This document shows positions 1-64,000 of a DNA stretch of 64,000 nt, in pieces (positions within the stretch are counted from its first letter, which is position 1; the number at the start of each line of letters is the position of its first letter). The position numbers and the translations under genes were made by a program. The DNA is from Urbifossiella limnaea (GTDB lineage: Bacteria > Planctomycetota > Planctomycetia > Gemmatales > Gemmataceae), in the NCBI RefSeq assembly GCF_007747215.1, contig NZ_CP036273.1:3828322-3892321 (forward strand). The letters run 5' to 3'. Below the pieces are notes generated by a model. The model was not told the origin of the DNA, did no database searches, and saw nothing but the letters and a program-made list of their open reading frames with translations.

Positions 1-5
1 GCGTC

Positions 6-518
6 GTGCTGCTCGCGTTCGGCGGTTGGAACATCGTCCGCACCGCGCTCGTGGTCCAGGCTGGCGGTCAACCGCAGGCGTTCAGCGTCATCCTCGGCCT
101 GTTCCTGATCTGGGGCGCGGTCGGCCGGTTCCGGGCTTACAGCCAGCTCCGCCGTCTGTTCGCCGAGCGCCCGACCCGCGACCAGCTCGCGTGGTTCGAC
201 GGCCTCGTCGCCGAGATTCGCCAGTCCGACCCCGAAACCGACACGACTGCGCTCGACCTGCCGACGCCGCCGCGTTGGAAGGCGAAACTGCTCGGAAACA
301 CCGCGTTCCTGGTCGCCACGAAGGGCGAGTCGGCGGTCGTAGCCGGGCCGTGGGACATCGACCTGGTGCAGCGCGGCAAGCGCGGCCGGCGCGGCGTGCC
401 CGTCGAGATGATGATCTACGGCCAGATGACACCTCGGTTCGACGTGGACGCCGCGACCTTCGAGAACTTCCAGACCTGGGCCGCGGCCGCGCGCGGCGAA
501 CCCACCGGCCCCCGATGA
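6..518 (+). CDS. Partial hypothetical membrane protein (5' end outside window)
   Basis: I do not recognise this family. The readable 170 residues open with one or two hydrophobic segments (roughly residues 1-12 and 24-40), followed by a soluble alpha/beta-like tail with no catalytic motif I can name. The GTG at position 6 is only the first in-frame start visible, and the true start is probably upstream of the window. The stop codon overlaps the ATG of the following ABC ATPase (ATGA), so the two are almost certainly translationally coupled and may act in the same membrane system. Its function cannot be inferred beyond that association. Confidence 0.6.
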
Positions 519-1243
519 TCGAAGTCCGTGACCTGTCGAAGTGGTTCCGCGGACCGGACGGCGGCCGCGTCACGGCCGTGGACGCGCTGCGGTTCACCGT
601 CCGCCCCGGCGAGGTGTTCGGCCTCCTGGGGCCGAATGGTGCCGGCAAGACGACCACGCTGCGGATGCTCTGCACGGTGCTGCAACCGACCGCCGGCACC
701 GCCACCGTCGCCGGGTACGACGTGGTCACGCAGCCGTCGGCGGTGCGGCACCACGTCGGCTTTCTGAGCGCGAACACCGGCGTCTACGACCGAATGACGG
801 CGTGGGAGATGGTCGAGTACTACGGCCGGCTCCACGAGGTGCCGCCGGACGTGCTGCGACCGCGGATCGAAGAACTGTTCAAGACGCTACAAATCACCGC
901 CTACCGCGACGTGCCGGGGGCGAAGATGAGTACCGGCACGCGGCAAAAAGTGTCGATCGCCCGCGCCCTGGTCAACGACCCGCCGGTGTTGATTTTCGAC
1001 GAGCCGACCGCGGGCCTGGACGTGCTGGTGCAGCGCGCCGTGCTCGACAGCATCAAGGCACTCCGCGGCCGCGGCAAGACGATCCTGTTCTCGACGCACA
1101 TCATGCGCGAGGTGGAGAAGCTGTGTGACCGCGTCGCCATCCTGTCGCGCGGGCGGCTCGTGGTCTGCGGCACGCTCGACGACCTGCGGACGATGCACAA
1201 CCAGCCCGACCTCGAAGACCTGTTCTTTCAACTCGTCAGCTGA
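515..1243 (+). CDS. ABC transporter ATP-binding protein (NatA/CcmA-like)
   Basis: This 242-residue protein is a complete ABC nucleotide-binding domain. Visible motifs are Walker A (GPNGAGKTT, about residue 40), a signature-like loop [14 protein letters not shown], Walker B ([11 protein letters not shown]) and the switch histidine (FSTHIM). The C-terminal sequence fits the NatA-type exporter ATPases that pair with an ABC-2 permease. It would hydrolyse ATP on the cytoplasmic face to drive export by a separate membrane subunit. No ABC-2 permease follows, because the next gene is on the opposite strand, so the partner is probably upstream of the window. The ATG at 515 overlaps the previous stop. 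Longer upstream in-frame starts would overlap the preceding gene and were not used. Confidence 0.9.
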
Positions 1244-1246
1244 CGG

Positions 1247-2662
1247 TCACGCCTCGTCGCCGTCGGCGTCCTCGGCGGTCGGGTGGTACTTGCGGATCAT
1301 CTTGCGAACGGTCGCCCGCGCCAGGCCGAGCCACCGGGCGGCGGCGAGGCGGTTCCCGTCGAGCTGGCGCAGCACCTCGTCGAGCACGGCCGGTTCGACT
1401 GCGTCGAGCAGCTTCTGGTACAGGTCCGTCGGTTCGGTCCCGCTGGCGGTACGGACCTGCTCACGGACCCATTCCACCACGAACGATTGAAGGCGTTCGG
1501 GTACCGTGCCGCCGGCCTCCGTGGGTTGCGGGAAGTGCTCGGGCCGCAGCGGACCGCCGCGGGCTTCGATCGCGGCGTGCTCCAGCGCGTTCCGCAGTTC
1601 GCGCACGTTCCCGGGCCACGGCCGAGCCTTGAGGAACGCGACCGTGTCGGCGGGGAGCGCTGCGGCCGCGTTGGTCACGCCGAAGCGGCGGAGGACGTGC
1701 TCGGCGAGGAGGGCCACGTCGTCGCTGCGGTCGCGCAGCGGCGGCAGGTGGATCGGGTAGACGTTGAGGCGGAAAAACAAGTCGTGGCGGAACCGGCCGT
1801 CGCGCACGGCCGCGGACAGGTCGGCGTGCGTGGCCGAGATCACCCGCACGTCCACGGGCGTCGCTTCGGCCCCGCCCACGGGCGTCACCTCCTGCCGCTC
1901 CAGGACGCGGAGCAGTTTCGCCTGCACGGGGAGCGGGATGTCCGCGAGTTCGTCCAGGAAGACCGTCCCGCCGTCGGCCAGCATGAGTAGGCCGGGCCTC
2001 GCGCGTTCCGCGCCGGTGAACGCCCCCTTCACGTGGCCGAACAGTTCGCTCTCAACGAGGTTCGGGTTCAGCGCCGCGACGTGGACGGGGAGGAACGGCC
2101 GGTCGCGCCGCGGGCTGTGGGCGTGGACGGCGCGGGCCACGAGTTCCTTGCCGGTGCCGCTCTCGCCGGTGACGAGGACACACGCCCCCGTCGGGGCGAC
2201 GAGCGCGATGCGGCGGAACACCGCCTGCATGGCCGGGCTGCGGCCGACGAGCGCGTCCGGGCCGGCTTCGGGCTCCGCGGTCTCGGCGGGTTCGGGCTCG
2301 CGCCGGCCGACGGCGCGGCGGGCGGCGTCGAGGGCGTGGGCGAGCTCGAACGGCTTGGCGAGGTAGTCGAACGCCCCGCCGGCGACGGCCTTCACCGCGG
2401 TGTCGAGGTTGCCGTGCGCGGTGATGACGACGACGGCCGCGCCGGGGGCGACAGTCTTGAGCCGGTCGAGGGCGGTGAGCCCGTCCATGCCGGGGAGCCG
2501 CACGTCGAGGAACACCACGTCGGGCGGGTGGGCGGCGGCCTGCTTCAGTCCGTCCTCGGCGGAGCCGCTGACGGCGGCGCGGTACCCCTCCCGCTCGAAC
2601 GCGCGGCGGAGCGCCCAAGCGATCGGCTCCTCGTCGTCGATGATGAGCACGGCGGGCGCCAT
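1247..2662 (-). CDS. Sigma-54-dependent response regulator, NtrC family
   Basis: The 471-residue protein has the full NtrC layout. The receiver domain (about 1-120) has a phosphoacceptor Asp53 in FLDVRLPG and an acidic DDEE pocket. The AAA+ domain (about 145-380) has Walker A GESGTGKE and an intact GAFTGA loop that contacts sigma-54. A C-terminal Fis-type helix-turn-helix follows. It would activate sigma-54 promoters after phosphorylation by a sensor kinase, but no kinase lies next to it, so its signal is unknown. It is convergent with the ABC ATPase (3 nt apart) and lies 13 nt after the helicase gene on the same strand, so it may be the second gene of a two-gene operon. Confidence 0.93.
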   Translation of the reverse strand: MAPAVLIIDDEEPIAWALRRAFEREGYRAAVSGSAEDGLKQAAAHPPDVVFLDVRLPGMDGLTALDRLKTVAPGAAVVVITAHGNLDTAVKAVAGGAFDYLAKPFELAHALDAARRAVGRREPEPAETAEPEAGPDALVGRSPAMQAVFRRIALVAPTGACVLVTGESGTGKELVARAVHAHSPRRDRPFLPVHVAALNPNLVESELFGHVKGAFTGAERARPGLLMLADGGTVFLDELADIPLPVQAKLLRVLERQEVTPVGGAEATPVDVRVISATHADLSAAVRDGRFRHDLFFRLNVYPIHLPPLRDRSDDVALLAEHVLRRFGVTNAAAALPADTVAFLKARPWPGNVRELRNALEHAAIEARGGPLRPEHFPQPTEAGGTVPERLQSFVVEWVREQVRTASGTEPTDLYQKLLDAVEPAVLDEVLRQLDGNRLAAARWLGLARATVRKMIRKYHPTAEDADGDEA

Positions 2663-2675
2663 GGCGGCTCGGACC

Positions 2676-4811
2676 CTAGGTATTGGAATCGAGTTCCCAC
2701 ACGCTCGAATACGCCCCCGTTGCTTCGAAGTGGGCGATCATCCGGGCGTAGAACGGGTCCGCGGCGAGGGTCGCGCTGTCGCCGATAACTACCAGCGCAC
2801 GGCGGGCGCGGGTGAGGGCGACGTTCGTCCGCCGGGTGTCGGCCAGGAAGCCGATTTCGCCGGCCGGGTTCGAGCGCACCAGGCTGATGACCACCGCCTC
2901 CTTCTCGCGGCCCTGGAACCCGTCGACGCTGTCCACTTCCAGCGCCGGGTAGTCCTTCAGTAGTTCGCGCAGGAGCCGCACCTGCCCGCGGTACGGGGTG
3001 ATGACCGCGACCTGCTCGGCCGGCACGCCGGCGGCCAGCAGCGCCCGCACCTGCCGGACCGCGAGCGCCGCCTCCTGTCGGTTCAGGCGGCTCTCCGTCT
3101 CCTCTTCCTGTGCTTCATCGTACCCGGCCCCGGCCGTGTCGATGAAGCGCACGGGCGTCTCCGTCGGCGGCCCGGCTTCGACACCAGGTAGGTCGCACAG
3201 CCGGTGTGAGACGACCGATTCGTGCGGGATCAACTCACCGTCGTAGAACTCGGCCGACGAAAACGCCTGGATCGACTCGTGCATCCGGTACTGCACGACG
3301 AGTCGCCGTGCGACCTGACCTCCGTATCGTGCCACGACCCGCTCCATCAGGCTGACCGACAGCCCGGCGTCGGCGGCCTCCGGCGAGAGCACCGTCGGCG
3401 GCAGCTGGCAGTGGTCGCCGGCGAGGATCACGCGCCCGGCCCGCAGCAGCGGCAGCCACGACGCCGGCTCGGTCGACTGACACGCCTCGTCGAGCACGGC
3501 CGTGTCGAAGGTGCGGCGGCCGAGGGTCTGGCCGTCGAGGCCGGTGAGAGTGGCGCACACGACGCGGGCGTCGTCCAGCACGCGCTCGACGGCCAGGGCT
3601 TCGAGCCGGCGCACTTCCGCCAGCAGGTCGCGGGCCTCCTTCCGCATCGCGGCCTTCGCCCCGGGTTCGGGCTTGCCACGGGTCCACTTGTCGGCCGAGC
3701 GGAACAGTGCGAACGCCTCGCGGGCCACCTTGCGGGCCTGCCGGGCGTCCGGGTGCTTCTCGGCGAGCAGGTCGAGGGCGCGGGCGCGCAACTCGGGAAC
3801 GACGCGGGCCGGGTGGCCGAGTCGCACCGGGTGCAGCCCGACCCGCAGCAGCTTTTCGAGCAGGTTATCGACCGCGTGGTTGCTCGCGGCGCACGCCAAC
3901 ACCCGGTCCCCGCGGGCGACCAGGCAGCGAATCAGTTCCGCAACGGTCGTCGTCTTGCCGGTGCCGGGCGGGCCGTGAATGACGGCCACGTCCTTCGCCG
4001 CGAGCGCAAGGCGAACGGCGTCCTGCTGCGGCTCGTTCAGCGGGGTGAGAAACGTGGGCGGCGGCTGGCCGGCGTCGAACTCGGGCTCGCGCTCGCCGAG
4101 TAGCACCGCCCGCAGCGCCGCGAGTCGGTCGCCATCCGCGCCCGCGGCGCGCCGCAGCGCGTCTTGCTGGCGGAGCCGCGAAACTTCGTCCGGCGACAGG
4201 TCTAGGCGCCAACCGTCGTCGTCGTCAAAGTCGTAGTCCGGCGGTTCGATCGCCACGCCGACTGTCGCGTCGGCGCGGTCGTAGACGACGCCGCGGAACG
4301 TGACACCGCGCTGCGGCTTCGTCCGTGTCAGCACGACCGGCGAACCCGGCCCGAGGCGGTTCGGCGGGAGGGGCTCGGTGCGGCTGGCGCGGCCGAGCGT
4401 GAGCAGCAGCCGCCCGCCGAGGCCGAACTCGGATTCGCGCAGCACGAGCCCCAGGAGCGTGCCGCCGTCGCCGCGGTCGGTGCCCTCGGCGGCGCGGCGG
4501 CGGGCCTCCGCTTCTTCCGCGGCGGCTTCCAGGTCGAGGAACTTGGAGAGCTTGCCGAAGTGGTCGACGTTCGTGAAGTCGGCCTTGCCGGCGAAGCGGG
4601 CGCGGACGGGGCGGTCGTTGAACGCCGCGCCGTCGAGGGCGGCCACGGCCTTGGCCGCGTGGCGGTCGTCGAGCTCGACGGTGGCGCCGCGGCCGATCAG
4701 GGCGATCTTGCCGACGTGCTTGCGGTCGAGGCCGGTGGTGTTGCACACGAACGCGAGCACCGCCCCCGTGCTGCACCGCGGCGGGAGCGGGTCGAAGTGG
4801 ACGGCGGTCAT
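2676..4811 (-). CDS. SF1 UPF1/IGHMBP2-like helicase with N-terminal DbpA-type RNA-binding domain
   Basis: The protein has 711 residues. Residues about 10-75 match the DbpA C-terminal RNA-binding fold (GLDRKHVGKIALIGR, then a VELDD strand and an ALDGAAFNDRPVRAR end). The rest is a superfamily 1B helicase, with Walker A GPPGTGKTTT, a DEAC motif II, GDHCQLPPT (motif III), QYRMH (motif IV), SVDGFQGRE (motif V) and NVALTRAR (motif VI). UPF1-like enzymes translocate 5'-3' on RNA or DNA. The DbpA domain, normally found on a DEAD-box rRNA helicase, suggests binding to structured RNA, perhaps in ribosome assembly or RNA decay. That role is inference. The start at 4811 follows a weak ribosome-binding site. 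Confidence 0.88.
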   Translation of the reverse strand: MTAVHFDPLPPRCSTGAVLAFVCNTTGLDRKHVGKIALIGRGATVELDDRHAAKAVAALDGAAFNDRPVRARFAGKADFTNVDHFGKLSKFLDLEAAAEEAEARRRAAEGTDRGDGGTLLGLVLRESEFGLGGRLLLTLGRASRTEPLPPNRLGPGSPVVLTRTKPQRGVTFRGVVYDRADATVGVAIEPPDYDFDDDDGWRLDLSPDEVSRLRQQDALRRAAGADGDRLAALRAVLLGEREPEFDAGQPPPTFLTPLNEPQQDAVRLALAAKDVAVIHGPPGTGKTTTVAELIRCLVARGDRVLACAASNHAVDNLLEKLLRVGLHPVRLGHPARVVPELRARALDLLAEKHPDARQARKVAREAFALFRSADKWTRGKPEPGAKAAMRKEARDLLAEVRRLEALAVERVLDDARVVCATLTGLDGQTLGRRTFDTAVLDEACQSTEPASWLPLLRAGRVILAGDHCQLPPTVLSPEAADAGLSVSLMERVVARYGGQVARRLVVQYRMHESIQAFSSAEFYDGELIPHESVVSHRLCDLPGVEAGPPTETPVRFIDTAGAGYDEAQEEETESRLNRQEAALAVRQVRALLAAGVPAEQVAVITPYRGQVRLLRELLKDYPALEVDSVDGFQGREKEAVVISLVRSNPAGEIGFLADTRRTNVALTRARRALVVIGDSATLAADPFYARMIAHFEATGAYSSVWELDSNT

Positions 4812-4820
4812 GCCGGCATT

Positions 4821-5027
4821 CTACCGGCGGCCCACCATCACGTGCCGCCAGTGGTTCGATTGATTCGTCCGGTGCCGGTGGACGGCCTCGTCGTGGGTGC
4901 TATCGTCGTCGGTCGTGGCGGCGGGTTCGGTCGCGCTGGCGGGGTTGCTCTCGGTGCCGCGGGCGAAGCCCCACGCCGACAGCCCGACAATCACGGCCAG
5001 CCCGATGCCGAGACCGAATCGCGTCAT
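4821..5027 (-). CDS. Small secreted or membrane-anchored protein of unknown function
   Basis: This is a 68-residue protein. Its N terminus (MTRFGLGIGLAVIVGLSAWGF) looks like a signal peptide or single membrane anchor. A short low-complexity, acidic and His-rich tail follows. I chose the ATG at 5027 because an AGGGGG ribosome-binding site lies just upstream. A longer in-frame start at 5090 would put a charged stretch before the hydrophobic segment. The gene ends 9 nt before the helicase start, so it may lead that operon. I recognise no family. Confidence 0.5.
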   Translation of the reverse strand: MTRFGLGIGLAVIVGLSAWGFARGTESNPASATEPAATTDDDSTHDEAVHRHRTNQSNHWRHVMVGRR

Positions 5028-5086
5028 CACCCACCCCCTGAGGCGTCCTTGCCGCGACCAACCCATACCGTGGTGGCGCGGCCGAA

Positions 5087-6187
5087 TCAACCCGGCCCGA
5101 GCGGGTCGCGCTCCACCCGGCTGGCCCAGGCGGTCACGCCCGGGTGGTCCGCGGCCAGCTTCGCGGCCAGTTCCTCAACGGCCGGCCGCTCCGTCGCGTA
5201 GTGGCCGGGCACGATCACCCCCACCCCCGCGGCACGGGCCGACAGTGCGTCGTGGAACCTTAGCTCACCGGTTATAAACACATCGACACCCGCACGCACG
5301 GAATCTACCAAAAACTCCCCCGCCGCGCCGCACGCGACCCCTACCTTCCGCACAGTCCGGCTCGAGTCGCCGACGACCTGAACCGACGCGGCCCCGAGTT
5401 CGGTCTTCGCCCGTTTCGCCAGTTCACCCAGGGTCGCCGGCGCCTCCAGCTCGCCGACCCGCCCTTCCCCGCCGCTCTGGCCGGCACGAAGCTGGTAGAT
5501 GTCGAATGCCACTTCCTCGTAGCTGTGCGCGGCCCGCATCGCCCGCACGGCCGCGGTCACGTTCGCTTCGGGCACGAGAACCTCGAGCCGCCACTCGTCC
5601 ACGTCCTCGCGACGGCCCTTCTGCCCGACGACGGGGTTCGTGTCGTCGGTGCCAAAGAACGTGCCCTTACCCGGTACGCGGAAGCTGCACTGCTCGTACT
5701 TGCCGATCACGCCCGCGCCGGCGGCGAACAGCGCGTCGGACACCTTCGCCAGGTCCGCGTCGGGGACGTAGACGGCGATCTTGAACTGGCGTGGCCCCTC
5801 GCGCGGCCGCAGCGGGACCGCGTTCCGCACGCCGAGCCGCCGGCACAGGACGTCGTTGACGCCGCCGGGGCAGTTGTCGAACGCGGTGTGCGGCGAGTAG
5901 ACAGCGACGCCGGCGCGGGCCAGTGGCAGGACCACATCGCCGTCGCCCTTCCCCGCCACGAGCGTCTTCGCGCCGCGGAACAGGATCGGGTGGTGCGACA
6001 CGATCAGATCGGCCTTCTCGCCCACCGCTTCCGCAGCCACGTCGGGCGTCACGGTAAGGCACGTCATGACGCGCCCGACGGGCGCGGCCGGGTCGCCGAG
6101 CAGGAGGCCGACGTTGTCCCAGTCGGCGGCGGTGTGCGGCGGGGCGAAAGCGTTCAGCGCGGCGGCCAGGTCGGCGACGGTGGGCAT
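5087..6187 (-). CDS. Nif3-like dinuclear metal-centre protein
   Basis: The 366-residue protein belongs to the Nif3/YbgI/YqfO family, often annotated GTP cyclohydrolase 1 type 2 homologue. Metal-site motifs are visible: VSHHPILF, YSPHTAFDN and the C-terminal VPGHYATERP. The length, well above the roughly 250 residues of YbgI, and a central segment (about 135-240) indicate the inserted PII/CutA-like domain seen in YqfO. Members form toroidal hexamers with two metals per subunit, but their in vivo substrate is not settled. It is followed on the same strand by the small secreted protein. Confidence 0.9.
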   Translation of the reverse strand: MPTVADLAAALNAFAPPHTAADWDNVGLLLGDPAAPVGRVMTCLTVTPDVAAEAVGEKADLIVSHHPILFRGAKTLVAGKGDGDVVLPLARAGVAVYSPHTAFDNCPGGVNDVLCRRLGVRNAVPLRPREGPRQFKIAVYVPDADLAKVSDALFAAGAGVIGKYEQCSFRVPGKGTFFGTDDTNPVVGQKGRREDVDEWRLEVLVPEANVTAAVRAMRAAHSYEEVAFDIYQLRAGQSGGEGRVGELEAPATLGELAKRAKTELGAASVQVVGDSSRTVRKVGVACGAAGEFLVDSVRAGVDVFITGELRFHDALSARAAGVGVIVPGHYATERPAVEELAAKLAADHPGVTAWASRVERDPLGPG

Positions 6188-6206
6188 GGGGCGCTCCGCG
6201 GGCGGA

Positions 6207-6230
6207 GCCCGGGGACGGCCGTCCCCGGGC
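6207..6230. repeat. 24-bp perfect palindrome, dispersed intergenic copy 1
   Basis: A perfect palindrome with arms GCCCGGGGACGG and its complement lies between the methyltransferase stop and the Nif3 start. The same core recurs at 17724-17747. There is no T-tract, so a Rho-independent terminator is unlikely. It looks like a dispersed intergenic palindrome or a protein-binding site. Confidence 0.7.
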
Positions 6231-6277
6231 CTTCGACATGTTTTACGCCGTCGAGGGGTGCTGTACCGCCCCGGGCC

Positions 6278-7099
6278 TCACCGCCCAGCAATGAATAGCG
6301 TGGTGAGGCAGGTCACCGTCGCGTCCGGGCGCTTCAGCAGCGACTCGGGGTGGTCAGGGTCGATGGCCCGGTCGAGTGCCGCGAGGGCCGCGGGCTTCAA
6401 GAAGTCGGTCAGGTAGGCGCGCGTGTCCCGCAAGTGGAGGCGGAGGAAGCGGCGGACGGCCGGGCCGAACGGAGCCAGGCGGTCCGCCGCGATCGTCTTC
6501 TTGCCGCGCGGCGTCAGCCCGGCGTCGCTCAAGAATTGACGCATCCGCCGGGCCGGCGACAGCGCCGCCCGCGAGCCGTACTTCGCCGCACTGGCCGCGA
6601 CGGCAGCGCGGCGCAGTTCCATCTCCAGTTCCACCGGCCAGTTCAGGACAACTCGGTGGAGGTCGTCGTCTTCCAACACGGCGACGCTGCCGCCGGGCCG
6701 CGTCACACGCCTCATCTCCATCAGCGCACGGACCGGGTCTTCCAGGCTGATGAAGCTCTGAGCGCACCACGTCACGTCGAACGCGGCGTCGTCAAACGGA
6801 AGGTGGTACGCATCGGCTTTCACGAACTCGACGGCCGCGGAGTCGCCGACGGCGGCGACGGCGGTACGGGCGGCACTCAGGTAAGAGTCGGACCGGTCGG
6901 CCGCGGTCACTTTCCCGAACGGCCGGAGGCGACGAGCCAGCAGGGCCGAGTAGAACCCGTCTCCGCAGGGCACATCCAGCACGGCCGCACCCGAGGTCAG
7001 GGGGACGGCCCGGACGGCCCGGCATAGTTCCCGGCGGAAGGCACGGTGGAACGCGGCGAGGGTGTCAGCGTACTCGGGGAGGGCCGTCTTCTCGCTCAT
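6278..7099 (-). CDS. Class I SAM-dependent methyltransferase
   Basis: This is a 273-residue methyltransferase. Motif I (VLDVPCGDGFY) starts near residue 40, the acidic loop ends AADRSDSY, and the motif IV region reads FDVTWCAQSFISLEDP. These are Rossmann-fold features of the Methyltransf_11/UbiE type. The substrate cannot be read from sequence, but a small molecule is more likely than DNA or protein. It is transcribed alone on the minus strand and diverges from the small membrane protein at 7203. The ATG start at 7099 is the only sensible one. Confidence 0.85.
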   Translation of the reverse strand: MSEKTALPEYADTLAAFHRAFRRELCRAVRAVPLTSGAAVLDVPCGDGFYSALLARRLRPFGKVTAADRSDSYLSAARTAVAAVGDSAAVEFVKADAYHLPFDDAAFDVTWCAQSFISLEDPVRALMEMRRVTRPGGSVAVLEDDDLHRVVLNWPVELEMELRRAAVAASAAKYGSRAALSPARRMRQFLSDAGLTPRGKKTIAADRLAPFGPAVRRFLRLHLRDTRAYLTDFLKPAALAALDRAIDPDHPESLLKRPDATVTCLTTLFIAGR

Positions 7100-7202
7100 A
7101 CCGCCGGGCGTGCGAACCGCGTGCCGCTTGGCATCCGGGATGCATTACGCCCCGTCGGAGTGGGCGGACCCCCCGCCCGCCGTCCCCACTTCCGGAGGCC
7201 GT

Positions 7203-7601
7203 ATGCCGATCCTGAGTCAACCCGCGTTCGGGCCGAAGCTGTCGATCGCGTTCATCACCGGCGGGGCGCTCATCGACGTGTGGGACCTGGTGTGGTACTA
7301 CACCCTGGCCCCACACCCGCTCTCCCCGCCGCTCCAGTTCATGTTCTGGGGGCTCCTCCTCACCGGGGCCGTGTTCCTCACAATCGGCTTCTTCCTCGGG
7401 TCGATCGGCCGGGCGGCGCGGAAGGCCGAGTTGCCGCCGACCGCCGAGACGACGCGGGCCGAGGCCTCCGTACAGGCGGCCGCGGCGGCCAATCCCGCTG
7501 TGGCGCCGGCGATGGTCGCACCGGCCGTCGCGGGTATCGCCCCGGCTCAAGTGGTCGCACCGGCGGGCGTGGCGCCGACCGTGGTGCCCTCGGGCAGCTA
7601 A
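7203..7601 (+). CDS. Small two-helix membrane protein of unknown function
   Basis: The 132-residue protein has two predicted membrane helices (about residues 12-32 and 40-64) and an Ala/Pro/Val-rich tail. A strong GGAGG ribosome-binding site precedes the ATG at 7203. An in-frame start at 7062 would lie inside the divergent methyltransferase and was rejected. A canonical intrinsic terminator follows 31 nt after the stop, which supports a real monocistronic gene. I recognise no family. Confidence 0.6.
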   Translation: MPILSQPAFGPKLSIAFITGGALIDVWDLVWYYTLAPHPLSPPLQFMFWGLLLTGAVFLTIGFFLGSIGRAARKAELPPTAETTRAEASVQAAAAANPAVAPAMVAPAVAGIAPAQVVAPAGVAPTVVPSGS

Positions 7602-7632
7602 GTGGCGTGAGTGGTTCAAGACGAGCAGGCCA

Positions 7633-7660
7633 AGCGGGGGGCGCAAGCCCCCCGCTTTTT
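7633..7660 (+). terminator. Rho-independent terminator
   Basis: A perfect 10-bp stem AGCGGGGGGC / GCCCCCCGCT with a GCAA loop runs into a T-tract. It sits just downstream of the 7203-7601 gene. Confidence 0.9.
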
Positions 7661-7927
7661 CGTTTGAATCAGGCGAGCCCGGAGGCGCCAGCCGCCGAGT
7701 GCCGCCTGACTCTACCATCTCTTCCGGGCGACCGACCAGGGCCCGCTGGCCGTGGGAGGCGGCTGTCGCGTGCCAACGACCGGCCGGCGGACGCACACCT
7801 GTCGCCCAGCGGAGGCCGATGTTCTGACCCGTGTGAAACAGGTTGCCAGTACGAGGTCGTGCGTGCGTCGACTGCGGGCACACCCGGCGGCTCACGTCGT
7901 ACGCCTCGCCAGGCTCGATCGGGTACG

Positions 7928-7968
7928 AAAAAACCGGCGGCCGCGGGATTCAACCCGCGGCCGCCGGT
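7928..7968 (-). terminator. Rho-independent terminator for the YqjD-like gene
   Basis: A long GC-rich inverted repeat (ACCGGCGGCCGCGGG with its complement, short AT-rich loop) is followed by a run of T when read on the minus strand. It lies about 20 nt past the stop of the 7989-8411 gene. The 267 bases between this and the plus-strand terminator hold nothing I can identify. Confidence 0.85.
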
Positions 7969-7988
7969 CTCTCACGTCGTCCCCTCGG

Positions 7989-8411
7989 TCACGCCGAACG
8001 GGCGGCCCGGCCGAGCAGCAGCCCGACGCCGAAGCCGACGAGGATCGCCGGCAGCGGGTAGCGGCGGACCAGGCTCGCCACCTCGCGGCCGAAGTCGCCC
8101 GCACGCTCGCCGACAGCGTCGTAGGCGTCGTGCGCCAACCGTTGGACGTTCTCCGTGTTCACATTCCCGGCCCAGTCGCCGAGCCGGTCGCGGGCCTGGC
8201 CGGCCAGGTCGGTCACGCGGTCCTTCGCCTGGCCCGCCAGGTCGCCAGCCCGGTCGGCCAGGTTCTGCGCGGTGTCGCGGATCGTGCCCGTAACGCCGCC
8301 GGCCTGCTCGGTGGCATTCTTCGCGGCCGAGGCGGCCTCGTTCACGCCCGACTTCGCCGCCCGCGCCGCGTCGTCGATCCCCGACTTCACGTTGTTCTTC
8401 ATGTCCGCCAT
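7989..8411 (-). CDS. YqjD/ElaB-like (DUF883-type) amphipathic membrane-anchored protein
   Basis: The 140-residue protein consists of Ala/Asp/Lys-rich amphipathic repeats (residues 1-105, resembling LEA or apolipoprotein-like helices). It ends in one glycine-rich membrane helix, LPAILVGFGVGLLLGRAA. This is the layout of the ElaB/YqjD family, C-tail-anchored inner-membrane proteins linked to stationary phase and ribosome association in enterobacteria. The ATG at 8411 has a GGAGG site. It sits 49 nt downstream of the AI-2E-type permease on the same strand. A second such protein occurs at 16521-17249. Confidence 0.7.
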   Translation of the reverse strand: MADMKNNVKSGIDDAARAAKSGVNEAASAAKNATEQAGGVTGTIRDTAQNLADRAGDLAGQAKDRVTDLAGQARDRLGDWAGNVNTENVQRLAHDAYDAVGERAGDFGREVASLVRRYPLPAILVGFGVGLLLGRAARSA

Positions 8412-8459
8412 GGCGAAACCTCCGATTCTGGGTGAGGTCCGACTCAGTTCGAACCGACA

Positions 8460-10292
8460 CTACCCGACCAATGCACCCGCCGTGCCAACGACCCTCGCCT
8501 TCCCGTTCTCCGCCGACGGCACGGCGGCCGCGTCAAAAACCGAGTGCAACTCCGTCAGCCGTTTCCGCGTGGCCGCCAGCGTGTGATCGACCCAGTCGGC
8601 CCCGCCGGCCTGAGCATCGTCGTCCGCGAAATCCTCGCCGCGGCCCCACCGGCCGACGACGAGCCGAAGGTCCGGGAAGCGGGCCTTGATCCGCGTTACC
8701 AGGTAGCGCGTGTGTGCGACGCCGCCGGGCGGTAGCGACGCGATCACGACCGCCGCCGGCTTCGTCCGTTCGATCCGCGTCAGCAACTCGGCGGCGAGCA
8801 CCTCGTCGGTTGCCAGCTCCACGTCCCAGCGGTTCGGGTCGAGGAGTCGGCTCATCAATTCGGCCCCGGCCTGGTCGACGTCGTCGCGCGCCGCGGCGAT
8901 GAGCACTCGGACGGGTCGCTCACCCTCGGTCGCGGCCGGCGGGTGTTCGAGCGCCACCTCCTCGCCGATCTCGCGGGCGGCGGTAGTGACAAACCGCAAC
9001 CCTTCGTCGGGCAGGTCGTGGTCCTGGTGGTCCCGCTTCGCCAGGCACAGCGCCGGCACGATGACGCGGTCGTACACGACGGCCGCGTCGTCGCCGTCGC
9101 CCGTCGCCAGGGCGATCTTGCTCGCCTCGTCCTGGTCGCGGGCCGCGAGCCGCTGGTAGAACGCGACGCGGTCCGGCAGGACGGGCTCGTCGCCGAGCAG
9201 CACGTCGAGGAACTCGAACCGCGAAACGTGCTTCCCGAGTACCAGCAGGCAGACCGTCAGTGGGCCCGACAGAATGAGCCCGATCGGCCCCCACAGGAAC
9301 GCCCAGAACCCGGCCGCCACCAGCTGAGCCACCTCCGACAGGCCCATGCTCGGGCCGTACAGGAGCGGCTCAAAAACGTTGTTCGAGATCAGTTCCAGCA
9401 CGATGAACAGGGCGGCGACGGCGATCGTCATCCCCCAACCGTCGGTGACGGCGAGGACGTACAGGGCCGGCGGCACGGCCGCGATCCACGACCCGATGTA
9501 CGGCACGTACCTCATCACGAACGCCAGCACCCCCCACATCACCGCATACTTCACGCCCATCAGCAGCAGGCCGACCAAGACGATGAGCGCGAACCCGGCG
9601 TTCAGCAGCAACTGCGTGAACAGGAACTTGCTGACGCGCCGACTGGCGTCGTCCACGGCCTTCGTCGTGGTCGTCACCTTGCCGTGTCCGGTAAGCCGGA
9701 TGACGCGGTTCCGGAGGTCTTCCCGCTTTATCAGCATGAACACGGTGAGGAGGAACGCGAACGCCGCCTGGCCGACGAACTCGAGCGCCGGGCTGGCGAA
9801 CGTCTCGACCTGCCCCATCCAGTTCGGGCCGGGGCTTTCGACGACCACGGGTGGCGGGGCGCCCGGCTGCTGGTCGCGCGGCTGCGGGGCGAAGATGTTG
9901 CCGATCTCCTCGATCAACTTTCCGAACCGGCTTTCGCCGGACCCCACTACCGCGACCTTGACCTCGGTCAGCTTGCGGACGATTTCGTCCTTGCGGTCGG
10001 GGAGCACGTCCGACAGCGACGCGATCTGCGCGGCGAGGATCGCCCCGAGGCCGCCGCTCACGAGCAGCGCGAGGCCGACCACGAGAATCACGGAAAGGGT
10101 CCGGCCGATGCCGCGTCGCTCGAACCACGTCACGACCGGGCTGAAGACGAAGGTGAGGAAGATCGCCAGGGCTACGGGGATGAAAATCGACCGCGCCCAG
10201 TACAAGACGCCGATCGTCGCCGCGGCAGATACGATGCTCGCCAACACGACCTGGGCGCGCTGCCATTCCTGAGCATAGCCGTGCTGAGACAT
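8460..10292 (-). CDS. AI-2E family permease with extra C-terminal cytoplasmic domain
   Basis: The protein has 610 residues. The first 360 or so form the AI-2E/YdiK-type polytopic domain, with helices near the N terminus (GVLYWARSIFIPVALAIFL), a soluble insert, then a cluster of helices ending in GPLTVCLLVLGKH. The remaining 250 residues are soluble. Their last half (VRVLIAAARDDVDQ, a PAAVVIASLPPGG loop, LRLVVGRWGRGEDF) resembles a Rossmann-like, B12-binding-type fold without an obvious DxHxxG motif. Family members export or exchange small molecules or ions. A GGGGGAG site precedes the ATG at 10292, which I preferred to an in-frame start at 10361. Confidence 0.8.
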   Translation of the reverse strand: MSQHGYAQEWQRAQVVLASIVSAAATIGVLYWARSIFIPVALAIFLTFVFSPVVTWFERRGIGRTLSVILVVGLALLVSGGLGAILAAQIASLSDVLPDRKDEIVRKLTEVKVAVVGSGESRFGKLIEEIGNIFAPQPRDQQPGAPPPVVVESPGPNWMGQVETFASPALEFVGQAAFAFLLTVFMLIKREDLRNRVIRLTGHGKVTTTTKAVDDASRRVSKFLFTQLLLNAGFALIVLVGLLLMGVKYAVMWGVLAFVMRYVPYIGSWIAAVPPALYVLAVTDGWGMTIAVAALFIVLELISNNVFEPLLYGPSMGLSEVAQLVAAGFWAFLWGPIGLILSGPLTVCLLVLGKHVSRFEFLDVLLGDEPVLPDRVAFYQRLAARDQDEASKIALATGDGDDAAVVYDRVIVPALCLAKRDHQDHDLPDEGLRFVTTAAREIGEEVALEHPPAATEGERPVRVLIAAARDDVDQAGAELMSRLLDPNRWDVELATDEVLAAELLTRIERTKPAAVVIASLPPGGVAHTRYLVTRIKARFPDLRLVVGRWGRGEDFADDDAQAGGADWVDHTLAATRKRLTELHSVFDAAAVPSAENGKARVVGTAGALVG

Positions 10293-10396
10293 GGAACTCC
10301 CCCGGACGAATGGACCCGGGGCCGGAACGTGAGCAACGGCGGTGCCGGAACCGGGAAGCAAAGCGCTGCCGCGTAGCGGGAAGTGGAGTTCGCGGG

Positions 10397-11566
10397 CTAC
10401 TCGGCCACCGGCAGCCGCACGGTGAACTCGGCCCCCCGCCCCGGCCCGTCGCTGCGGACCGAGACACGACCGCCGTGCAGTTGCACGAGTCGCTGTACGA
10501 GCGCCAGCCCGATGCCAAGGCCGCCCTGGGAGCGGTTGAGGGTGCGGTCCACCTGCGTGAACAGGTCGAACACCCGCGGCAGCACGTCGGCCGGGATGCC
10601 GACACCGCTGTCACGCACGGTTACGACCACCTCCGCGCCACTCCGCTCGGCGGCTAGCTTGACCGTGCCGCCCTCGGGCGTGTACTTCGCGGCGTTGTTG
10701 AGCAGGTTCGAGAACACCTGGGCCAGCCGGACGCGGTCGCCGTACAGCGGCACCGACTCGGCGGGCACGCACACCTCGAACCGCACCTTTGCCTTGTCCA
10801 GCGCCGGCCGGCTGATCTCCGCCGCGGCGTCCAGTACCGCCCGCAGGGTGATCGGTTCCGCCTGCACCCGGAGCTTGCCGGTCGTGATCCGCGACACGTC
10901 AAGGAGGTCGTCGATGAGGCGGACCATCTGGCCGACCTGGCGCTCGAGCATGGCCCGGCTGCGCTCGACGGCCTCGGCGTCGTCGGCCGTCAGCCGCATG
11001 ATCTCGAGGGCGTTGCGGATCGGGGCCAGGGGGTTGCGCAACTCGTGCGCCAGCATGGCGATGAAGTCGTTCTTCCGGCGGTCCTCGTCGCGGAGGGCGT
11101 CGTTGGCGCGGGCCAACTCGGCCGTCCGCGCGCGGACCTTTTCCTCGAGTCGTTCCTCCTGCTGGCGCTGCCGCATCGCGTAGAGTATGACGCGCTCCAG
11201 GAGCGCCGGCGACAGCCCGGACTTCTCCAGGTAGTCTGAAACGCCCAGGGTCAGCGCTTCGAGCGCCACGTCGCGCTGGCCACGGCCGGTGAGCAGGATG
11301 ATCGGCGGCCGCCGTTCCAGCTCCTGGGCCTCGCGGAGCAGGTCGATGCCCGTGCGGCCGCCGAGACGGTAGTCGAGTAAGACGGCGTCGTGCTTCCCGG
11401 CGCGGAGTTGTGCCAGCCCGTCGTCGTAGGTCGCCGCGTGGTCGAGCTTGAACGCCACGCCGCCCACGTCCGCCAGCATCTCGCGGGTGAGCAGATAGTC
11501 CTCTCGGTCGTCGTCGATCACGAGGACCGCCAGCGGCTCCGCAATCATCTCGGCCAGGTCTCGCAC
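10397..11566 (-). CDS. Receiver-domain histidine kinase (REC-HisKA-HATPase)
   Basis: The 389-residue protein starts with a receiver domain (phosphoacceptor Asp in VLLDYRLGG). A coiled linker, a HisKA dimerisation helix with the phospho-His in MLAHELRNPLAP, and a HATPase_c domain (N box FSNLLNNAAKY, G1 DSGVGIP, G2 GGLGIGLAL) follow. It has no membrane segment, so it is cytoplasmic and probably relays phosphate from an upstream protein. It is the last gene of an operon with the Rcp1-like regulator and the ethylene-sensor-like kinase. I chose the GTG at 11566 because GGGAGG lies 8 nt upstream. ATG 11548 is an alternative. Confidence 0.9.
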   Translation of the reverse strand: MRDLAEMIAEPLAVLVIDDDREDYLLTREMLADVGGVAFKLDHAATYDDGLAQLRAGKHDAVLLDYRLGGRTGIDLLREAQELERRPPIILLTGRGQRDVALEALTLGVSDYLEKSGLSPALLERVILYAMRQRQQEERLEEKVRARTAELARANDALRDEDRRKNDFIAMLAHELRNPLAPIRNALEIMRLTADDAEAVERSRAMLERQVGQMVRLIDDLLDVSRITTGKLRVQAEPITLRAVLDAAAEISRPALDKAKVRFEVCVPAESVPLYGDRVRLAQVFSNLLNNAAKYTPEGGTVKLAAERSGAEVVVTVRDSGVGIPADVLPRVFDLFTQVDRTLNRSQGGLGIGLALVQRLVQLHGGRVSVRSDGPGRGAEFTVRLPVAE

Positions 11567-11584
11567 CTCGGCCTCCCGGAGGGG

Positions 11585-12046
11585 TCAGGGGGCGTCGGCT
11601 TCGGGGGCCAACTCGACGATCTCGAGCCAGTACTTGCCGATCGACCGGACGACCTCGACGAGGGCGTCGAACGTGACCGGCTTGGTGATGTAGCTGGCGG
11701 CCGACAAGTCGTAGCTACGGAGGATGTCCTCTTCCGCCTTGCTGGTCGTCATGACCACGACCCGGATGCCTCGGAGGCGGGGGTCGGCGCGGATCGCCCG
11801 AAGCGCCTCGCGGCCGTCCATCCGCGGCATGTTCAGGTCGAGCAGGATGATACTCGGCCACGGCGCCGCCTCGGCATTGGTGTACTTACCGCGGCGCTGG
11901 AGGTAGTCGAGCAGTTCCTCGCCGTCCTCGACGAACCGCAAGTCGTTGGCCAGGTGCGCGGCGTCGAACGCCTCGCGGGTGAGGGCGCGGTCGTCGGGGT
12001 CGTCGTCGGCCACCAGGATCGTAACGGGCTTGGTACGGTTGGGCAT
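11585..12046 (-). CDS. Rcp1-like single-domain response regulator
   Basis: This 153-residue stand-alone receiver domain is of the Rcp1 type found next to bacteriophytochrome-like kinases. It has a DDDPDDRAL acidic pocket, a phosphoacceptor Asp in ILLDLNMPRMDG, a conserved Thr in VMTTSK and a Lys in YITKPVTF. There is no output domain, so it probably acts as a phosphate shuttle. Its ATG overlaps the stop of the upstream kinase (TAATG), which means tight translational coupling. The kinase's HisKA region is also of the phytochrome-like type, so the two are a likely cognate pair. Confidence 0.92.
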   Translation of the reverse strand: MPNRTKPVTILVADDDPDDRALTREAFDAAHLANDLRFVEDGEELLDYLQRRGKYTNAEAAPWPSIILLDLNMPRMDGREALRAIRADPRLRGIRVVVMTTSKAEEDILRSYDLSAASYITKPVTFDALVEVVRSIGKYWLEIVELAPEADAP

Positions 12047-14085
12047 TACTGGCCTGGCGCGGTTGGGGCGGGGGCCGGGAGGGTGACCACGAACGTGGCG
12101 CCGCCGTCGGGCCGACCGCGGGCGGTGATCGTCCCGCCGTGGCGGTCGACGATTTTTCTACAGATCGCCAGCCCGACGCCGGTCCCCTCGTACTCGTCGC
12201 GCCCGTGCAGCCGCTGGAACACCTGAAAAATGCGGGCGGCGTGCCGGTCCTCAAAGCCGATGCCGTTGTCGGACACCGTCACCACCCAGTTCACGCCGTC
12301 GCGCTCGGCCGCGACCCGCACCACCGGCGGGACGCCGGGGCGGTGGAACTTGAGCGCGTTGCCGATCAGGTTCTGGAACAACTGCCGCATCTGGCTCGGG
12401 TCTCCCATCACCTCGGGCAGCACACCCACCTCGACGCGCCCGCCGACCTTCTCCGCCCGCAGTTCCAGGTCGTCCACCACGTCGGCGACGGTAGCCGCGA
12501 GGCTGACGCGGGTGAACGGCTTGGCGTGAGTCGTGACCCGGCTGTAGCTCAGCAGATCGTCGATGAGCCGGCTCATCCGCCCGGCCGACGCCTTCATCTT
12601 GGTGACATACCCTTGCCCCTCGTTGGGAAGGCCGGGCCCGTATTTGGTGACCAGCAGGTCGCCGAAGGCTTGGATCTTCCGCAGCGGCTCCTGCAGGTCG
12701 TGGCTCGCCACGTAGGCGAACTGCTCGAGTTCGGCGTTACTCCGTCGCAACTCTCGCGCCGCGGCCGATTCCCGTTCCTCGACCCGCCGGCGTTCTTCGA
12801 CCTCCGCCAGCAGCGCGGCGTTGGCTTGCATCAACTCGGCCGTCCGGTCCGCGACCAGGCGTTCGAGCACTTCGGCCTCGCGCTTCTGGTCGTCGATGTC
12901 CGTGCACGTGCCGAACCAACGGACGACGGCGCCGGCCGAGTTGCGCTCGGGAAGCGCCTGTCCCAGGAACCAGCGGTAGGCGCCGTCCGCCCGGCGAAGG
13001 CGGTACTCGATCTCGTACGGTTCACCGGTGGCGAGGGATTGCCGCCAGCGGTCCCGGGCGCGGGGCTGGTCGTCGGCGTGGAACACACCGTTCCAGCCCT
13101 CGCCGTCTGTCGACCCGAAGGGCACGCCGGTGTAGTCGTACCAGCGGCGGTTGTAGTACTCGTGGTAGCCGTCCGGGCGGGTGACCCAAACGATTTGCGG
13201 GACGAAGTCGGCGAGCGTGCGGAACCGCGCCTCGCTCACCCCGAGCGCCGTTTCCGCGACCGCCCGGCGGCCCATCTCCACGCCGAGCGCCTGCTCACGG
13301 GCCAGGGCGTCGGCCAAGGCCGCGCGCGCCTTCCGGTGGGCGACCCGCTGGGCGTGGCCGAGGGCTGCACACCCGACGCCGCAGAACCCGAACGCAGCCA
13401 GAGCCACCTGGTCGCTTACCCGCTGGACGACGAACGAGTCGCGGGGGTGGACGTAGAAGTACACGATGCCGGACATGCTGATGAGCAGCGTTGCGACGGC
13501 GGGGCCGAAGCCGGACTGCCACGACACGTACACGACGGCGAGGATTGCCAGCACGAACGCGTGATCGGTACCGAGCAGCGGGTCGAGGGCGGCCCGCATG
13601 AAGATGGCCGCCACGCCGGCGACCGCTGCGAACACGTAATCCCAGATCCACCCCCGTCGGGCGGCCAGCGGCGCGTGTGCGTTCGTGGCCCCGGACGACT
13701 TACCGGACACGCGGCGGATCAGCTCGTCGAGTTGCGGTACGGCAGGGACCAGAGCACACACCGTTGCCCACGAAACGATGGCGGTAACGAGTTTCATCAC
13801 TCCCTGCGCCCGATACGCGGGGTAGTGGAACATCAGGGCGTCGCCGAGGTGGGTGAACCCGCAGCTCAGGATGAACAGGGCGAACAGCACGAACAGCCAC
13901 GAGAATGGCACCTCCCGCTTCCGCCGCAACAACGACACGAGTACGAGGGGGATCGAGAGGTACGCCACCCAGATTGCCAGGTCCGACCCGACGTGGAGCC
14001 AGACCAATTCCGGCGTCCAGTTCCCGCACGCCATGCGCGGCACGAACCCCTCGGGGTCGAAGAGCTTCGACCAGAATTCGCCCAT
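12046..14085 (-). CDS. Ethylene-receptor-like sensor histidine kinase (EBD-DUF4118-PAS-HisKA-HATPase)
   Basis: In this 679-residue protein, residues about 25-125 form three membrane helices that match the plant ETR1 ethylene-binding domain. Asp35 sits in SDLAIWVAYLSIPL and Cys75/His79 in SCGFTHL, the same spacing as ETR1 Asp25, Cys65 and His69, which hold the copper cofactor. A second membrane module (about 148-250) looks like DUF4118, the KdpD-type sensor bundle. Then come a PAS domain (about 285-405), a phytochrome-type HisKA (YVASHDLQEPLRK) and HATPase_c (FQNLIGNALKFH, GTGVGLAI). It would sense ethylene or a similar ligand at the membrane and phosphorylate the Rcp1-like partner. The ETR1 Glu38 position is Val here. 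Confidence 0.92.
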   Translation of the reverse strand: MGEFWSKLFDPEGFVPRMACGNWTPELVWLHVGSDLAIWVAYLSIPLVLVSLLRRKREVPFSWLFVLFALFILSCGFTHLGDALMFHYPAYRAQGVMKLVTAIVSWATVCALVPAVPQLDELIRRVSGKSSGATNAHAPLAARRGWIWDYVFAAVAGVAAIFMRAALDPLLGTDHAFVLAILAVVYVSWQSGFGPAVATLLISMSGIVYFYVHPRDSFVVQRVSDQVALAAFGFCGVGCAALGHAQRVAHRKARAALADALAREQALGVEMGRRAVAETALGVSEARFRTLADFVPQIVWVTRPDGYHEYYNRRWYDYTGVPFGSTDGEGWNGVFHADDQPRARDRWRQSLATGEPYEIEYRLRRADGAYRWFLGQALPERNSAGAVVRWFGTCTDIDDQKREAEVLERLVADRTAELMQANAALLAEVEERRRVEERESAAARELRRSNAELEQFAYVASHDLQEPLRKIQAFGDLLVTKYGPGLPNEGQGYVTKMKASAGRMSRLIDDLLSYSRVTTHAKPFTRVSLAATVADVVDDLELRAEKVGGRVEVGVLPEVMGDPSQMRQLFQNLIGNALKFHRPGVPPVVRVAAERDGVNWVVTVSDNGIGFEDRHAARIFQVFQRLHGRDEYEGTGVGLAICRKIVDRHGGTITARGRPDGGATFVVTLPAPAPTAPGQ

Positions 14086-14196
14086 CGTGCCGTACCCTCA
14101 CTGCGGCCGACCGCCGGCCCTTTTCATGGTAGGACTGTCGGGTAGAATTGAACTTCTCGCACACCCCGCGCCGACACGCACCCCGAGACGCCGCCA

Positions 14197-15648
14197 ATGC
14201 CCAGTCCCGCCGCCGCGTCGGACGCCGCCTCCCCGGACGAGTCACCCCAGGTCCAGCAGCGCGTCCTCGTCGTCGAAGACCTGCCCGACAACCGCGAATC
14301 GCTGAAGACGCTGCTCAAGCTAGCGCTCAAGCTCGAAGTGGACACTGCCGAGGACGGGGCCAAGGCGCTGGCGCTGCTGGCCGAGCGGCCGTACAGCCTG
14401 GTCATCACCGACCTGCAGATGCCGCGGATGGACGGCATGAAGCTCATCCAGAAGATCCAGGACGACGGCATCCCATCGACAGTGATCGTGACGACGGGCC
14501 ACGGGTCGGTGCCGGACGCCGTCGAGGCGATGCGAATGGGGGTGTACGACTTCCTCCTGAAGACCGACGAGCCGCAGCGGCTCATCCGCATGGCTCAGCG
14601 AGCGCTCAAGGAGCGCCGCCTCCAGGACGAGGTGGCCGCCCTCCGCGAGCAGTTGCACGGCGGCCACACCTTTCTCAACGTGCTGAGCAAGAGCCCGAAG
14701 ATGCACGACGTCTTCGAACTCATCTCGCAGATCGCCGACACCACCGCGACCGTGATGATCATCGGCGAGACCGGCACCGGGAAGGAGCAGGTGGCGCGGG
14801 CCATCCACGACTCCTCCGCCGAGACTCGCTCCGGGCCGTTCGTGCCGGTGAACTGTGCTGCGTTCAACGAGAACCTGCTCGAGAGCGAGTTGTTCGGCCA
14901 CGAGAAGGGGTCGTTCACCGGGGCCGACAAGAAGCGCGTCGGCCGGTTCGAGCAGGCCCACGGCGGCACTCTCTTTCTCGACGAGATCGGCGACGTGCCG
15001 ATGAGCATGCAGGTGAAGTTGCTGCGCGTGCTACAAGAGCGGCGGTTCGAGCGCGTCGGCGGGGGGGAGCCGATCGAGATCGACGTGCGGGTCGTGGCCG
15101 CGACGCACCGGAACATGGACGACCTGATCCGCGAGGGAAAGTTCCGCGAAGACCTGTACTTCCGGCTGAACGTGGTGCGGATCGACCTACCACCACTGCG
15201 CGACCGGCCGGAGGACGTGGAGGTGCTGGTCAACCACTTCATCCGCAAATTCGCCCGACCCGGGCGGGCGGTGCCGACGGTGGACCCGGAGGCGCTGGAG
15301 GCGCTGAAGAAGGCGCCGTGGCCGGGGAACATCCGACAGTTGGAGAACGCCGTCGAGCGGGCGTGCGTGACGTGCAAGGACGGCGTGATCCGCGTTCACA
15401 ACCTGCCGCGCGACATCGCCGGGCGCGTCGAGGCAAAGAACCCGTTCCAGGTCGACCTGTCCCGCCCGCTCCCGGATCAGCTGGCCGAGATCACGGCCGC
15501 GTTCGAGGAACGTTACCTGCGGAAGGCGCTGCGGAAGACGCGCGGCCACGTCGGCAAGTGCGCCACCATCACGGGCCTGTCGCGGCGGAGCATCACGGAC
15601 AAGATCGCACAGTACAAGATCGAGAAGAGCGACTTCAAGAAGGACTGA
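14197..15648 (+). CDS. Sigma-54-dependent response regulator, NtrC family
   Basis: The 483-residue protein contains a receiver domain (Asp in VITDLQMPRMDG), an AAA+ domain (Walker A GETGTGKEQ, Walker B LFLDEIGD) and a C-terminal Fis-type helix-turn-helix that ends near residue 475. The sigma-54 contact loop reads GSFTGA instead of GAFTGA, a conservative change seen in some functional activators. It is transcribed divergently from the ethylene-sensor operon with a 111-nt gap, so it is a plausible additional output for that system. This is inferred from position only. Its last 14 nt overlap the convergent carbonic anhydrase gene. Confidence 0.93.
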   Translation: MPSPAAASDAASPDESPQVQQRVLVVEDLPDNRESLKTLLKLALKLEVDTAEDGAKALALLAERPYSLVITDLQMPRMDGMKLIQKIQDDGIPSTVIVTTGHGSVPDAVEAMRMGVYDFLLKTDEPQRLIRMAQRALKERRLQDEVAALREQLHGGHTFLNVLSKSPKMHDVFELISQIADTTATVMIIGETGTGKEQVARAIHDSSAETRSGPFVPVNCAAFNENLLESELFGHEKGSFTGADKKRVGRFEQAHGGTLFLDEIGDVPMSMQVKLLRVLQERRFERVGGGEPIEIDVRVVAATHRNMDDLIREGKFREDLYFRLNVVRIDLPPLRDRPEDVEVLVNHFIRKFARPGRAVPTVDPEALEALKKAPWPGNIRQLENAVERACVTCKDGVIRVHNLPRDIAGRVEAKNPFQVDLSRPLPDQLAEITAAFEERYLRKALRKTRGHVGKCATITGLSRRSITDKIAQYKIEKSDFKKD

Positions 15649-16411
15649 GGTGCCGCGTCACCAGCGGTGCCGCGGCCAGTGTCAGGCCCAGGTCCACCAG
15701 TTCCTGCGGCCCCGTCGGTGCGGGCCGGAGCTGGCCGCCGCGGATCGTTCCTACCTTCCCCTCGGCGAGGTCGAAAACGCCCTGCACGACCTTCACGCCG
15801 GCGTCCTCGGGGCGCAGCTCCTGGGCCAACTGATAGGCGATCATCGCGGTGTTCAGGAACACCGCCGCCTCGGCCAGTGCCTTCGAGTACCCGGGGTCAT
15901 TCGCCACGGACGGCCCCCACGTCTGTTCCAGTGACAGCGCCGCGCTGCGGACGGCGACGAGGATGTGGTTCACCACCGCCCTGACCGACCGGCTGAAGGC
16001 GACACCGGCGGAGTGCTTCGGGCTCAGGTACGCTTGCACGGCAGCAGCGACGGCCCCGCAGCCGGTGTGACCCAAGACCGTGAGCAACCGCAGTGACGGG
16101 CGGAAGTTGGCGAGTGCGTACTCGATGCTGCCGAGTGCCTCGTCGCCGAGCACGTTCCCGGCCACGCGCACCACGAACAGCTCGTTCGGTCCGGCGTCGA
16201 ACACGAGTTCCAAAGGGGCCCGCGCGTCCGAGCAGCCGAGGACAACGCCGTAGGGAGACTGCTTCGGCGTGCCGGCAGCCGCGAGCGGGCCTGCCTGCTC
16301 CGCGGCGTAGCGGGCGTTCCCCTCGGCGAGCCAACTCAGTGCCTCAGCGGCGTCCGTCGGCAGGTGCGGGGTGCCGTCACCCGGCAGGCGGAAGCGGGTC
16401 ACGAAATCCAT
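15635..16411 (-). CDS. Beta-class carbonic anhydrase
   Basis: The 258-residue protein carries the beta-carbonic anhydrase zinc site: Cys-x-Asp-x-Arg in GCSDARAPLE, then His-x-x-Cys in LGHTGCGAV. These residues bind zinc and orient the catalytic water for reversible CO2 hydration. The N-terminal EALSWLAEGNARYA stretch is also typical. There is no signal peptide, so it is cytoplasmic. I chose the ATG at 16411, preceded by CGGAG; a start at 16501 adds 30 atypical residues. It overlaps the 3' end of the NtrC-type gene by 14 nt tail-to-tail. Confidence 0.9.
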   Translation of the reverse strand: MDFVTRFRLPGDGTPHLPTDAAEALSWLAEGNARYAAEQAGPLAAAGTPKQSPYGVVLGCSDARAPLELVFDAGPNELFVVRVAGNVLGDEALGSIEYALANFRPSLRLLTVLGHTGCGAVAAAVQAYLSPKHSAGVAFSRSVRAVVNHILVAVRSAALSLEQTWGPSVANDPGYSKALAEAAVFLNTAMIAYQLAQELRPEDAGVKVVQGVFDLAEGKVGTIRGGQLRPAPTGPQELVDLGLTLAAAPLVTRHLSPS

Positions 16412-16520
16412 GGCCGGGCTCCGGTGGGGATAAGCCGCCGCCCCGCAGTCGGACCGGTCCGACCGCGGGGCGGCGTTCGCCCGGAGGATATTGAATCTCA
16501 CTGCGGGACGGTGGCAACGG

Positions 16521-17249
16521 CTATACGCTGGAGACGGTCGGCGCGTAACCCGGGCGGGTCACGCCGTTGTTCCCGGACACCCGGCTGGCGACGTTCTGAA
16601 CCGCGCCGTCAACCAGCCGCGGCACCTGCTCGTTGACGCTCTGCTTGAGCGACGCCAGGGCCGTCGTCAGCGCCTGCCGTGCGAGTTGCTCCACCTCGCT
16701 GCCGACCATCGCCCACAGGCCGGCGAAGATCCCCGGCCGGGACGGCACCGTGCGGGACGCGGCTCCGTGCCCGAACGGCGTGAAGTCGTGCGACGCTGTG
16801 TCGGGACGACCCTCGGGCGCGGGCCCGCGAAAGCCGCGGTTCGTCAGTGGCCGGGAGTCCTTCTCGCCGAACAGCACGTAACCCGTCACGAAGCCCGCGG
16901 CAGCGCTGACACCCAGCGCCGCACCAGGATGGTTGCCGACGCACTCGCCCAGGTTGATCGACGCCACCGCCTCCTTCACCGATACGAGCGTCTCTTTCAC
17001 CGACTCCTTTGCGGCGGCGACCGCTTCCTGGACCGTCTCCTTCATCGCCGTCGGGGCCGTCGTCACCGTCTCCTTCACCGCCTGGACGGTGTCGGAAATG
17101 GTGGTCGTGGCAGTCTGAATGGTGCCGAGCACCTGCGTTTCGAGGGCCGACACCTTGGCGGTGATCGACTCGCGGGTCTGCTCCATCTCCCGCTCGATCC
17201 GGTCCGGATCCGCGTCGGCGCCGGTCACGCCTGGGGTTGCGTCTGCCAC
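16521..17249 (-). CDS. YqjD/DUF3618-like amphipathic protein with central membrane segment
   Basis: This is a 242-residue protein. Residues 15-105 are a long Thr/Val/Glu/Lys amphipathic helix region (REMEQTRESITAKVSALE and repeats of SVKETL type). A hydrophobic segment with GAALGVSAAAGFVTGYVLFG (about 110-130) follows, then a disordered tail. The layout is that of YqjD/DUF883 and DUF3618 proteins. The GTG at 17249 has an AGGAG site and lies inside the 3' end of the YqjE-like gene, a 25-nt overlap, so the two form a coupled pair as in the yqjDE arrangement. A role in envelope stress is inferred from family. Confidence 0.7.
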   Translation of the reverse strand: MADATPGVTGADADPDRIEREMEQTRESITAKVSALETQVLGTIQTATTTISDTVQAVKETVTTAPTAMKETVQEAVAAAKESVKETLVSVKEAVASINLGECVGNHPGAALGVSAAAGFVTGYVLFGEKDSRPLTNRGFRGPAPEGRPDTASHDFTPFGHGAASRTVPSRPGIFAGLWAMVGSEVEQLARQALTTALASLKQSVNEQVPRLVDGAVQNVASRVSGNNGVTRPGYAPTVSSV

Positions 17250-17653
17250 GTTAGATTCTCCTGGAGGGCGTTGAAGGTCTTGTCCGGGAGCGGGTTGAAA
17301 CTCTCAAACAGGTTCCGCGCGAAGAAGCCGAGCGCGACGCCGCCGGCGGTGCAGAGCCCGGCGAAGAGCATCCAGGCGCCCCACTCTGGGAGGTGTCCGG
17401 CGTCGCGCAGGATGTAGACGAGGCTGAACATCAGCGCCATGCCGCCGATGGTCAGTAGCGCGACGCTCACCCCGCCGTACACCATCGCCCGTTTGGTGCG
17501 GCTCATGTCCTCCCGGATTTCGGCCTTGAGCATTTCGAGCTGCTGACGGGCGAGTTTCTGCATGTCGCCGATGATCCCCGACACCAACTCCGTGACCGTC
17601 CCTTGAGGGGTGGCGGGCGCGGGGGTGGGGGTAGTGACTTCGGGGGCGGTCAT
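17225..17653 (-). CDS. YqjE-like phage-holin superfamily III membrane protein
   Basis: The 142-residue protein has a Pro-rich N terminus, an amphipathic segment (LVSGIIGDMQKLARQQLEML) and two membrane helices (about 65-90 and 98-120). It matches the YqjE/DUF1469 family that usually accompanies YqjD. The ATG at 17653 is preceded by GAGGAG. An upstream TTG at 17686 is possible but weaker. It is the first gene of the pair with the YqjD-like protein and follows the GH13 gene on the same strand, separated by a palindrome. Confidence 0.75.
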   Translation of the reverse strand: MTAPEVTTPTPAPATPQGTVTELVSGIIGDMQKLARQQLEMLKAEIREDMSRTKRAMVYGGVSVALLTIGGMALMFSLVYILRDAGHLPEWGAWMLFAGLCTAGGVALGFFARNLFESFNPLPDKTFNALQENLTWQTQPQA

Positions 17654-17695
17654 GACGGGTCGGCTCCTCGGGGGAACGTCTGTCAACTCCGGGAA

Positions 17696-17712
17696 TGCAT
17701 CCGGCGTGCCAG
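17696..17712. repeat. 17-bp dispersed word, copy 1
   Basis: The word ATGCATCCGGCGTGCCA occurs here and again at 20940-20956. In both places a partial or complete copy of the GCCCGGGGAC palindrome lies within about 60 nt, so both words appear to belong to one mosaic intergenic repeat. Confidence 0.6.
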
Positions 17713-17720
17713 AAAGCGCG

Positions 17721-17750
17721 GAAGCCCGGGGACGGCCGTCCCCGGGCTTC
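17721..17750. repeat. 30-bp perfect palindrome, dispersed intergenic copy 2
   Basis: A perfect palindrome (left arm GAAGCCCGGGGACGG) lies between the GH13 stop and the YqjE-like start. Its 24-nt core is identical to 6207-6230. It could form a hairpin in minus-strand RNA after the GH13 gene but lacks a T-tract. Confidence 0.75.
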
Positions 17751-17772
17751 CTGTGGGCTCACAGTCGTGGGT

Positions 17773-19671
17773 TCACGCCGTCGGGCGGCCGTAGATCAGG
17801 ACGGAATACGGCCCGATGCCGAACGTGCCGTGCGCCGGCTGCCCGTCGTACTCGCCCGGCTCGGCCACCACGTCGGCGCTGGCGTAGCCGGTGAACAGTT
17901 CGCTGTAGCCGGCCCAGTCGGAGTTTAGCAGCAGCTTCCACGTGCCCGCCGCGGGGAAGCCGACCGTGTACCCCTCCCGCGGCTCGCGGTGGAAGTTGGC
18001 GACGATCATGACGTCGTCGCCGGGGCCCCCGTCGGCCCAGCGGCGGAAGGCGAGCATGTTCATGTCGTCGTGGACGTGCGAGACGTGGATGTGCTGGCCG
18101 GTCAGCCCCTTGCTTTGTTGCGCGCGGTTGAGGCGCAGGCGGATCAGGTCGCGGTACAGGCGGACCAGCCCGCGGAACTCGTCGCGCTTGTCCCAGTCCA
18201 CCGGCACGGTGTCGCGGAACCACTCCCCTTCGAGGAACTCCTGCCCCTGGAACAGCATCGGGATGCCGGGCGCCGTGAAGACGAGTGCCGCGCCCAGCGT
18301 CGAACGCTTCTGTGCCCAGTACCCCGTCGGGTCGCCGCCGTCGATTTCCTGGGGCACGCGGGCCTTGCCGTTGGCGACCTCGTCGTGGCTCTCGGTGTAA
18401 ACGACGCGCTGGAAGGCGTCGTTGTTGTACTTGAGCTCCAGCGCGTCCCGCAGCGCGTGCATGCTGCGGTTGGCGTCGTCCGGGGTGATAATCGCCTCCC
18501 GGACCGGGTGAACAAACCGGGCGTCCCACTGGGCCGAGTAACCCGCCCCGCCCTCGTCGGGCTTCTTCGTCATCCACTCGTTGTCCTGCAAGTCCTCGGC
18601 GATGGTGATTTTGCCCGGGAACTTCTCACTGACCTCGCGGTTGATCCACTGGATCAGGCTCCACCCGTCGGGCAGATTCGGCTCGCCGTCGGCCCGGACG
18701 CTCCGGATGTAGAGCGTCATGTCCATCCGCAGGCCGTCGATGCGGAACTCGTCCAGCCACATCAGGGCGTTGTCGCGGATGAACTGCCGCACCTCACCGC
18801 GGCCGTAGTCCGGGCGGGTGTGCCCCCAGGGCGTCTCGGAGCGCCAGTCCTGGTAGAAGTAGATGCCGCCGCCGTCGCCCTCGCCCCAGCCGTCGAACCG
18901 CCACAGGTGCAGGTCGCCGGGGCCGAAGTGGTTGTAAACCACGTCGAGGATCACCGCAAACCCGTTGCGGTGGGCCTCCCGAACGAACTCCTTGAAGGCG
19001 TTCGGCCCGCCGTACGCGCTCTCGACGGCGAACACGTGGGCCGGGTTGTAGCCCCACGACCGGTCGCCGGGGAACTCGGCCACCGGCATCACCTGGATGC
19101 AGTTGATGCCGAGCCGGCGGAGGTGGTCGAACCGGTGGATCACGTCACGGAAAGTAGCCGGCGTGTCGTTCTCCGGGTTGGTGTCGTTGAACGTGCCCAC
19201 GTGCAGCTCGTAGATCACGAGCTCGTTCCAGTTCGGCGTCGGGAAGTGGTCGTCGCCCCAGTCGAACGCCCGCGGGTCGTACACGACACCGTTGCCGACG
19301 GAGTTCGTCACCTCCCGGGCGTACGGGTCGATCCGCGACAGTTCCCCGGCCGGCGTCTTCAGGTGGAAGCGGTACTCGGCCCCGACCTTCGCCCCGGGCA
19401 CGTCGCAGTACCAGTACCCCTCGTCGTTTTCCCGGCTGAGCGGGTGGGTACCGGGTTTGAAATCGTTGAAGGTGCCGACGACGCTGACCGCCTCGGCGTG
19501 CGGCGCCCACACCCGGAAGGCGACGCCGCCCGCGTGCGGAATAGCCCCCATGCCGGCGTGCGCTTCGGACCGGTACGCGCCACGGCCGGCCTTCCCTGCA
19601 GCCTTGGGGTACGGAATCGGGCGGGCCGGGCGGGCCGCGGACAGCTTGGCCGGCGGGGCGGGCGGGGGCAT
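17773..19671 (-). CDS. GH13 alpha-glucan branching enzyme-like protein
   Basis: The protein has 632 residues. An N-terminal CBM48-type beta domain (VAFRVWAPHAEAVSVVG, about 50-140) precedes the GH13 barrel. Catalytic residues are visible as the nucleophile Asp in DGLRMDM, the acid/base Glu in IAEDLQDNE, and the HDE motif in TESHDEVANGK. The HDEVANGK form, ending GKARVP, is closest to glucan branching enzymes, so it probably makes alpha-1,6 branches in glycogen. A trehalohydrolase-type activity cannot be excluded. The first 45 residues are Pro/Ala-rich. No other glycogen gene is adjacent. It lies 34 nt downstream of the BrkB-type gene. Confidence 0.83.
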   Translation of the reverse strand: MPPPAPPAKLSAARPARPIPYPKAAGKAGRGAYRSEAHAGMGAIPHAGGVAFRVWAPHAEAVSVVGTFNDFKPGTHPLSRENDEGYWYCDVPGAKVGAEYRFHLKTPAGELSRIDPYAREVTNSVGNGVVYDPRAFDWGDDHFPTPNWNELVIYELHVGTFNDTNPENDTPATFRDVIHRFDHLRRLGINCIQVMPVAEFPGDRSWGYNPAHVFAVESAYGGPNAFKEFVREAHRNGFAVILDVVYNHFGPGDLHLWRFDGWGEGDGGGIYFYQDWRSETPWGHTRPDYGRGEVRQFIRDNALMWLDEFRIDGLRMDMTLYIRSVRADGEPNLPDGWSLIQWINREVSEKFPGKITIAEDLQDNEWMTKKPDEGGAGYSAQWDARFVHPVREAIITPDDANRSMHALRDALELKYNNDAFQRVVYTESHDEVANGKARVPQEIDGGDPTGYWAQKRSTLGAALVFTAPGIPMLFQGQEFLEGEWFRDTVPVDWDKRDEFRGLVRLYRDLIRLRLNRAQQSKGLTGQHIHVSHVHDDMNMLAFRRWADGGPGDDVMIVANFHREPREGYTVGFPAAGTWKLLLNSDWAGYSELFTGYASADVVAEPGEYDGQPAHGTFGIGPYSVLIYGRPTA

Positions 19672-19705
19672 TGGTCGATCCTGTTCTGAAGAATGATGTT
19701 TCTGT

Positions 19706-20605
19706 TCAGGTAGGCACGGGGTCGGGCCGACCGGCGAGGCGGTGGCGGCCGGCGGGGGTCAGTCCGGACCCGAACTTCGTCGCGTAAACTTGCGTGAGTT
19801 CTGCGCCGAAGAGCACGATCAGCGACGAGTAGTAAATCCACACCAGCAGCACGACGAACGACCCGGCCGCGCCGTACGTGGAGCCGATCGACGCGGTACC
19901 GAGGTAGAGGCCGATGAGGTATTTCCCCACGGTGAACAGCAGGGCCGTGACCACGGCCCCGACGCCCACATCGGACCAGTCCGGGCGGGCGTGCGGCAGG
20001 TACTTGTAGATCATGCCGAACATCAGCGTGGTGACCAGGAAGCCGGCCACCAGGTTGGCGGCACCCATCCACGCGTCGCCGTACGGCATCCACCGGTTGA
20101 CGAGGCCGCCGAGGGCGGTCAGGAACGCGCTGAACACCAGCGAGACGAGCAGCAAGAACGCCATCCCGCAGATCATCGTGAACGACGCAACCCGGTCGCG
20201 GACGAGGCCGAGAATGCCGGTCCTGGAGTCCTCAGGCTTCACGTTCCACACGGTGTTGAGGGCGTCCTGGAGGGACGTGAAAACGCCGGTGGCCCCGAAG
20301 AACAGCGCGACGATGCCGACGACCGTAGACACGATGCCGCCGCCGGGCGTTTGGGTCGACGCCAGCATCGCCTGGACCGCCTTCGCGCCTTCTTCGCCGA
20401 TCAGGTCGTTCAACTGGTTGGCGATCTCGCCGCGGGTCGCCTGCTCGCCAAACGCCGCCCCCGCGATCACCGTCACGAGGAGAAGCATCGGGGCGATGGA
20501 CAGTGCCGTGTAGAACGCCAGCGCGGCGCCGAGTGTCATAGCCTTGTCGGCCAGGAACTCGGCCAGCGTCTGCTTGATGAGCCGGCCGGTCTCGGTGAGT
20601 TTCAT
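19706..20605 (-). CDS. YihY/BrkB family inner-membrane protein
   Basis: The 299-residue protein has six predicted membrane helices and the family N-terminal segment LGAALAFYTALSIAPMLLLV. Conserved internal stretches include TLMFGMIYKYLP and GSTYGAAGSFVVLLVWIYYSS. YihY/BrkB proteins were once called ribonuclease BN but are now regarded as membrane proteins of uncertain transport function. I used the ATG at 20605; a GTG at 20635 would add ten residues that run into the terminator upstream. It is probably co-transcribed with the GH13 gene. Confidence 0.88.
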   Translation of the reverse strand: MKLTETGRLIKQTLAEFLADKAMTLGAALAFYTALSIAPMLLLVTVIAGAAFGEQATRGEIANQLNDLIGEEGAKAVQAMLASTQTPGGGIVSTVVGIVALFFGATGVFTSLQDALNTVWNVKPEDSRTGILGLVRDRVASFTMICGMAFLLLVSLVFSAFLTALGGLVNRWMPYGDAWMGAANLVAGFLVTTLMFGMIYKYLPHARPDWSDVGVGAVVTALLFTVGKYLIGLYLGTASIGSTYGAAGSFVVLLVWIYYSSLIVLFGAELTQVYATKFGSGLTPAGRHRLAGRPDPVPT

Positions 20606-20636
20606 GGGGACAGCATCCGGACGGGGGGTACACACG

Positions 20637-20666
20637 AAAAGCCCACCCGTCGGAACGGGTGGGCTT
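20637..20666 (-). terminator. Rho-independent terminator after the DUF1328 gene
   Basis: On the minus strand a 12-bp stem (AAGCCCACCCGT and complement, loop TCCG) ends in TTTT. It lies 24 nt past the stop of the 57-codon DUF1328 gene and just upstream of the BrkB-type gene. Confidence 0.85.
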
Positions 20667-20689
20667 CGTCCCGGTCGTGGGGTCCGGCG

Positions 20690-20863
20690 CTAAACCGTTG
20701 ACCTTGGCGCCCGGTTGCCGGCGATGAGCGAGACGACGAACAGCACCAGGAAGACGAAGAACAGGATCTTCGCGGCAAACATCGAGGTGCCGGCGACACT
20801 GGTGAAGCCGAACACGGCGGCGACGAGCGCGATCACCAGGAACATCAGAGCCCAGCGAAGCAT
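20690..20863 (-). CDS. DUF1328 (YtjA-like) small membrane protein
   Basis: The 57-residue protein starts [20 protein letters not shown] and has a second helix [17 protein letters not shown]. This is the two-helix DUF1328/YtjA layout, with the conserved TSVAGTS-type loop between helices. GGAGG lies 10 nt upstream of the ATG, and an intrinsic terminator follows. Family members are small inner-membrane proteins of unknown function, often induced by stress. It is one of several stress-type small proteins in this part of the window. Confidence 0.85.
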
Positions 20864-20939
20864 TGAGGAGCCTCCGGATGTCGGGCGGTGTAAGCCCGGG
20901 GACTGCCGCGACCCGAGGGCCGCAGGATGTCAGCAGTCA

Positions 20940-20956
20940 ATGCATCCGGCGTGCCA
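20940..20956. repeat. 17-bp dispersed word, copy 2
   Basis: A second exact copy of the word at 17696-17712. A partial arm of the GCCCGGGGAC palindrome lies about 45 nt to its left, at 20893-20904. Confidence 0.6.
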
Positions 20957-21041
20957 AACGACCGGTCTGTGGCCCGCCGATTGCACCGCATTCGGCCGCC
21001 CGCCCGCCCGACGGGCACATTCCTCGTAACCGGAGGCACCG

Positions 21042-21245
21042 ATGTCCAGCCGAATCCCGCCGACGAAGGTCATCCCTGATGCTCCACCCGCGAACATCCT
21101 GATCCCGCCGCAACAGACGTTCGAGCACGCCGACGAGGAGCGCATCCGCACCCGCGCCCACGAACTCTGGGAGGCGGCCGGCCGGCCCGATGGGGATGGT
21201 GTCGCCTACTGGCATCAGGCCGAGCGCGAGGTCCGGGGCGGTTGA
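21042..21245 (+). CDS. DUF2934 small protein
   Basis: The 67-residue protein has a DUF2934 core, with IRTRAHELWEAAGRPDGDG followed by a YWHQAERE helix. Such proteins are short, soluble, of unknown function and common in planctomycetes, rhizobia and others. A clear GGAGG site sits 7 nt before the ATG. It has no operon partner, since the next gene starts 151 nt later. Confidence 0.85.
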   Translation: MSSRIPPTKVIPDAPPANILIPPQQTFEHADEERIRTRAHELWEAAGRPDGDGVAYWHQAEREVRGG

Positions 21246-21396
21246 ACGTGCCACCGTACGCGGAGCTGACCCCGGGCTTGTGACACGAATTCCCTTCCCC
21301 GTGGTGTTCGTCCCGCGATAAGATGGCGTCTAGTGCCGCCGCCCGGGATTCGTCCACCCTCATCACGTCCGCCGGCCGGCCGCCCGGGGAACCCCC

Positions 21397-24186
21397 ATGT
21401 CGAGTTTCAAGGTCCAGTGCCCGAGCTGCGAGGCTCAGGTTCTCATCAAGAACCCCAACCTCGTGGGCTCGAAGGTCGAGTGCCCGAAGTGCAAGTACCG
21501 GTTCAAGGTCGAGGCGCCGGCCGACGAGCCCGCGAAGGACGCGGGCAAGCCCGACAAGGCGGGCGCCAAGGCGGACAAGAAGGAGAAAGCCGCCAAGGAG
21601 AAGAAACCTAAGGCGGCCAAGGGGGGCAACAAGAAGCTCGTCGGCATCGGCCTCGCCGTCGGCGCCGTGGCACTGCTGGGCATCGGCGGCTACGTCATGT
21701 TCGGCACCGACGACAAGCCGAAGGGCACCACCACCGTAAATCCGCCCAGCCAGCCCCGCCCGGCCCCCCAACCGGACGGGTCGAACCCGAATCCGGAGGA
21801 AGGGAAGAAGGAGGACGAAGACCCCTCGAAGAAGCCGAAGGACAAGACGCCGGTCGTGCCGTCGGCCCCGCGGAGCGACAAGGAACCGACCAACCTCCTC
21901 CCCACGAAGTCGGTCGCCGTCTACAGGTTCGACATGGGCCGCCTCCGGGCCACCCCGGCCGGCGGCATGCTGCTGGACCCGGCCACCGCCGACATGGTGA
22001 AGTCGTCACTCGGCTTCGAACTCGCTGACATCGAGCACTATTACCATTGCTCGGTCGGTGACAAGGAGCGGTCGGCCGTCGGCCTCATCCGCCTCCGGTT
22101 GCCGGCCGACGAGAAGAAGCTCGCCGCCGGCATCGTCGGCGCCGGCGCCGGTAAGGTCGTCGGCGGCAAGACGCTCATGCCGGTGAAGAACAACCCGCTG
22201 ATGTCCGCGGCCGGGAACGCCCTCGCCGCCCGCACCCTCTTCGCCGACGTGTACACCACGCCGCCCGCCCAGCCAGCCAAGCCCGGGGCCTTCGGGGTTT
22301 GCGTCTACGACACCCAGCACGTCCTCGTCGGCGAGTTCGCCGCGATCGAGAGCCACCTCGCCGGGCTGAGGAACGGGTATCCGGAGTTTCAGACGGAAGT
22401 GAACAAGGAAGCCCCGCCGCCGGAGCCCGAGAAGAAGGACGGCATGCCGGACACGCCGACGCCGAAGGCCGCCCCGCCGGCGGTAGCGTCGTCGGCGAAG
22501 GCGTTCACCACGAACCCGCGCTACCTGACGCTCGACCCGAAGCTTCGGCTCGTGCTGCTGACGATGCTGGAGGACCGCACCGGCGAGCCGCCGTTCGCAC
22601 TGGCCGAGCGGTTCGACGAGGCGCAGTACCCGCGGAAGGGCGTGAAGAAGGAATACGCCCCGATCGCCGCCGCCGTTGACCCGGTGCTGACGCGGACCGA
22701 GCACGTCGGAATGAACCTCGTGGCGTTCACCCCGCAGCAACTGGTGGCGAACGTGCGCTTCTTCACGAAGTCCGCGTCCGACGCCCGGCTCGTCGCGCTG
22801 GAGAAGCTGACCCCGACGCTCGGCGAGGGGTTACCGCTGGTGTCGCTGCTGCTTCAGACCCACGTCGAGTTCCGCAACATGGCCGACCCCAACTACGCGC
22901 CGACGGGTGTCCCGGGCACCAACCCGGAGGGCGGCCCGATGGGGTCGAGCACCACGCCGATGGGGCGGCCGTTGCCGGGAGCGAGCGGCCCGCCGTCGTC
23001 GAGCAGTTCGCCGGGGCCGATGGGGCCGCCGCTGACGAGCGGCCCGCCCGGCGTGATCGGCCCGCCCCCGGGCTTCGGCCCGATGGCGAGTTCGTCCGGC
23101 CAGATGCCGGGGCCGATGTCGCCGACGGGGCCGAACCAGCCCACCCAGGCCAAACAAGCCCCGTCGTTCGTGGCGCTGCGGCTCCTCGACGAGTCGGTGC
23201 TCGTTACGGTGGACATCACCTGGCCCGACGAGGTGTTCTACCGCCTGCTCGGCCCCCGGCTGCTGGGCTACGCCAACCAGCTGAAGGGTAAGGCGGCCGT
23301 GTACTCGGGTACCGAAACGTGGCACGCACTCGGCCGGGCCGTGAAGCGATACGGCACCGAGCGGAAGGAACTGCCGCCGGGAACCGTCCCGGTGAGCCGC
23401 CCGAACGACCACGACACCCGCCTCGGCGTCGCCTACCCGCCGGCGCAGCGGGTCAGCTTCTACGTCGAGCTCCTGCCGGCGCTCGGCCGCGGCGGACTGC
23501 GGCAGCTCATCGACCCGTCGCTCGGCTGGCTCAGCAACCAGAATGCGGCGCAGGCCGGGTCCTGGGTACCGGAGTTGTTAGTCAGTTACTACCCGCAGTC
23601 GGCGTGGCGGGCGACGTCGCCCCTGGCGCCGGACTTTACCTTCGGCGGCACCAACTTCGTGGCCGTGGCCGGTGTCGGCCACGACGCCCCGCGCTACAAC
23701 CCGAAGACGAACGCCAAGCAGGCGGGTGTCACCGGATACGATTGGGGTTCGAAGCTCGCCGACATTACCGACGGACCGGAGAACACGATCTACCTGTTGC
23801 AGACGCCCCCGGGCGCACCCCGGCCGTGGGCCGCCGGTGGCGGCGCAACGGTAGTCGGGCTCGACCCAACCAACCCGATGGCGGCGTTCAAGCACGCGCG
23901 GCCGGACGGGAAGGAGGGCACGTACGCGGTAATGGCCGACGGCACTGTGCGATGGCTGCCGGCGGATATAAAGCCTGAACACCTGCTTGCAATGGCGACT
24001 CGGGCTGGCGGCGAAAAGCTGCCGAACCTGGAGGAGATCGCCCCGCGCGTTTTGTCCGCCGGTGCGAAGGCCGAGCTGACGGCGACCGCTCCCTCAGCCC
24101 CGATCCCAAAGTCGGACGCACCCCTGCCGGCGACGCTGCCTACGGCCCCGCCGCCGACGCCGAAGGTGCCTGCGGCGAAGGACTGA
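21397..24186 (+). CDS. Large MJ0042-type zinc-ribbon membrane protein with DUF1559-like C terminus
   Basis: This is a 929-residue protein. Residues 1-40 hold a zinc ribbon (CPSCEAQV and CPKCKYRF, two CxxC pairs). A Lys-rich linker, one membrane helix (VGIGLAVGAVALLGIGGYVM, about 84-105) and a Pro-rich linker follow. A long extracytoplasmic region contains a Pro/Gly/Ser-rich insert (about 500-590). The C-terminal part (VAGVGHDAPRY, then YAVMADGTVRWLP, HLLAMATRAGGE) resembles the end of planctomycete DUF1559 proteins, which have a pilin-like fold. Its role is unknown. A CGCGATAAG motif at 21314-21322 lies 75 nt upstream of the start and matches the motif before the kinase and FG-GAP genes. Confidence 0.8.
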   Translation: MSSFKVQCPSCEAQVLIKNPNLVGSKVECPKCKYRFKVEAPADEPAKDAGKPDKAGAKADKKEKAAKEKKPKAAKGGNKKLVGIGLAVGAVALLGIGGYVMFGTDDKPKGTTTVNPPSQPRPAPQPDGSNPNPEEGKKEDEDPSKKPKDKTPVVPSAPRSDKEPTNLLPTKSVAVYRFDMGRLRATPAGGMLLDPATADMVKSSLGFELADIEHYYHCSVGDKERSAVGLIRLRLPADEKKLAAGIVGAGAGKVVGGKTLMPVKNNPLMSAAGNALAARTLFADVYTTPPAQPAKPGAFGVCVYDTQHVLVGEFAAIESHLAGLRNGYPEFQTEVNKEAPPPEPEKKDGMPDTPTPKAAPPAVASSAKAFTTNPRYLTLDPKLRLVLLTMLEDRTGEPPFALAERFDEAQYPRKGVKKEYAPIAAAVDPVLTRTEHVGMNLVAFTPQQLVANVRFFTKSASDARLVALEKLTPTLGEGLPLVSLLLQTHVEFRNMADPNYAPTGVPGTNPEGGPMGSSTTPMGRPLPGASGPPSSSSSPGPMGPPLTSGPPGVIGPPPGFGPMASSSGQMPGPMSPTGPNQPTQAKQAPSFVALRLLDESVLVTVDITWPDEVFYRLLGPRLLGYANQLKGKAAVYSGTETWHALGRAVKRYGTERKELPPGTVPVSRPNDHDTRLGVAYPPAQRVSFYVELLPALGRGGLRQLIDPSLGWLSNQNAAQAGSWVPELLVSYYPQSAWRATSPLAPDFTFGGTNFVAVAGVGHDAPRYNPKTNAKQAGVTGYDWGSKLADITDGPENTIYLLQTPPGAPRPWAAGGGATVVGLDPTNPMAAFKHARPDGKEGTYAVMADGTVRWLPADIKPEHLLAMATRAGGEKLPNLEEIAPRVLSAGAKAELTATAPSAPIPKSDAPLPATLPTAPPPTPKVPAAKD

Positions 24187-24214
24187 AGCGAGCACCGGGC
24201 CTCGGGAAAAACCC

Positions 24215-24243
24215 TTGCCGCCCGGTGGCGTCGAGCCTAAGAT
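24215..24243 (+). promoter_or_regulatory. Sigma-70-type promoter of tRNA-Asp
   Basis: A -35-like TTGCCG (24215-24220) and a -10-like TAAGAT (24238-24243) are separated by 17 nt. The mature tRNA begins 12 nt after the -10 element. Confidence 0.6.
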
Positions 24244-24254
24244 TCTTCTTCGTT

Positions 24255-24328
<74 letters not shown>

Positions 24329-24446
24329 CTGATCGTAAGTCCTTCGCCGAACAGCCCTTGCTGTTACCCTCCCGGTGGTCGGGAGGTGCGGCCGGTGGAA
24401 GTAGTAACCCGGTAGTCTACCGGGTTCCTCCGACCCTGGGCCGTCT

Positions 24447-25634
24447 ATGTCCCGTCGATCAACGCCCCCCTCGCTCCGCCGCCACAAGCCCAGCCGCCAG
24501 GGCGTCGTGACCCTCGGCGGCCGCGACCACTACCTCGGCCACTGGCCCGACGGCCAACTCACGCCCCCCGACCTGATCCGCGCCGCCTATGACGCCCTCG
24601 TCGCCGAGTGGCTCGCCGCGGGCCGGCCCGCGGCTGCCGCGCCGCGGCTGACGGTGGCCGAGCTGATCCTCCGGTTCTGGGACGGGCATGCCGTCCACCA
24701 CTACCGCCACCCGGACGGGACCCCGACCAGCGAGCTGGCCGACTTCCGCCTCTCCCTCCGCCCGTTGCGGCGGCTCTTCGCCGACCTCCCGGCGGCCGAC
24801 TTCTCGCCGCTCAAGCTCAAGGCGCTCCGCCAGTCGCTGATCGACGCGGGGCTCAGCCGCGGCGTCATCAACCAGCGGGTCGGGCGGGTCCGCCGGGTGT
24901 TCCGGTGGGCGGTGTCCGATGAGCTCGTCCCCGAGCCGGTGTACCGAGCCCTGATGGCCGTCGAGGGGTTGAAGGCCGGGCGGTCGGCGGCCCGCGAGCT
25001 GCCGCCGGTGCGGCCCGTGCCGGACGCCGACGTCGAGGCCGCCCTCCCCTTCCTGTCGCTACCTCTGCAAGCGCTGGTCCGGGTCCAGCGCCTCACCGGG
25101 ATGCGGCCCGGGGAAGCGGCCCGGATGCGAGCCGGCGATCTCGACACGGCGGGCGAGCTCTGGACTTACCGCCCGCGGCGGCACAAAACGTCGTGGCGGG
25201 GGAGGGAGCGGCTCGTGCTCGTCGGGCCGAAGGCTCAGGCGGTGCTACGCGACGTGCTCCCGTCCGACCCCGAGGCCTACGTGTTCAGCCCGAAGGCCGG
25301 CCGCGAGGCGTGGTACGCGGCGCGGCGGGCGGCCCGGAAGTCGAAGGTGCCGCCCAGCCAGGCGTGCCGACGGAAGGCCGCCCCGAAGCGCCAGCCGGGG
25401 GCGTTCTACACCCGCCACGCGTACGCGGCGGCGGTCGCCCGGGCGTGCGGGAAGGCGGGCGTGACCAGGTGGCACCCCAACCAACTCCGACACACCCGGG
25501 CGACCGAAGTCCGCGGGACGTTCGGCCTCGAGGCGGCTCAGGTCGTACTCGGACACGCAAAGCTGAGCGTGACCGAGGTGTATGCCGCGCGCGACGCGGC
25601 GCTGGCCGCACAAGTCGCGGCCGCAACGGGGTGA
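24447..25634 (+). CDS. Tyrosine site-specific integrase
   Basis: The 395-residue protein has an N-terminal SAM-like/core-binding region (about 60-180) and a C-terminal catalytic domain. Catalytic residues visible are Arg in TGMRPGEAARM, His and Arg in HPNQLRHTRA, His in LGHAKLSVTEVY and the Tyr nucleophile in that last motif. It would cut and rejoin DNA at an att site. The position directly after tRNA-Asp is the classic arrangement for an integrative element that enters at a tRNA 3' end. The start ATG at 24447 is followed by a basic, arm-binding-like N terminus. Confidence 0.93.
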   Translation: MSRRSTPPSLRRHKPSRQGVVTLGGRDHYLGHWPDGQLTPPDLIRAAYDALVAEWLAAGRPAAAAPRLTVAELILRFWDGHAVHHYRHPDGTPTSELADFRLSLRPLRRLFADLPAADFSPLKLKALRQSLIDAGLSRGVINQRVGRVRRVFRWAVSDELVPEPVYRALMAVEGLKAGRSAARELPPVRPVPDADVEAALPFLSLPLQALVRVQRLTGMRPGEAARMRAGDLDTAGELWTYRPRRHKTSWRGRERLVLVGPKAQAVLRDVLPSDPEAYVFSPKAGREAWYAARRAARKSKVPPSQACRRKAAPKRQPGAFYTRHAYAAAVARACGKAGVTRWHPNQLRHTRATEVRGTFGLEAAQVVLGHAKLSVTEVYAARDAALAAQVAAATG

Positions 25635-25657
25635 CTGAGTCCTACCACTGACCGCGA

Positions 25658-26821
25658 GTGTCAAGTACCGCCATGTCACCACTGACGAACGCGGCGGGGG
25701 GGCGAGCTATCCCGCTCGACCCGCCCGTCCATCCCGCCCTGCCGCGCGAATTAGAAGCCCTCCCCCCGCACATCCGAAAGCGGCCGGAAAGTCCGTGGCG
25801 GCGGTCCGTTGAGGACGCGTGGGACTTAATATGCCAGCTCGTTCAGGCCACGCGCCTCGCACAGTCGCTGTACACTTGCGTCCTGAAAGGTCAGATACTC
25901 GCGGACGCCGATGTGAAATTTATCGACGACCAATACAGTGACACTTGTCTGAACGAATGGAACCGCGTCCTCCGACACCTTGCGGGGGTTCGGATCCGGC
26001 AGCGTCATGCGACGGCAGCCTCTCCACCCGGCCAGTTCCCCGTAACCGACCTCGTTCTCGCGAATTTGAGTGTTTACAAGCTTTGTACCGATCCTGTCGC
26101 CGGGCTTCGGAGTATCGACATTCCGGTCAACAGTCTGCCGCTCCCGAGTGGGGTGAATGTTCCGGCTGAAGATCAGGAAGATCAGTGCTTGGAGTCGGGA
26201 TGGGACCCGGCGCAAGGCGTTTACCCGCTGGTTTTACAAACTCCGGCCGATTGGACGGCGGCTCTGGAACAGGAACCCGGTGCATTCGACCCCCTGTGCA
26301 AGTGCTTCCGCACGGACTCCATGCGCCTTCTACTGGCGGCAACCCAATTACGCAACGAGCTGCGGCTAACACCATCGCGATTGATTCCCTCGCCTGTCGA
26401 AACAGTCCTCCCCGCCGGCGCAGCACTCGCCGCGGGGCTCTCGCCCGGGGACGCACCTTTGCCCGGGCCTGGCGTAACCTCCGGCGCCGAACGGCCGACG
26501 GCTCCCGAGGAGGTTGAAGCGGAAACCCAGCTGTTGAAGGTGGGTGATACCGATACAGTGCGTGGGCGAGCGGCCGTTTCCATCGGGGGAAGACACGTGG
26601 CGGAGGTGAGTGAGCAGCAAGCCGAGTTTCTCCGCCTCCTACTTGACGCCGGGGACGATTACCAGGAAATTGCCTCGCTTCAGCGAGGAAACGACGTGAT
26701 TCAAGGCGCCCATTCGACTCGGATGCACAGAACCTTGCCCCCGCCGATCCGGGATTGCCTCGAGCGGAGGGGTGACAGGGGGCCGTGGCGAGTCAAATCC
26801 GTTTACCGCCCCCGTCACTGA
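25658..26821 (+). CDS. Hypothetical protein of the integrative element
   Basis: I do not recognise this 387-residue protein. The N-terminal two-thirds is soluble with no known motif. The C-terminal part (about 310-385, SIGGRHVAEVSEQQAEFLRL then IASLQRGNDVIQ) looks like a winged-helix unit. Its codon use is less GC-biased than that of neighbouring genes, which suggests a different origin or recent arrival. It follows the integrase by 24 nt. The GTG at 25658 is the first start, and ATG 25673 in the same frame is equally likely. Neither has a clear ribosome-binding site. Confidence 0.5.
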   Translation: MSSTAMSPLTNAAGGRAIPLDPPVHPALPRELEALPPHIRKRPESPWRRSVEDAWDLICQLVQATRLAQSLYTCVLKGQILADADVKFIDDQYSDTCLNEWNRVLRHLAGVRIRQRHATAASPPGQFPVTDLVLANLSVYKLCTDPVAGLRSIDIPVNSLPLPSGVNVPAEDQEDQCLESGWDPAQGVYPLVLQTPADWTAALEQEPGAFDPLCKCFRTDSMRLLLAATQLRNELRLTPSRLIPSPVETVLPAGAALAAGLSPGDAPLPGPGVTSGAERPTAPEEVEAETQLLKVGDTDTVRGRAAVSIGGRHVAEVSEQQAEFLRLLLDAGDDYQEIASLQRGNDVIQGAHSTRMHRTLPPPIRDCLERRGDRGPWRVKSVYRPRH

Positions 26822-27128
26822 CACCGAAGCGGTTCGGGGCTCCGCCCGACAGAATCGAGATCCCCGCGATTCCCGGCTGGGCCGGCGGTCGAGGTCGGTC
26901 ACTTCTGAAGCGAGTCGGCGGGGCGGCTCGCACTGTCACATCCGCCCCGCGCCCGGGCCACCGGATCGCGTCGTACGCCCCGGCACGACGCCGTATTGCT
27001 TCCGGCCGGCCGGGCCGTGACATCGCTGTCAATGAATTGACACAATTCGTCATTTGATTGACGACCTAGCCGCGCCAAGAATTTCGTCCGCTGGGCGAGC
27101 ATCGTGCACGCCCGTGCGGAGGCGTGCG
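26822..27128. other. Intergenic region with AT-rich control segment
   Basis: No gene is evident. The only notable structure is the AT-rich stretch at about 27020-27060 with the inverted repeat listed separately. It marks a transcription start region for the following replication-like module. Confidence 0.5.
27027..27042. promoter_or_regulatory. Inverted repeat with embedded -35-like TTGACA (operator candidate)
   Basis: TGTCAATGAATTGACA is a perfect 7-bp inverted repeat around a GA spacer. Its right arm contains a consensus TTGACA hexamer, and it lies in a rare AT-rich patch about 90 nt before the DUF1580 gene. A bound repressor here would block the -35 region. No convincing -10 hexamer is visible at the right distance. 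Confidence 0.4.
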
Positions 27129-27422
27129 GTGATCGACATCCGCTCCGAATCTCTTCTCTCGCTCGCGGCGGCCGGTCGCCACCTGGCCGCGATCCAGGGC
27201 GGCCGGCCACCCCGGCCCTCGACCTTCTACCGCTGGGCGACCCGCGGCCTCCGCGGCCACCGGCTGGAGGTCATTCGCTGCGGGGGCCGCGTCGCGACCT
27301 CGGTGGAAGCGCTGCAGCGGTTCTTCGACGCCTTGACGGCCGCGGCGCCCGCGCCCCCGATTCACCCCCCCGCCGCGACTCCCGACGCGACGCTGTCCGA
27401 ACTTGACCGGCTCGGGATCTGA
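27129..27422 (+). CDS. DUF1580 helix-turn-helix protein (excisionase-like)
   Basis: The 97-residue protein fits the planctomycete DUF1580 family: a start IDIRSESLLSL, a PRPSTFYRWATRGLRG helix-turn-helix, a GGRVATSVEALQRFF wing, and a short tail. The fold is like that of MerR/excisionase-type small DNA binders, and such genes commonly sit near integrases in Gemmataceae elements, so a role in excision or replication control is likely but inferred. A GGAGG site precedes the GTG at 27129. An upstream TTG at about 27054 was rejected. Confidence 0.75.
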   Translation: MIDIRSESLLSLAAAGRHLAAIQGGRPPRPSTFYRWATRGLRGHRLEVIRCGGRVATSVEALQRFFDALTAAAPAPPIHPPAATPDATLSELDRLGI

Positions 27423-27468
27423 CCCGTCGGGGCTCACCCGCTTGGACAAACTCAACCTAGAGGATCTC

Positions 27469-28077
27469 ATGACCGTCCACGCCACTACGACCGCCGCCGC
27501 CGCACTGCCGCCGCCGCCCGACCCGTTCGACGTGACCCGGCTGGCGCTCCCCGACGACTCCGACGCCGACCTCGGCGTGCGGGAGCTGCTGGTGTCCGTG
27601 CCGTTCCGGAAGCCGAGCAAGGAACAGTTCTTCCGGGTCCACCCGGACCCCGCCTACCGGTGCGTCGGCGGGCTGATCGAGCTGAAGGACGACGACGCGG
27701 AGTCGTTCTGGGTGGACCGGTCCCTCTGGCCCGCGCTGGCCGACGAGCCGACGTTCACCCGCCGGCAGGTGGTGACGGCCGTCACGCGCGGCGGTCTGGT
27801 GTTCGTGTGGGGGCTGCGGATGCCTGGCCCCGACGGGAAGATTCCGGACTGGGTGAGCATCCCCCAGGAGGCGGCGCGGGTGGCGGCCGGGCAATGGACG
27901 AAACTCTACTGGGATCAGACGCAGAGGCGCCACCGGATCAGGGTGTCCGAGCACATGACCGACGCGCCGACCTGGCCCGAGCTCCCGTTCCCGGAGTTGC
28001 TCCGCCTGGCGTTCAAGGACCGCACCGTGACGAGCCTCGAGCACCCCGTGCTCAAGAAACTCCGGGGGGAGGTCTGA
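27469..28077 (+). CDS. Hypothetical protein of the replication-like module
   Basis: The 202-residue soluble protein has no motif I can assign. Two tracts stand out: an N-terminal Ala/Pro run and a compact core with RRQVVTAVTRGGLVFVWGLR and IPDWVSIPQEAARVA. The core looks like a small beta-rich domain. The ATG at 27469 has an AGAGGA site. It lies between the DUF1580 and ParB-like genes with short gaps and shares their strand, so it is probably part of the same transcript. A DNA-processing role is only guilt by association. Confidence 0.6.
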   Translation: MTVHATTTAAAALPPPPDPFDVTRLALPDDSDADLGVRELLVSVPFRKPSKEQFFRVHPDPAYRCVGGLIELKDDDAESFWVDRSLWPALADEPTFTRRQVVTAVTRGGLVFVWGLRMPGPDGKIPDWVSIPQEAARVAAGQWTKLYWDQTQRRHRIRVSEHMTDAPTWPELPFPELLRLAFKDRTVTSLEHPVLKKLRGEV

Positions 28078-28233
28078 GCCGACAGACCCGTACCGCTGTT
28101 TTCCACGGTTTGACCCGGGTGCGAGGCGGGGTTGGTGCCGAGCGACTTGCCACGGCCCCCCCTCCGACAGCTTGGGACCGGAACCGGTGCGGAGGCGGAA
28201 TCCATGTACGCAGCCACGGCCCGGAGAGTGACC

Positions 28234-29088
28234 ATGAAGTCGATCACGTTCAACGAGACGACGTATACGTGCCCGTTCCTCGACGTGATGCCCCCTCTGG
28301 CCGCCGAGGAGCGGGCCGAGCTGAAAGCCGACATCGCTTCCAACGGGATCACCTACCCCGTGATCGTCACCGAGGAGCACGAGGTGATCGACGGGCATAA
28401 CCGGCTGGAGATCGCCACCGAGCTTGGACTGACTGCCGTGCCCGTGACGGTGCTCACCGGGTTGTCCGGGGCCCAGAAGCGGGTGCGAGCGGTAGACCTG
28501 AACCTCCACCGCCGCCACCTGACCCGCGACCGGAAGCGTGAGGTGATCGCCCACCGGCTGAGGAACGACCCGGGCCGCTCGAATCGGGACATCGCCGCGG
28601 AGGTGAAAGCGGACGGGAAGACCGTCGCCGCCGTGCGGGGCGCCCTGGAGGCTACTGCGGAAATTCCGCGGTTGGCCGCGACCCGCGGCCGGGACGGGAA
28701 AACGCGGTCGCGGCCCGGGCCGCAGGCGCGCGACATCGCGGCCGCGGCCCGCAAGCACAAGGCCGAGGAAGCGGCCCCGGCGGCGGCGGCCCGACCCCAC
28801 GCCGAGAATCCCGGCGCGGGGGCGGCCCGCTGGTCGGAGTTGCAGGACATCGCCCGGAGCGCGATGACGTGGGTGGCGGCGCTGTCGCGGCTGGGCCGTG
28901 CGAGAGCGGCCGACCGCGACCCCGGCAGGGTGAGCGGCGCGGCGGACCGGCTGCAGCGGGTCGTGGACGAACTGCGGCTGTTTGTGGACCGTTACACGGC
29001 CGGCACCGCGGCACCCGCACCCCCCGGCGGCGGCACGACGCAGACGCCCACCACCGGGGCGGCGGAGAAAACCCGAGGGGAGGTCTGA
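28234..29088 (+). CDS. ParB-like (ParB/Srx N-terminal domain) protein
   Basis: This is a 284-residue protein. Residues about 10-95 contain the ParB/Sulfiredoxin-like nuclease fold: MPPLAAEERAELKADIASNG, then PVIVTEEHEVIDGHNRLEIA with the conserved GHNR/GxxR loop. A helix-turn-helix region (NRDIAAEVKADGKTVAAVR) follows, and the C terminus is Ala-rich and helical. These proteins bind DNA or nucleotides and occur in plasmid partition and phage genomes. A ribosome-binding site (GGAGAG) precedes the ATG at 28234. It ends 3 nt before the polymerase start. Confidence 0.8.
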   Translation: MKSITFNETTYTCPFLDVMPPLAAEERAELKADIASNGITYPVIVTEEHEVIDGHNRLEIATELGLTAVPVTVLTGLSGAQKRVRAVDLNLHRRHLTRDRKREVIAHRLRNDPGRSNRDIAAEVKADGKTVAAVRGALEATAEIPRLAATRGRDGKTRSRPGPQARDIAAAARKHKAEEAAPAAAARPHAENPGAGAARWSELQDIARSAMTWVAALSRLGRARAADRDPGRVSGAADRLQRVVDELRLFVDRYTAGTAAPAPPGGGTTQTPTTGAAEKTRGEV

Positions 29089-29091
29089 CGG

Positions 29092-31392
29092 GTGGACGCA
29101 CTCTGCTGCTTCCGCGAGGTGTGGTGCGCGGACTTCGAGTTCCACGCCCCGCCCGGCCACCGGCCGGCACCGCTGTGCGTCTGCGCCCGGGAACTCCGGT
29201 CCGGCCGGGCGGTCCGGGTGTGGCTCACCGACGACGCGCCGGCCGCGCCGCCGTTCCCCACCAACGCCGGGGCGGTGTTCGTCGCGTACTACGCAAGCGC
29301 CGAACTCGGGTGCTTCCTGGCGCTGGGCTGGCCGCTCCCGGCCCGGGTGCTCGACCTGTACGCCGAGTTCCGGCTCCTGACGAACGGCGCCCCGACCCCC
29401 CACGGGTCCGGGCTGCTCGGGGCGCTGGCTCACTTCCGGCTCGACGGGCTGGCGGCGGGCGAGAAGGACGAGCTGCGGGCGCTGGCGATCCGCGGCGGGC
29501 CGTTCACCCCTGCCGAGCAAGCCGCGCTGCTCGACTACTGCGAGGCGGACGTGGACGCGCTGGCTCGACTCCTTCCGCGGATGGCCCCGCGGCTCGACCT
29601 CCCGCGGGCGCTGCTCCGCGGCCGGTACATGACCGCCGCCGCGCGGATGGAGTGGGCCGGGGTTCCGATCGACGCGGCGGCGCTGGCCGCACTCCGCGAA
29701 CACTGGGGCGGGATCAAGGACCGACTCGTCCGCGCGGTCGATACCGACTACCGGGTGTTCGCCCCGACCGGCCGCCGGCTCGACCCGGCCAGCCGGTTCG
29801 GCGCCTCGGTCATCGACGCGGCCCGCCAGTGGGGGCTCGACCCGGACGCCTTGGCCGCCGCCGCCGCCGACCACCACCGGGAGGAGGTCGAGTCGACCGC
29901 CGGCCGGCTGGCCGCGGTCCGCGCCGCTCGCTCCGCCACCGGGCTCACATCGGCGCGGGTCGGCCGGCTGCTCGACGCCGGGCGCGACTACCTCGACGTG
30001 CCGGGGCTCGACGTGGCGGCGCGAGAACTCGCCGGCGAGCTGCCCGCCCTCGGCATCGGCCCCGGGTACGACCCGGATGGAGTAGACGACGACTACACGC
30101 CGAAGCTCTGGGGCGTGCTGACCGAACCCGACCCGGCCCCCCGCCCGCGGCACGACCCGGGGCTGATCCGCGACGCGGCGGACCGACTCGGTCCCCGCGA
30201 CGGCACCGAACGGCCGCCCGGTCCACTGTCGTTCTCGGCCGACCGGTGGGCGCGGTATCTCGCGCGGCACCGCATCCCCTGGCCCCGGCTCCCGTCCGGG
30301 GCGCTCGACTTGAAGGACGACACGTTCCGCGAGATGGCGAAGCGGTTTCCTGCTGAGGTCGGACCGATCCGCGACCTCCGGCACGCCCTCGGCGAGTTCC
30401 GGCTCAACGAGTTGGCCGTCGGCCCCGACGGGCGGAACCGGTGCCTCCTGTCCGCGTTCCGCTCCCGGACCGGGCGGAACCAGCCTTCGAACTCGGCGTT
30501 CATCTTTGGCCCGGCCGCGTGGCTGCGGTCTCTGATCCGACCCGGCCCGGGGCGGGCTGTGGTGTACGTCGATTGGTCGCAACAGGAACTCGCCATCGCC
30601 GCGGCGCTGTCGGCCGACCCGCGGATGATGGAGGCGTACCAGAGCGGCGACTTCTACACGACGTTCGCCCGGATGGCCGGCGCGATCCCGGCGGACGCCA
30701 CGAAGCACACCCACCCGGCCGAGCGGGAGGCGTTCAAGGTGGTGAGCCTCGGCGTCCTCTACGGGCTGTCGGCTGAGGGGCTGGCCCGGCGACTCGGCGC
30801 CCCCCGCGGCCGCGGGGTCGAGCTGCTCGAGCTCCACCGCCGGACGTTCCGCCGGTTCTGGGAGTGGTCGGATTCGCTCGAGGAGCGGGCACTCCTCACC
30901 GGCCGGCTGCGGACCCGGTTCGGGTGGGCGATCAGCGTTCCCGGCGGGCTCGACCCGGTCTCCGGCCGCCCGCTCGCCAACCCCCGGAGTCTGCGCAACT
31001 GGCCGATGCAGGCGCACGGCGCGGAGATGATGCGGCTGGCCGCGTGTCTGGCCACCGAGCGCGGGCTGGCGGTGTGCTGCCCGGTTCACGACGCCTTCCT
31101 GATCGAGGCGCCGGCCGACCGGGCCGAGGAGGAAACGGAGCGGATGCGCGACGCCATGCGGGAGGCGTCCGAGCTCGTCCTCCCCGGCTTCCCGCTGCGG
31201 ACGGACGCGAAGATCGTGCGGCACCCCGACCGGTGGACGGACCCGCGCGGGGCGCGGACGTGGGGGCTGGTGTACGGGCTCCTGGCCGAGCTCGGCGTGG
31301 ACCCGACCCGTACCACCGGTGACACCGGACCCGTACCACCGGCGGCACCCCCGCCCAGTGTTATTTCTGAGTTCTCTTGTCTTCCCCTGTAG
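29092..31392 (+). CDS. Family A DNA polymerase (phage/plasmid type) with N-terminal exonuclease-like domain
   Basis: This is a 766-residue protein. The N terminus begins with an exonuclease-like DFEF motif (ExoI) and an LDYCEADVDAL motif (ExoIII-like). The polymerase domain shows motif A YVDWSQQELAIA, motif B (O-helix) FKVVSLGVLYGLS and motif C CPVHDAFLIEAP. In motif C the residue after Asp is Ala where bacterial Pol I has Glu, as in several phage and plasmid enzymes. It is distinct from a housekeeping Pol I and probably replicates the integrated element. The GTG at 29092 follows the ParB-like gene by 3 nt. Confidence 0.9.
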   Translation: MDALCCFREVWCADFEFHAPPGHRPAPLCVCARELRSGRAVRVWLTDDAPAAPPFPTNAGAVFVAYYASAELGCFLALGWPLPARVLDLYAEFRLLTNGAPTPHGSGLLGALAHFRLDGLAAGEKDELRALAIRGGPFTPAEQAALLDYCEADVDALARLLPRMAPRLDLPRALLRGRYMTAAARMEWAGVPIDAAALAALREHWGGIKDRLVRAVDTDYRVFAPTGRRLDPASRFGASVIDAARQWGLDPDALAAAAADHHREEVESTAGRLAAVRAARSATGLTSARVGRLLDAGRDYLDVPGLDVAARELAGELPALGIGPGYDPDGVDDDYTPKLWGVLTEPDPAPRPRHDPGLIRDAADRLGPRDGTERPPGPLSFSADRWARYLARHRIPWPRLPSGALDLKDDTFREMAKRFPAEVGPIRDLRHALGEFRLNELAVGPDGRNRCLLSAFRSRTGRNQPSNSAFIFGPAAWLRSLIRPGPGRAVVYVDWSQQELAIAAALSADPRMMEAYQSGDFYTTFARMAGAIPADATKHTHPAEREAFKVVSLGVLYGLSAEGLARRLGAPRGRGVELLELHRRTFRRFWEWSDSLEERALLTGRLRTRFGWAISVPGGLDPVSGRPLANPRSLRNWPMQAHGAEMMRLAACLATERGLAVCCPVHDAFLIEAPADRAEEETERMRDAMREASELVLPGFPLRTDAKIVRHPDRWTDPRGARTWGLVYGLLAELGVDPTRTTGDTGPVPPAAPPPSVISEFSCLPL

Positions 31393-31410
31393 GAGGCGGA
31401 GGAATGACCG

Positions 31411-31770
31411 ATGCCCGACCCGTTCGACCCGGCCCGGCTCGACCCGGCCGACTTCCCGCCGCCCACCACGCCGCCGCGCCCGCGGCCCGGGGTGAAGTTC
31501 CTCCGCGGGCCGATCCCGATGGACTGGCTGACGGCGGCCGCGGCGCTCCCCGGTCGCGCGCTGGCGGTGGGGCTGGTGGTCTGGTTCCTGGCCGGGTGCG
31601 AACGGCGGCGGACGGTCGCCGCGACCCTCAGCCGGCTGGCGGCACTCGGCGCCGGGACGCGGGCGGCGGCGCGGCGGGGGCTGGCGGCGCTGGAGGCGGC
31701 CGGGCTGGTGGCGGTGGAGCGGCACCCCGGCCGGTCGCCGGTGGTGACGATCCTCGACGCGCCGGGCTGA
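31411..31770 (+). CDS. Winged-helix-like small protein
   Basis: The 119-residue protein starts with a Pro-rich tail. A compact helical domain follows (WLTAAAALPGRALAVGLVV, then TRAAARRGLAALEAAGLV and a beta hairpin AVERHPGRSPVVTIL), which looks like a winged helix. Such small wHTH proteins are frequent at the end of the polymerase operon in Gemmataceae elements, so it may regulate the element. GGAGG lies just upstream. It is immediately followed by the broken terminase-like gene. Confidence 0.6.
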   Translation: MPDPFDPARLDPADFPPPTTPPRPRPGVKFLRGPIPMDWLTAAAALPGRALAVGLVVWFLAGCERRRTVAATLSRLAALGAGTRAAARRGLAALEAAGLVAVERHPGRSPVVTILDAPG

Positions 31771-32215
31771 ACGACCGGCAACGGCGGTTCGTGGCCGAGT
31801 ACCTCACCGACCCGAACGCGGCCCGCGCCTACCGCACCGCCTACGCGCCGCCCGCACCCGCCACCGCGGCGGCGAACGGCTCGCGGCTGCTGAGCAATGT
31901 CGGGGTCCCTAGGGGAGTGGCGGACGGTCACGCCACTTGTCGCGGCTGGCGGTGGCGACCCGACGGCGCGTCTTGGAGGAGATCGCCGCGGTCACGTTCT
32001 CCGACCTGTCGGACCTGTTCGACACAGCCGGTCCCGGGCTCCGGCTGCTGCCGATGGGCCGGATCCGCCCACTGCCCGCAGGACCGGCCACCCGTCCGGG
32101 TGCGGGTCGAGCCGAACGGGACGGCCTGGGATCTCGAAGTGATGTTCCGCAACAACGGGCGGCGCTGCCCTCCTGGCCAAGCTGCTTGGTATGAAACCAC
32201 GGCGCGCCGCCCGCC
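31764..32215 (+). pseudogene. Terminase small subunit, degraded by several frameshifts
   Basis: The first segment (31764-31913) reads LNDRQRRFVAEYLTDPNAAR and continues with an AANGSRLLSNV end, a clear TerS N terminus. The next segment continues in another frame from about 31937 (RRRVLEEIAAVTFSDLSDLF), then the first frame resumes (VEPNGTAWDLEVMF, about 32100), and a final ALLAKLLGM piece shifts again. At least three frameshifts separate recognisable TerS parts, so no functional product is expected. No large terminase subunit, portal or capsid gene accompanies it. Confidence 0.75.
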
Positions 32216-32531
32216 ACATACCGCATCGAAAGGCGAAGGCATGACGACCGAGCGCAGGCTGGCGGCGCACAAGACGGACGCGGCCCCGAGTGCCGCCAGG
32301 CCGGACCGCTGGACCACTGACGGCCGTGCCGACTCGCTCGACCGGTGGGCGGCCGACCCGCTTTTCGCCCTCTGACGCCCTGGGCCGCCCCGCCGCCGCA
32401 CCAGCGCCGGCGGCCGAATCTCGTTGCGGCACGGGACCACCCGCCGTCGCGACGCGGAAATTCCACCGCCGGCTGGCGGACTCGGGCGGGGATGGTGCAC
32501 ACTCGTTGGGGTCACCCGGGGAGGAACGAGG

Positions 32532-32900
32532 ATGGCGATCGTGACGGTACCGCACGAGAGGGGTCCGACGGCGGTGGTGCTCTGCGACGCCTGCGACCGG
32601 CTGATCGGGGACGCGGCCGACGGGGTGGCGGTGTACGAGCAGAACGGGCCGTACGGCGACGTCGGCCGGGTCCGGCACGCTCACCGCGCCGGCCGGTGTC
32701 TGGCCGTCGTGGGGCGGGGGCTGGTGGGCCCGGACGGGCCGCCGGCCGTTCACGCGCTGGACGTCCACCTGGCTGTCCTGGCGTTCAACCACGCGCTCCA
32801 CCCCGAGGACCTCGGCCCGGTGCTGGACCGCGAGTTCCGGGCGCCCGGGAGCGGGTCGAATCCGACGGCCGGTGACGACCCGGGGCGTTCTGGGGAGTGA
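32532..32900 (+). CDS. Hypothetical protein with CDAC-type motif
   Basis: The 122-residue protein has a single CDACDRL motif early (about residue 18) and conserved-looking hydrophobic segments, but no complete zinc site and no family I recognise. A strong GGGAGGAACG site precedes the ATG at 32532. It stands alone between the broken terminase gene and the repeat region, so it is probably a cargo or regulatory gene of the element. Confidence 0.5.
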   Translation: MAIVTVPHERGPTAVVLCDACDRLIGDAADGVAVYEQNGPYGDVGRVRHAHRAGRCLAVVGRGLVGPDGPPAVHALDVHLAVLAFNHALHPEDLGPVLDREFRAPGSGSNPTAGDDPGRSGE

Positions 32901-33489
32901 GACCGAGACCCCGGGCGCCGAACGCTTCCGCTACGGCGGCGCCTCCGGGTCCTCCGTCCGGGGTTAACCGGACAATGTGACGCCGCGGGGGTGGTTCGGG
33001 CCCGCGCCGGAGTCACGCTGCACTGGCCGTGGCCGTATCTCGGCGGTGGAGGCCGTTCTTCCGGCCCTCAGCGCCGGAGGCCGAGAGCCAGCCGGACGAG
33101 GCCAGCGTGCCACGGCCGCAGGGGGAGCCGACTCGTTGGGCCAGCGTGCCACGGCCGCCGGGGGAGCCGACTCGTTGGGCCAGCGTGCCACGGCCGCCGG
33201 GGGAGCCGACTCGTTGGGTTCGTTTCGCCGACTCCGCCCGTACCTCGTACACGCCGCGGACTGTTGCGTTCTCCAAAAGTGCGTCGAGTCCCGCCCAGTC
33301 TGCCGTCGGAAACGCCAGATCCGGGCAGATCGACGCCGTTCTGCTGACCGTAACCACCCCGCCGCGTCGGTGCCGCTCGCGGTGTTCGGCGGTGGGTTCG
33401 TTTCGCGAAGTCCACGCGGTCACCAACCGGGTGCAGGTGCGGCCGTCCGACCGGCCGTGGTACACTCGCCGTCACTCCAGGAGCCCGCC
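32901..33489. other. Gene-poor repeat region
   Basis: No convincing gene is present. The region contains the 39-bp tandem repeat at 33102-33218 and two copies of the word GGGTTCGTTTCGC (33216-33228 and 33394-33406). Minus-strand conceptual translations give short motifs such as FAKRTH and VGETNP, which are typical of repetitive non-coding DNA rather than protein selection. Confidence 0.6.
33102..33218. repeat. 39-bp tandem repeat, three copies
   Basis: Three consecutive copies (33102, 33141 and 33180) of a 39-nt unit that starts CCAGCGTGCCACGGCCGC. The unit differs at one position between copy 1 and copies 2 and 3. At 13 codons exactly it stays open in several frames, but no start or ribosome-binding site supports translation. 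Confidence 0.9.
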
Positions 33490-34500
33490 ATGGTGTCCCC
33501 CGCCCGCCTCGCCGCCAACCGCGCCAACGCCCGCCGGTCGACCGGCCCCCGCACCCCCGCCGGCAAGGCCGCGTCCGCCCGCAACGCCGTCCGCCACGGC
33601 CTGTACGCCGCCGCCGCCCTGCTCCCCGCCCTCGGCGAGACGGCCGCGGACTGGGACGACTTCCGGGCGGCGGTGGCCCGGTCCCTCCGGCCCGAGGGCG
33701 CCGCCGAGGCGGCGACGGCCGAGCGGGTGGCGTGGGTGCTGTACCGCCAGCGGCGGCTCGCGGCCCTGGCGACCGGCCCCGCCCCGGCGGCGCTGCCCCC
33801 CGACCCGGACACGATCACCGGCGAGGGGGTTGATCACTTCATCCCGGTCAGCCCGGCCGCCCCGCCGGCCGCGCGACTGGTCCACGCCCGCGCCGCACTC
33901 GCGGGGCAGCGGGCGGCGGCCGCCGCCGACCGGGCGGTGGCGGCCGCCCTGGCCGGGGCGGACGTCGAGCTCACCCTCGGGGCGGTGGTGACGGCGACCC
34001 GGGAGGCGGGCGAGTTGCTCGGCTGGCGGATCCAGCAGAAGCCGGACCCGTGGGTCGGGGTGCTCGCCGGGCTGGGGGTCGAGGTGGCCACGCCCATCGC
34101 GGCCGAGTGGACGGCGGACCTGCTGCGCCGGGTAGTCGGCCGGGCCGGCGGGTGCGAGGGCCGCGACCCGCCGGTGTTCCTGGCCGACGTGCGGGCCGCG
34201 GTCCTGGCCGGCACCGAGGCCCGCGGCGGGAGGGTCCGCGGCCTGGAGGCGACGGAGGCGGCGCTCGTGGCCGAACTGCGGACGGCACGGGGGCGGGCCG
34301 TGGCGGACGCGCTGCTGGCCGCCGGCGGGCTCGGGGAGCGGGCGGACCGGGCCGAGGCCCACCTGTCGCGGGAACTCGACCGGGCCCTCGCCCAGCTCGC
34401 CCGGCTCCGGGGCCTGCGGCCACAGCCGACGCACCCGCGGCCGAGCCACCCGGTCGAGGACGTCGGGTTCGTGTTGCGGCGGGCCGGACTGGTGGGTTGA
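33490..34500 (+). CDS. Hypothetical protein with STGPRTPAGK N-terminal motif
   Basis: The 336-residue protein begins with the widespread signature NRANARRSTGPRTPAGKAAS, followed by a NAVRHGL segment. It is otherwise helical and Ala/Arg-rich with no catalytic motif. The signature occurs in many bacterial proteins of unknown function, often in mobile or repetitive loci. AGGAG lies 7 nt before the ATG at 33490, which I preferred to longer upstream starts that would include the tandem repeat. No partner gene is adjacent. Confidence 0.65.
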   Translation: MVSPARLAANRANARRSTGPRTPAGKAASARNAVRHGLYAAAALLPALGETAADWDDFRAAVARSLRPEGAAEAATAERVAWVLYRQRRLAALATGPAPAALPPDPDTITGEGVDHFIPVSPAAPPAARLVHARAALAGQRAAAAADRAVAAALAGADVELTLGAVVTATREAGELLGWRIQQKPDPWVGVLAGLGVEVATPIAAEWTADLLRRVVGRAGGCEGRDPPVFLADVRAAVLAGTEARGGRVRGLEATEAALVAELRTARGRAVADALLAAGGLGERADRAEAHLSRELDRALAQLARLRGLRPQPTHPRPSHPVEDVGFVLRRAGLVG

Positions 34501-35298
34501 GGCAATGAAGCGTCCGGGCGGGCGGGGTTCCGAAGCGCGGTGGTCGTCGCGGGTCGCGTCCGGCCGCAATGCCGAGATGGGCGCCTGCGCGGGTGAACCC
34601 CGATTTCCGGCGCGTCAACGCCTCGGGCAGTCAGGTGCGGCAACCCTTCAGTCGACACGCCACCCGACGGCTTGCCTGGCCGAACCCATGAGGCGCGGGG
34701 GTCGCCACCGAGCGGCCGATCGTCCTGGCTCCGCTCCGCCCCGGGTCGAGGAGAGCGGCGCGAGGCGGGGCATCGGTCGATCGCCGAATATCGGCGTCGG
34801 CCGGTCGGCGTGTGCGGCAACGGTGACGGCAGTTGATCGTCGACGGGGTTGTGGTAGTTGTGAAGTGTCGACGGGCCGCACCCCCCGCCCTCCCCACTCT
34901 CGCCCGCGACCGATCTTCCGGCCGTCGATTCGCGGGGAGCGCCGCTGCGCGGCACGCCAAAACCATTTCCGGAGTGCCTCCCTACCTAGGCGGTGTCACC
35001 CGTGCGGTGTGCGCTCAGTCGCCGGCGCCCGGCCGCCGTGTGCATTCTGGCGATTTTCGGAGTGACAGGCGAAGCGGACGAGGGCACCCGGCCCATTTCG
35101 TCCTATTCTCGTATCGGCTTTCGCTTCTGACATTGTTTCGCGGTGTCGGGCGTGTTCTCATTGCTCGTCTGCGGCGAGCGGCAGGGAGGTCGGTCTACTC
35201 CCCTGCACACAACCGATCGGGCACCCCCGGTACCCGTCCGTCACCGCCGAACCCACTGGAGGGCGACCCGGCACGGCCCGAACGTCACCACACTTCGC
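34501..35298. other. Non-coding stretch between element and cas3
   Basis: I find no gene, tRNA or repeat array in these 800 bases. All open frames are short, arginine-rich and lack ribosome-binding sites. No CRISPR repeats are visible even though cas3 starts immediately downstream. The base composition is slightly less GC-rich than in genes on either side. Confidence 0.5.
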
Positions 35299-37527
35299 AT
35301 GACCTTTTACGCCCACTCCGCCCGGGACACGGCCGGCCGCCCGGCCCCGGCCCTGTTCCAGCTTCTCGCCGAACACCTCCGAAGCGTGGCCGCGGCGGCA
35401 CGGGCCCGGGCGGTCGCGACCCGCATGCCCGGCCTCGCCGCCCACGCCGCCGCCGCCGGGCTACTCCACGACCTGGGCAAGTACCGGCCCGGCTTCCAGC
35501 GCTACATCCACCCGGACTACCCCGACCCGCCGCTGCCGGACCGGCTCCACAAGGAGGCCGGCGCGGCGCGGGCGGCGGCGGCGAAGTGCGGGGCCGTTGC
35601 GTTCGCCATTTTCGGGCACCACGGTGGCCTGCCGGACCTGGCGGACCTGCAATCCGGCTTCAAGTCGCCGGCCGCCGACTGGCAGGCGGTGTGGGCCGCC
35701 GCCGTCGCCGACCTGCCGGACCTCGCGACCGCGCTCGACGGGCTGCCGCCGGTGCCGCGCGAGTTCGCCGCCGACCTGTTCGCCCGCGTGCTGTTCGCCT
35801 GCCTCGTCGATGCCGACTGGGCCGACACGACCCGCCACGAGCAGCAGACGAAGGGCTACTCAGCCGACCCGGCTCCGCCGCCGCTCGCACCCGAGAAGAG
35901 GTGGAAGCACGTCGAAGCGCACCTCGCCGGCCTCGCCGCCCGGCCGCTCGAACCGCACGTCAAGGCGGCCCGCGCCACGGTTCTGGCGGCGTGTCTGGCG
36001 GCGGCTGAGAAACCGCCCGGGCTGTTCTCACTGACCGTTCCGACCGGCGGCGGCAAGACGCTCGCGGCCCTCGCGTTCGCCCTGAAGCACGCCGAGCGGA
36101 ACCACCTCCGGCGGGTGATCTACGTCGCCCCGTACACGACCATCCTGGAGCAGAATGCCGACGTGATCCGCGAGGCGCTCGGCGTCAGCCGGCACGACGC
36201 GGCGGTGCTGGAGCACCACAGCCTGGCCGAGCCACCGGGCGACGCCGACACGGCGGAGACGCGGCGCGAGGCGGCCGCCCGCCGGGCCGAGAACTGGGAC
36301 GCGCCGGTGGTGGTGACCACGAACGTGCAGTTCTTCGAGAGCCTGTTCAGTAACAAACCGGGCCGCTGCCGCAAGCTCCACAACGTCGCCGGCAGCGTGG
36401 TCGTGCTGGACGAGTGCCAGTCGCTGCCGCCGGGCCTGGTGGCGCCGACGTGCGGGATGCTGAAGCAGCTCACCGCCCCCGTCGGCGAGGGCGGGCTCGG
36501 CTGCACCGTCGTGCTGTGTACCGCCACGCAGCCGGCGTTCGACCACGACCTGTTGAAGGCCGACGAGCGGCTCACGGCCGAGGAGATCATCCCGGGGGAC
36601 GCGAACCTGTTCACGTCGCTGAAGCGCGTGGACGTGGTGTGGCCGAAGCGCGACGACCCGAAGCTGTCGTGGGCGGAGGTGGCGGAACGGATGCGCGACG
36701 CGGGCTCGGCGCTGTGCGTGGTGAACACGAAGAAGGCGGCGCGGGCGGTGTTCGCGGAGTTGGCAGCGAAGCGTACGCCGGGGGCGTTCCACCTGTCGAC
36801 GGGGATGTGCCCGCAGCACCGCCGCGAGAAGCTGGCGCAGGTGCGCGGGCTGCTGGACGCCAAGGCGCCGTGCTTCGTGGTGTCCACGCAACTGATCGAG
36901 GCCGGTGTGGACGTCGACTTCCCGTTCCTGATGCGCGAGATGGGGCCGCTGGAGTCGGTGATCCAGGCCGCCGGCCGCTGCAACCGCGAGGGAAAGCGGC
37001 CGTGGGCGGAGAGCAAGGTGGTCGTGTTCCGCAGCGCGGAAGGCACGATCCCCGGCGGGTGGTACACGGCCGGCCGCGACAAACTGGAGCAGATCATCGC
37101 GGCGAACGGCGACGGCCCGCGGGTGGACGACCCCGACACGATCACCGACTACTTCCGCCGGCTGTACTTCACGGGCGGCCCCGGGGCGCTGGACGCGCCG
37201 GGCGTCCTCGAACTGCGGCGGGCGTGGAAGTTCCGGGCCGCGGCGGAGGCGTACAAGCTCATCGACGACGCCGGGCAGCCGGTGGTGGTGCGGGCGTGGA
37301 AGTCGCACGAGGCGGAAATCGCGGCGCTGCTGGTCGAACTCGAGTCGGCGCCGCGGAAGTCTACGTACCGGGCGCTGGCGCGGTTTCAGGTGAACCTGCT
37401 GCCGTCGAAGATGGCGAAGCTGGGGCACTTGTACCACGAGGGGCCGGGCAAGGTGCTGGTCTGGGACGGCGAATACGACGAGGATGCCGGAATCGTCGAG
37501 GAAATGGCCGACGTGTTCGTCCTGTAA
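35299..37527 (+). CDS. cas3: CRISPR-associated helicase/nuclease Cas3 (type I-C)
   Basis: The 742-residue protein combines an N-terminal HD nuclease (YAHS start, LLHDLGK, GHHGG, DADWADT) and a superfamily 2 helicase (motif I PTGGGKT, motif II LDECQ, TATQP motif III, QAAGRCNRE motif VI). In type I systems Cas3 is recruited to the Cascade R-loop and degrades target DNA. The neighbouring cas5 is of the I-C type. The reading frame appears intact, but the locus has lost cas8c, cas7, cas4, cas1 and cas2 in this window, so interference is unlikely. I used ATG 35299; in-frame codons upstream do not resemble Cas3. Confidence 0.92.
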   Translation: MTFYAHSARDTAGRPAPALFQLLAEHLRSVAAAARARAVATRMPGLAAHAAAAGLLHDLGKYRPGFQRYIHPDYPDPPLPDRLHKEAGAARAAAAKCGAVAFAIFGHHGGLPDLADLQSGFKSPAADWQAVWAAAVADLPDLATALDGLPPVPREFAADLFARVLFACLVDADWADTTRHEQQTKGYSADPAPPPLAPEKRWKHVEAHLAGLAARPLEPHVKAARATVLAACLAAAEKPPGLFSLTVPTGGGKTLAALAFALKHAERNHLRRVIYVAPYTTILEQNADVIREALGVSRHDAAVLEHHSLAEPPGDADTAETRREAAARRAENWDAPVVVTTNVQFFESLFSNKPGRCRKLHNVAGSVVVLDECQSLPPGLVAPTCGMLKQLTAPVGEGGLGCTVVLCTATQPAFDHDLLKADERLTAEEIIPGDANLFTSLKRVDVVWPKRDDPKLSWAEVAERMRDAGSALCVVNTKKAARAVFAELAAKRTPGAFHLSTGMCPQHRREKLAQVRGLLDAKAPCFVVSTQLIEAGVDVDFPFLMREMGPLESVIQAAGRCNREGKRPWAESKVVVFRSAEGTIPGGWYTAGRDKLEQIIAANGDGPRVDDPDTITDYFRRLYFTGGPGALDAPGVLELRRAWKFRAAAEAYKLIDDAGQPVVVRAWKSHEAEIAALLVELESAPRKSTYRALARFQVNLLPSKMAKLGHLYHEGPGKVLVWDGEYDEDAGIVEEMADVFVL

Positions 37528-37541
37528 CCGAGGAGCCGCGG

Positions 37542-38269
37542 ATGCTACCGCCAACAGTCGCGGTGAAGGTGTGGGGCGAGTTCGCCTTGTTCACGCGCCC
37601 GGAACTGTCCGTCGAGCGCATCTCCTACCCGGTGATGACGCCGTCGGCCGCCCGCGGCGTGCTCGACGCCATCCTGTACAAGCCGCAGATGACGTGGCAC
37701 GTCCGCCGCATCACCGTCCTGAAGCCGCGTTTCCCGGCCGGCTTCCCCGCGGCCGAGGCCCGACAGCACTACCGCATGATCGGCGTCCGCCGCAACGAAA
37801 TCCAGGGCACCATCCCGCCGCGCACCGTCGAGGGCTGGATGAAGGCGCCCGACACGTTCGAGCCGTACCTCGTCGATTCTGCTGGCCGTGAGGGAGCACA
37901 GGGGCAGAACCGCACCCAGCGGAACAGCCGGATGCTGCACCACGTCGCCTACCAGATCGACGCCAGCCCCAAACTCACCGACCGGGCCAACCGCCCGCGC
38001 ACCCGCCCCGAGGACACCGACGAGGAACACGGCCCGGACACGGTGGCGAAGTACGTCGGCATGTTCCAGCGGCGCGTCGAGAAGGGGCAGTGCTTCCACC
38101 GCCCGTACCTCGGCGTCCGCGAGTTAGCCGCGCACTTCGCCCCGCCCGACGGCAGCGAGGAACCGCTGACCGGGTGGACTGAGTCGCTCGGGTTCATGCT
38201 GTACGACCTGAAGTTCGCGGCCGACGGCACCCGCCGGCCGGGCTTCTTCGAGGCGAAGGTGACGACCGG
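37542..38269 (+). pseudogene. cas5c: cas5 (type I-C, Cas5d) truncated by IS21
   Basis: The first 242 codons read as a Cas5d: VAVKVWGEFALFTRPE start, TPSAARGVLDAIL, HYRMIGVRRNEI, and LGFMLYDLKF near the end. In type I-C, Cas5d is both a Cascade subunit and the pre-crRNA nuclease. An IS21 end begins at 38270, so the final 10-30 codons are replaced by IS sequence and the frame runs on for 71 foreign codons to 38483. Since the cut is close to the C terminus some function could remain, but no other Cascade gene follows. GAGGAG precedes the ATG. Confidence 0.85.
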
Positions 38270-38305
38270 TGATCAGCGACAGCACCGCTTCCCTCTTGGC
38301 GACAG
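38270..38305. repeat. IS21 left end
   Basis: The end starts TGATCAGCGACAG and contains a second GCGACAG 23 nt further in. It interrupts cas5. Confidence 0.8.
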
Positions 38306-40609
38306 TCAGTTCTCCGCCTGGATCGCCTGCTCCTCGGCACTCGTTACGTCGTCGCCTCGCCCGCGGTCTTCGCTCGTCGGTTCTTGGCCTGCTCGGCCCG
38401 GTAGCTCGGCACGTTCAACTCCACGATCACGCTGTGGTGTACCAATCGGTCGATCGCCGCCGCCGTCGTCATCGGATCCTTGAAGATCGACTCCCACCCC
38501 GAGAACGCCAGGTTGCTCGTCAGCAGCACGCTCCCCCGCTCGTACCGCTCCGCCAGCAGCGTGAACAGCACCTCCATCTCCTCCCGGCTCTGCTGCACGT
38601 ACCCCAGGTCGTCCACCATCAGCACCGGGTATCCACCCAGACGCTTCAGCGCCTTCGGCAGCTTCAACTCCCGCTTCGCCAGCAGCAGTTCCTGGACCAG
38701 CAGGTTGCACGTCGTGAACAGCACCTTCCGCCCCGCACGCACCAGCTCCTGCGACACCGCACAACGTAAATGCGTCTTCCCCGAGCCGGGCGGCCCGAAC
38801 ACCAGCACGTTCTCCCGCCGGTCCACGAACCCGCCGTCGAGCAACGCCTTCGCCTGGTGCACCACCTTCGACGGCAGACGCTTCGTGTCCAGCGCCGACC
38901 AACTCTTCTCCAGCGGCAGCTTCGACGCCCGCAGCAACCGCCCGATCCGGTTCTCGCGGCGGTGGCTCACCTCGGCATCGGTCAGGCCCAGCAGGTACTG
39001 CTCGAACGTCTGCTCGTTCGCCCGCGCCGCACCCGCCGCCGCCGCGAACGTCCGCCGCATCGTCGGCAGGCCCAGGTCCTTCAGGTTCCCCGTCAACTGC
39101 TCGCCCTCGGTCATCGCCTTCGACATGGGAGGTGCCCTCCGTGGCACTCAGGAGTTGGTCGTACACGTTCAGATCCACCGGCCCGACGACGACGACCGGG
39201 ATCGTCGGGGTGGTCGAGGACTCCCGCAGCCGACCCAGCACCGCGTCCGCCGTCGGCGTCCCGTCGGCGGCGAGGACGACGCGGATCGCGGCTTCCACGG
39301 ACACCTCACTGTCGCGGGCCGCGTGGAAGAGCAGCCGCAGGTATTCCTTGTCCGCCCGCGGCGGCACCCGACGTCGCAGCACGTCGTAGGCGATCCGGAA
39401 CGTGGTGGTCGGGAACAGGTCGTCACGATACCGGTACGCCGCGAACGCCCCCGGCTTGCGAACCAGCCAGTCGATCACGTGCCGGTAGTTGATCCGGTGC
39501 CGGCCGCGACCACGCAATCGCGGCATCTGCTCCACCCGCGTCTGGGCGTACCACACCTCCACGTGCTCGGCGTGCAGGCGCACCTCGACCCGCTCGCCGA
39601 TCAGCCGGCTCGACACCGAGTACGTGTTCTCGTGCACGCGAACCGTACTCCCCGCCGACACCTTCACCGGCACGCGACCCGCGGACTCGAACCGCCTCCC
39701 CGGCAGCGCACGCAGGTGCTTCACCTCCTCGGCCAGCTTCACACGTCGGTTCGCGTTCAGTTGCCGGAACAACTCGCGGAGGAACGACTCGTAGCTCGCC
39801 CGGCTCGTGAAATCCCGGCTGGCGCGGAGCATCAACTGCTGGTCGAGTGCGCGCTTGAACCGGTGGTGCCGCTGCTCGATGTCGCCGTTCTCGTTGCCGT
39901 GCCCGGCCTGGATCGCCTGCCCTTCGAGGCCGTAGTGCGCGAGCAACGCCTGATACCGCCGGGTGAACTCCGCCCCGGTCGTGCCCGGCGGGATGGCGGC
40001 GGTGAGCCGGTCGGTGCGGTGAACCGCGGGCACGCCGCCGAGTTCCGCCAGCGCGTTCTGCAACCCCTCGGCGAGCGTCTCGAACGACTCGGCGAAGCAC
40101 ACCGTGCCGGTCTCCCAGTTCGAGTCGGTCAGGACGAAGTGGTAGATCAGGTGGTCGAACGGCTGGCCGGCGATGGTCACCCCCAGTTTGGTCAGGTGCG
40201 TGAAGTCGGACGCGCACAACCGACCGGGGGTGTGGACCTGGGCGAAGAACACTTCCTTCGCCGGACCGTGGGTCGCCCGCCACGTCTTGACCCGCCGCTG
40301 GAAGGTGCGGAGTTGGCCGTCGGGGAACCGCCCGGGGTGCTCGCGTTGGAGGTGCTGGAAGAGGGTCAACGCCTCCAGCCCTGGGTTGAGGGCGAGTCGC
40401 TCGACGACACCGGTCCAGACGGCGTCGAACGGGTCCGGGTGGGTGCGTCGGGGATGCGGCATCCGTGCCTCGCTGGGGAGCCGGGCGAGCCGGCGGTACT
40501 TGCGTGCGGTCTTGGGATCCATCCCGGACCGGAGGGCGGCGACGGCGCGGGGCGTGCCCCGCGCGTCCAGTCGCCGCAACGTGCGAACCTGTTGATCCGT
40601 GACACGCAT
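38306..40609 (-). CDS. istA: IS21 transposase IstA
   Basis: The frame encodes 767 residues, but only about the first 500 resemble IstA: a helix-turn-helix N terminus, DDE-type acidic residues near CASDFTHL and HRTDRL, and a Glu in NGDIEQRHHRF. A C-terminal DNA-binding end stops around VYDQLLSATEG. No stop codon follows at the normal place, so the frame continues for about 250 residues antisense-like through istB. The tail is Gly/Glu/Arg-rich and not conserved. IstA cuts and joins the IS ends. The start codon at 40609 is the first ATG after the right end. Confidence 0.85.
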   Translation of the reverse strand: MRVTDQQVRTLRRLDARGTPRAVAALRSGMDPKTARKYRRLARLPSEARMPHPRRTHPDPFDAVWTGVVERLALNPGLEALTLFQHLQREHPGRFPDGQLRTFQRRVKTWRATHGPAKEVFFAQVHTPGRLCASDFTHLTKLGVTIAGQPFDHLIYHFVLTDSNWETGTVCFAESFETLAEGLQNALAELGGVPAVHRTDRLTAAIPPGTTGAEFTRRYQALLAHYGLEGQAIQAGHGNENGDIEQRHHRFKRALDQQLMLRASRDFTSRASYESFLRELFRQLNANRRVKLAEEVKHLRALPGRRFESAGRVPVKVSAGSTVRVHENTYSVSSRLIGERVEVRLHAEHVEVWYAQTRVEQMPRLRGRGRHRINYRHVIDWLVRKPGAFAAYRYRDDLFPTTTFRIAYDVLRRRVPPRADKEYLRLLFHAARDSEVSVEAAIRVVLAADGTPTADAVLGRLRESSTTPTIPVVVVGPVDLNVYDQLLSATEGTSHVEGDDRGRAVDGEPEGPGPADDAADVRGGGGCGAGERADVRAVPAGPDRCRGEPPPREPDRAVAAGVEAAAGEELVGAGHEASAVEGGAPGEGVARRRVRGPAGERAGVRAARLGEDAFTLCGVAGAGACGAEGAVHDVQPAGPGTAAGEAGVEAAEGAEASGWIPGADGGRPGVRAAEPGGDGGAVHAAGGAVRAGERAADEQPGVLGVGVDLQGSDDDGGGDRPIGTPQRDRGVERAELPGRAGQEPTSEDRGRGDDVTSAEEQAIQAEN
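38344..39126 (-). CDS. istB: IS21 ATP-binding helper protein IstB
   Basis: The 260-residue AAA+ protein has Walker A GPPGSGKTH and Walker B VLMVDDLGY, followed by a RYERGSVLLTSN segment typical of IstB. IstB binds DNA and stimulates IstA transposition. It starts MSKAMTEGE at 39126 and overlaps the 3' part of the istA frame. An in-frame start at 39147 would add seven residues. The length equals that of standard IstB, so this gene is intact. Confidence 0.93.
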   Translation of the reverse strand: MSKAMTEGEQLTGNLKDLGLPTMRRTFAAAAGAARANEQTFEQYLLGLTDAEVSHRRENRIGRLLRASKLPLEKSWSALDTKRLPSKVVHQAKALLDGGFVDRRENVLVFGPPGSGKTHLRCAVSQELVRAGRKVLFTTCNLLVQELLLAKRELKLPKALKRLGGYPVLMVDDLGYVQQSREEMEVLFTLLAERYERGSVLLTSNLAFSGWESIFKDPMTTAAAIDRLVHHSVIVELNVPSYRAEQAKNRRAKTAGEATT

Positions 40610-40685
40610 GCCGAACCCTCGAACCCCTGGGGTCGGTCAGCGTAGCCACACCGGCGATCGGAGGGTCACACGGCGGGAAATGGAA

Positions 40686-40721
40686 CTGTCGTTGAAGGGG
40701 AAAACCGGCTGTCGCCAATCA
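40686..40721. repeat. IS21 right end
   Basis: Read inward, the end starts TGATTGGCGACAG and has a second ACGACAG at the same distance as in the left end. Confidence 0.8.
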
Positions 40722-40813
40722 GGCGGGGGAGCCGCGGTCGCCATTTCATCCTTCGCCGCCTTCTTCGTACCCGCCGCAGTCGCGCTCGCGTCCGCCTTCG
40801 CCTTCGTCGCCAT
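40722..40813 (-). pseudogene. Small Lys/Ala-rich protein gene truncated by IS21
   Basis: A minus-strand gene with a good GGGAGAGG site and ATG at 40813 encodes MATKAKADASATAAGTKKAA and ten further residues before the IS21 end at 40721 cuts it. Beyond that point the frame is IS sequence. The remaining 30 residues are too few to assign a family. Histone H1-like or linker-type tails have similar composition, but this is speculation. Confidence 0.5.
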
Positions 40814-41062
40814 GTGCCTCTCCCGTGGGTGCCCCGAGCCGGTCGGCCGGGGTGTGACACATTGGCTCGGCCGCCCGCCGACATCCAGCGCAGAAGCAGA
40901 TTTTCCCATCAATTTCCAGCGAAGCGGAACAATCCGCGGACACTCTGGCCGGGCCGGGAGTAGTACCCGGGCGGGGAAAGCCGCCGGGTTGGTGAGACAC
41001 TTTTCGCCGGCGCGGGCAACAGACAGGGGTATGGGGCAGCGCACACACGCGAGGGGTGGCCG

Positions 41063-42313
41063 ATGGACGTGGAGATGTGGCCGGTCGGGCGGCTCAAGCC
41101 GTACCCGCAGAACCCCCGGCACAACGACGCCGGGGTCGATGCCGTCGCGGCGTCGCTGAAGGCGTTCGGGTGGCAGCAACCAGTTGTCGCGGACGAGCAG
41201 GACGTGATCGTGGTCGGGCACACTCGGTACAAGGCGGCTCTCAAGCTCGGCCTGACTGAGGTGCCGGTGCATGTGGCCCGCGGGCTCACCCCCGAGCAGG
41301 CACGCGCGTACCGCATCGCCGACAACCAGACCGCCACGCTCTCCGCCTGGGACGACGGGCTGCTCGCCCAGGAGCTGGCCGCGCTCCAGGCCGTCGACTT
41401 CGACCTCGGCCTGACGGGGTTCGCCGAGGACGACCTGCTGGCGCTGCTCGCCGACCCGCCAGCGGCAGCTGTCGCCGACCCGGACGCCGTGCCCGAGCCG
41501 CCGGCGGTGCCGGTGACCCGCCCCGGCGACCTGTGGGCCGTCGGCCGCCACCGCCTGCTCTGCGGCGACGCAACCAAGGCTGCCGACGTGGCCCGGGTGC
41601 TGGGCGGGGACCCGGCGGACGTGCTGCTGACGGACCCGCCGTACAACGTCGCGTACGAGGGCGGCACCGCCGACCGCCTCACCATCGCCAACGACGACCT
41701 GTCCCCCGACGACTTCCAGCAGTTCCTCTTCTCGGCGCTTACGGCAGCACGAACGCACCTGCGGCCGGGGGGCGGGTTCTACGTGTGGCACGCCGACACG
41801 TTCGGGCTGTCCGTCCGCCGGGCCGCGGCCGAGGCCGGGCTCCGGGTGCGGCAGTGCCTGGTGTGGGTGAAGCCGGCGCTGGTGCTCGGGCGGCAGGACT
41901 ACCAGTGGCGCCACGAGCCGTGCCTCTACGGCTGGGCCGACGGCGCCCCCCACACGTGGCTCGGCGGCCGCGCCCAGACCACCGTGCTGGAGTTCGACAA
42001 GCCGGCCCGGAACGCCGAGCACCCGACCATGAAGCCGGTGGCCCTGTTCCAGGCGTTGCTCGCCAACAGCTGCCCGGTCGGCGGGGTGGTCCTCGACCCG
42101 TTCGGCGGGAGCGGCACCACGCTGGTGGCCGCCGAACAGGCGGGCCGTAGCGCGCGGCTGCTGGAGGTCGATCCGCGGTACTGTGACGTCATCCTGTCTC
42201 GTGCCGGGGCCACGTTCGGCGATGCCGTGCCGGTGCGACTGCTCGACGGCGATACGGAGGTCGCCCACGCGGACGTGGTGGCGGCGCGGCGGGCCGAAGC
42301 AGCGGCGGCGTAG
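41063..42313 (+). CDS. ParB-domain / DNA methyltransferase fusion
   Basis: This is a 416-residue protein. Residues 1-100 are a ParB/Srx-like domain (RLKPYPQNPRHND, then VVADEQDVIVVGHTRYKAA). Residues 175-400 are a DNA amino-methyltransferase with motif IV DPPY (LLTDPPYNVAYE) and motif I DPFGGSGTT near the C terminus. This permuted order is typical of the beta-type N4-cytosine/N6-adenine enzymes in phages and integrative elements. It probably modifies element or host DNA. No restriction gene is adjacent, so it looks like a solitary (orphan) methylase. It starts the right-hand operon of the element. Confidence 0.92.
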   Translation: MDVEMWPVGRLKPYPQNPRHNDAGVDAVAASLKAFGWQQPVVADEQDVIVVGHTRYKAALKLGLTEVPVHVARGLTPEQARAYRIADNQTATLSAWDDGLLAQELAALQAVDFDLGLTGFAEDDLLALLADPPAAAVADPDAVPEPPAVPVTRPGDLWAVGRHRLLCGDATKAADVARVLGGDPADVLLTDPPYNVAYEGGTADRLTIANDDLSPDDFQQFLFSALTAARTHLRPGGGFYVWHADTFGLSVRRAAAEAGLRVRQCLVWVKPALVLGRQDYQWRHEPCLYGWADGAPHTWLGGRAQTTVLEFDKPARNAEHPTMKPVALFQALLANSCPVGGVVLDPFGGSGTTLVAAEQAGRSARLLEVDPRYCDVILSRAGATFGDAVPVRLLDGDTEVAHADVVAARRAEAAAA

Positions 42314-42336
42314 CCGGTACGATCGAGGGGCAGCCG

Positions 42337-42543
42337 ATGCGGCTCAGCAAGCGGGTGGGGGCGGTCGCGGCGGCGGTGGCCGCCACCACCGGCTGTCCCG
42401 GCCCCGGGGTGGTGAACCGACTCGCCGCCGACGAGGACGCCGACCCGCCGCCGTGCCCCATGTGTGGCGGGTGCCACGTGCTGGTGATTGACGAGGTCGT
42501 GGTGGAGGCGGGCGAACCGCCGGCGGACCCGCCCGGACCCTGA
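42337..42543 (+). CDS. Small zinc-ribbon-like protein
   Basis: The 68-residue protein has one CPMCGGCH cluster around residue 42. It could bind zinc as half a ribbon or complete a site as a dimer. The N terminus is Ala-rich and basic. It lies 23 nt after the methyltransferase and on the same strand, in a compact row of short genes. I recognise no family. Confidence 0.5.
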   Translation: MRLSKRVGAVAAAVAATTGCPGPGVVNRLAADEDADPPPCPMCGGCHVLVIDEVVVEAGEPPADPPGP

Positions 42544-42592
42544 AGATCGGCGGAAAAAGTCTGCAAGTTCGCCCTGTTCGCGGGAGGGACGC

Positions 42593-42988
42593 ATGGTCGC
42601 CCGGAAGAAGAACGACGACGCCCTGGTCCTCGCGCTCGCCTGCGGGGCCACGGTGGAGGCGGCCGCCCGGCAGTGCGACCTGTCCGAGCGGACGGTCTAC
42701 ACCCGGCTCAAGGACGCCGACTTCCAGCTGCGGGTCAAGCAGGTCCGCTCCGACATGGTCCGGCGGTCGGCCGGGCTCCTGTCGGCCGCGTCCGGCGAGG
42801 CGGTGCGGACGCTCCTGGCGCTGATGAAGGAGTCGGCCCCGCCGGCCGTGCGGCTGGGGGCGGCGAAGGCGGTGCTGGAGGTCGGGCTGAAGATCCGGGA
42901 GCTGGCCGACCTGGAGGCCGAGCTGCGGGACCTGGAGGAGAAGGTCAAGGCCCTCGGCCCGCCGGACGGCGGCGGGAGGCGGTGGTGA
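42593..42988 (+). CDS. Terminase-small-subunit-like helix-turn-helix protein
   Basis: The 131-residue protein has an N-terminal helix-turn-helix (LACGATVEAAARQCDLSERT, then VYTRL) and a long helical C terminus ending in a coiled coil (LEAELRDLEEKVKAL). This matches phage TerS-like or resolvase-type HTH proteins, and it pairs with the degraded terminase at 31764. No large subunit is present. It may instead be a regulatory DNA binder. The ATG at 42593 has GGGAGGG. Its stop overlaps the next start. Confidence 0.7.
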   Translation: MVARKKNDDALVLALACGATVEAAARQCDLSERTVYTRLKDADFQLRVKQVRSDMVRRSAGLLSAASGEAVRTLLALMKESAPPAVRLGAAKAVLEVGLKIRELADLEAELRDLEEKVKALGPPDGGGRRW

Positions 42989-43284
42989 ACGTCCGCGGGC
43001 GGGTGGCGCGGCTGCGGGCCGGGCTGGTCGGGCGGGACGGGGACGACTTGGCCCACATCGTGGTGAGGGTGCCGGCCGGGGGCGACCCGGACGGCCGGCC
43101 GCCGGGGGTGTACCGGTCGGGCGGAGTGATCGACGTGGTGTACGATGGCGACGAGCCCGACCCGGTCCCACGGGAGCGGGTACTCCGGAAGGCGCCGCCG
43201 GCGGCGCTGGAGATCGTGCTCGGGCCGGACGTCGTCCCGCCCCCCGCCGCTGTCGAAACGGCTGACCTCGGGAGGCGGTCGTGA
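42985..43284 (+). CDS. Micro-ORF array protein 1 (RGRV family, full-length form)
   Basis: The 99-residue protein starts MNVRGRVARLRAGL and contains PPGVYRSGG, VIDVVYDGDEPDP and an EIVLGPDVVPP tail. I know no family, but the same N-terminal motif and PPGVY/VV[FY]DG/PDP core recur in the broken copy at 47354. GTG 42985 overlaps the previous stop by 4 nt (GTGA), so the gene is translationally coupled. It is a small basic-N-terminal protein with a probable beta-rich core. Confidence 0.65.
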   Translation: MNVRGRVARLRAGLVGRDGDDLAHIVVRVPAGGDPDGRPPGVYRSGGVIDVVYDGDEPDPVPRERVLRKAPPAALEIVLGPDVVPPPAAVETADLGRRS

Positions 43285-43475
43285 GTGCGCGTCGGGGCCG
43301 ACTCGATCGGCTGCGGTCGGCGGTGAAGTCGGTCGCCGCCGCCGCCGCGGTGGCGCCGACGGAGGTGTGGCTGCCGGTCAAGGACTGCGGGACCGAGGTG
43401 CCGGGCCGCTACCCGATGCCCGGCGGGCGGGCGGTCCTCGTCCTGTACGCCCCCGACGACCCGGAGCCCGCGTGA
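43281..43475 (+). CDS. Micro-ORF array protein 2
   Basis: The 64-residue protein begins SARRGRLDRLRSAV, the same basic motif class as its neighbours, followed by an Ala-rich stretch and VWLPVKDCG. The rest is not recognisable. Its start overlaps the previous stop by 4 nt, and its own stop overlaps the next start by 4 nt. Confidence 0.6.
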   Translation: MSARRGRLDRLRSAVKSVAAAAAVAPTEVWLPVKDCGTEVPGRYPMPGGRAVLVLYAPDDPEPA

Positions 43476-43939
43476 GCACCCGCGCCCTCTCCCGCCGTAT
43501 CGGTGACCTCGCCCGCCGCCAGGCCGAGGCGGGCGAACGCCACGCCGCCGTCGCCGCCGCGGTGGACGCGGGGCACGCCGAGCGGGTGGCGTTCCTCATG
43601 ATGGTTCCCGAGGACCTGCGGATGGCGGTCGGGATCACCCTGCGCGACCCGGACGGGGACGACGCCCTCCACTCGTGGGTGGCCCGGCCGTTCGCAAGGT
43701 GGGCCGTCGCGCCAGCCGGGTTCCAGTTCCCGCGGGCGCTGGTCGAGTGGCTGCTGGGCCGGCCACACGCCTGGTTCCTGGGCCACCACTGCGAGCGGTG
43801 CGGGCTCGGGGTGCCGCTCCTGACCACCGACTCCCGCGACCCGAGCCCGCCGCCGTCGATCGTCGTCTTCCCGACGTGCCCGGCCTGCGGCGGGGTCACC
43901 TCCCACGCCGCCAACTGGTGGACGGAGCCGCCGCCATGA
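43472..43939 (+). CDS. Micro-ORF array protein 3, zinc-ribbon-like
   Basis: The 155-residue protein starts with an amphipathic helix (ALSRRIGDLARRQAEAG), contains a hydrophobic VAFLMMVPEDLRMAV segment and has two Cys pairs, CERCG and CPACGG, about 37 residues apart, which can form a zinc ribbon. Starts and stops overlap neighbours by 4 nt. Role unknown. Confidence 0.6.
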   Translation: MSTRALSRRIGDLARRQAEAGERHAAVAAAVDAGHAERVAFLMMVPEDLRMAVGITLRDPDGDDALHSWVARPFARWAVAPAGFQFPRALVEWLLGRPHAWFLGHHCERCGLGVPLLTTDSRDPSPPPSIVVFPTCPACGGVTSHAANWWTEPPP

Positions 43940-44151
43940 CGTTGCACGGCCGGGTGGCGAGGCTGACCCGGCGGCTGCCGGGGCGGCGGCCGAAGGGGGT
44001 GCCGACCGACCCGGCGGCGCTGCTGGCCGGGCTGGCGGCCGGGACGGTGTCGATGGCCGACTTCGACCGGGCGGATGCCGACCAGCTGAACGCGGTGGCG
44101 TACGCGGCGGCGCTGCTGATCGCTCACTCGGGTGCGGGAGGGGCGCGATGA
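43936..44151 (+). CDS. Micro-ORF array protein 4
   Basis: The 71-residue protein opens MTLHGRVARLTRRLPGRRPK, again with the RGRV-type basic motif, and ends in a short helical region (DQLNAVAYAAALLIAH). It is coupled by 4-nt overlaps to genes on both sides. No known family. Confidence 0.6.
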   Translation: MTLHGRVARLTRRLPGRRPKGVPTDPAALLAGLAAGTVSMADFDRADADQLNAVAYAAALLIAHSGAGGAR

Positions 44152-44426
44152 CCCGCGGGCGGCTGGCCCGGCTCGGCCGGGCGGTGTTCCTGCGGGCAGC
44201 GACAGGTGTCGACGCCCCGGTGCGGCTGCGGTCCCCGGCCGACGTGCTCGCGCTGCTCGAGGCCGAGGCCGGGCGCGTCCGCGCCGACCCGACCGCCGAC
44301 CCGGTCGCCCGGGCGCGGGCCGTCGGCGCCATCGCCCGCGTCGCGCTCGACGCGATTGAGGCCGACCAGGTCGCCGCTCGGGTGGTGGCGCTCGAAGCCG
44401 TCCTGTCCCGGAGGAGCCCGTCGTGA
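44148..44426 (+). CDS. Micro-ORF array protein 5
   Basis: The 92-residue protein opens MTRGRLARLGRAVFLRA (RGRL variant of the motif) and continues as a helical domain with repeated AR(A/V)VGAIARVALDAIEAD-type heptads, likely a helical hairpin. Overlaps with neighbours by 4 nt indicate coupling. No known family. Confidence 0.6.
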   Translation: MTRGRLARLGRAVFLRAATGVDAPVRLRSPADVLALLEAEAGRVRADPTADPVARARAVGAIARVALDAIEADQVAARVVALEAVLSRRSPS

Positions 44427-45004
44427 CCGCCGACCGCCTCGCCCGCCGCTACGCCGTGCTCCGGCCCGACGAGCGCCTCGCGCTCATGCTGGCCGCGAGC
44501 GGGCGCGGCGACGACGCGGAGCACGAGCGCCTCGTCGCGACCGCCCCGCGAGTGCCCGTCGTCGTGCCGGATACGTTCCCGCGGTACATGGCGTTCCGGG
44601 AGGTCCTCGACCGCCACCGGGCCGAGCGATTCGAGCTGACCGCCCGGTTCTTCCAGACGAAACGCCTCGAGGAGGACTACGACGAGGGGCCGGGCGGGCG
44701 GATGGGCAACGTCGCCAGGGCATTCGGCTACCTGCTCCTGGCCGCCCGGGACGGGTGGACCACGTTCAGCGAGCGGGCCATGCTGCCGTGTGGCGGGCTG
44801 GAGGTGGCACTGGTCGGCGGGGACGTGCTGCGGATAGCCGAGGACGAGGCCGAGAGGGACGAGGTCACCGCGGACGAGGTGGCGGGGATAATCGCCGCGC
44901 GGGGTGGGCCGGTGGGCCAGGTGAGGACGGCGTCGTCGGTGGCCGAGGAATTGGGGGAGGTGTTCGCCGCCCGGCTGGGGTGGTGGGAGGGTGAGGGGCG
45001 ATGA
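44423..45004 (+). CDS. Micro-ORF array protein 6
   Basis: This is a 193-residue soluble protein. A central segment (LTARFFQTKRLEEDYDE) and a tail (SSVAEELGEVFAARLGWWEG) are notable, because the tail is repeated almost exactly at the end of the remnant at 47088-47357. Otherwise no family is recognised. Its stop overlaps the start of the broken RGRV copy at 45001. Confidence 0.6.
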   Translation: MTADRLARRYAVLRPDERLALMLAASGRGDDAEHERLVATAPRVPVVVPDTFPRYMAFREVLDRHRAERFELTARFFQTKRLEEDYDEGPGGRMGNVARAFGYLLLAARDGWTTFSERAMLPCGGLEVALVGGDVLRIAEDEAERDEVTADEVAGIIAARGGPVGQVRTASSVAEELGEVFAARLGWWEGEGR

Positions 45005-45110
45005 AGGTGCGCGGGCGGGTGGAGAAGTTACGGATACTGGTCGGCCGCTTTCCGCCGCCAGGCCGACTCATCATCGCCGTCCCGGTCGGCGGCGGGATCG
45101 CCGGCCGCCG
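45001..45110 (+). pseudogene. Truncated RGRV-family copy
   Basis: The first 35 or so codons (MKVRGRVEKLRILVGRF, then LIIAVPVGGG) match the N terminus of the 47354 copy and the full-length member at 42985. The PPGVY core and its continuation are then lost, and the frame runs into the next gene. It is probably a decayed 3' end at a duplication or insertion joint. Confidence 0.55.
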
Positions 45111-45236
45111 GATGTCATCCCCCGGCAGCAATCCCCGCCCACCGCTTGCCCCGCCGACGCGGGTGCGGAGAATTACCACCTGCCGTGACGCGCCCGACAC
45201 GCGGCCCCGCCCGCCGGTGACCTCTCCCGGTGCCCC

Positions 45237-47087
45237 ATGCCCATTCCCGTCGAGTGCCCGACCTGTCTCACCCGCCTCCGCGCGCCAGACGCCGCCGCCG
45301 GGGTCGAGTTGCGATGCCCGACGTGCGGAGGGGCGGTCGCCGTACCCGCCGGTCCCGAGCCCGACATCGAGGTCGTCGAGCCGGACCCGCAGGAATCGGG
45401 CCGCTCCGACCGGCGGCGGTCGCGCACGCGGGCGGGTCGCTCAACCGCCGGGCGGAGAGTGCTCCCGCTGGTGCTCGTCGGCCTCGGCGCCGTGGTCGTC
45501 GTGGCGGGGGCCGCCGGCGGCCTCGTGCTGGCCTTCCGGAACCCGAACGCCGGCCCGGGAGTCGCCGGCGCGAGACTCCCGCCGGCCGCGCCCCCCGCGG
45601 TCCGGCCGCCCGCTCTCCCCCCGGCTCCCGAGCAGGAAGACCCGTTCGCCCCGGCCGAGCCCGATGACGCGGCGACCCTCCGCTGGCTCGACGAGCGCGC
45701 GGCCGAACAGCCCGAGCCGATCCCCCAGGATGCGGCCCGCGCCGCGTCCCGGCGCGCCGCCCGCCGCGCCTGGTACCGCGACAGCCTGGTTGGGGGGTTC
45801 GACCGGTCGAAGGGGGCTCAGGCGCCGTGGGCCGGAAAGGCCCGCGAGGCTCTCCAGTTCCGGGCCGACGAGTTCGCCGCCCGCGAGCCCTCGGGGCTCG
45901 ACTACCGGGTCAAGCTCTCGAGCGACGACGCGCTCGCCGCCGCGATCGCCGCCGGGTGCGACGACCCCCTCGTCCTGTACCTCCGCCACCGGCTGGACCA
46001 CGCCGCCTACCGGTTCCCGTTACTCGGGCAGGCGGCCGCCACGCTCGTCCCGATCGTCGAGGCTCTCTGGGCGAGCGAGTACGGGGGCGTGCGGAAGGCC
46101 CACGCCATCCAGAACCTCCTGACCCTCCAGCTGCCGGGCGACCGGGACCCGCCGCCGCCCGAGTCGCGGGTCTGGGACGCCCGGTACTGGGAGGCGCTCG
46201 GCCGCGCCTGCCGCGACCCCGACCCGTACACCCAGGCCGACGTGGTCGAGCTGGCCCGGGTGCGGGAGGAGTACGTGATGGCCGGCGGCGGGACGCGGGA
46301 GAAGGCCCACGCGGAGACCGCCGCCCGCCTCGCCGAGGCCGGCGCGCCGGCGTACACCCGGCTGGTCGTGACCGGGTCGTTCCTGATCCGGCACGCCTGG
46401 GACGCCCGCGGCCGCGGGCTCGCGGACACTGTCACGCCCGAGGGCCACCGCCTGCTGCGGCGGCGGATGGCGGAGGCCGAGGCCGCGCTGGCCGAGGCCC
46501 ACGACCTCGACCCGGACCGGCCCGAGGCGGCGACCCAGATGCTGTGGGTGTGCGTCGGGCTGGGCCACCCGCGCGAGGAGATGGAGCGCTGGTTCGGGCG
46601 GGCGATGCGGGCCGAGCCGGACAACACCCCGGCGTGTACCGTCAAGATCGAGTACCTCCACCCGAAGTGGTACGGCACCGACGACGACTACCTCGGGTTC
46701 GCCTGGCAGTGCGTCCGCACCCGGAACGTCCACGGCCGGCTGCCGGTCGTCCCGGTCGCCCACGTCATGGCGCACCACACCCTCCCCCGGCCGATCGTCT
46801 TCCCCACCCAGCTGGCGGACCTCCGGGCGGCGTACGGCCGGCCGAACGTCTGGGTGCTCACCCGCACCGCCCTCACGGTCCTCACCCGGGCCGACCCGGA
46901 GCTGAGCAAGTTCCGCGGCCTGTTCGCCCGGCTCGCCTGCGTCGCCGGGCGGTACGACGTCGCCCGGCGTGAACTCGCCGGCGTGGCCGACGCCGCGGCC
47001 GGCGGCTTCCTCACCCCGCGGGAACTCGAGTACTACCGGTCCTGGGCTGCCGCCGGCATCCTCCCCGACGCTGCGGATGGGTGGTAG
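45237..47087 (+). CDS. Zinc-ribbon, single-pass membrane protein with TPR-like region
   Basis: This is a 616-residue protein. Residues 1-30 hold a CPTC / CPTCGG zinc ribbon, a Pro/Arg linker follows, then one membrane helix (LPLVLVGLGAVVVVAGAAGG, about 80-105) and a Pro-rich linker. The rest is soluble and helical, with TPR-like units (EAEAALAEAHDLDPDRPEAA) around residues 410-440. The layout resembles other planctomycete zinc-ribbon membrane proteins such as 21397-24186. It separates two copies of the micro-ORF module, which suggests that it arrived later. Role unknown. Confidence 0.75.
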   Translation: MPIPVECPTCLTRLRAPDAAAGVELRCPTCGGAVAVPAGPEPDIEVVEPDPQESGRSDRRRSRTRAGRSTAGRRVLPLVLVGLGAVVVVAGAAGGLVLAFRNPNAGPGVAGARLPPAAPPAVRPPALPPAPEQEDPFAPAEPDDAATLRWLDERAAEQPEPIPQDAARAASRRAARRAWYRDSLVGGFDRSKGAQAPWAGKAREALQFRADEFAAREPSGLDYRVKLSSDDALAAAIAAGCDDPLVLYLRHRLDHAAYRFPLLGQAAATLVPIVEALWASEYGGVRKAHAIQNLLTLQLPGDRDPPPPESRVWDARYWEALGRACRDPDPYTQADVVELARVREEYVMAGGGTREKAHAETAARLAEAGAPAYTRLVVTGSFLIRHAWDARGRGLADTVTPEGHRLLRRRMAEAEAALAEAHDLDPDRPEAATQMLWVCVGLGHPREEMERWFGRAMRAEPDNTPACTVKIEYLHPKWYGTDDDYLGFAWQCVRTRNVHGRLPVVPVAHVMAHHTLPRPIVFPTQLADLRAAYGRPNVWVLTRTALTVLTRADPELSKFRGLFARLACVAGRYDVARRELAGVADAAAGGFLTPRELEYYRSWAAAGILPDAADGW

Positions 47088-47357
47088 GCCGATGCCCACG
47101 GCGTCCCGGCGGGGTTCTACGGCGAACACCTGCTCCCGTCCGGGGGGCTGGACGAGCACCTGGCCGGCGGGGAGGTGCTGGCCGCAGCCAAGGCTGACGC
47201 GGAGGCGGACGAGACCCCGGGGGCGGACGGGGAGGCGTTCATCCACCGGGCGGGGTCGGAGCCGCCCGGGCCGTCGCGGGCGGCGGCGTCGGTCGCCGAG
47301 GAGTTGGCGGGGGTGTTCGCCGCCCGGCTGGCGTGGTGGGAAGGGGAGGGGCGATGA
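47088..47357 (+). pseudogene. Remnant copy of micro-ORF array protein 6
   Basis: The frame continues directly from the TAG stop of the previous gene. It contains LLPSGGLDEHLAGGEVLAAA and then ASVAEELAGVFAARLAWWEG, matching the C-terminal half of the 44423 protein (LPCGGLEVALVGGDVL and SSVAEELGEVFAARLGWW). The N-terminal half is missing. No start codon with a ribosome-binding site precedes it. Confidence 0.65.
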
Positions 47358-47609
47358 GGGTGCGGGTGCGGCTGGAGAAGCTGCGCCAGGTGCTCCGCAG
47401 GCTCCCGCAGTCGAGTCAGCTCGACCTGGTGGTCGCCGTCCCGGTGGGGGAGCGGGATGGCCGACGACCTGCCGCCGGGGGTCTACTTCGAGGACGATGG
47501 GCGAGTGGCGACGGTGGTGTTCGACGGGACCGGGCCGGACCCGGCGGCGCTGGCGGGGCTGGAGGCGCGGCTCACGACATCCTCTGTCGTGATCACTACT
47601 CCACCGTAA
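47354..47609 (+). pseudogene. Frameshifted RGRV-family copy
   Basis: It opens MRVRVRLEKLRQVLRRL and LDLVVAVPVG in one frame. The expected continuation (LPPGVYFEDDG, ATVVFDGTGPDP) then appears one frame over from 47457 and ends at TAA 47607-47609. The two parts together match the 42985 protein, so one frameshift near 47450 breaks the gene. The start overlaps the previous remnant's stop by 4 nt, as in the intact array. Confidence 0.7.
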
Positions 47610-47750
47610 CGGGCGATAGATTCACGGCCACACTGTCGTTGAGCTCCGCGCCAAGACACGCCACCCTTCGAGCTGTCTGTATCGACCGGAGTCGGCTGGA
47701 CCGGAGGTAGCGTACCGGACACCGCTTCCTGGTGCGCAGCGACCGCGACA

Positions 47751-50700
47751 TTATAACCGCTCATCCTCCTCGTTCTCCCGTCGCAGCCAGTCGGTGTGCT
47801 GCTCGGCGGACCGGATCTCATATTCGGCCCACTCCCGCACCCGCCGGAGCGGGTGCGATGTGAACGGTGCCATAACCGCCCTGGTCCGGTCGGCCATATC
47901 GTCCGTGGCTATAAACGCCCCGCTGTGCCGGCCCATCAAGTACAACTCGAACGCCTCCTGGTCACCCTCCCGGTCCGTGAACAGCCAGTGCGTCACCGCC
48001 GGGATCACGACCTCTCCCGCCGGACCGACGGACGGACTGTCCAGGTGCCGGGCGACCCACCGGAGGGCTTCAGGGCCGTGGGCCTCGACCCACCGGCGGA
48101 CTTCGGCCACCCCGATCGCCTCGAACAGGCCGTGGAACACGTCCACCCCGAAGATGCCCCGGCGGGCGGGGTCCAGGATCGCCGCCCCGATTACGTTCAT
48201 CACCCCCCGCGGCGCGACCCGCCCGGCCGCGGCCAACACCTCGACGTTCCCGTCGTCGAGCCGCCAATCGTGCCCGGACCCGGTAATCAGACCGACGACG
48301 ACCTCGGCGACCATCTGGGGGTCGAACGGGGCCAGGAGCCGCAGCACCCGGTGCCAGTCGTGAATCCGGTCGTGGCTCGCCTCGGCGGTCGGGGCGAGCG
48401 CTGCCAAGCGGGCGGCTGCCGGGACGATGGTCGGGTCGAGCCCTGGGGCGTCGTGGTACCAGAACGCAACGAGTTCCAGCCCGACGCCGACCGCGGCCCG
48501 GTCGCCGGTCTCCCGCAACCCCATCAGGGCATCCAGGACTCTCACCCGGTCCGGCTCGACCAACCGCTCCCGCCACCCGCCGTAGGCGAGCTGCCGGAGG
48601 AGGCGGGATGCCGGCGGCGTGACCCGACCGATGACGGCCAGGATCCGGTCGACGCCGCGGGCGCCGCGGTCGGCAGTCACGGTCGCTATCACCGCCAGCT
48701 CGGGATGCCCGGCCGCGACCGCGTCGAGCTCGGCGGCCCAGTCGCCGGGCAGGTCGCCGGTCCGGGCCATGACCCCGTGCAGGTAGCCGAGAACGAACGG
48801 GCGGGCGGCGTCCGTCCCGAGCCAACCCCGGACCGTCTCCGCGCAACGGCCGGCGGTATCCCGCCGGCCGACCGTGAACCCGAACGCCCCGGCCCCCTTG
48901 GCGGCTTCGGCGGCGAGCCAGTCCCCCAACCCGGCGAGCGACCCCGGGGTCGTCAACAGCTCCTCGGCCAGCGCCTCGTACAGTGCGTCCGACTGGTGCT
49001 CCATCCACAGGTCGTGGTAGCCGTGGGCGGTCAGGTCCTGGATCCGGGTCGCCAGGTCGTCCACCGCGAGGTCGGCCCGCCACTGCTCCAGCAGCGGGAG
49101 GTGGGCCGGCGGCCGGGCGCCACCGTCGATCCGCCGGTGGAAGCCGATCGTCCGGTCGAGTTCCACCACGAGCTCGCGCCGGAGGTCGGCGGGAAGGGAA
49201 GAGGTCGTGAACAGCCCGCGAGCCGCGTCGAGCGCCCCGACGTACCCGAACCGCCGGATGCGGCTCACCAGGCGGCGGCGGGCGAGATCCCTGACCGGCT
49301 CCGGTAGCGTGGCCACGGCTCCGAGAACCTGACGGGCCGCGTCCCGCCGGTACTCCCGGAGTTGCTCGTGTGACGCCGGCATCCACGGCTGCGGTGTCAC
49401 CCGCCCGCCGACCATCCCCGGGGGCATGCCGAGCCCTAGGTGCGGCGGGTCGATCACGGCGAAGGCGGCCTCCAGGACCAGTTCTAGGTCGTCAGCCGAC
49501 GCCGCCCGGAGGCGGGTGAGGAGGGTGCGGAACCGCCGGTCGAACGGGAGTTCGGTCGGGGTGAGGACGGGCCAGAACAGTGACCGCCAGACGGCGGTGC
49601 CGTTGTTCCCGATCCGCGGCTCGGTCTCGTACCGGGCGAGCCGGTACAGGATCGCCTCGCACGCCGCGAAGTGGTCGGCGAACCCGGCCAGGTTCTGGCA
49701 CAGCCAGACGAGCTGCCGCCGCCCCCGCCAGCCGCCCGAGCCGTCCGGGGCGCCGTCGACCCCGAGCAGTTGCTCGGCGGACGCGGCCTCGGCCGCCCGA
49801 CGGAGCCAGGCCAGGCCCTGGGTCGGGTCGAACTCGGCCCAGGTCTGGAACACCCGCGAGTCCGACCGGCCGACGAGTGCCGTGACACCGGCCCCGGACA
49901 GCCAGTTCAGAAAGACGCGGCCGACGTGGTCGGCCACCTCCTCCCGCAAGCCGCCCGGGAGCTCCTGGCACCGCTCCAGGAACCGCCGGAGGAGCCGCTC
50001 CGGGAGGCGGCCCATGAACTCCTCCAGCCGGTCCCGGAGGCGGCGCCGGAAGAGGTCGTGGAACAGGCCGACGGCGAGCGCGTGTGGCACCCCCTCGAAG
50101 AACCGCGTCGTCCGGACCCCCAGCCCGCAGCCCTCCGCCACGTTCAGGGCGTCGAGGAGGTGCGACTCGGGGATCCCGAAGTAGCCCGCCAGGGCGCGGA
50201 GCTCGTCGCCGTACTCGTCCCTCACGCCGACATCGACCGAGACGGTCAGCACCTCGTACCGGGAGCGGAAGGCGACCGGGTCCGGGATGTGTGACGAGAA
50301 CAAGGTCGTCACCCGCCGCCAGACGCCGTCGAAGTCGAGCAGCGGAACGGTCTGGAAGTCCGGCCTCCGGCGGGTCGCCTCGACCAGCAGCAAGGCGAGT
50401 CGGAGGTCATGAGCCGACCGGGCTGCGATGCTTTGCAGGACCGCTTCGGGGAGCGACTGCCCCGGCCCGCGGATGACCGCCAGCACCTCGCCCTCGGTCT
50501 GCGGTTCCGGCACCACGATCAGGTCCGGGTGAGCATGGACCCGCTGGCGGGCGGCGGGGCCGAGCGTCACGATCCGCACCTGTGCCGGGCGGTCCGCGAA
50601 CAGCGCCCGCACCTGCTCGAACTCGGAGAACGAGGTTTCGTCCACCACCAGGGTCACGGCGTCCGCCGCCTCGATCGCCCGCCGTAGGGCCAGCGTGAGG

Positions 50701-50933
50701 TCCGTGTACCGCGGGAGGTAGAACACCCCGTTCAGCCGCTCGTTCCGGCGACACGCCTCGAACGCGACCCGCGTCTTCCCGATCCCGGAGAGCCCGGCAA
50801 CGTGCAGGACGTTGGGCGCGTCCCGCCCGAGAAGGTGCCGCGCGACGCGGTCCACGAGCCCGGCCCGGTCCCCGAAATCGGCCCACGCGTTGGCCAGGTT
50901 GGACTCCCGCTCCCACTCGCGGAGGTATCGCAC
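47751..50933 (-). CDS. STAND-type P-loop ATPase with large helical C terminus (3' part of split gene)
   Basis: This is a 1,060-residue protein. Walker A lies at about 47-54 (GLSGIGKT) and Walker B near 93-100 (LVVDETSF). The remaining 800 residues are helical and repeat-like with no named motif, suitable as a sensor region. The layout is that of STAND NTPases such as the Avs anti-phage proteins. The start is the first GTG after the break, without a good ribosome-binding site. Upstream codons in this frame read PRWLHDGLGV and would fuse to the nuclease-like frame at 50407-51492 if one base of the G5 run at 50957-50961 were removed. The stop is at 47751. Confidence 0.75.
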   Translation of the reverse strand: MRYLREWERESNLANAWADFGDRAGLVDRVARHLLGRDAPNVLHVAGLSGIGKTRVAFEACRRNERLNGVFYLPRYTDLTLALRRAIEAADAVTLVVDETSFSEFEQVRALFADRPAQVRIVTLGPAARQRVHAHPDLIVVPEPQTEGEVLAVIRGPGQSLPEAVLQSIAARSAHDLRLALLLVEATRRRPDFQTVPLLDFDGVWRRVTTLFSSHIPDPVAFRSRYEVLTVSVDVGVRDEYGDELRALAGYFGIPESHLLDALNVAEGCGLGVRTTRFFEGVPHALAVGLFHDLFRRRLRDRLEEFMGRLPERLLRRFLERCQELPGGLREEVADHVGRVFLNWLSGAGVTALVGRSDSRVFQTWAEFDPTQGLAWLRRAAEAASAEQLLGVDGAPDGSGGWRGRRQLVWLCQNLAGFADHFAACEAILYRLARYETEPRIGNNGTAVWRSLFWPVLTPTELPFDRRFRTLLTRLRAASADDLELVLEAAFAVIDPPHLGLGMPPGMVGGRVTPQPWMPASHEQLREYRRDAARQVLGAVATLPEPVRDLARRRLVSRIRRFGYVGALDAARGLFTTSSLPADLRRELVVELDRTIGFHRRIDGGARPPAHLPLLEQWRADLAVDDLATRIQDLTAHGYHDLWMEHQSDALYEALAEELLTTPGSLAGLGDWLAAEAAKGAGAFGFTVGRRDTAGRCAETVRGWLGTDAARPFVLGYLHGVMARTGDLPGDWAAELDAVAAGHPELAVIATVTADRGARGVDRILAVIGRVTPPASRLLRQLAYGGWRERLVEPDRVRVLDALMGLRETGDRAAVGVGLELVAFWYHDAPGLDPTIVPAAARLAALAPTAEASHDRIHDWHRVLRLLAPFDPQMVAEVVVGLITGSGHDWRLDDGNVEVLAAAGRVAPRGVMNVIGAAILDPARRGIFGVDVFHGLFEAIGVAEVRRWVEAHGPEALRWVARHLDSPSVGPAGEVVIPAVTHWLFTDREGDQEAFELYLMGRHSGAFIATDDMADRTRAVMAPFTSHPLRRVREWAEYEIRSAEQHTDWLRRENEEDERL

Positions 50934-51492
50934 CCCCAGCCCATCGTGCAGCCAGCGGGGGCAGGTGGACGGGGACCACGTTCGGGAATCGCTCCGCCGC
51001 GACAGCCAGTTGGTCTTGCCAGCGAAAGGCGAACTGGCCGGGGTCGACCCCGAGTTCCGCCGCGATGTTCAAGGCCTCCTCAACCATCCCGTCCCGGTCG
51101 TCGGGGTCGATCGGCTGGACGGCACACCAGACGTACACGTCACCGCGTCCCAGGGCGGCACGGACGTTCGGATGGTCGGGCCGACCACCCCCTTTGGGTT
51201 GCTCCAGGATCTCGTGCCGAAGCGTCGCGCGCTTGACCCCGTCTCCGCCGGATTTCACGGACCAGATGGACGGCCGATCCGGGATGAAGTGTCCCGGACC
51301 TCGTGGGTCACCCTCCCGGACGACGATGTCGCGTCCCCCGTCCGGGGCGTTGGGCCGCGGATCCCACCCGACCGCGTCTGCGGCGATCCCACACTCCCGC
51401 GCGGCCTCGTGAATGAGTGAGAAGACGAAGCTCTCGAACGGCCCTCCCTGCCCGCCGAAGCTCCGCTCGAGGTCTTTGGCTTCGACGCGCAT
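50407..51492 (-). CDS. PD-(D/E)XK-like nuclease domain (5' part of split gene)
   Basis: The true N-terminal domain is residues 1-177 (51492-50962). It shows a helical start with E20, then APDGGRDIVV (D55) and SIWSVKSGG (K80), consistent with a PD-(D/E)XK fold in which the usual acidic residue before Lys is Ser. A FRWQDQLAVAAERFPNVVP segment at its end is typical of the linker in nuclease-STAND proteins. After position 50957 the frame becomes an Arg/Pro/Gly-rich out-of-frame run to 50407. It is expected to cut DNA or RNA once the ATPase is triggered. The ATG at 51492 is the only good start. Confidence 0.7.
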   Translation of the reverse strand: MRVEAKDLERSFGGQGGPFESFVFSLIHEAARECGIAADAVGWDPRPNAPDGGRDIVVREGDPRGPGHFIPDRPSIWSVKSGGDGVKRATLRHEILEQPKGGGRPDHPNVRAALGRGDVYVWCAVQPIDPDDRDGMVEEALNIAAELGVDPGQFAFRWQDQLAVAAERFPNVVPVHLPPLAARWAGGAIPPRVGAGVQPGQRVGRFRGPGRARGPRRAAPSRAGRAQRPARCRALRDREDAGRVRGVSPERAAERGVLPPAVHGPHAGPTAGDRGGGRRDPGGGRNLVLRVRAGAGAVRGPPGTGADRDARPRRPPAGPCSPGPDRGAGTADRGRGAGGHPRAGAVAPRSGPAKHRSPVGS

Positions 51493-52080
51493 GGATGGTC
51501 CGTAACGCTTCGGACAGGGGTTTCTGGGCGCACAATACCCTGATCTTGGTAGCTCCACCAGGCTCGAGTTCAGCGCAACCGCGAGCTTCCGTAAAGTGCT
51601 GGCGACCGTCGCCGGGGGTCTCGTAGCCGTCTTCGCATACATCGGGGGCGGAGCCGGCACGGCGGGTGGCCGAGGAGGTGCGGGCGTGCGGCGGGGCGGA
51701 GGCGTTTGGGACGTACCTGGATCTGGTCGCCGGGATCCGAGTTCCGAGCGCAGGGGCATAGCTGCCGCCCTCGGGCCACCGCCTGGTCATCCGCAGCAGC
51801 ACCTCGAGGTCGTGCCGGGCCGTGCCCCGGGTCGGCCGCCGGCACGGCACGGGTTGCCGGCTCCGGCTCGGTTGGCCCCGCCCCGCCCCGCCCTCACCAG
51901 CACCTGCATCAGCGCCGCTTGTGGGGCCACCGCCCCCGGAACACTGCGACCGGCAGTTTCGCCCCCCGACACCGTGTCATTGCCGTCACGGCGGCTCGAG
52001 TGCGGTTCCCCGGCACCATCGCTTCCGCGGTGCCCTCGTACGTCGCCCTGGTGGCGACCACGGCTGCCCGGACGCAGGTC
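51493..52080. other. Gene-poor region
   Basis: No gene is supported. The main feature is the direct repeat copy at 51791-51840. Remaining frames are low-complexity and without ribosome-binding sites. Confidence 0.5.
51791..51840. repeat. 50-bp direct repeat, copy A
   Basis: It starts CCGCAGCAGCACCTCGAGG and matches copy B at 53326-53375 with two mismatches. The 1.5 kb between the copies holds the 52081-53166 membrane protein. Confidence 0.85.
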
Positions 52081-53166
52081 TCACCTCGTCGGGACCGGGG
52101 CCGGCCGGGCCAGCCGCCACAGCCGGTGGACGGCGACCCCGACGACCGCCGACCCCGCGGCCCGGAGGCACACCGCGGGGAGCACCGCGGCCGGGAGGGC
52201 CGGTCCGGCGGTGACCCGGAGGTCGAACAGTTGCATCACGTCGGCGAAGTCCGCCCCCCGAAGGGCCTGGTCCACCGCCCACCACGCCATCCCTGCCGCC
52301 CCGATCTCGTTCGCCGCCAGCCCGGTGATCGACACCAGCGCGACCAGCAAAGCGACCGACGCCGGGGCGAGGACGACCGCCCCGGCCCGGGCCAGCGGCC
52401 GGCCGGCGTCGGCCCCGAGTTCCCCTAACGCGTCCCCCGGGTCCGCCGGCCCCACCCTGGAGCGGTCGCGTAGCCGGGTGGCGAGCCGGAGCAGTCCGAG
52501 GCACCCGACCGCCGCTGCAGCCGCCAGCGGCACCGCCCGCCAGTCGAACACCCGGATCCCCGAGTTCTGGACTTGGCCGATGGCCATGCCCAGCGGGACG
52601 GCCGCACACGCCGCGAGCCCGAGCCGCGCGAAGACGGAGAGGAGGACGACCGCCATCGTCCGGGGCATGTCCCCGACGAGAGTTCGGCGGGCGCGCCCGG
52701 CGGCCCGGCCGATCGCGTCGACCACGAACGCCCCGGCGATGAGGTGGAACCCGACCAGCAGTCCGGCGGCCGTAGGGCTGGTGTGGCGAACGGCCTGGAC
52801 CGCCCCCCAGTCCCGGACGAGGTCGAGGGCGTCGGCGGCGCGGAGGAGGTGGGCCACGGCGAACGCCGCCCAGGCACCCGGGCCGGCGTCGGGCGGGGCG
52901 TCGAAGTGGCCGGGGCCGAGGAGTGCATGGGCGGCGGGGAAGGCGGTCGCATACACCCCCAGCGCGACGGCCACGTGGGCCGCCCGTGCGGCCGGCGCGG
53001 TCCCGCAGGCGGTTGCGGCGACCAGGTTTGCCCCGGCGAGGGCGAGGGTGACGGCGAAGCCGGCCCAGAAGAGCGGGGGAGCCGGAAAGCCGACGACTGC
53101 CGACGTCGCGGTCACACCCGCCCACCCGGCGGACGCGACCACGAGGGTGAGGCGGATTGGCGGCAT
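52081..53166 (-). CDS. Polytopic membrane protein of unknown function
   Basis: This is a 361-residue, strongly hydrophobic protein with eight to nine predicted helices, for example LTLVVASAGWAGVTATSAVV, a WAAFAVAHLLRAADALDLV helix, and ending AVHRLWRLARPAP. It has no motif I recognise. It is a single gene flanked by 50-bp direct repeats. Codon use is like that of core genes. An ATG start at 53166 is the first in frame. Confidence 0.65.
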   Translation of the reverse strand: MPPIRLTLVVASAGWAGVTATSAVVGFPAPPLFWAGFAVTLALAGANLVAATACGTAPAARAAHVAVALGVYATAFPAAHALLGPGHFDAPPDAGPGAWAAFAVAHLLRAADALDLVRDWGAVQAVRHTSPTAAGLLVGFHLIAGAFVVDAIGRAAGRARRTLVGDMPRTMAVVLLSVFARLGLAACAAVPLGMAIGQVQNSGIRVFDWRAVPLAAAAAVGCLGLLRLATRLRDRSRVGPADPGDALGELGADAGRPLARAGAVVLAPASVALLVALVSITGLAANEIGAAGMAWWAVDQALRGADFADVMQLFDLRVTAGPALPAAVLPAVCLRAAGSAVVGVAVHRLWRLARPAPVPTR

Positions 53167-53325
53167 GGTCGGCCTGTTCGCGCTCCGGAATCGGTCTCGC
53201 CCTGCTCTTCACCATTCGCTCCGGAGGGAGAGGTATTGGTACACTCGGGCGGGCAGGCCTCGTCCTCACCCGGCGTCAACGTTATCCCCGTCGTTGGAAG
53301 CGCTTGCCCCGGGGCACGACAACGC

Positions 53326-53375
53326 CCGCAACAGCACCCCGAGGTCGTGCCGGGCCGTGCCCCGGGTCGGCCGCC
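53326..53375. repeat. 50-bp direct repeat, copy B
   Basis: Starts CCGCAACAGCACCCCGAGG and differs from copy A at two positions. Confidence 0.85.
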
Positions 53376-53707
53376 AGCACCCGGTTTGTCGGTTCGTCGA
53401 GTTGAAGGACGACGACATCGACACGGCCGACGTGTCGCCCTCGCGGGGGGACGAGATTCTGACCACCACTGCTCGCGCGGGCGACTCGGGTTGGAACCCC
53501 CAACGGGTAGGGAAGGTGAGGAGGGGGGCGTCATAGGTCCCGATCACGCCGACACGGTAGGTCTTGGCGCTCCGGAAATGGAATTGCGTCGCACCCGTTG
53601 GAGGTGTGAGAATGTCGGGTGAATTGAGTCGCCCCACCGCCGCCCGTCCCACGAGGTATGCCGCACCTTTCGCCGAGTTCGACGCCCACGAGCTAAGGTG
53701 CGGAGCC

Positions 53708-54283
53708 ATGTCCGAAACCATCACGCCGAGCCTGCTCGAACGGGTGCGCCACCAGGACGCGGCCGCGTGGCACCGCCTCGTGCTGCTGTTCACGCCCGTC
53801 GTCTACCAGTGGGTCCGCCGCGGCGGGGTGCCCGAGGCGGACGCCCCCGACGTGGTGCAGGACACGTTCGTCGGCGTGCTCCACAGCGTCGTTGAGTTCC
53901 GCCGCGACCACGACGGGGCCACGTTCCGCGGCTGGCTCCGCCGCATCACCCAGTACAAGGTCCGCGACTTCTTCCGCCGGCAGGCCGACCGGCCGACCGC
54001 CGAAGGCGGCTCCGCCGCCAACGTCCGCCTCCACCTCCATCCCGAATTGCCGCCCGACGATGAGGCCGACGAGACGGACAGCCAGAGCCTCGTCCGCCGC
54101 GGGCTGGAACTCATCCGGGACGAGTTCGAGCCGCGGACCTGGCAGGCGTTCCAGGCCGTCGGCGTGGACGAGCGGCCGGCCGCGGAGGTCGCCGCCGAGC
54201 TGGGCATGTCCGTTGGGGCCGTGTACGTCGCCAAGAGCCGCGTCCTCAAGCGGCTCCGCGAGGAGCTCGACGGCCTCGTCTGA
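53708..54283 (+). CDS. ECF-type RNA polymerase sigma factor
   Basis: The 191-residue protein has region 2 (LLERVRHQDAAAWHRLVLLF, DVVQDTFVGVL) and region 4 (RTWQAFQAVGVDERPAAEVA, LGMSVGAVYVAKSRVLKRLR). There is no anti-sigma gene. Instead the next gene is a Ser/Thr kinase, the arrangement of the planctomycete ECF-kinase groups in which the kinase is thought to control the sigma factor. I chose ATG 53708; an in-frame ATG at 53564 would add an unrelated stretch. It probably directs transcription of the kinase and the surface protein behind the shared 27-bp element. Confidence 0.92.
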   Translation: MSETITPSLLERVRHQDAAAWHRLVLLFTPVVYQWVRRGGVPEADAPDVVQDTFVGVLHSVVEFRRDHDGATFRGWLRRITQYKVRDFFRRQADRPTAEGGSAANVRLHLHPELPPDDEADETDSQSLVRRGLELIRDEFEPRTWQAFQAVGVDERPAAEVAAELGMSVGAVYVAKSRVLKRLREELDGLV

Positions 54284-54290
54284 GCCGGGC

Positions 54291-54317
54291 CGTGTAAGGT
54301 CGCCGCGATAAGCACGG
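54291..54317 (+). promoter_or_regulatory. 27-bp shared element, copy 1
   Basis: The element begins CGTGTAAGGTCGCC and contains CGCGATAAG. It is identical to 58051-58077 and lies 39 nt before the kinase start. A TAAG word occurs twice in it. The spacing is too short for a classical -35/-10 pair, so it may be a -10-type element with an operator, or an ECF-specific promoter. Confidence 0.6.
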
Positions 54318-54355
54318 CGGGGAGACCGCGTTCGGACCCGTGAGGCGCGCCGCCG

Positions 54356-57300
54356 ATGGTTCGCAACGACTGCCCTGCCCCGCACGTCCTGAGCGCGTTC
54401 AACGCAGGCACGCTCGACGACGCCCAGATCGAGACGGTCGGCGCACACCTCGACGCCTGCCCCGCGTGCCGCGACCGACTCGCAGACCCCGGCCCCGCCG
54501 ACGCCGTCTGCCGGCTCGTCCGCCGGGCCGATCAGGCCGGGGCCGAGACCCCGGAAGCCGGCCTGCTCCGCGCCGAAGAACTCGTCGGGCGGCTCGACGC
54601 CGACTCGACCACCCGGACGCCCGGCTGGGCCGACGGCAGCGCGCGGCCGCCGCACGCCGACCTGTCGGCCGAGGCCCGCGAGGTGCTGGCCCCGCCGGAA
54701 GCCCCGGGCGAGATCGGCCGGCTCGGGCCGTTCCGGGTGCTGGAGGTGATCGGGTGCGGCGGCATGGGCGTGGTCTTCCGGGCCGCCGACCCGCGGCTCG
54801 GCCGCACCGTCGCGGTGAAGGTGCTGCGGCCGCACGCCGCCCGGCAGGCCGGGTTGAGCGACCGGTTCCTCGCCGAGGCGCGGGCCGTGGCGGCGGTGCA
54901 GCACGACCACGTCATCCCCATCTACGAGATCGGCGCGGCGGCCGGGCGGCCGTACTTCGTCATGGCGTTCGCCCCGGGGGGCACCCTCGCCGGGGAGCTG
55001 GCCGCCGGGCCGCTGGAGCCGCGCCGGGCCGCCCGGCTGATGCGCGAGGCCGCGTCGGCCGTGGCGTTCTCCCACGCCCGCGGCATCGTCCACCGCGACC
55101 TGAAGCCCGGCAACGTGCTCCTCGACGCCGCCGGCCGGGCCGTCGTCACCGACTTCGGCCTCGCCAAGCGCGCCGACCTGGGCGACGCCGACCTCACCGT
55201 CGCCGGGCAGGTGATGGGCACGCCGAACTACATGCCGCCGGAGCAGGCCCAGGGTCGCGGGGCCGAGGTCGGGCCGCCGGCCGACGTGTATGCGCTCGGG
55301 GCGACGCTCTACGCCCTGCTCACCGGCCGCCCGCCGTTCCAGGCCGCGACGCCGCTGGAGACGTTGCGCCAGGTGGTCGAGCTCGACCCGGTTTCGCCGC
55401 GGGCCGTCAACCCGGCCGTGCCGCGCGACCTGGACACGGTGTGTCTGACGTGCCTGCGGAAGGAACCGGCGAACCGCTACCCGACGGCGGCGGCCGTGGC
55501 CGACGAGTTGGGCCGATACCTGGACGGCCAGCCGATCCTGGCCCGGCCGGCGGGCCGTGTCGAGCGCGCCCGCAAGTGGGCGCGGCGGAATCCGGCCGTA
55601 GCCGCGTCGCTGGCCGGTGTCGGCGGCGTCTTCCTGGCGGCGTTCGCGCTCGTGACGTGGAGCTACCTGCGGGCGGAAAAGGCGCGCGTGGACGAGGCCG
55701 GGCAGCGGCAGACGGCCGAGGCGAACGAGCGGGCCGAGCGGTGGGGCCGCTACCGGGCGAACATCGCCGCCGCGTCCGCGGCGCTGCGGCTCCAGAACAG
55801 CGGGGCCGCCCGCCGCGCCCTCGACGACGCCCCGCCGGAGCACCGCAACTGGGAGTGGCACCACTTCCACAGCCAGCTCGACGGGGCCGCCCTCGTGGTG
55901 CCGGTGCCGGGCGGGCAGGTGTTCGCGCTCGCCATCAGCCCGTCGGGCCGGCAGGTCGCCGTCGGCTGCAGCAGCCACCCCGACGTGTACCTGTACGACG
56001 TGGCGACCGGCCGGCCCGACGCGGTCCTCCGCGGGCACACGGCCTGGGCCACGGGCGTGGCGTACCGGCCGGACGGCGGGCAACTCGCCACCGTTGCCCC
56101 CGACCAGACCGTCCGCCTCTGGGACCCGGCGACGGGGCGAGAAACCGCCCGGTTCCCGATCCCCGGACCGCCGGGCGACGCGGGCCATCCCGTGACCGTG
56201 AGCTACAACGCGGACGGCACCCGACTCGTTTCCAACACCACCTCCCGAACGGACCGGCTGGGCGTGGCGGGCCGGCTGTGGGACGCCACGACCGGCCGGG
56301 AACTGGCCGCCGGGTCGGGGCGGCACGTGGGCTTCCTGCCGGTCTCCTTCCGCCCCGACGGCCGCCGGGTCGTGATGGCGGACGGGGACTACGTCCACGT
56401 CCACGACGCCGCCACCGGCCGCCGGCTGACCACCCTGGGGCCGCACCCGCTGACGGTGGGGGCGCTGCACTACAGCTCGGACGGCCGCCGGATCGCCTCC
56501 TGGCAGACCTCCAACACGCCCAGCCCGTACGACACCGCGGCCGTCGGGGAGTACAACGCCGTCCGCCTGTGGGACGCCGAGACGGGCCGGGAAACCGCCG
56601 TGCTGCGCGGCCACACGACCGGTGTGATGACGCTCACATTCAGCCCGGACGGGGCGCGGCTGGTGACCGCCGGCGGTTACCCGGACAACACGGCCCGCCT
56701 GTGGGAAGCGGCGACCGGCCGGCCGCTCGCCGTCCTCGCCGGGCACAAGAACACCCTTGAGGCGGTGGCCTTCAGCCCCGACGGCACCCGGCTCGTCACG
56801 AACTCGCTCGATCAGACCGCCCGGCTCTGGGACGGCCGGACCGGGCGGCTGGTGGCCGTGCTCGGCGGGCACACCGGCCAGGTGTGGCACGCCGTCTTCA
56901 GCCCGACCGGAACCCGGCTCGTCACCGCGGCGGAGGACGCGACGCTCCGCCTGTGGGACGCCGACACGGGGGAGCTGCTCGCCGTCCTCCGCGGGCACGG
57001 CGGCGAGTTCACCCGGGGTAGCGGGCCCGTCTTCACGCCCGACGGCGCCCGCCTCCTGACCGGCTCGGCGGACGGCACGGTCCGCGTCTGGGACACGGCC
57101 CTGGCGGAGCGGAACGGCATCCTCCGCGGCCACGAGAGCTACGTCTACGACGCCGCCTTCGGCCCCGACGGCGAGCGGGTGGCGTCGGCCGCGTGGGACG
57201 GCACCGTCCGCCTGTGGGACGCCACGACCGGCCGACAGACCGGCCTGCTCCGGCACGAGGCAAAGATCTTCCACTCGGTGTCGTTCGGCGGCGACGGCCG

Positions 57301-58024
57301 CCGGCTGGCCGCCGTCGAGCGCGATCGGGGCGTGGCCGTCTGGAACACCGCGGCCGACGCGCCGCCGTGGATCGTACCGATGGGGTTCGACGAAGGCAGC
57401 CGGGCCGCCCTGAGCCCGGACGGCACCCTCCTGGCGGCGGCGTCCACGGCGGGGACTGTGCGGCTCTGGGACGCGGCCGCGCGGCGGGAGGTGGCCCCGC
57501 TCGTGGGCCACGACGGGTCCGTCGCGGACGTGGCGTTCCGCCCCGACGGCCGGCAGCTCGCCAGCACCGGGCACGACGGAACCGTCTGCCTCTGGGACGT
57601 GGCCGCGAGCGCCCGGGTCGCCGTGCTGCGCGGGCACACGCGGACCGTGTGGCGGGTGGCCTTCAGCGCCGACGGCACCATGCTGGCGTCGGGGTCGGCC
57701 GACAACACCGTCCGCCTGTGGGACGCCCGGACGCACGAGCTGCTCGCGGTGATGCCGGTGGGGAGCGCCGTGTACGGGGTGGCGTTCGGCCCGGACGGCA
57801 GGCGGCTGGCGGCCGGCTGCCGCGACAACACGATCCGCCTGTTCGACGTGGCCCGCCGTCAACAGGTGGCCGAGCTGCACGGCCACACCGACTACGTCCA
57901 TTCCGTCGGCTGGAGTCCGGACGGCACGCGGCTGGTGTCCGGGTCCGGCGACCTCACCGTGCGCGTGTGGGACTCGCTCGCGGCCCAGGACCGCGCCCGC
58001 CGCACGGCGGGGCCGGCGCGATAA
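54356..58024 (+). CDS. WD40-repeat Ser/Thr protein kinase with N-terminal zf-HC2-like domain
   Basis: This is a 1,222-residue protein. Residues 1-50 resemble the zinc-binding anti-sigma domain (CPACRDRL). The Hanks-type kinase spans about 122-395, with the Gly loop CGGMGVVF, VAVK lysine, HRDLKPGN and DFG in the TDFGLAK segment. A membrane helix lies near 415-437 (VAASLAGVGGVFLAAFALVTW). From about 500 to 1,210 are WD40 repeats, about fourteen, with WD dipeptides such as RLWDAATGR. It should sit in the membrane with an outward WD40 sensor and phosphorylate targets inside, possibly the neighbouring sigma factor. Confidence 0.94.
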   Translation: MVRNDCPAPHVLSAFNAGTLDDAQIETVGAHLDACPACRDRLADPGPADAVCRLVRRADQAGAETPEAGLLRAEELVGRLDADSTTRTPGWADGSARPPHADLSAEAREVLAPPEAPGEIGRLGPFRVLEVIGCGGMGVVFRAADPRLGRTVAVKVLRPHAARQAGLSDRFLAEARAVAAVQHDHVIPIYEIGAAAGRPYFVMAFAPGGTLAGELAAGPLEPRRAARLMREAASAVAFSHARGIVHRDLKPGNVLLDAAGRAVVTDFGLAKRADLGDADLTVAGQVMGTPNYMPPEQAQGRGAEVGPPADVYALGATLYALLTGRPPFQAATPLETLRQVVELDPVSPRAVNPAVPRDLDTVCLTCLRKEPANRYPTAAAVADELGRYLDGQPILARPAGRVERARKWARRNPAVAASLAGVGGVFLAAFALVTWSYLRAEKARVDEAGQRQTAEANERAERWGRYRANIAAASAALRLQNSGAARRALDDAPPEHRNWEWHHFHSQLDGAALVVPVPGGQVFALAISPSGRQVAVGCSSHPDVYLYDVATGRPDAVLRGHTAWATGVAYRPDGGQLATVAPDQTVRLWDPATGRETARFPIPGPPGDAGHPVTVSYNADGTRLVSNTTSRTDRLGVAGRLWDATTGRELAAGSGRHVGFLPVSFRPDGRRVVMADGDYVHVHDAATGRRLTTLGPHPLTVGALHYSSDGRRIASWQTSNTPSPYDTAAVGEYNAVRLWDAETGRETAVLRGHTTGVMTLTFSPDGARLVTAGGYPDNTARLWEAATGRPLAVLAGHKNTLEAVAFSPDGTRLVTNSLDQTARLWDGRTGRLVAVLGGHTGQVWHAVFSPTGTRLVTAAEDATLRLWDADTGELLAVLRGHGGEFTRGSGPVFTPDGARLLTGSADGTVRVWDTALAERNGILRGHESYVYDAAFGPDGERVASAAWDGTVRLWDATTGRQTGLLRHEAKIFHSVSFGGDGRRLAAVERDRGVAVWNTAADAPPWIVPMGFDEGSRAALSPDGTLLAAASTAGTVRLWDAAARREVAPLVGHDGSVADVAFRPDGRQLASTGHDGTVCLWDVAASARVAVLRGHTRTVWRVAFSADGTMLASGSADNTVRLWDARTHELLAVMPVGSAVYGVAFGPDGRRLAAGCRDNTIRLFDVARRQQVAELHGHTDYVHSVGWSPDGTRLVSGSGDLTVRVWDSLAAQDRARRTAGPAR

Positions 58025-58050
58025 CCCAACTCCTTCCTCTCCGAAAAGAT

Positions 58051-58077
58051 CGTGTAAGGTCGCCGCGATAAGCACGG
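58051..58077 (+). promoter_or_regulatory. 27-bp shared element, copy 2
   Basis: Exact copy of 54291-54317, 48 nt before the start of the FG-GAP surface protein. It suggests joint control of both genes. Confidence 0.6.
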
Positions 58078-58124
58078 TGACGGCGGACGATTCCGTCGGC
58101 GATCACCCTGCAGAGAGCGGTCCG

Positions 58125-61100
58125 ATGGTCACGAAAACCTGGCTGCGGCTTTGGAAGCGGGCGTGTCGGCTGGGCGGGCCGCGGCCGCCGGTCCGGCGGG
58201 CCGCTCCACTCGGCCGCCTGGAGGCGTTCGAAGACCGCGTCGTCCCCGCCAACTACGTCCAGAACTTCGGCGACCTCGCCGCCCCGGCCCTGCCGACGGG
58301 GTGGACGAACGTCAACAACGCCGGCGCGAATCCGTGGGCGGGCAACGGGAGCGCGGCCACGGTCGCCGCTCCGGCCGTCGTAACCGACACGTTCCTTCAG
58401 AGCCCGGTGTTCAACATCTCGGCGGCGGCCGGCGTGCAGTTCGACAACAACTATCTCACCGAGAACTCGTTCGACGGAGGCGTGCTGGAAGTGAGTGTGA
58501 ACGGCGGGGCGTTCGTCGACATCCTCGCCGCCGGGGGCAGTTTTATCATCGGCGGTTATTCCGGAACCCTCGGAGGATCCAACCCGATCGCCGGTCGCCA
58601 GGCGTGGACCGGAAATTCCGGCGGGACGCTCACCACCGCCGCCAATCTGCCGGCCGTGGCCGTCGGCGGGACCGTCCAACTCCGCTGGCGCATGGCGACC
58701 GACGGGAGTGTTCCGCTGAACGGGTGGACGATCGACGGTGTGATCGTCGCCAACGCCAGCACGCAACTCGTTTACGCGGCCCCGCCCGCGTCCACCGTTT
58801 CGTCGTACACGCTGCGGGTGAGTGGCAGCCAGTACCAGATCGTGGACACGGCTAACCCGGCCACGGTGCTGGCCAGTCAGTCCGCCGATGCGACCAGTTC
58901 GATCTCCTTCAGCGGCCGGGCTGGGGCGACCGACACGTTCGTGCTGGACACGTCCGGGGGCGACATCACCGCACCCGTGGCGTTCCTCGGTCTGGGCGGC
59001 ACGGGCGGCGGCGATTCGTTGCAGAAGATCGGGGCGGGAAGGGCCGTGCTCGGCGGCACAAGTTCCTACGCGGGCACGACCACCGTCACCGCCGGTACCC
59101 TCCAGGTCGGCGCCGGGGGATCGACCGGCAACCTCGGCGCGGGGGCCGTCGTAAACAACGGTACCTTGTCGTTCGGCCGGTCCAACGATGTCGTCATCGG
59201 CAACGCCATCAGCGGGTCCGGCACGCTGGTCCAGATTCCCAGCTTGGGCGGGCGAACGTTGTTCCTGACCGGGACGAACACCTACACCGGGCCCACCGTG
59301 GTTCAGGCCGGTAACCTCGTGGTCGGCACGATCGGGGGAACGACTGGCACACTGGGGACCGGGCCGGTAACAGTCCTCCCGGGTACCAGGCTGAACTTCG
59401 GCCGGTCGGACGCTACGACCGTGGCGAACCCGATCGACGGCGGTGGCTCGGTCTCGGTCTTGGGCGGCGACGTGACCTTCACCGGGGCGAACACGTACAC
59501 CGGGATCACGTCCGTCGACAACAACAGCGTTCTGCGGGTCGGGGCTGGGGGCACGACCGGCACCCTGGGGACCGGGCCGGTCACCACGAACGGGTTCGGC
59601 AGCAGCACGCTGGTGTTCAACCGCTCCGACAACATCACCGTGCCCAATAATTTGAACAACACCCTCGCGGTGACACAGGCGGGTACGGGGACCATCACGT
59701 TCCCGCCGACCGCGAACCTCGCCTACGGGGGTGTGACCGCCGTGACCGACGGGACGCTGTTGCTGAACGGCACGCTCCCCCTCGGGCTGGCCGGGTCGGG
59801 GGTCACGCTCACCGGCACCGGCGCCCTTGGCGGCAGCGGGTCCACCCCGCGGGCCGTCGCGGTCGCGGCGGGCGGCGCCGTCCTCCCCGGCGACCCGACC
59901 ACGATCGCCACCCTGTCCACCGGCAGCGTCGCGTTCAACGGCGGCGGCACCACGTTCGGCGTGAAGCTCGGCGGCCCGGGGGCGGTGGACGTGCTGGCCG
60001 TGACCGGCACCGTCGCCCTCGGCGGGGCTACGCTGTTCGTCCTCCCCGTCGGTGCGCCCCTCCCGATCGGCAGCTCGGTCGTGATCCTCCAGAACGACGG
60101 GGCGGACGCCGTTGGCGGCACGTTCGCCGGCGTCGCCGAGGGCGGCGTCGCCCTCGACGCGGGCGGCGCGGCCTACCGGGTGAGCTACGTCGGCGGCGAC
60201 GGCAACGACGTGACCCTGACCGCGATTCCCACGCCCGGGGCGCTCGTCGGGCCGCTGCTCGTGACCGGGCCGGGCACCGGCAGCGGGCAGGTCTTCGGCC
60301 CGACCGGCGGCGGCCAGTTCGGGGCCGGCTCCGGCGTCACGCTCGTCCCGGGCTTCGCCGGCGAGCTACACGGTGCCCTCGGCGACGTGACCGGTGACGG
60401 TGTGCCCGACGGCGTCGTCGGCACCGGCCCCGGCGGCGGCCGCGTGGTGGTGGTGGACGGGGCGAACGGCCCGGCCCCGAACGTGGGCAACGTGCTGGCC
60501 GACTTCGTCCCGTTCCCCGGCTACGCCGGCGGCCTGTTCGTGGCCGTCGGCGACCTGACCGGCGACGGCATCGCCGACGTGGTGGTGACGCCGGACGCGG
60601 CCGACGCGTTCAGCGGCCCGGTGCCGAACCAGCTGCCGGTGCGGGTGTACAACGGCGCCTCGCTCCGCGGCGGCACGAGCACCCCGTCGCTGGTGGCGGC
60701 GTTCGACGGGCTCGCGTCGCTGAGCGGGGCGAGCGGGCAGAACAACCCGCTGGTGAAACTCGGCGGCCGGCCGGCGGTCGCCGACGTGAACGGCGACGGG
60801 CTCAACGACCTGCTCGTCGCCGCCGGCACCGGCGGCGGCCCGCGCGTCACCGTGTGGAACGGCACCGGGTTCGCCGGCGCCGCCGGCGGCCAGCCGACGA
60901 CGAACCCGATCGCCAACCTGTTCGTGTTCGAGAGCACGCAGCGCGGCGGGGCATTCGTGACGGCCGGCGACGTGACCGGCGACGGCCAGGCCGAGATCGC
61001 GGTCGGCGGCGGGCCGGGCGGCGGGCCGCGGCTCCGGGTCGTGAACTCGGCCGTGCTGCTGGGCCTGCCAAACCTGGAGGGCGTGAACCTCGACGACCCG

Positions 61101-61367
61101 GTGAATTTGGGGAACGGGCTGGTGCTGAACAACTTCTTCGCCGGCAGTTCGAACAACCGCGGCGGCGTGCGCGTGGCAGCAAAGGATGTGGACGGTGACG
61201 GCCTGGCCGACATCGTGACGGGGAGCGGGTCGGGCGAGGCGTCGGCGGTGCGTGTGTATCGGGCGACGCAGTTGGCGACGGCGTTCGGGTCGAGTTCTGA
61301 GCCGGGCGGGGTCCAGACGTTCGATCCGTTCGCGGCGGTCATCCCCGGCGGCGTCTGGGTCGGCTGA
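58125..61367 (+). CDS. Surface protein with autotransporter-type repeats and FG-GAP repeats
   Basis: This is a 1,080-residue protein. The N terminus holds the planctomycete LEAFEDRVVPAN export or anchoring motif near residue 30. Residues about 270-560 contain autotransporter-associated beta-strand repeats (VTAGTLQVGAGGSTGNLGAG type). Residues about 750-1,065 hold FG-GAP/VCBS repeats with calcium-binding-like DxDGDG loops (DVTGDGVPD, DLTGDGIAD, DVNGDGLND). It is probably exported and bound to the cell surface. It follows the kinase gene and carries the same 27-bp upstream element. I used ATG 58125; the earlier 58077 start lies within that element. Confidence 0.85.
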   Translation: MVTKTWLRLWKRACRLGGPRPPVRRAAPLGRLEAFEDRVVPANYVQNFGDLAAPALPTGWTNVNNAGANPWAGNGSAATVAAPAVVTDTFLQSPVFNISAAAGVQFDNNYLTENSFDGGVLEVSVNGGAFVDILAAGGSFIIGGYSGTLGGSNPIAGRQAWTGNSGGTLTTAANLPAVAVGGTVQLRWRMATDGSVPLNGWTIDGVIVANASTQLVYAAPPASTVSSYTLRVSGSQYQIVDTANPATVLASQSADATSSISFSGRAGATDTFVLDTSGGDITAPVAFLGLGGTGGGDSLQKIGAGRAVLGGTSSYAGTTTVTAGTLQVGAGGSTGNLGAGAVVNNGTLSFGRSNDVVIGNAISGSGTLVQIPSLGGRTLFLTGTNTYTGPTVVQAGNLVVGTIGGTTGTLGTGPVTVLPGTRLNFGRSDATTVANPIDGGGSVSVLGGDVTFTGANTYTGITSVDNNSVLRVGAGGTTGTLGTGPVTTNGFGSSTLVFNRSDNITVPNNLNNTLAVTQAGTGTITFPPTANLAYGGVTAVTDGTLLLNGTLPLGLAGSGVTLTGTGALGGSGSTPRAVAVAAGGAVLPGDPTTIATLSTGSVAFNGGGTTFGVKLGGPGAVDVLAVTGTVALGGATLFVLPVGAPLPIGSSVVILQNDGADAVGGTFAGVAEGGVALDAGGAAYRVSYVGGDGNDVTLTAIPTPGALVGPLLVTGPGTGSGQVFGPTGGGQFGAGSGVTLVPGFAGELHGALGDVTGDGVPDGVVGTGPGGGRVVVVDGANGPAPNVGNVLADFVPFPGYAGGLFVAVGDLTGDGIADVVVTPDAADAFSGPVPNQLPVRVYNGASLRGGTSTPSLVAAFDGLASLSGASGQNNPLVKLGGRPAVADVNGDGLNDLLVAAGTGGGPRVTVWNGTGFAGAAGGQPTTNPIANLFVFESTQRGGAFVTAGDVTGDGQAEIAVGGGPGGGPRLRVVNSAVLLGLPNLEGVNLDDPVNLGNGLVLNNFFAGSSNNRGGVRVAAKDVDGDGLADIVTGSGSGEASAVRVYRATQLATAFGSSSEPGGVQTFDPFAAVIPGGVWVG

Positions 61368-62233
61368 CCGTAGCGCCCGATGCTCCTCCCGACCAGGTTC
61401 AGATCGCCGGAATCCGAACCCGGTCTGGAGGGCCGTCAGGTTCCGGGACCGCGGCCGGAGAAGCCCGTCGCGGTCACATGCGCTTGTCGGTGGTCGATCA
61501 AGTTTCACCACTCGCAGAAGTAGATGGCCGAAATTCGCAACCTGCTCGCCCGACATCCCCATCAACGCCAACGAACTTCCATTCTCTCGCCTCCGCACGA
61601 CAACGAGAGAATTCACAACTTCCTACCCCGCAATCACCCCCGCCGAAATCTCGCGCCGATCTCGCGCGCGAACCCCCTCGAAACCCCGGTTGTAACCTGT
61701 TTGCCCAGGGGAGCTTGCCGAACAGGTGCGAACTCGCGCCATCCAATCAGTTAACACCGACACCCCGGGGAGAGAAGCCCCGGGGTGTTCGCGTATCAGG
61801 GGCTTATTCCGCAAGGGTTTGGGCGTTGTGGGACGCGTGGGAAAGTCTCAGACCGGTCGGTCGGTTGGTGGAACGAGGAGTGCGAGTGTGGGCGTTTTGG
61901 GGGTGGGAGGGGCGGAAAGTCTCGCGGTCTCTGGAGAGTCGGGAGGCGACAGTTAACGGGACAGGCAGCACGCTGCCCCACATCACGAAGGAACACGTGC
62001 GGGCGTTTCTTCCGCGGGTCGGTGTCAGTGCGTAGAGTGCGGGTGAGGTCGCGGGTCGAGGTGGCCGACATCTGAGTGGTGCCTCGTGCCCGTCAGTTAA
62101 CCTGGTCCCGGGAGCCTGCGATCACATCACTGGTGGCACCCCGTGTGTCCCCGCTTGGGAAACTGCTCGACGATCACACCCTCCCGCGCCCGCGACCTCA
62201 CCCCTGTACCCATCGCCCACCGCGGAGGCGGTC
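61368..62233. other. Long non-coding region upstream of the IS110 transposase
   Basis: No gene is evident in 866 bases. It contains a GC-rich hairpin at 61758-61786. The last few hundred bases are probably the left end of the IS110 element, where the guide (bridge) RNA is encoded in the IS110 subgroup. The exact end is not visible. Confidence 0.5.
61758..61786. terminator. GC-rich hairpin, terminator-like
   Basis: A perfect 11-bp stem (ACACCCCGGGG and complement) with loop AGAGAAG. There is no T-tract, so terminator function is uncertain. Confidence 0.45.
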
Positions 62234-63676
62234 ATGAGTACGCGCACGACCCGGACGAAGACCACGACCGACCCGCCGAAGGCGCCCCCGCGGCCGCGCG
62301 CGGCCCGGCGGCTGCGGGTGACCAACCCCCACGCCGCCGGCATCGACATCCACTCCGACATCCACTGGGTCGCGGTCCCGCCCGACCACGCCCCCGCCCC
62401 GCCGCCCGACCACCCGGCCAACCTGCCGGCCCACGTGCGGGCGTTCGGGGCCTGCACCGCCGACCTGTACCAACTCGCCGACTGGCTGGCCGCCTGCGGG
62501 GTCCGGACGGTGGCGATGGAGTCCACCGGGGTGTACTGGATCCCGCTGTTCGAGCTGCTGGAGGCGCGGGGGCTCGAGGTGTACCTGGTCGACCCGCGGC
62601 AGTCGCGGCACGCGCCGGGCCGGCCCAAGAGCGACGTCCTCGACTGCCAGTGGCTCCAGCGGCTGCACAGCTACGGGCTGCTGACCGCGTCGTTCCGCCC
62701 GGCCGAGCGGGTGGTCGTCCTGCGGGCCTACCTGCGCCAGCGGCAGATGCTCCTGCGGTACGCGGGGCAGCACGTCCAGCACATGCAGAAGGCGCTGGAG
62801 CAGATGAACGTGAAGCTGACCGAGGTGGTCTCGGACGTCACCGGCGTCACCGGCCTGGCGATCATCAAGGCGATCCTCGCGGGCGAGCGCGACCCGGACG
62901 GGCTGGCCGGGCGGCGCAACGTGCTGTGCAAGCGGACCCGGGCGGAGATCGCCCGGGCGCTGGAGGGGAGCTGGCGCGCCGAGCACCTGTTCGCGCTCAA
63001 GCAGGCGGTGGCGCTGTACGAGTTCTACCACCAGCAGATGCGCGAGTGCGACGCCGAGCTGGAGGCCCACCTGCGGACGTTCGCGGACCGGGCCGACGGC
63101 CGCCCGCTCGAGGACCGGCCGGGTTACAAGCGCCGGTCGCGCCGGGCCAACGACCTGGCGTTCGAGGCCGTGCGCGAGCGGCTGTACCGGATGGCCGGGG
63201 TGGACCTGACGGTGCTGGAGGCGGTGGACGAGGGCCCGGCGCTGGTGATCCTCGCCGAGGTCGGCACGGACGTGAGCCGGTTCCCGACGGCCAAGCACTT
63301 CACGAGCTGGCTGGGCCTGTGCCCACAGCACCAGGGCTCGGCGGGGCGGATCAAGAGCCGGGGCGTGCGGCGCGGGGCCAACCGGGCGGGTCGGGCGTTA
63401 CGCCTGGCGGTGCGGGGCTGCCACCACGCCAAGAACGCGCTGGGGGCGTTCTACCGGCGGGTCCAGGCACGGGCCGGCGCGCCCAAGGCGATCGTGGCGA
63501 CGGCGCGGAAGCTGGCGGAGCGGGTGTACCGGCTGCTGCGGTACGGCGAGCAGTACGTGCGCCGGGACGCGGAGGAGTACGAGGCGGCCTACCGGGCGCG
63601 AGTCGTCAAGGGGCTGGCGCGACGAGCGGGCGAGTTGGGATATCGGCTGGAGCCGACGGCACCGACCGGGACATGA
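62234..63676 (+). CDS. IS110-family transposase (DEDD recombinase)
   Basis: The 480-residue protein has the DEDD RuvC-like N-terminal domain, with GIDIHSDIHWVAV (first Asp), MESTGVYW (Glu) and VDPRQ followed by KSDVLDCQW (Asp pair). The C-terminal Transposase_20 domain (LTVLEAVDEGPALVI, then TSWLGLCPQHQGSAG with candidate catalytic Ser) follows. IS110 enzymes use a bridge RNA to recognise target and donor. The ATG at 62234 has GGAGG. Terminal repeats are not obvious, as usual in this family. The reading frame is intact. Confidence 0.9.
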   Translation: MSTRTTRTKTTTDPPKAPPRPRAARRLRVTNPHAAGIDIHSDIHWVAVPPDHAPAPPPDHPANLPAHVRAFGACTADLYQLADWLAACGVRTVAMESTGVYWIPLFELLEARGLEVYLVDPRQSRHAPGRPKSDVLDCQWLQRLHSYGLLTASFRPAERVVVLRAYLRQRQMLLRYAGQHVQHMQKALEQMNVKLTEVVSDVTGVTGLAIIKAILAGERDPDGLAGRRNVLCKRTRAEIARALEGSWRAEHLFALKQAVALYEFYHQQMRECDAELEAHLRTFADRADGRPLEDRPGYKRRSRRANDLAFEAVRERLYRMAGVDLTVLEAVDEGPALVILAEVGTDVSRFPTAKHFTSWLGLCPQHQGSAGRIKSRGVRRGANRAGRALRLAVRGCHHAKNALGAFYRRVQARAGAPKAIVATARKLAERVYRLLRYGEQYVRRDAEEYEAAYRARVVKGLARRAGELGYRLEPTAPTGT

Positions 63677-64000
63677 GTGGGATAGGACCGATCGGGAGCC
63701 GCGGGCCGTGCGTCGCATCGGTCCCGCAGGGGGGCGTTGCGCTCACTCGGTCGAACCTCGACGCAACGCCCAGCGATCTCGACGGAGTGTTCCTTGGGAA
63801 CAGGCTGAGGGGGGCAGAACGACGAAACACCTAGGATTTCAGGCGTCTCGCGCCTATTAACTGGCGGGTTGGCCGTCGATGGCAAGTTCGTCCCAATAAT
63901 TCCTTCTGGGACGCCCGCCGACGTTCCGGCGCTTAACAGAATAGAGGCATCGATGGTGTGCGCTCTGCCGGCCCCAAGGCGTCTCCCACTCGCCCACGTT
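63677..64000. other. Downstream flank of the IS110 transposase
   Basis: No gene can be supported in these 324 bases. A part of this is presumably the right end of the IS. The remainder is unassigned and reaches the window edge. Confidence 0.5.

Follow-up and report, generated by a model that had tools for sequence, protein, structure and literature searches.

Ethylene sensing by bacteria has been shown experimentally, in the literature examined, in cyanobacteria and in Azospirillum (PMC6682694, PMC11819568). In the latter, the N-terminal part of the AzoEtr1 kinase, AzoEtr1[1-130], binds ethylene, neither the D35A nor the C75A mutant gives rescue, and a putative RpoN site has been reported (PMC11819568). 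Ethylene binding by the plant receptor AtETR1 is cited as requiring seven residues of its ethylene-binding domain (EBD), namely D25, Y32, I35, P36, I62, C65 and H69. A search of the accessible literature for a planctomycete ethylene receptor found none; since its coverage lacked the key EBD surveys, we make no claim of priority. Here we analyse a 64,000-nucleotide stretch (hereafter the window) of the genome of Urbifossiella limnaea, a planctomycete of the family Gemmataceae. The window encodes an EBD-containing sensor histidine kinase as part of a gene cluster (Table 1). The reading we favour, to which we give a probability of roughly two in three, is that the kinase is a DUF4118-PAS kinase with a copper/ethylene input, driving a sigma-54-dependent membrane-stress response via an NtrC-type activator.

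Table 1 Features of the EBD kinase cluster and its surroundings (positions in the window).
Feature	Position	Strand	Remarks
140-aa alanine-rich protein, C-terminal hydrophobic segment	7989..8411	-	candidate sigma-54 target
AI-2E-family membrane protein, C-terminal extension	8460..10361	-	conserved fourth gene; likely ATG near 10292
Sigma-54 -24/-12-like site TGGCACGGCGGGTGCA	8472..8487	-	61 nt before gene 7989-8411
Sigma-54-like site CGGCACCGCCGTTGCT	10332..10347	-	about 40 nt before probable AI-2E start; identical in L222
Receiver-HisKA-HATPase protein	10397..11566	-	third gene of the cluster; Pfam, conserved order
Single-domain response regulator, Rcp1/RcpA/RcpB type	11585..12046	-	probable phospho-acceptor Asp70
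EBD-DUF4118-PAS sensor histidine kinase	12046..14085	-	679 aa; phospho-acceptor His462
HATPase_c catalytic domain	12070..12405	-	residues 561-672; Pfam; N, G1, G2 boxes present
HisKA dimerisation/phospho-acceptor domain	12532..12729	-	residues 453-518; Pfam
PAS domain	12907..13158	-	residues 310-393; Pfam PAS_3
DUF4118, second membrane sensor	13324..13638	-	residues 150-254, four TM helices; Pfam, AlphaFold
Ethylene-binding (ETR1_N) domain	13699..14085	-	residues 1-129, three TM helices; Pfam, alignments, AlphaFold
Divergent NtrC-type regulator	14197..15648	+	receiver, sigma-54 AAA+ with GSFTGA, Fis HTH
Sigma-54-like site	17696..17711	-	before holin_3_6/DUF3618 pair (17225-17686, 16521-17249)
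Sigma-54-like site	20941..20956	-	306 nt before YihY-like membrane protein (19706-20635)

The kinase open reading frame is complete, with coordinates and strand exact. All five Pfam domains of its product lie above their curated cut-offs, including ETR1_N (residues 26-120, 119 bits against a cut-off of 27, E=1.1e-34) and DUF4118 (44 bits against 28.4), and the histidine kinase part is intact in both its H462 and its N/G1/G2 boxes. An AlphaFold2 model of the EBD-DUF4118 portion (50 aligned sequences; mean pLDDT 90, pTM 0.62) places the EBD helices at residues 25-55, 62-84 and 91-129, three N-terminal membrane helices that hydropathy also supports, and gives DUF4118 four membrane helices, the last of which extends toward the PAS domain. 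This model returned no significant fold match when compared with the PDB using Foldseek, and the window EBD matched no PDB sequence; bacteriophytochrome-type kinases are among the nearest solved structures to the kinase half.

An earlier note on this DNA, made by reading the sequence, had matched the first three membrane helices to the EBD of ETR1 and had placed D35, Y42, P46, C75 and H79 at the positions of the corresponding ETR1 residues. Alignment bears this out, and the complete ligand set that the note claimed can be extended, as I45 and I72 are conserved too, so that all seven required residues are present, together with K98, the counterpart of ETR1 K91. With ETR1_N above its cut-off, the protein's membership in the ethylene-receptor sensor-domain family holds, and 'ethylene receptor' itself is a prediction from sequence. 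In a direct alignment with AzoEtr1, whose gene was taken from the A. brasilense Sp7 plasmid, the seven residues and K98 have identical numbering in the two proteins. The Val found at the position of ETR1 Glu38 (position 48 here), to which the note had correctly drawn attention, was considered as a weakness of the receptor case and rejected: AzoEtr1 has Ala at this position, which is small or hydrophobic in all but 1 of 127 distinct EBDs, and the single Glu belongs to a decayed domain. Val48 therefore reflects the bacterial norm and is harmless.

Across EBDs of other layouts, drawn from several phyla, the Asp, Tyr, Cys and His residues are invariant (110/110 in the alignment), in a sample where strongly decayed domains are under-represented because EBD profiles or patterns served to find most of the loci. 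This invariance and the Pfam score together argue that the assignment of the window domain as an EBD is not due to chance. The N-terminal Cys20, which the window EBD retains and which possibly forms a dimer disulfide as in plants, is kept in all 108 readable EBDs of other layouts, and is gone in 6 of the 17 proteins that combine an EBD with DUF4118. Strict conservation of the copper ligands across phyla, and of Cys20 in the other layouts, would also fit an EBD that binds Cu(I) but whose physiological signal is not ethylene: it might report on copper, on redox state or on some other small ligand, for instance CO or a different alkene. We think this unlikely, since the equivalents of I35, P36 and I62, residues that ETR1 requires to bind ethylene although they are not copper ligands, are nearly always conserved across EBDs, and since the bacterial EBDs tested in the literature examined (SynEtr1, AzoEtr1 and those of Geitlerinema cells) all bind ethylene.

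The survey of planctomycete EBD kinases that had been proposed in the earlier note was run, and found EBDs in 42 of 392 Planctomycetota genomes and in 21 of 59 near relatives, so an EBD in a planctomycete is neither rare nor unusual, though the note had called it notable. Other phyla with EBDs include Bacteroidota, Verrucomicrobiota, Myxococcota, Acidobacteriota and Cyanobacteriota, with more besides, and EBDs are found on alphaproteobacterial and cyanobacterial plasmids. The plasmid-borne EBD kinases (PLSDB) include one at NC_019690.1 22265-22597, and one of the plasmids, from Pseudanabaena, is conjugative, which implies that the EBD can be mobile; no relative was found on viral contigs. The arrangement of an EBD followed by DUF4118 is shared by 17 aligned proteins, all from Gemmataceae, that form one group in the EBD tree with weak support, while DUF4118 was detected in none of 75 other EBD proteins by Pfam scan and in none of 110 EBD proteins of other layouts by a local profile. 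The double membrane sensor with its PAS domain thus stands as the note described it, and what had appeared to be an unusual layout turns out to be that of a Gemmataceae subfamily; the idea that it is unique to the window protein is rejected. The window genome itself encodes a second EBD-DUF4118 kinase (C1:6414709, 6414709-6415050; loci L002 and L139), which has extra PAS domains. No partners from the window cluster (Rcp1-type, NtrC and so on) were found within the 12 kb examined around this second kinase. Some 0.9 kb upstream of it there is a sigma-54-like site (TGGCACGACCGATGCA).

Within the EBD-DUF4118 subfamily, Tyr42 is kept in 14 of the 17 proteins, Cys75 in 15 and His79 in 16. The EBD of Zavarzinella formosa (L151) carries Y42C and C75I, that of L219 carries Y42C, P46S, C75V and H79V, and that of L143 carries Y42F; the decay in L151 and L219, which lie on long branches, may represent one event or two. 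The earlier note had regarded loss of Cys75 or His79 in close homologues as telling against its claim. Two same-layout homologues do lack the Cys, and one of them the His as well, but the window protein's own site is intact and the claim is not refuted for it. Z. formosa has, besides the decayed EBD kinase (4366-5151, minus strand), an EBD kinase of a different layout that is intact and lies roughly 8 kb away (12964-13326, plus strand).

In three relatives' modules, the EBD is absent from the kinase altogether. The kinase of L223 (G003) begins with MGEFWGRLF, the EBD's own N-terminus, and then runs straight into DUF4118, and the kinase of L224 (G472) is also without an EBD. In L225, which comes from the nearest relative (G001, 85% identical in compared columns), the kinase starts with MGELWGRVIDPTG and then jumps, and the gene is truncated by unrelated sequence, so that two of the three qualify as clean EBD deletions. 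At least three separate absences are forced by well-supported branches in a tree of the NtrC-type, regulator and receiver-kinase proteins. That the pathway persists in these lineages without ethylene sensing shows the EBD to be one accessory input, alongside DUF4118 and PAS.

The window copy might therefore be losing its ethylene function too, like its same-layout relatives and, at the extreme, the window EBD could be vestigial and heading for loss, with DUF4118 and PAS doing the sensing. The loss of C75 in L151 and L219, the three absences, the Y42F change in L143 and the missing Cys20 in 6 of 17 proteins all point this way; the fact that the window copy retains the seven residues, K98 and Cys20, and the frequency with which Tyr42, Cys75 and His79 are kept across the 17 proteins, make it an improbable account of this particular kinase. 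Least credible by far is a generic membrane-anchored kinase whose three helices serve for dimerisation or anchoring alone, for although the EBD helices of plant receptors are also part of the dimer, kinases without an EBD exist and DUF4118 could suffice for signalling, a mere anchor would not hold Asp, Tyr, Cys and His invariant in 110 divergent sequences from several phyla.

The neighbourhood of the kinase is itself conserved. The genes for the AI-2E fusion, the receiver-kinase, the Rcp1-type regulator and the EBD kinase follow one another on the minus strand, and the gene for the NtrC-type activator diverges from them. The regulator, whose gene shares one base with the stop codon of the kinase (TAATG), has RcpA, RcpB and Rcp1 among its best PDB matches, in agreement with its earlier description as Rcp1-like. 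The order NtrC, kinase, response regulator, receiver-kinase is kept in about a dozen Gemmataceae modules; NtrC homologues scoring at least ~680 bits adjoin 16 modules in relatives (counting one split over two contigs), and AI-2E homologues are found in nine relatives. Next to the NtrC gene in the window lies a Pro_CA carbonic anhydrase-like gene (15635-16501), a homologue of which was found in none of the other modules examined. The Rcp1-type regulator is a fragment in L221 and L223 and frameshifted in L224, and the kinases persist there. We make no claim of a correlated loss of the EBD and this regulator: L221 has mostly lost the regulator and has an intact EBD, and both modules with a decayed EBD (L151, L219) retain the regulator.

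Allowing up to one mismatch to the sigma-54 consensus TGGCACN5TTGCW, we counted 5 sites in the window, where 0.99 would be expected; 0 of 100 shuffles reached this number. The relatives' modules contained 35 against 3.8 expected, an approximately nine-fold excess in which the counts are not independent because some of the genomes are close kin, and control EBD loci contained 5 against 1.8. Downstream of four of the window sites lie membrane or stress-type genes on the minus strand. Among these is the gene at 7989-8411, whose product is YqjD/ElaB-like by eye and has no Pfam match; five other modules have a like site 63-115 nt ahead of its homologue. A further sequence, TGGCACGGAAGGTGCA, is shared by seven modules from one sister genus; where its position was checked, it lies about 114 nt upstream of the kinase start. 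In the window, the 111-bp intergenic region upstream of the kinase (14086-14196) contains no sigma-54-like site at up to two mismatches. The window genome has rpoN. Genome-wide, a narrow sigma-54 pattern, picked after the window matches had been seen, gave 8 matches against 8 in a reversed control and hence no excess, so that it is the clustering near the module alone that is notable.

In the copper/ethylene reading that we favour, Cu(I) would be held by C75 and H79 of the first three membrane helices, positioned by D35/K98, and ethylene or a similar small alkene would be bound through the Cu(I). By analogy with ETR1, SynEtr1 and AzoEtr1, we infer that ethylene probably reduces kinase activity. 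As the four-helix DUF4118 sensor and PAS would feed the same phytochrome-type kinase, ethylene would modulate the kinase and not solely control it. Phosphate from His462 would then pass to the Rcp1-type regulator encoded by the overlapping gene, to the receiver domain of the receiver-kinase, or to both and, as gene order and neighbourhood suggest, on to the divergent NtrC-type activator at the end of the cascade. Together with sigma-54, this activator would switch on the membrane and stress genes around the cluster and, in the sister genus, the kinase operon as well. A wider view, which we offer tentatively, is that ethylene may serve Gemmataceae as a cue from the environment. It would be sensed by a detachable copper-ethylene domain, an input that lineages have lost several times, set on a conserved DUF4118-PAS/Rcp1/receiver-kinase/NtrC cascade with a sigma-54 membrane-stress regulon as its output.

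The cluster presents an intact ethylene-type sensor in a conserved planctomycete setting with a predicted NtrC/sigma-54 transcriptional output, and so bears on whether non-photosynthetic bacteria outside Proteobacteria sense plant or algal ethylene. Since some lineages lost this input and kept the pathway, natural pairs of orthologues with and without an EBD exist, and these loss variants make the contribution of the EBD to the kinase testable.

Of the known systems, AzoEtr1-AzoRR (PMC11819568) shares with the window system an EBD-PAS-HK arrangement with identical numbering of D35, C75, H79 and K98, and a receiver-only regulator whose gene overlaps the kinase stop codon. AzoEtr1, however, is 525 aa long and lacks DUF4118, AzoRR has 135 aa where the Rcp1-type window regulator has 153, and neither a receiver-kinase nor an NtrC-type neighbour is described for it, whereas the window cluster has both. 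SynEtr1/UirS (Synechocystis slr1212; PMC6682694) likewise combines an EBD and a second sensor within a single histidine kinase and has a regulator downstream, but there a cytosolic cyanobacteriochrome takes the place of the membrane-embedded DUF4118, and the output runs through slr1213 and a small RNA. AtETR1 and the other plant receptors share the three-helix EBD, including all seven required residues and K91, carry a GAF domain in place of DUF4118/PAS, and signal chiefly via a Ser/Thr kinase rather than by His-Asp transfer. In KdpD-type kinases, a four-helix DUF4118 precedes the kinase as it does here, but the window protein has no KdpD or Usp domains and its DUF4118 follows an EBD. What is new here is an EBD kinase that heads a conserved cluster with enriched sigma-54-type sites, and in which the EBD is dispensable.
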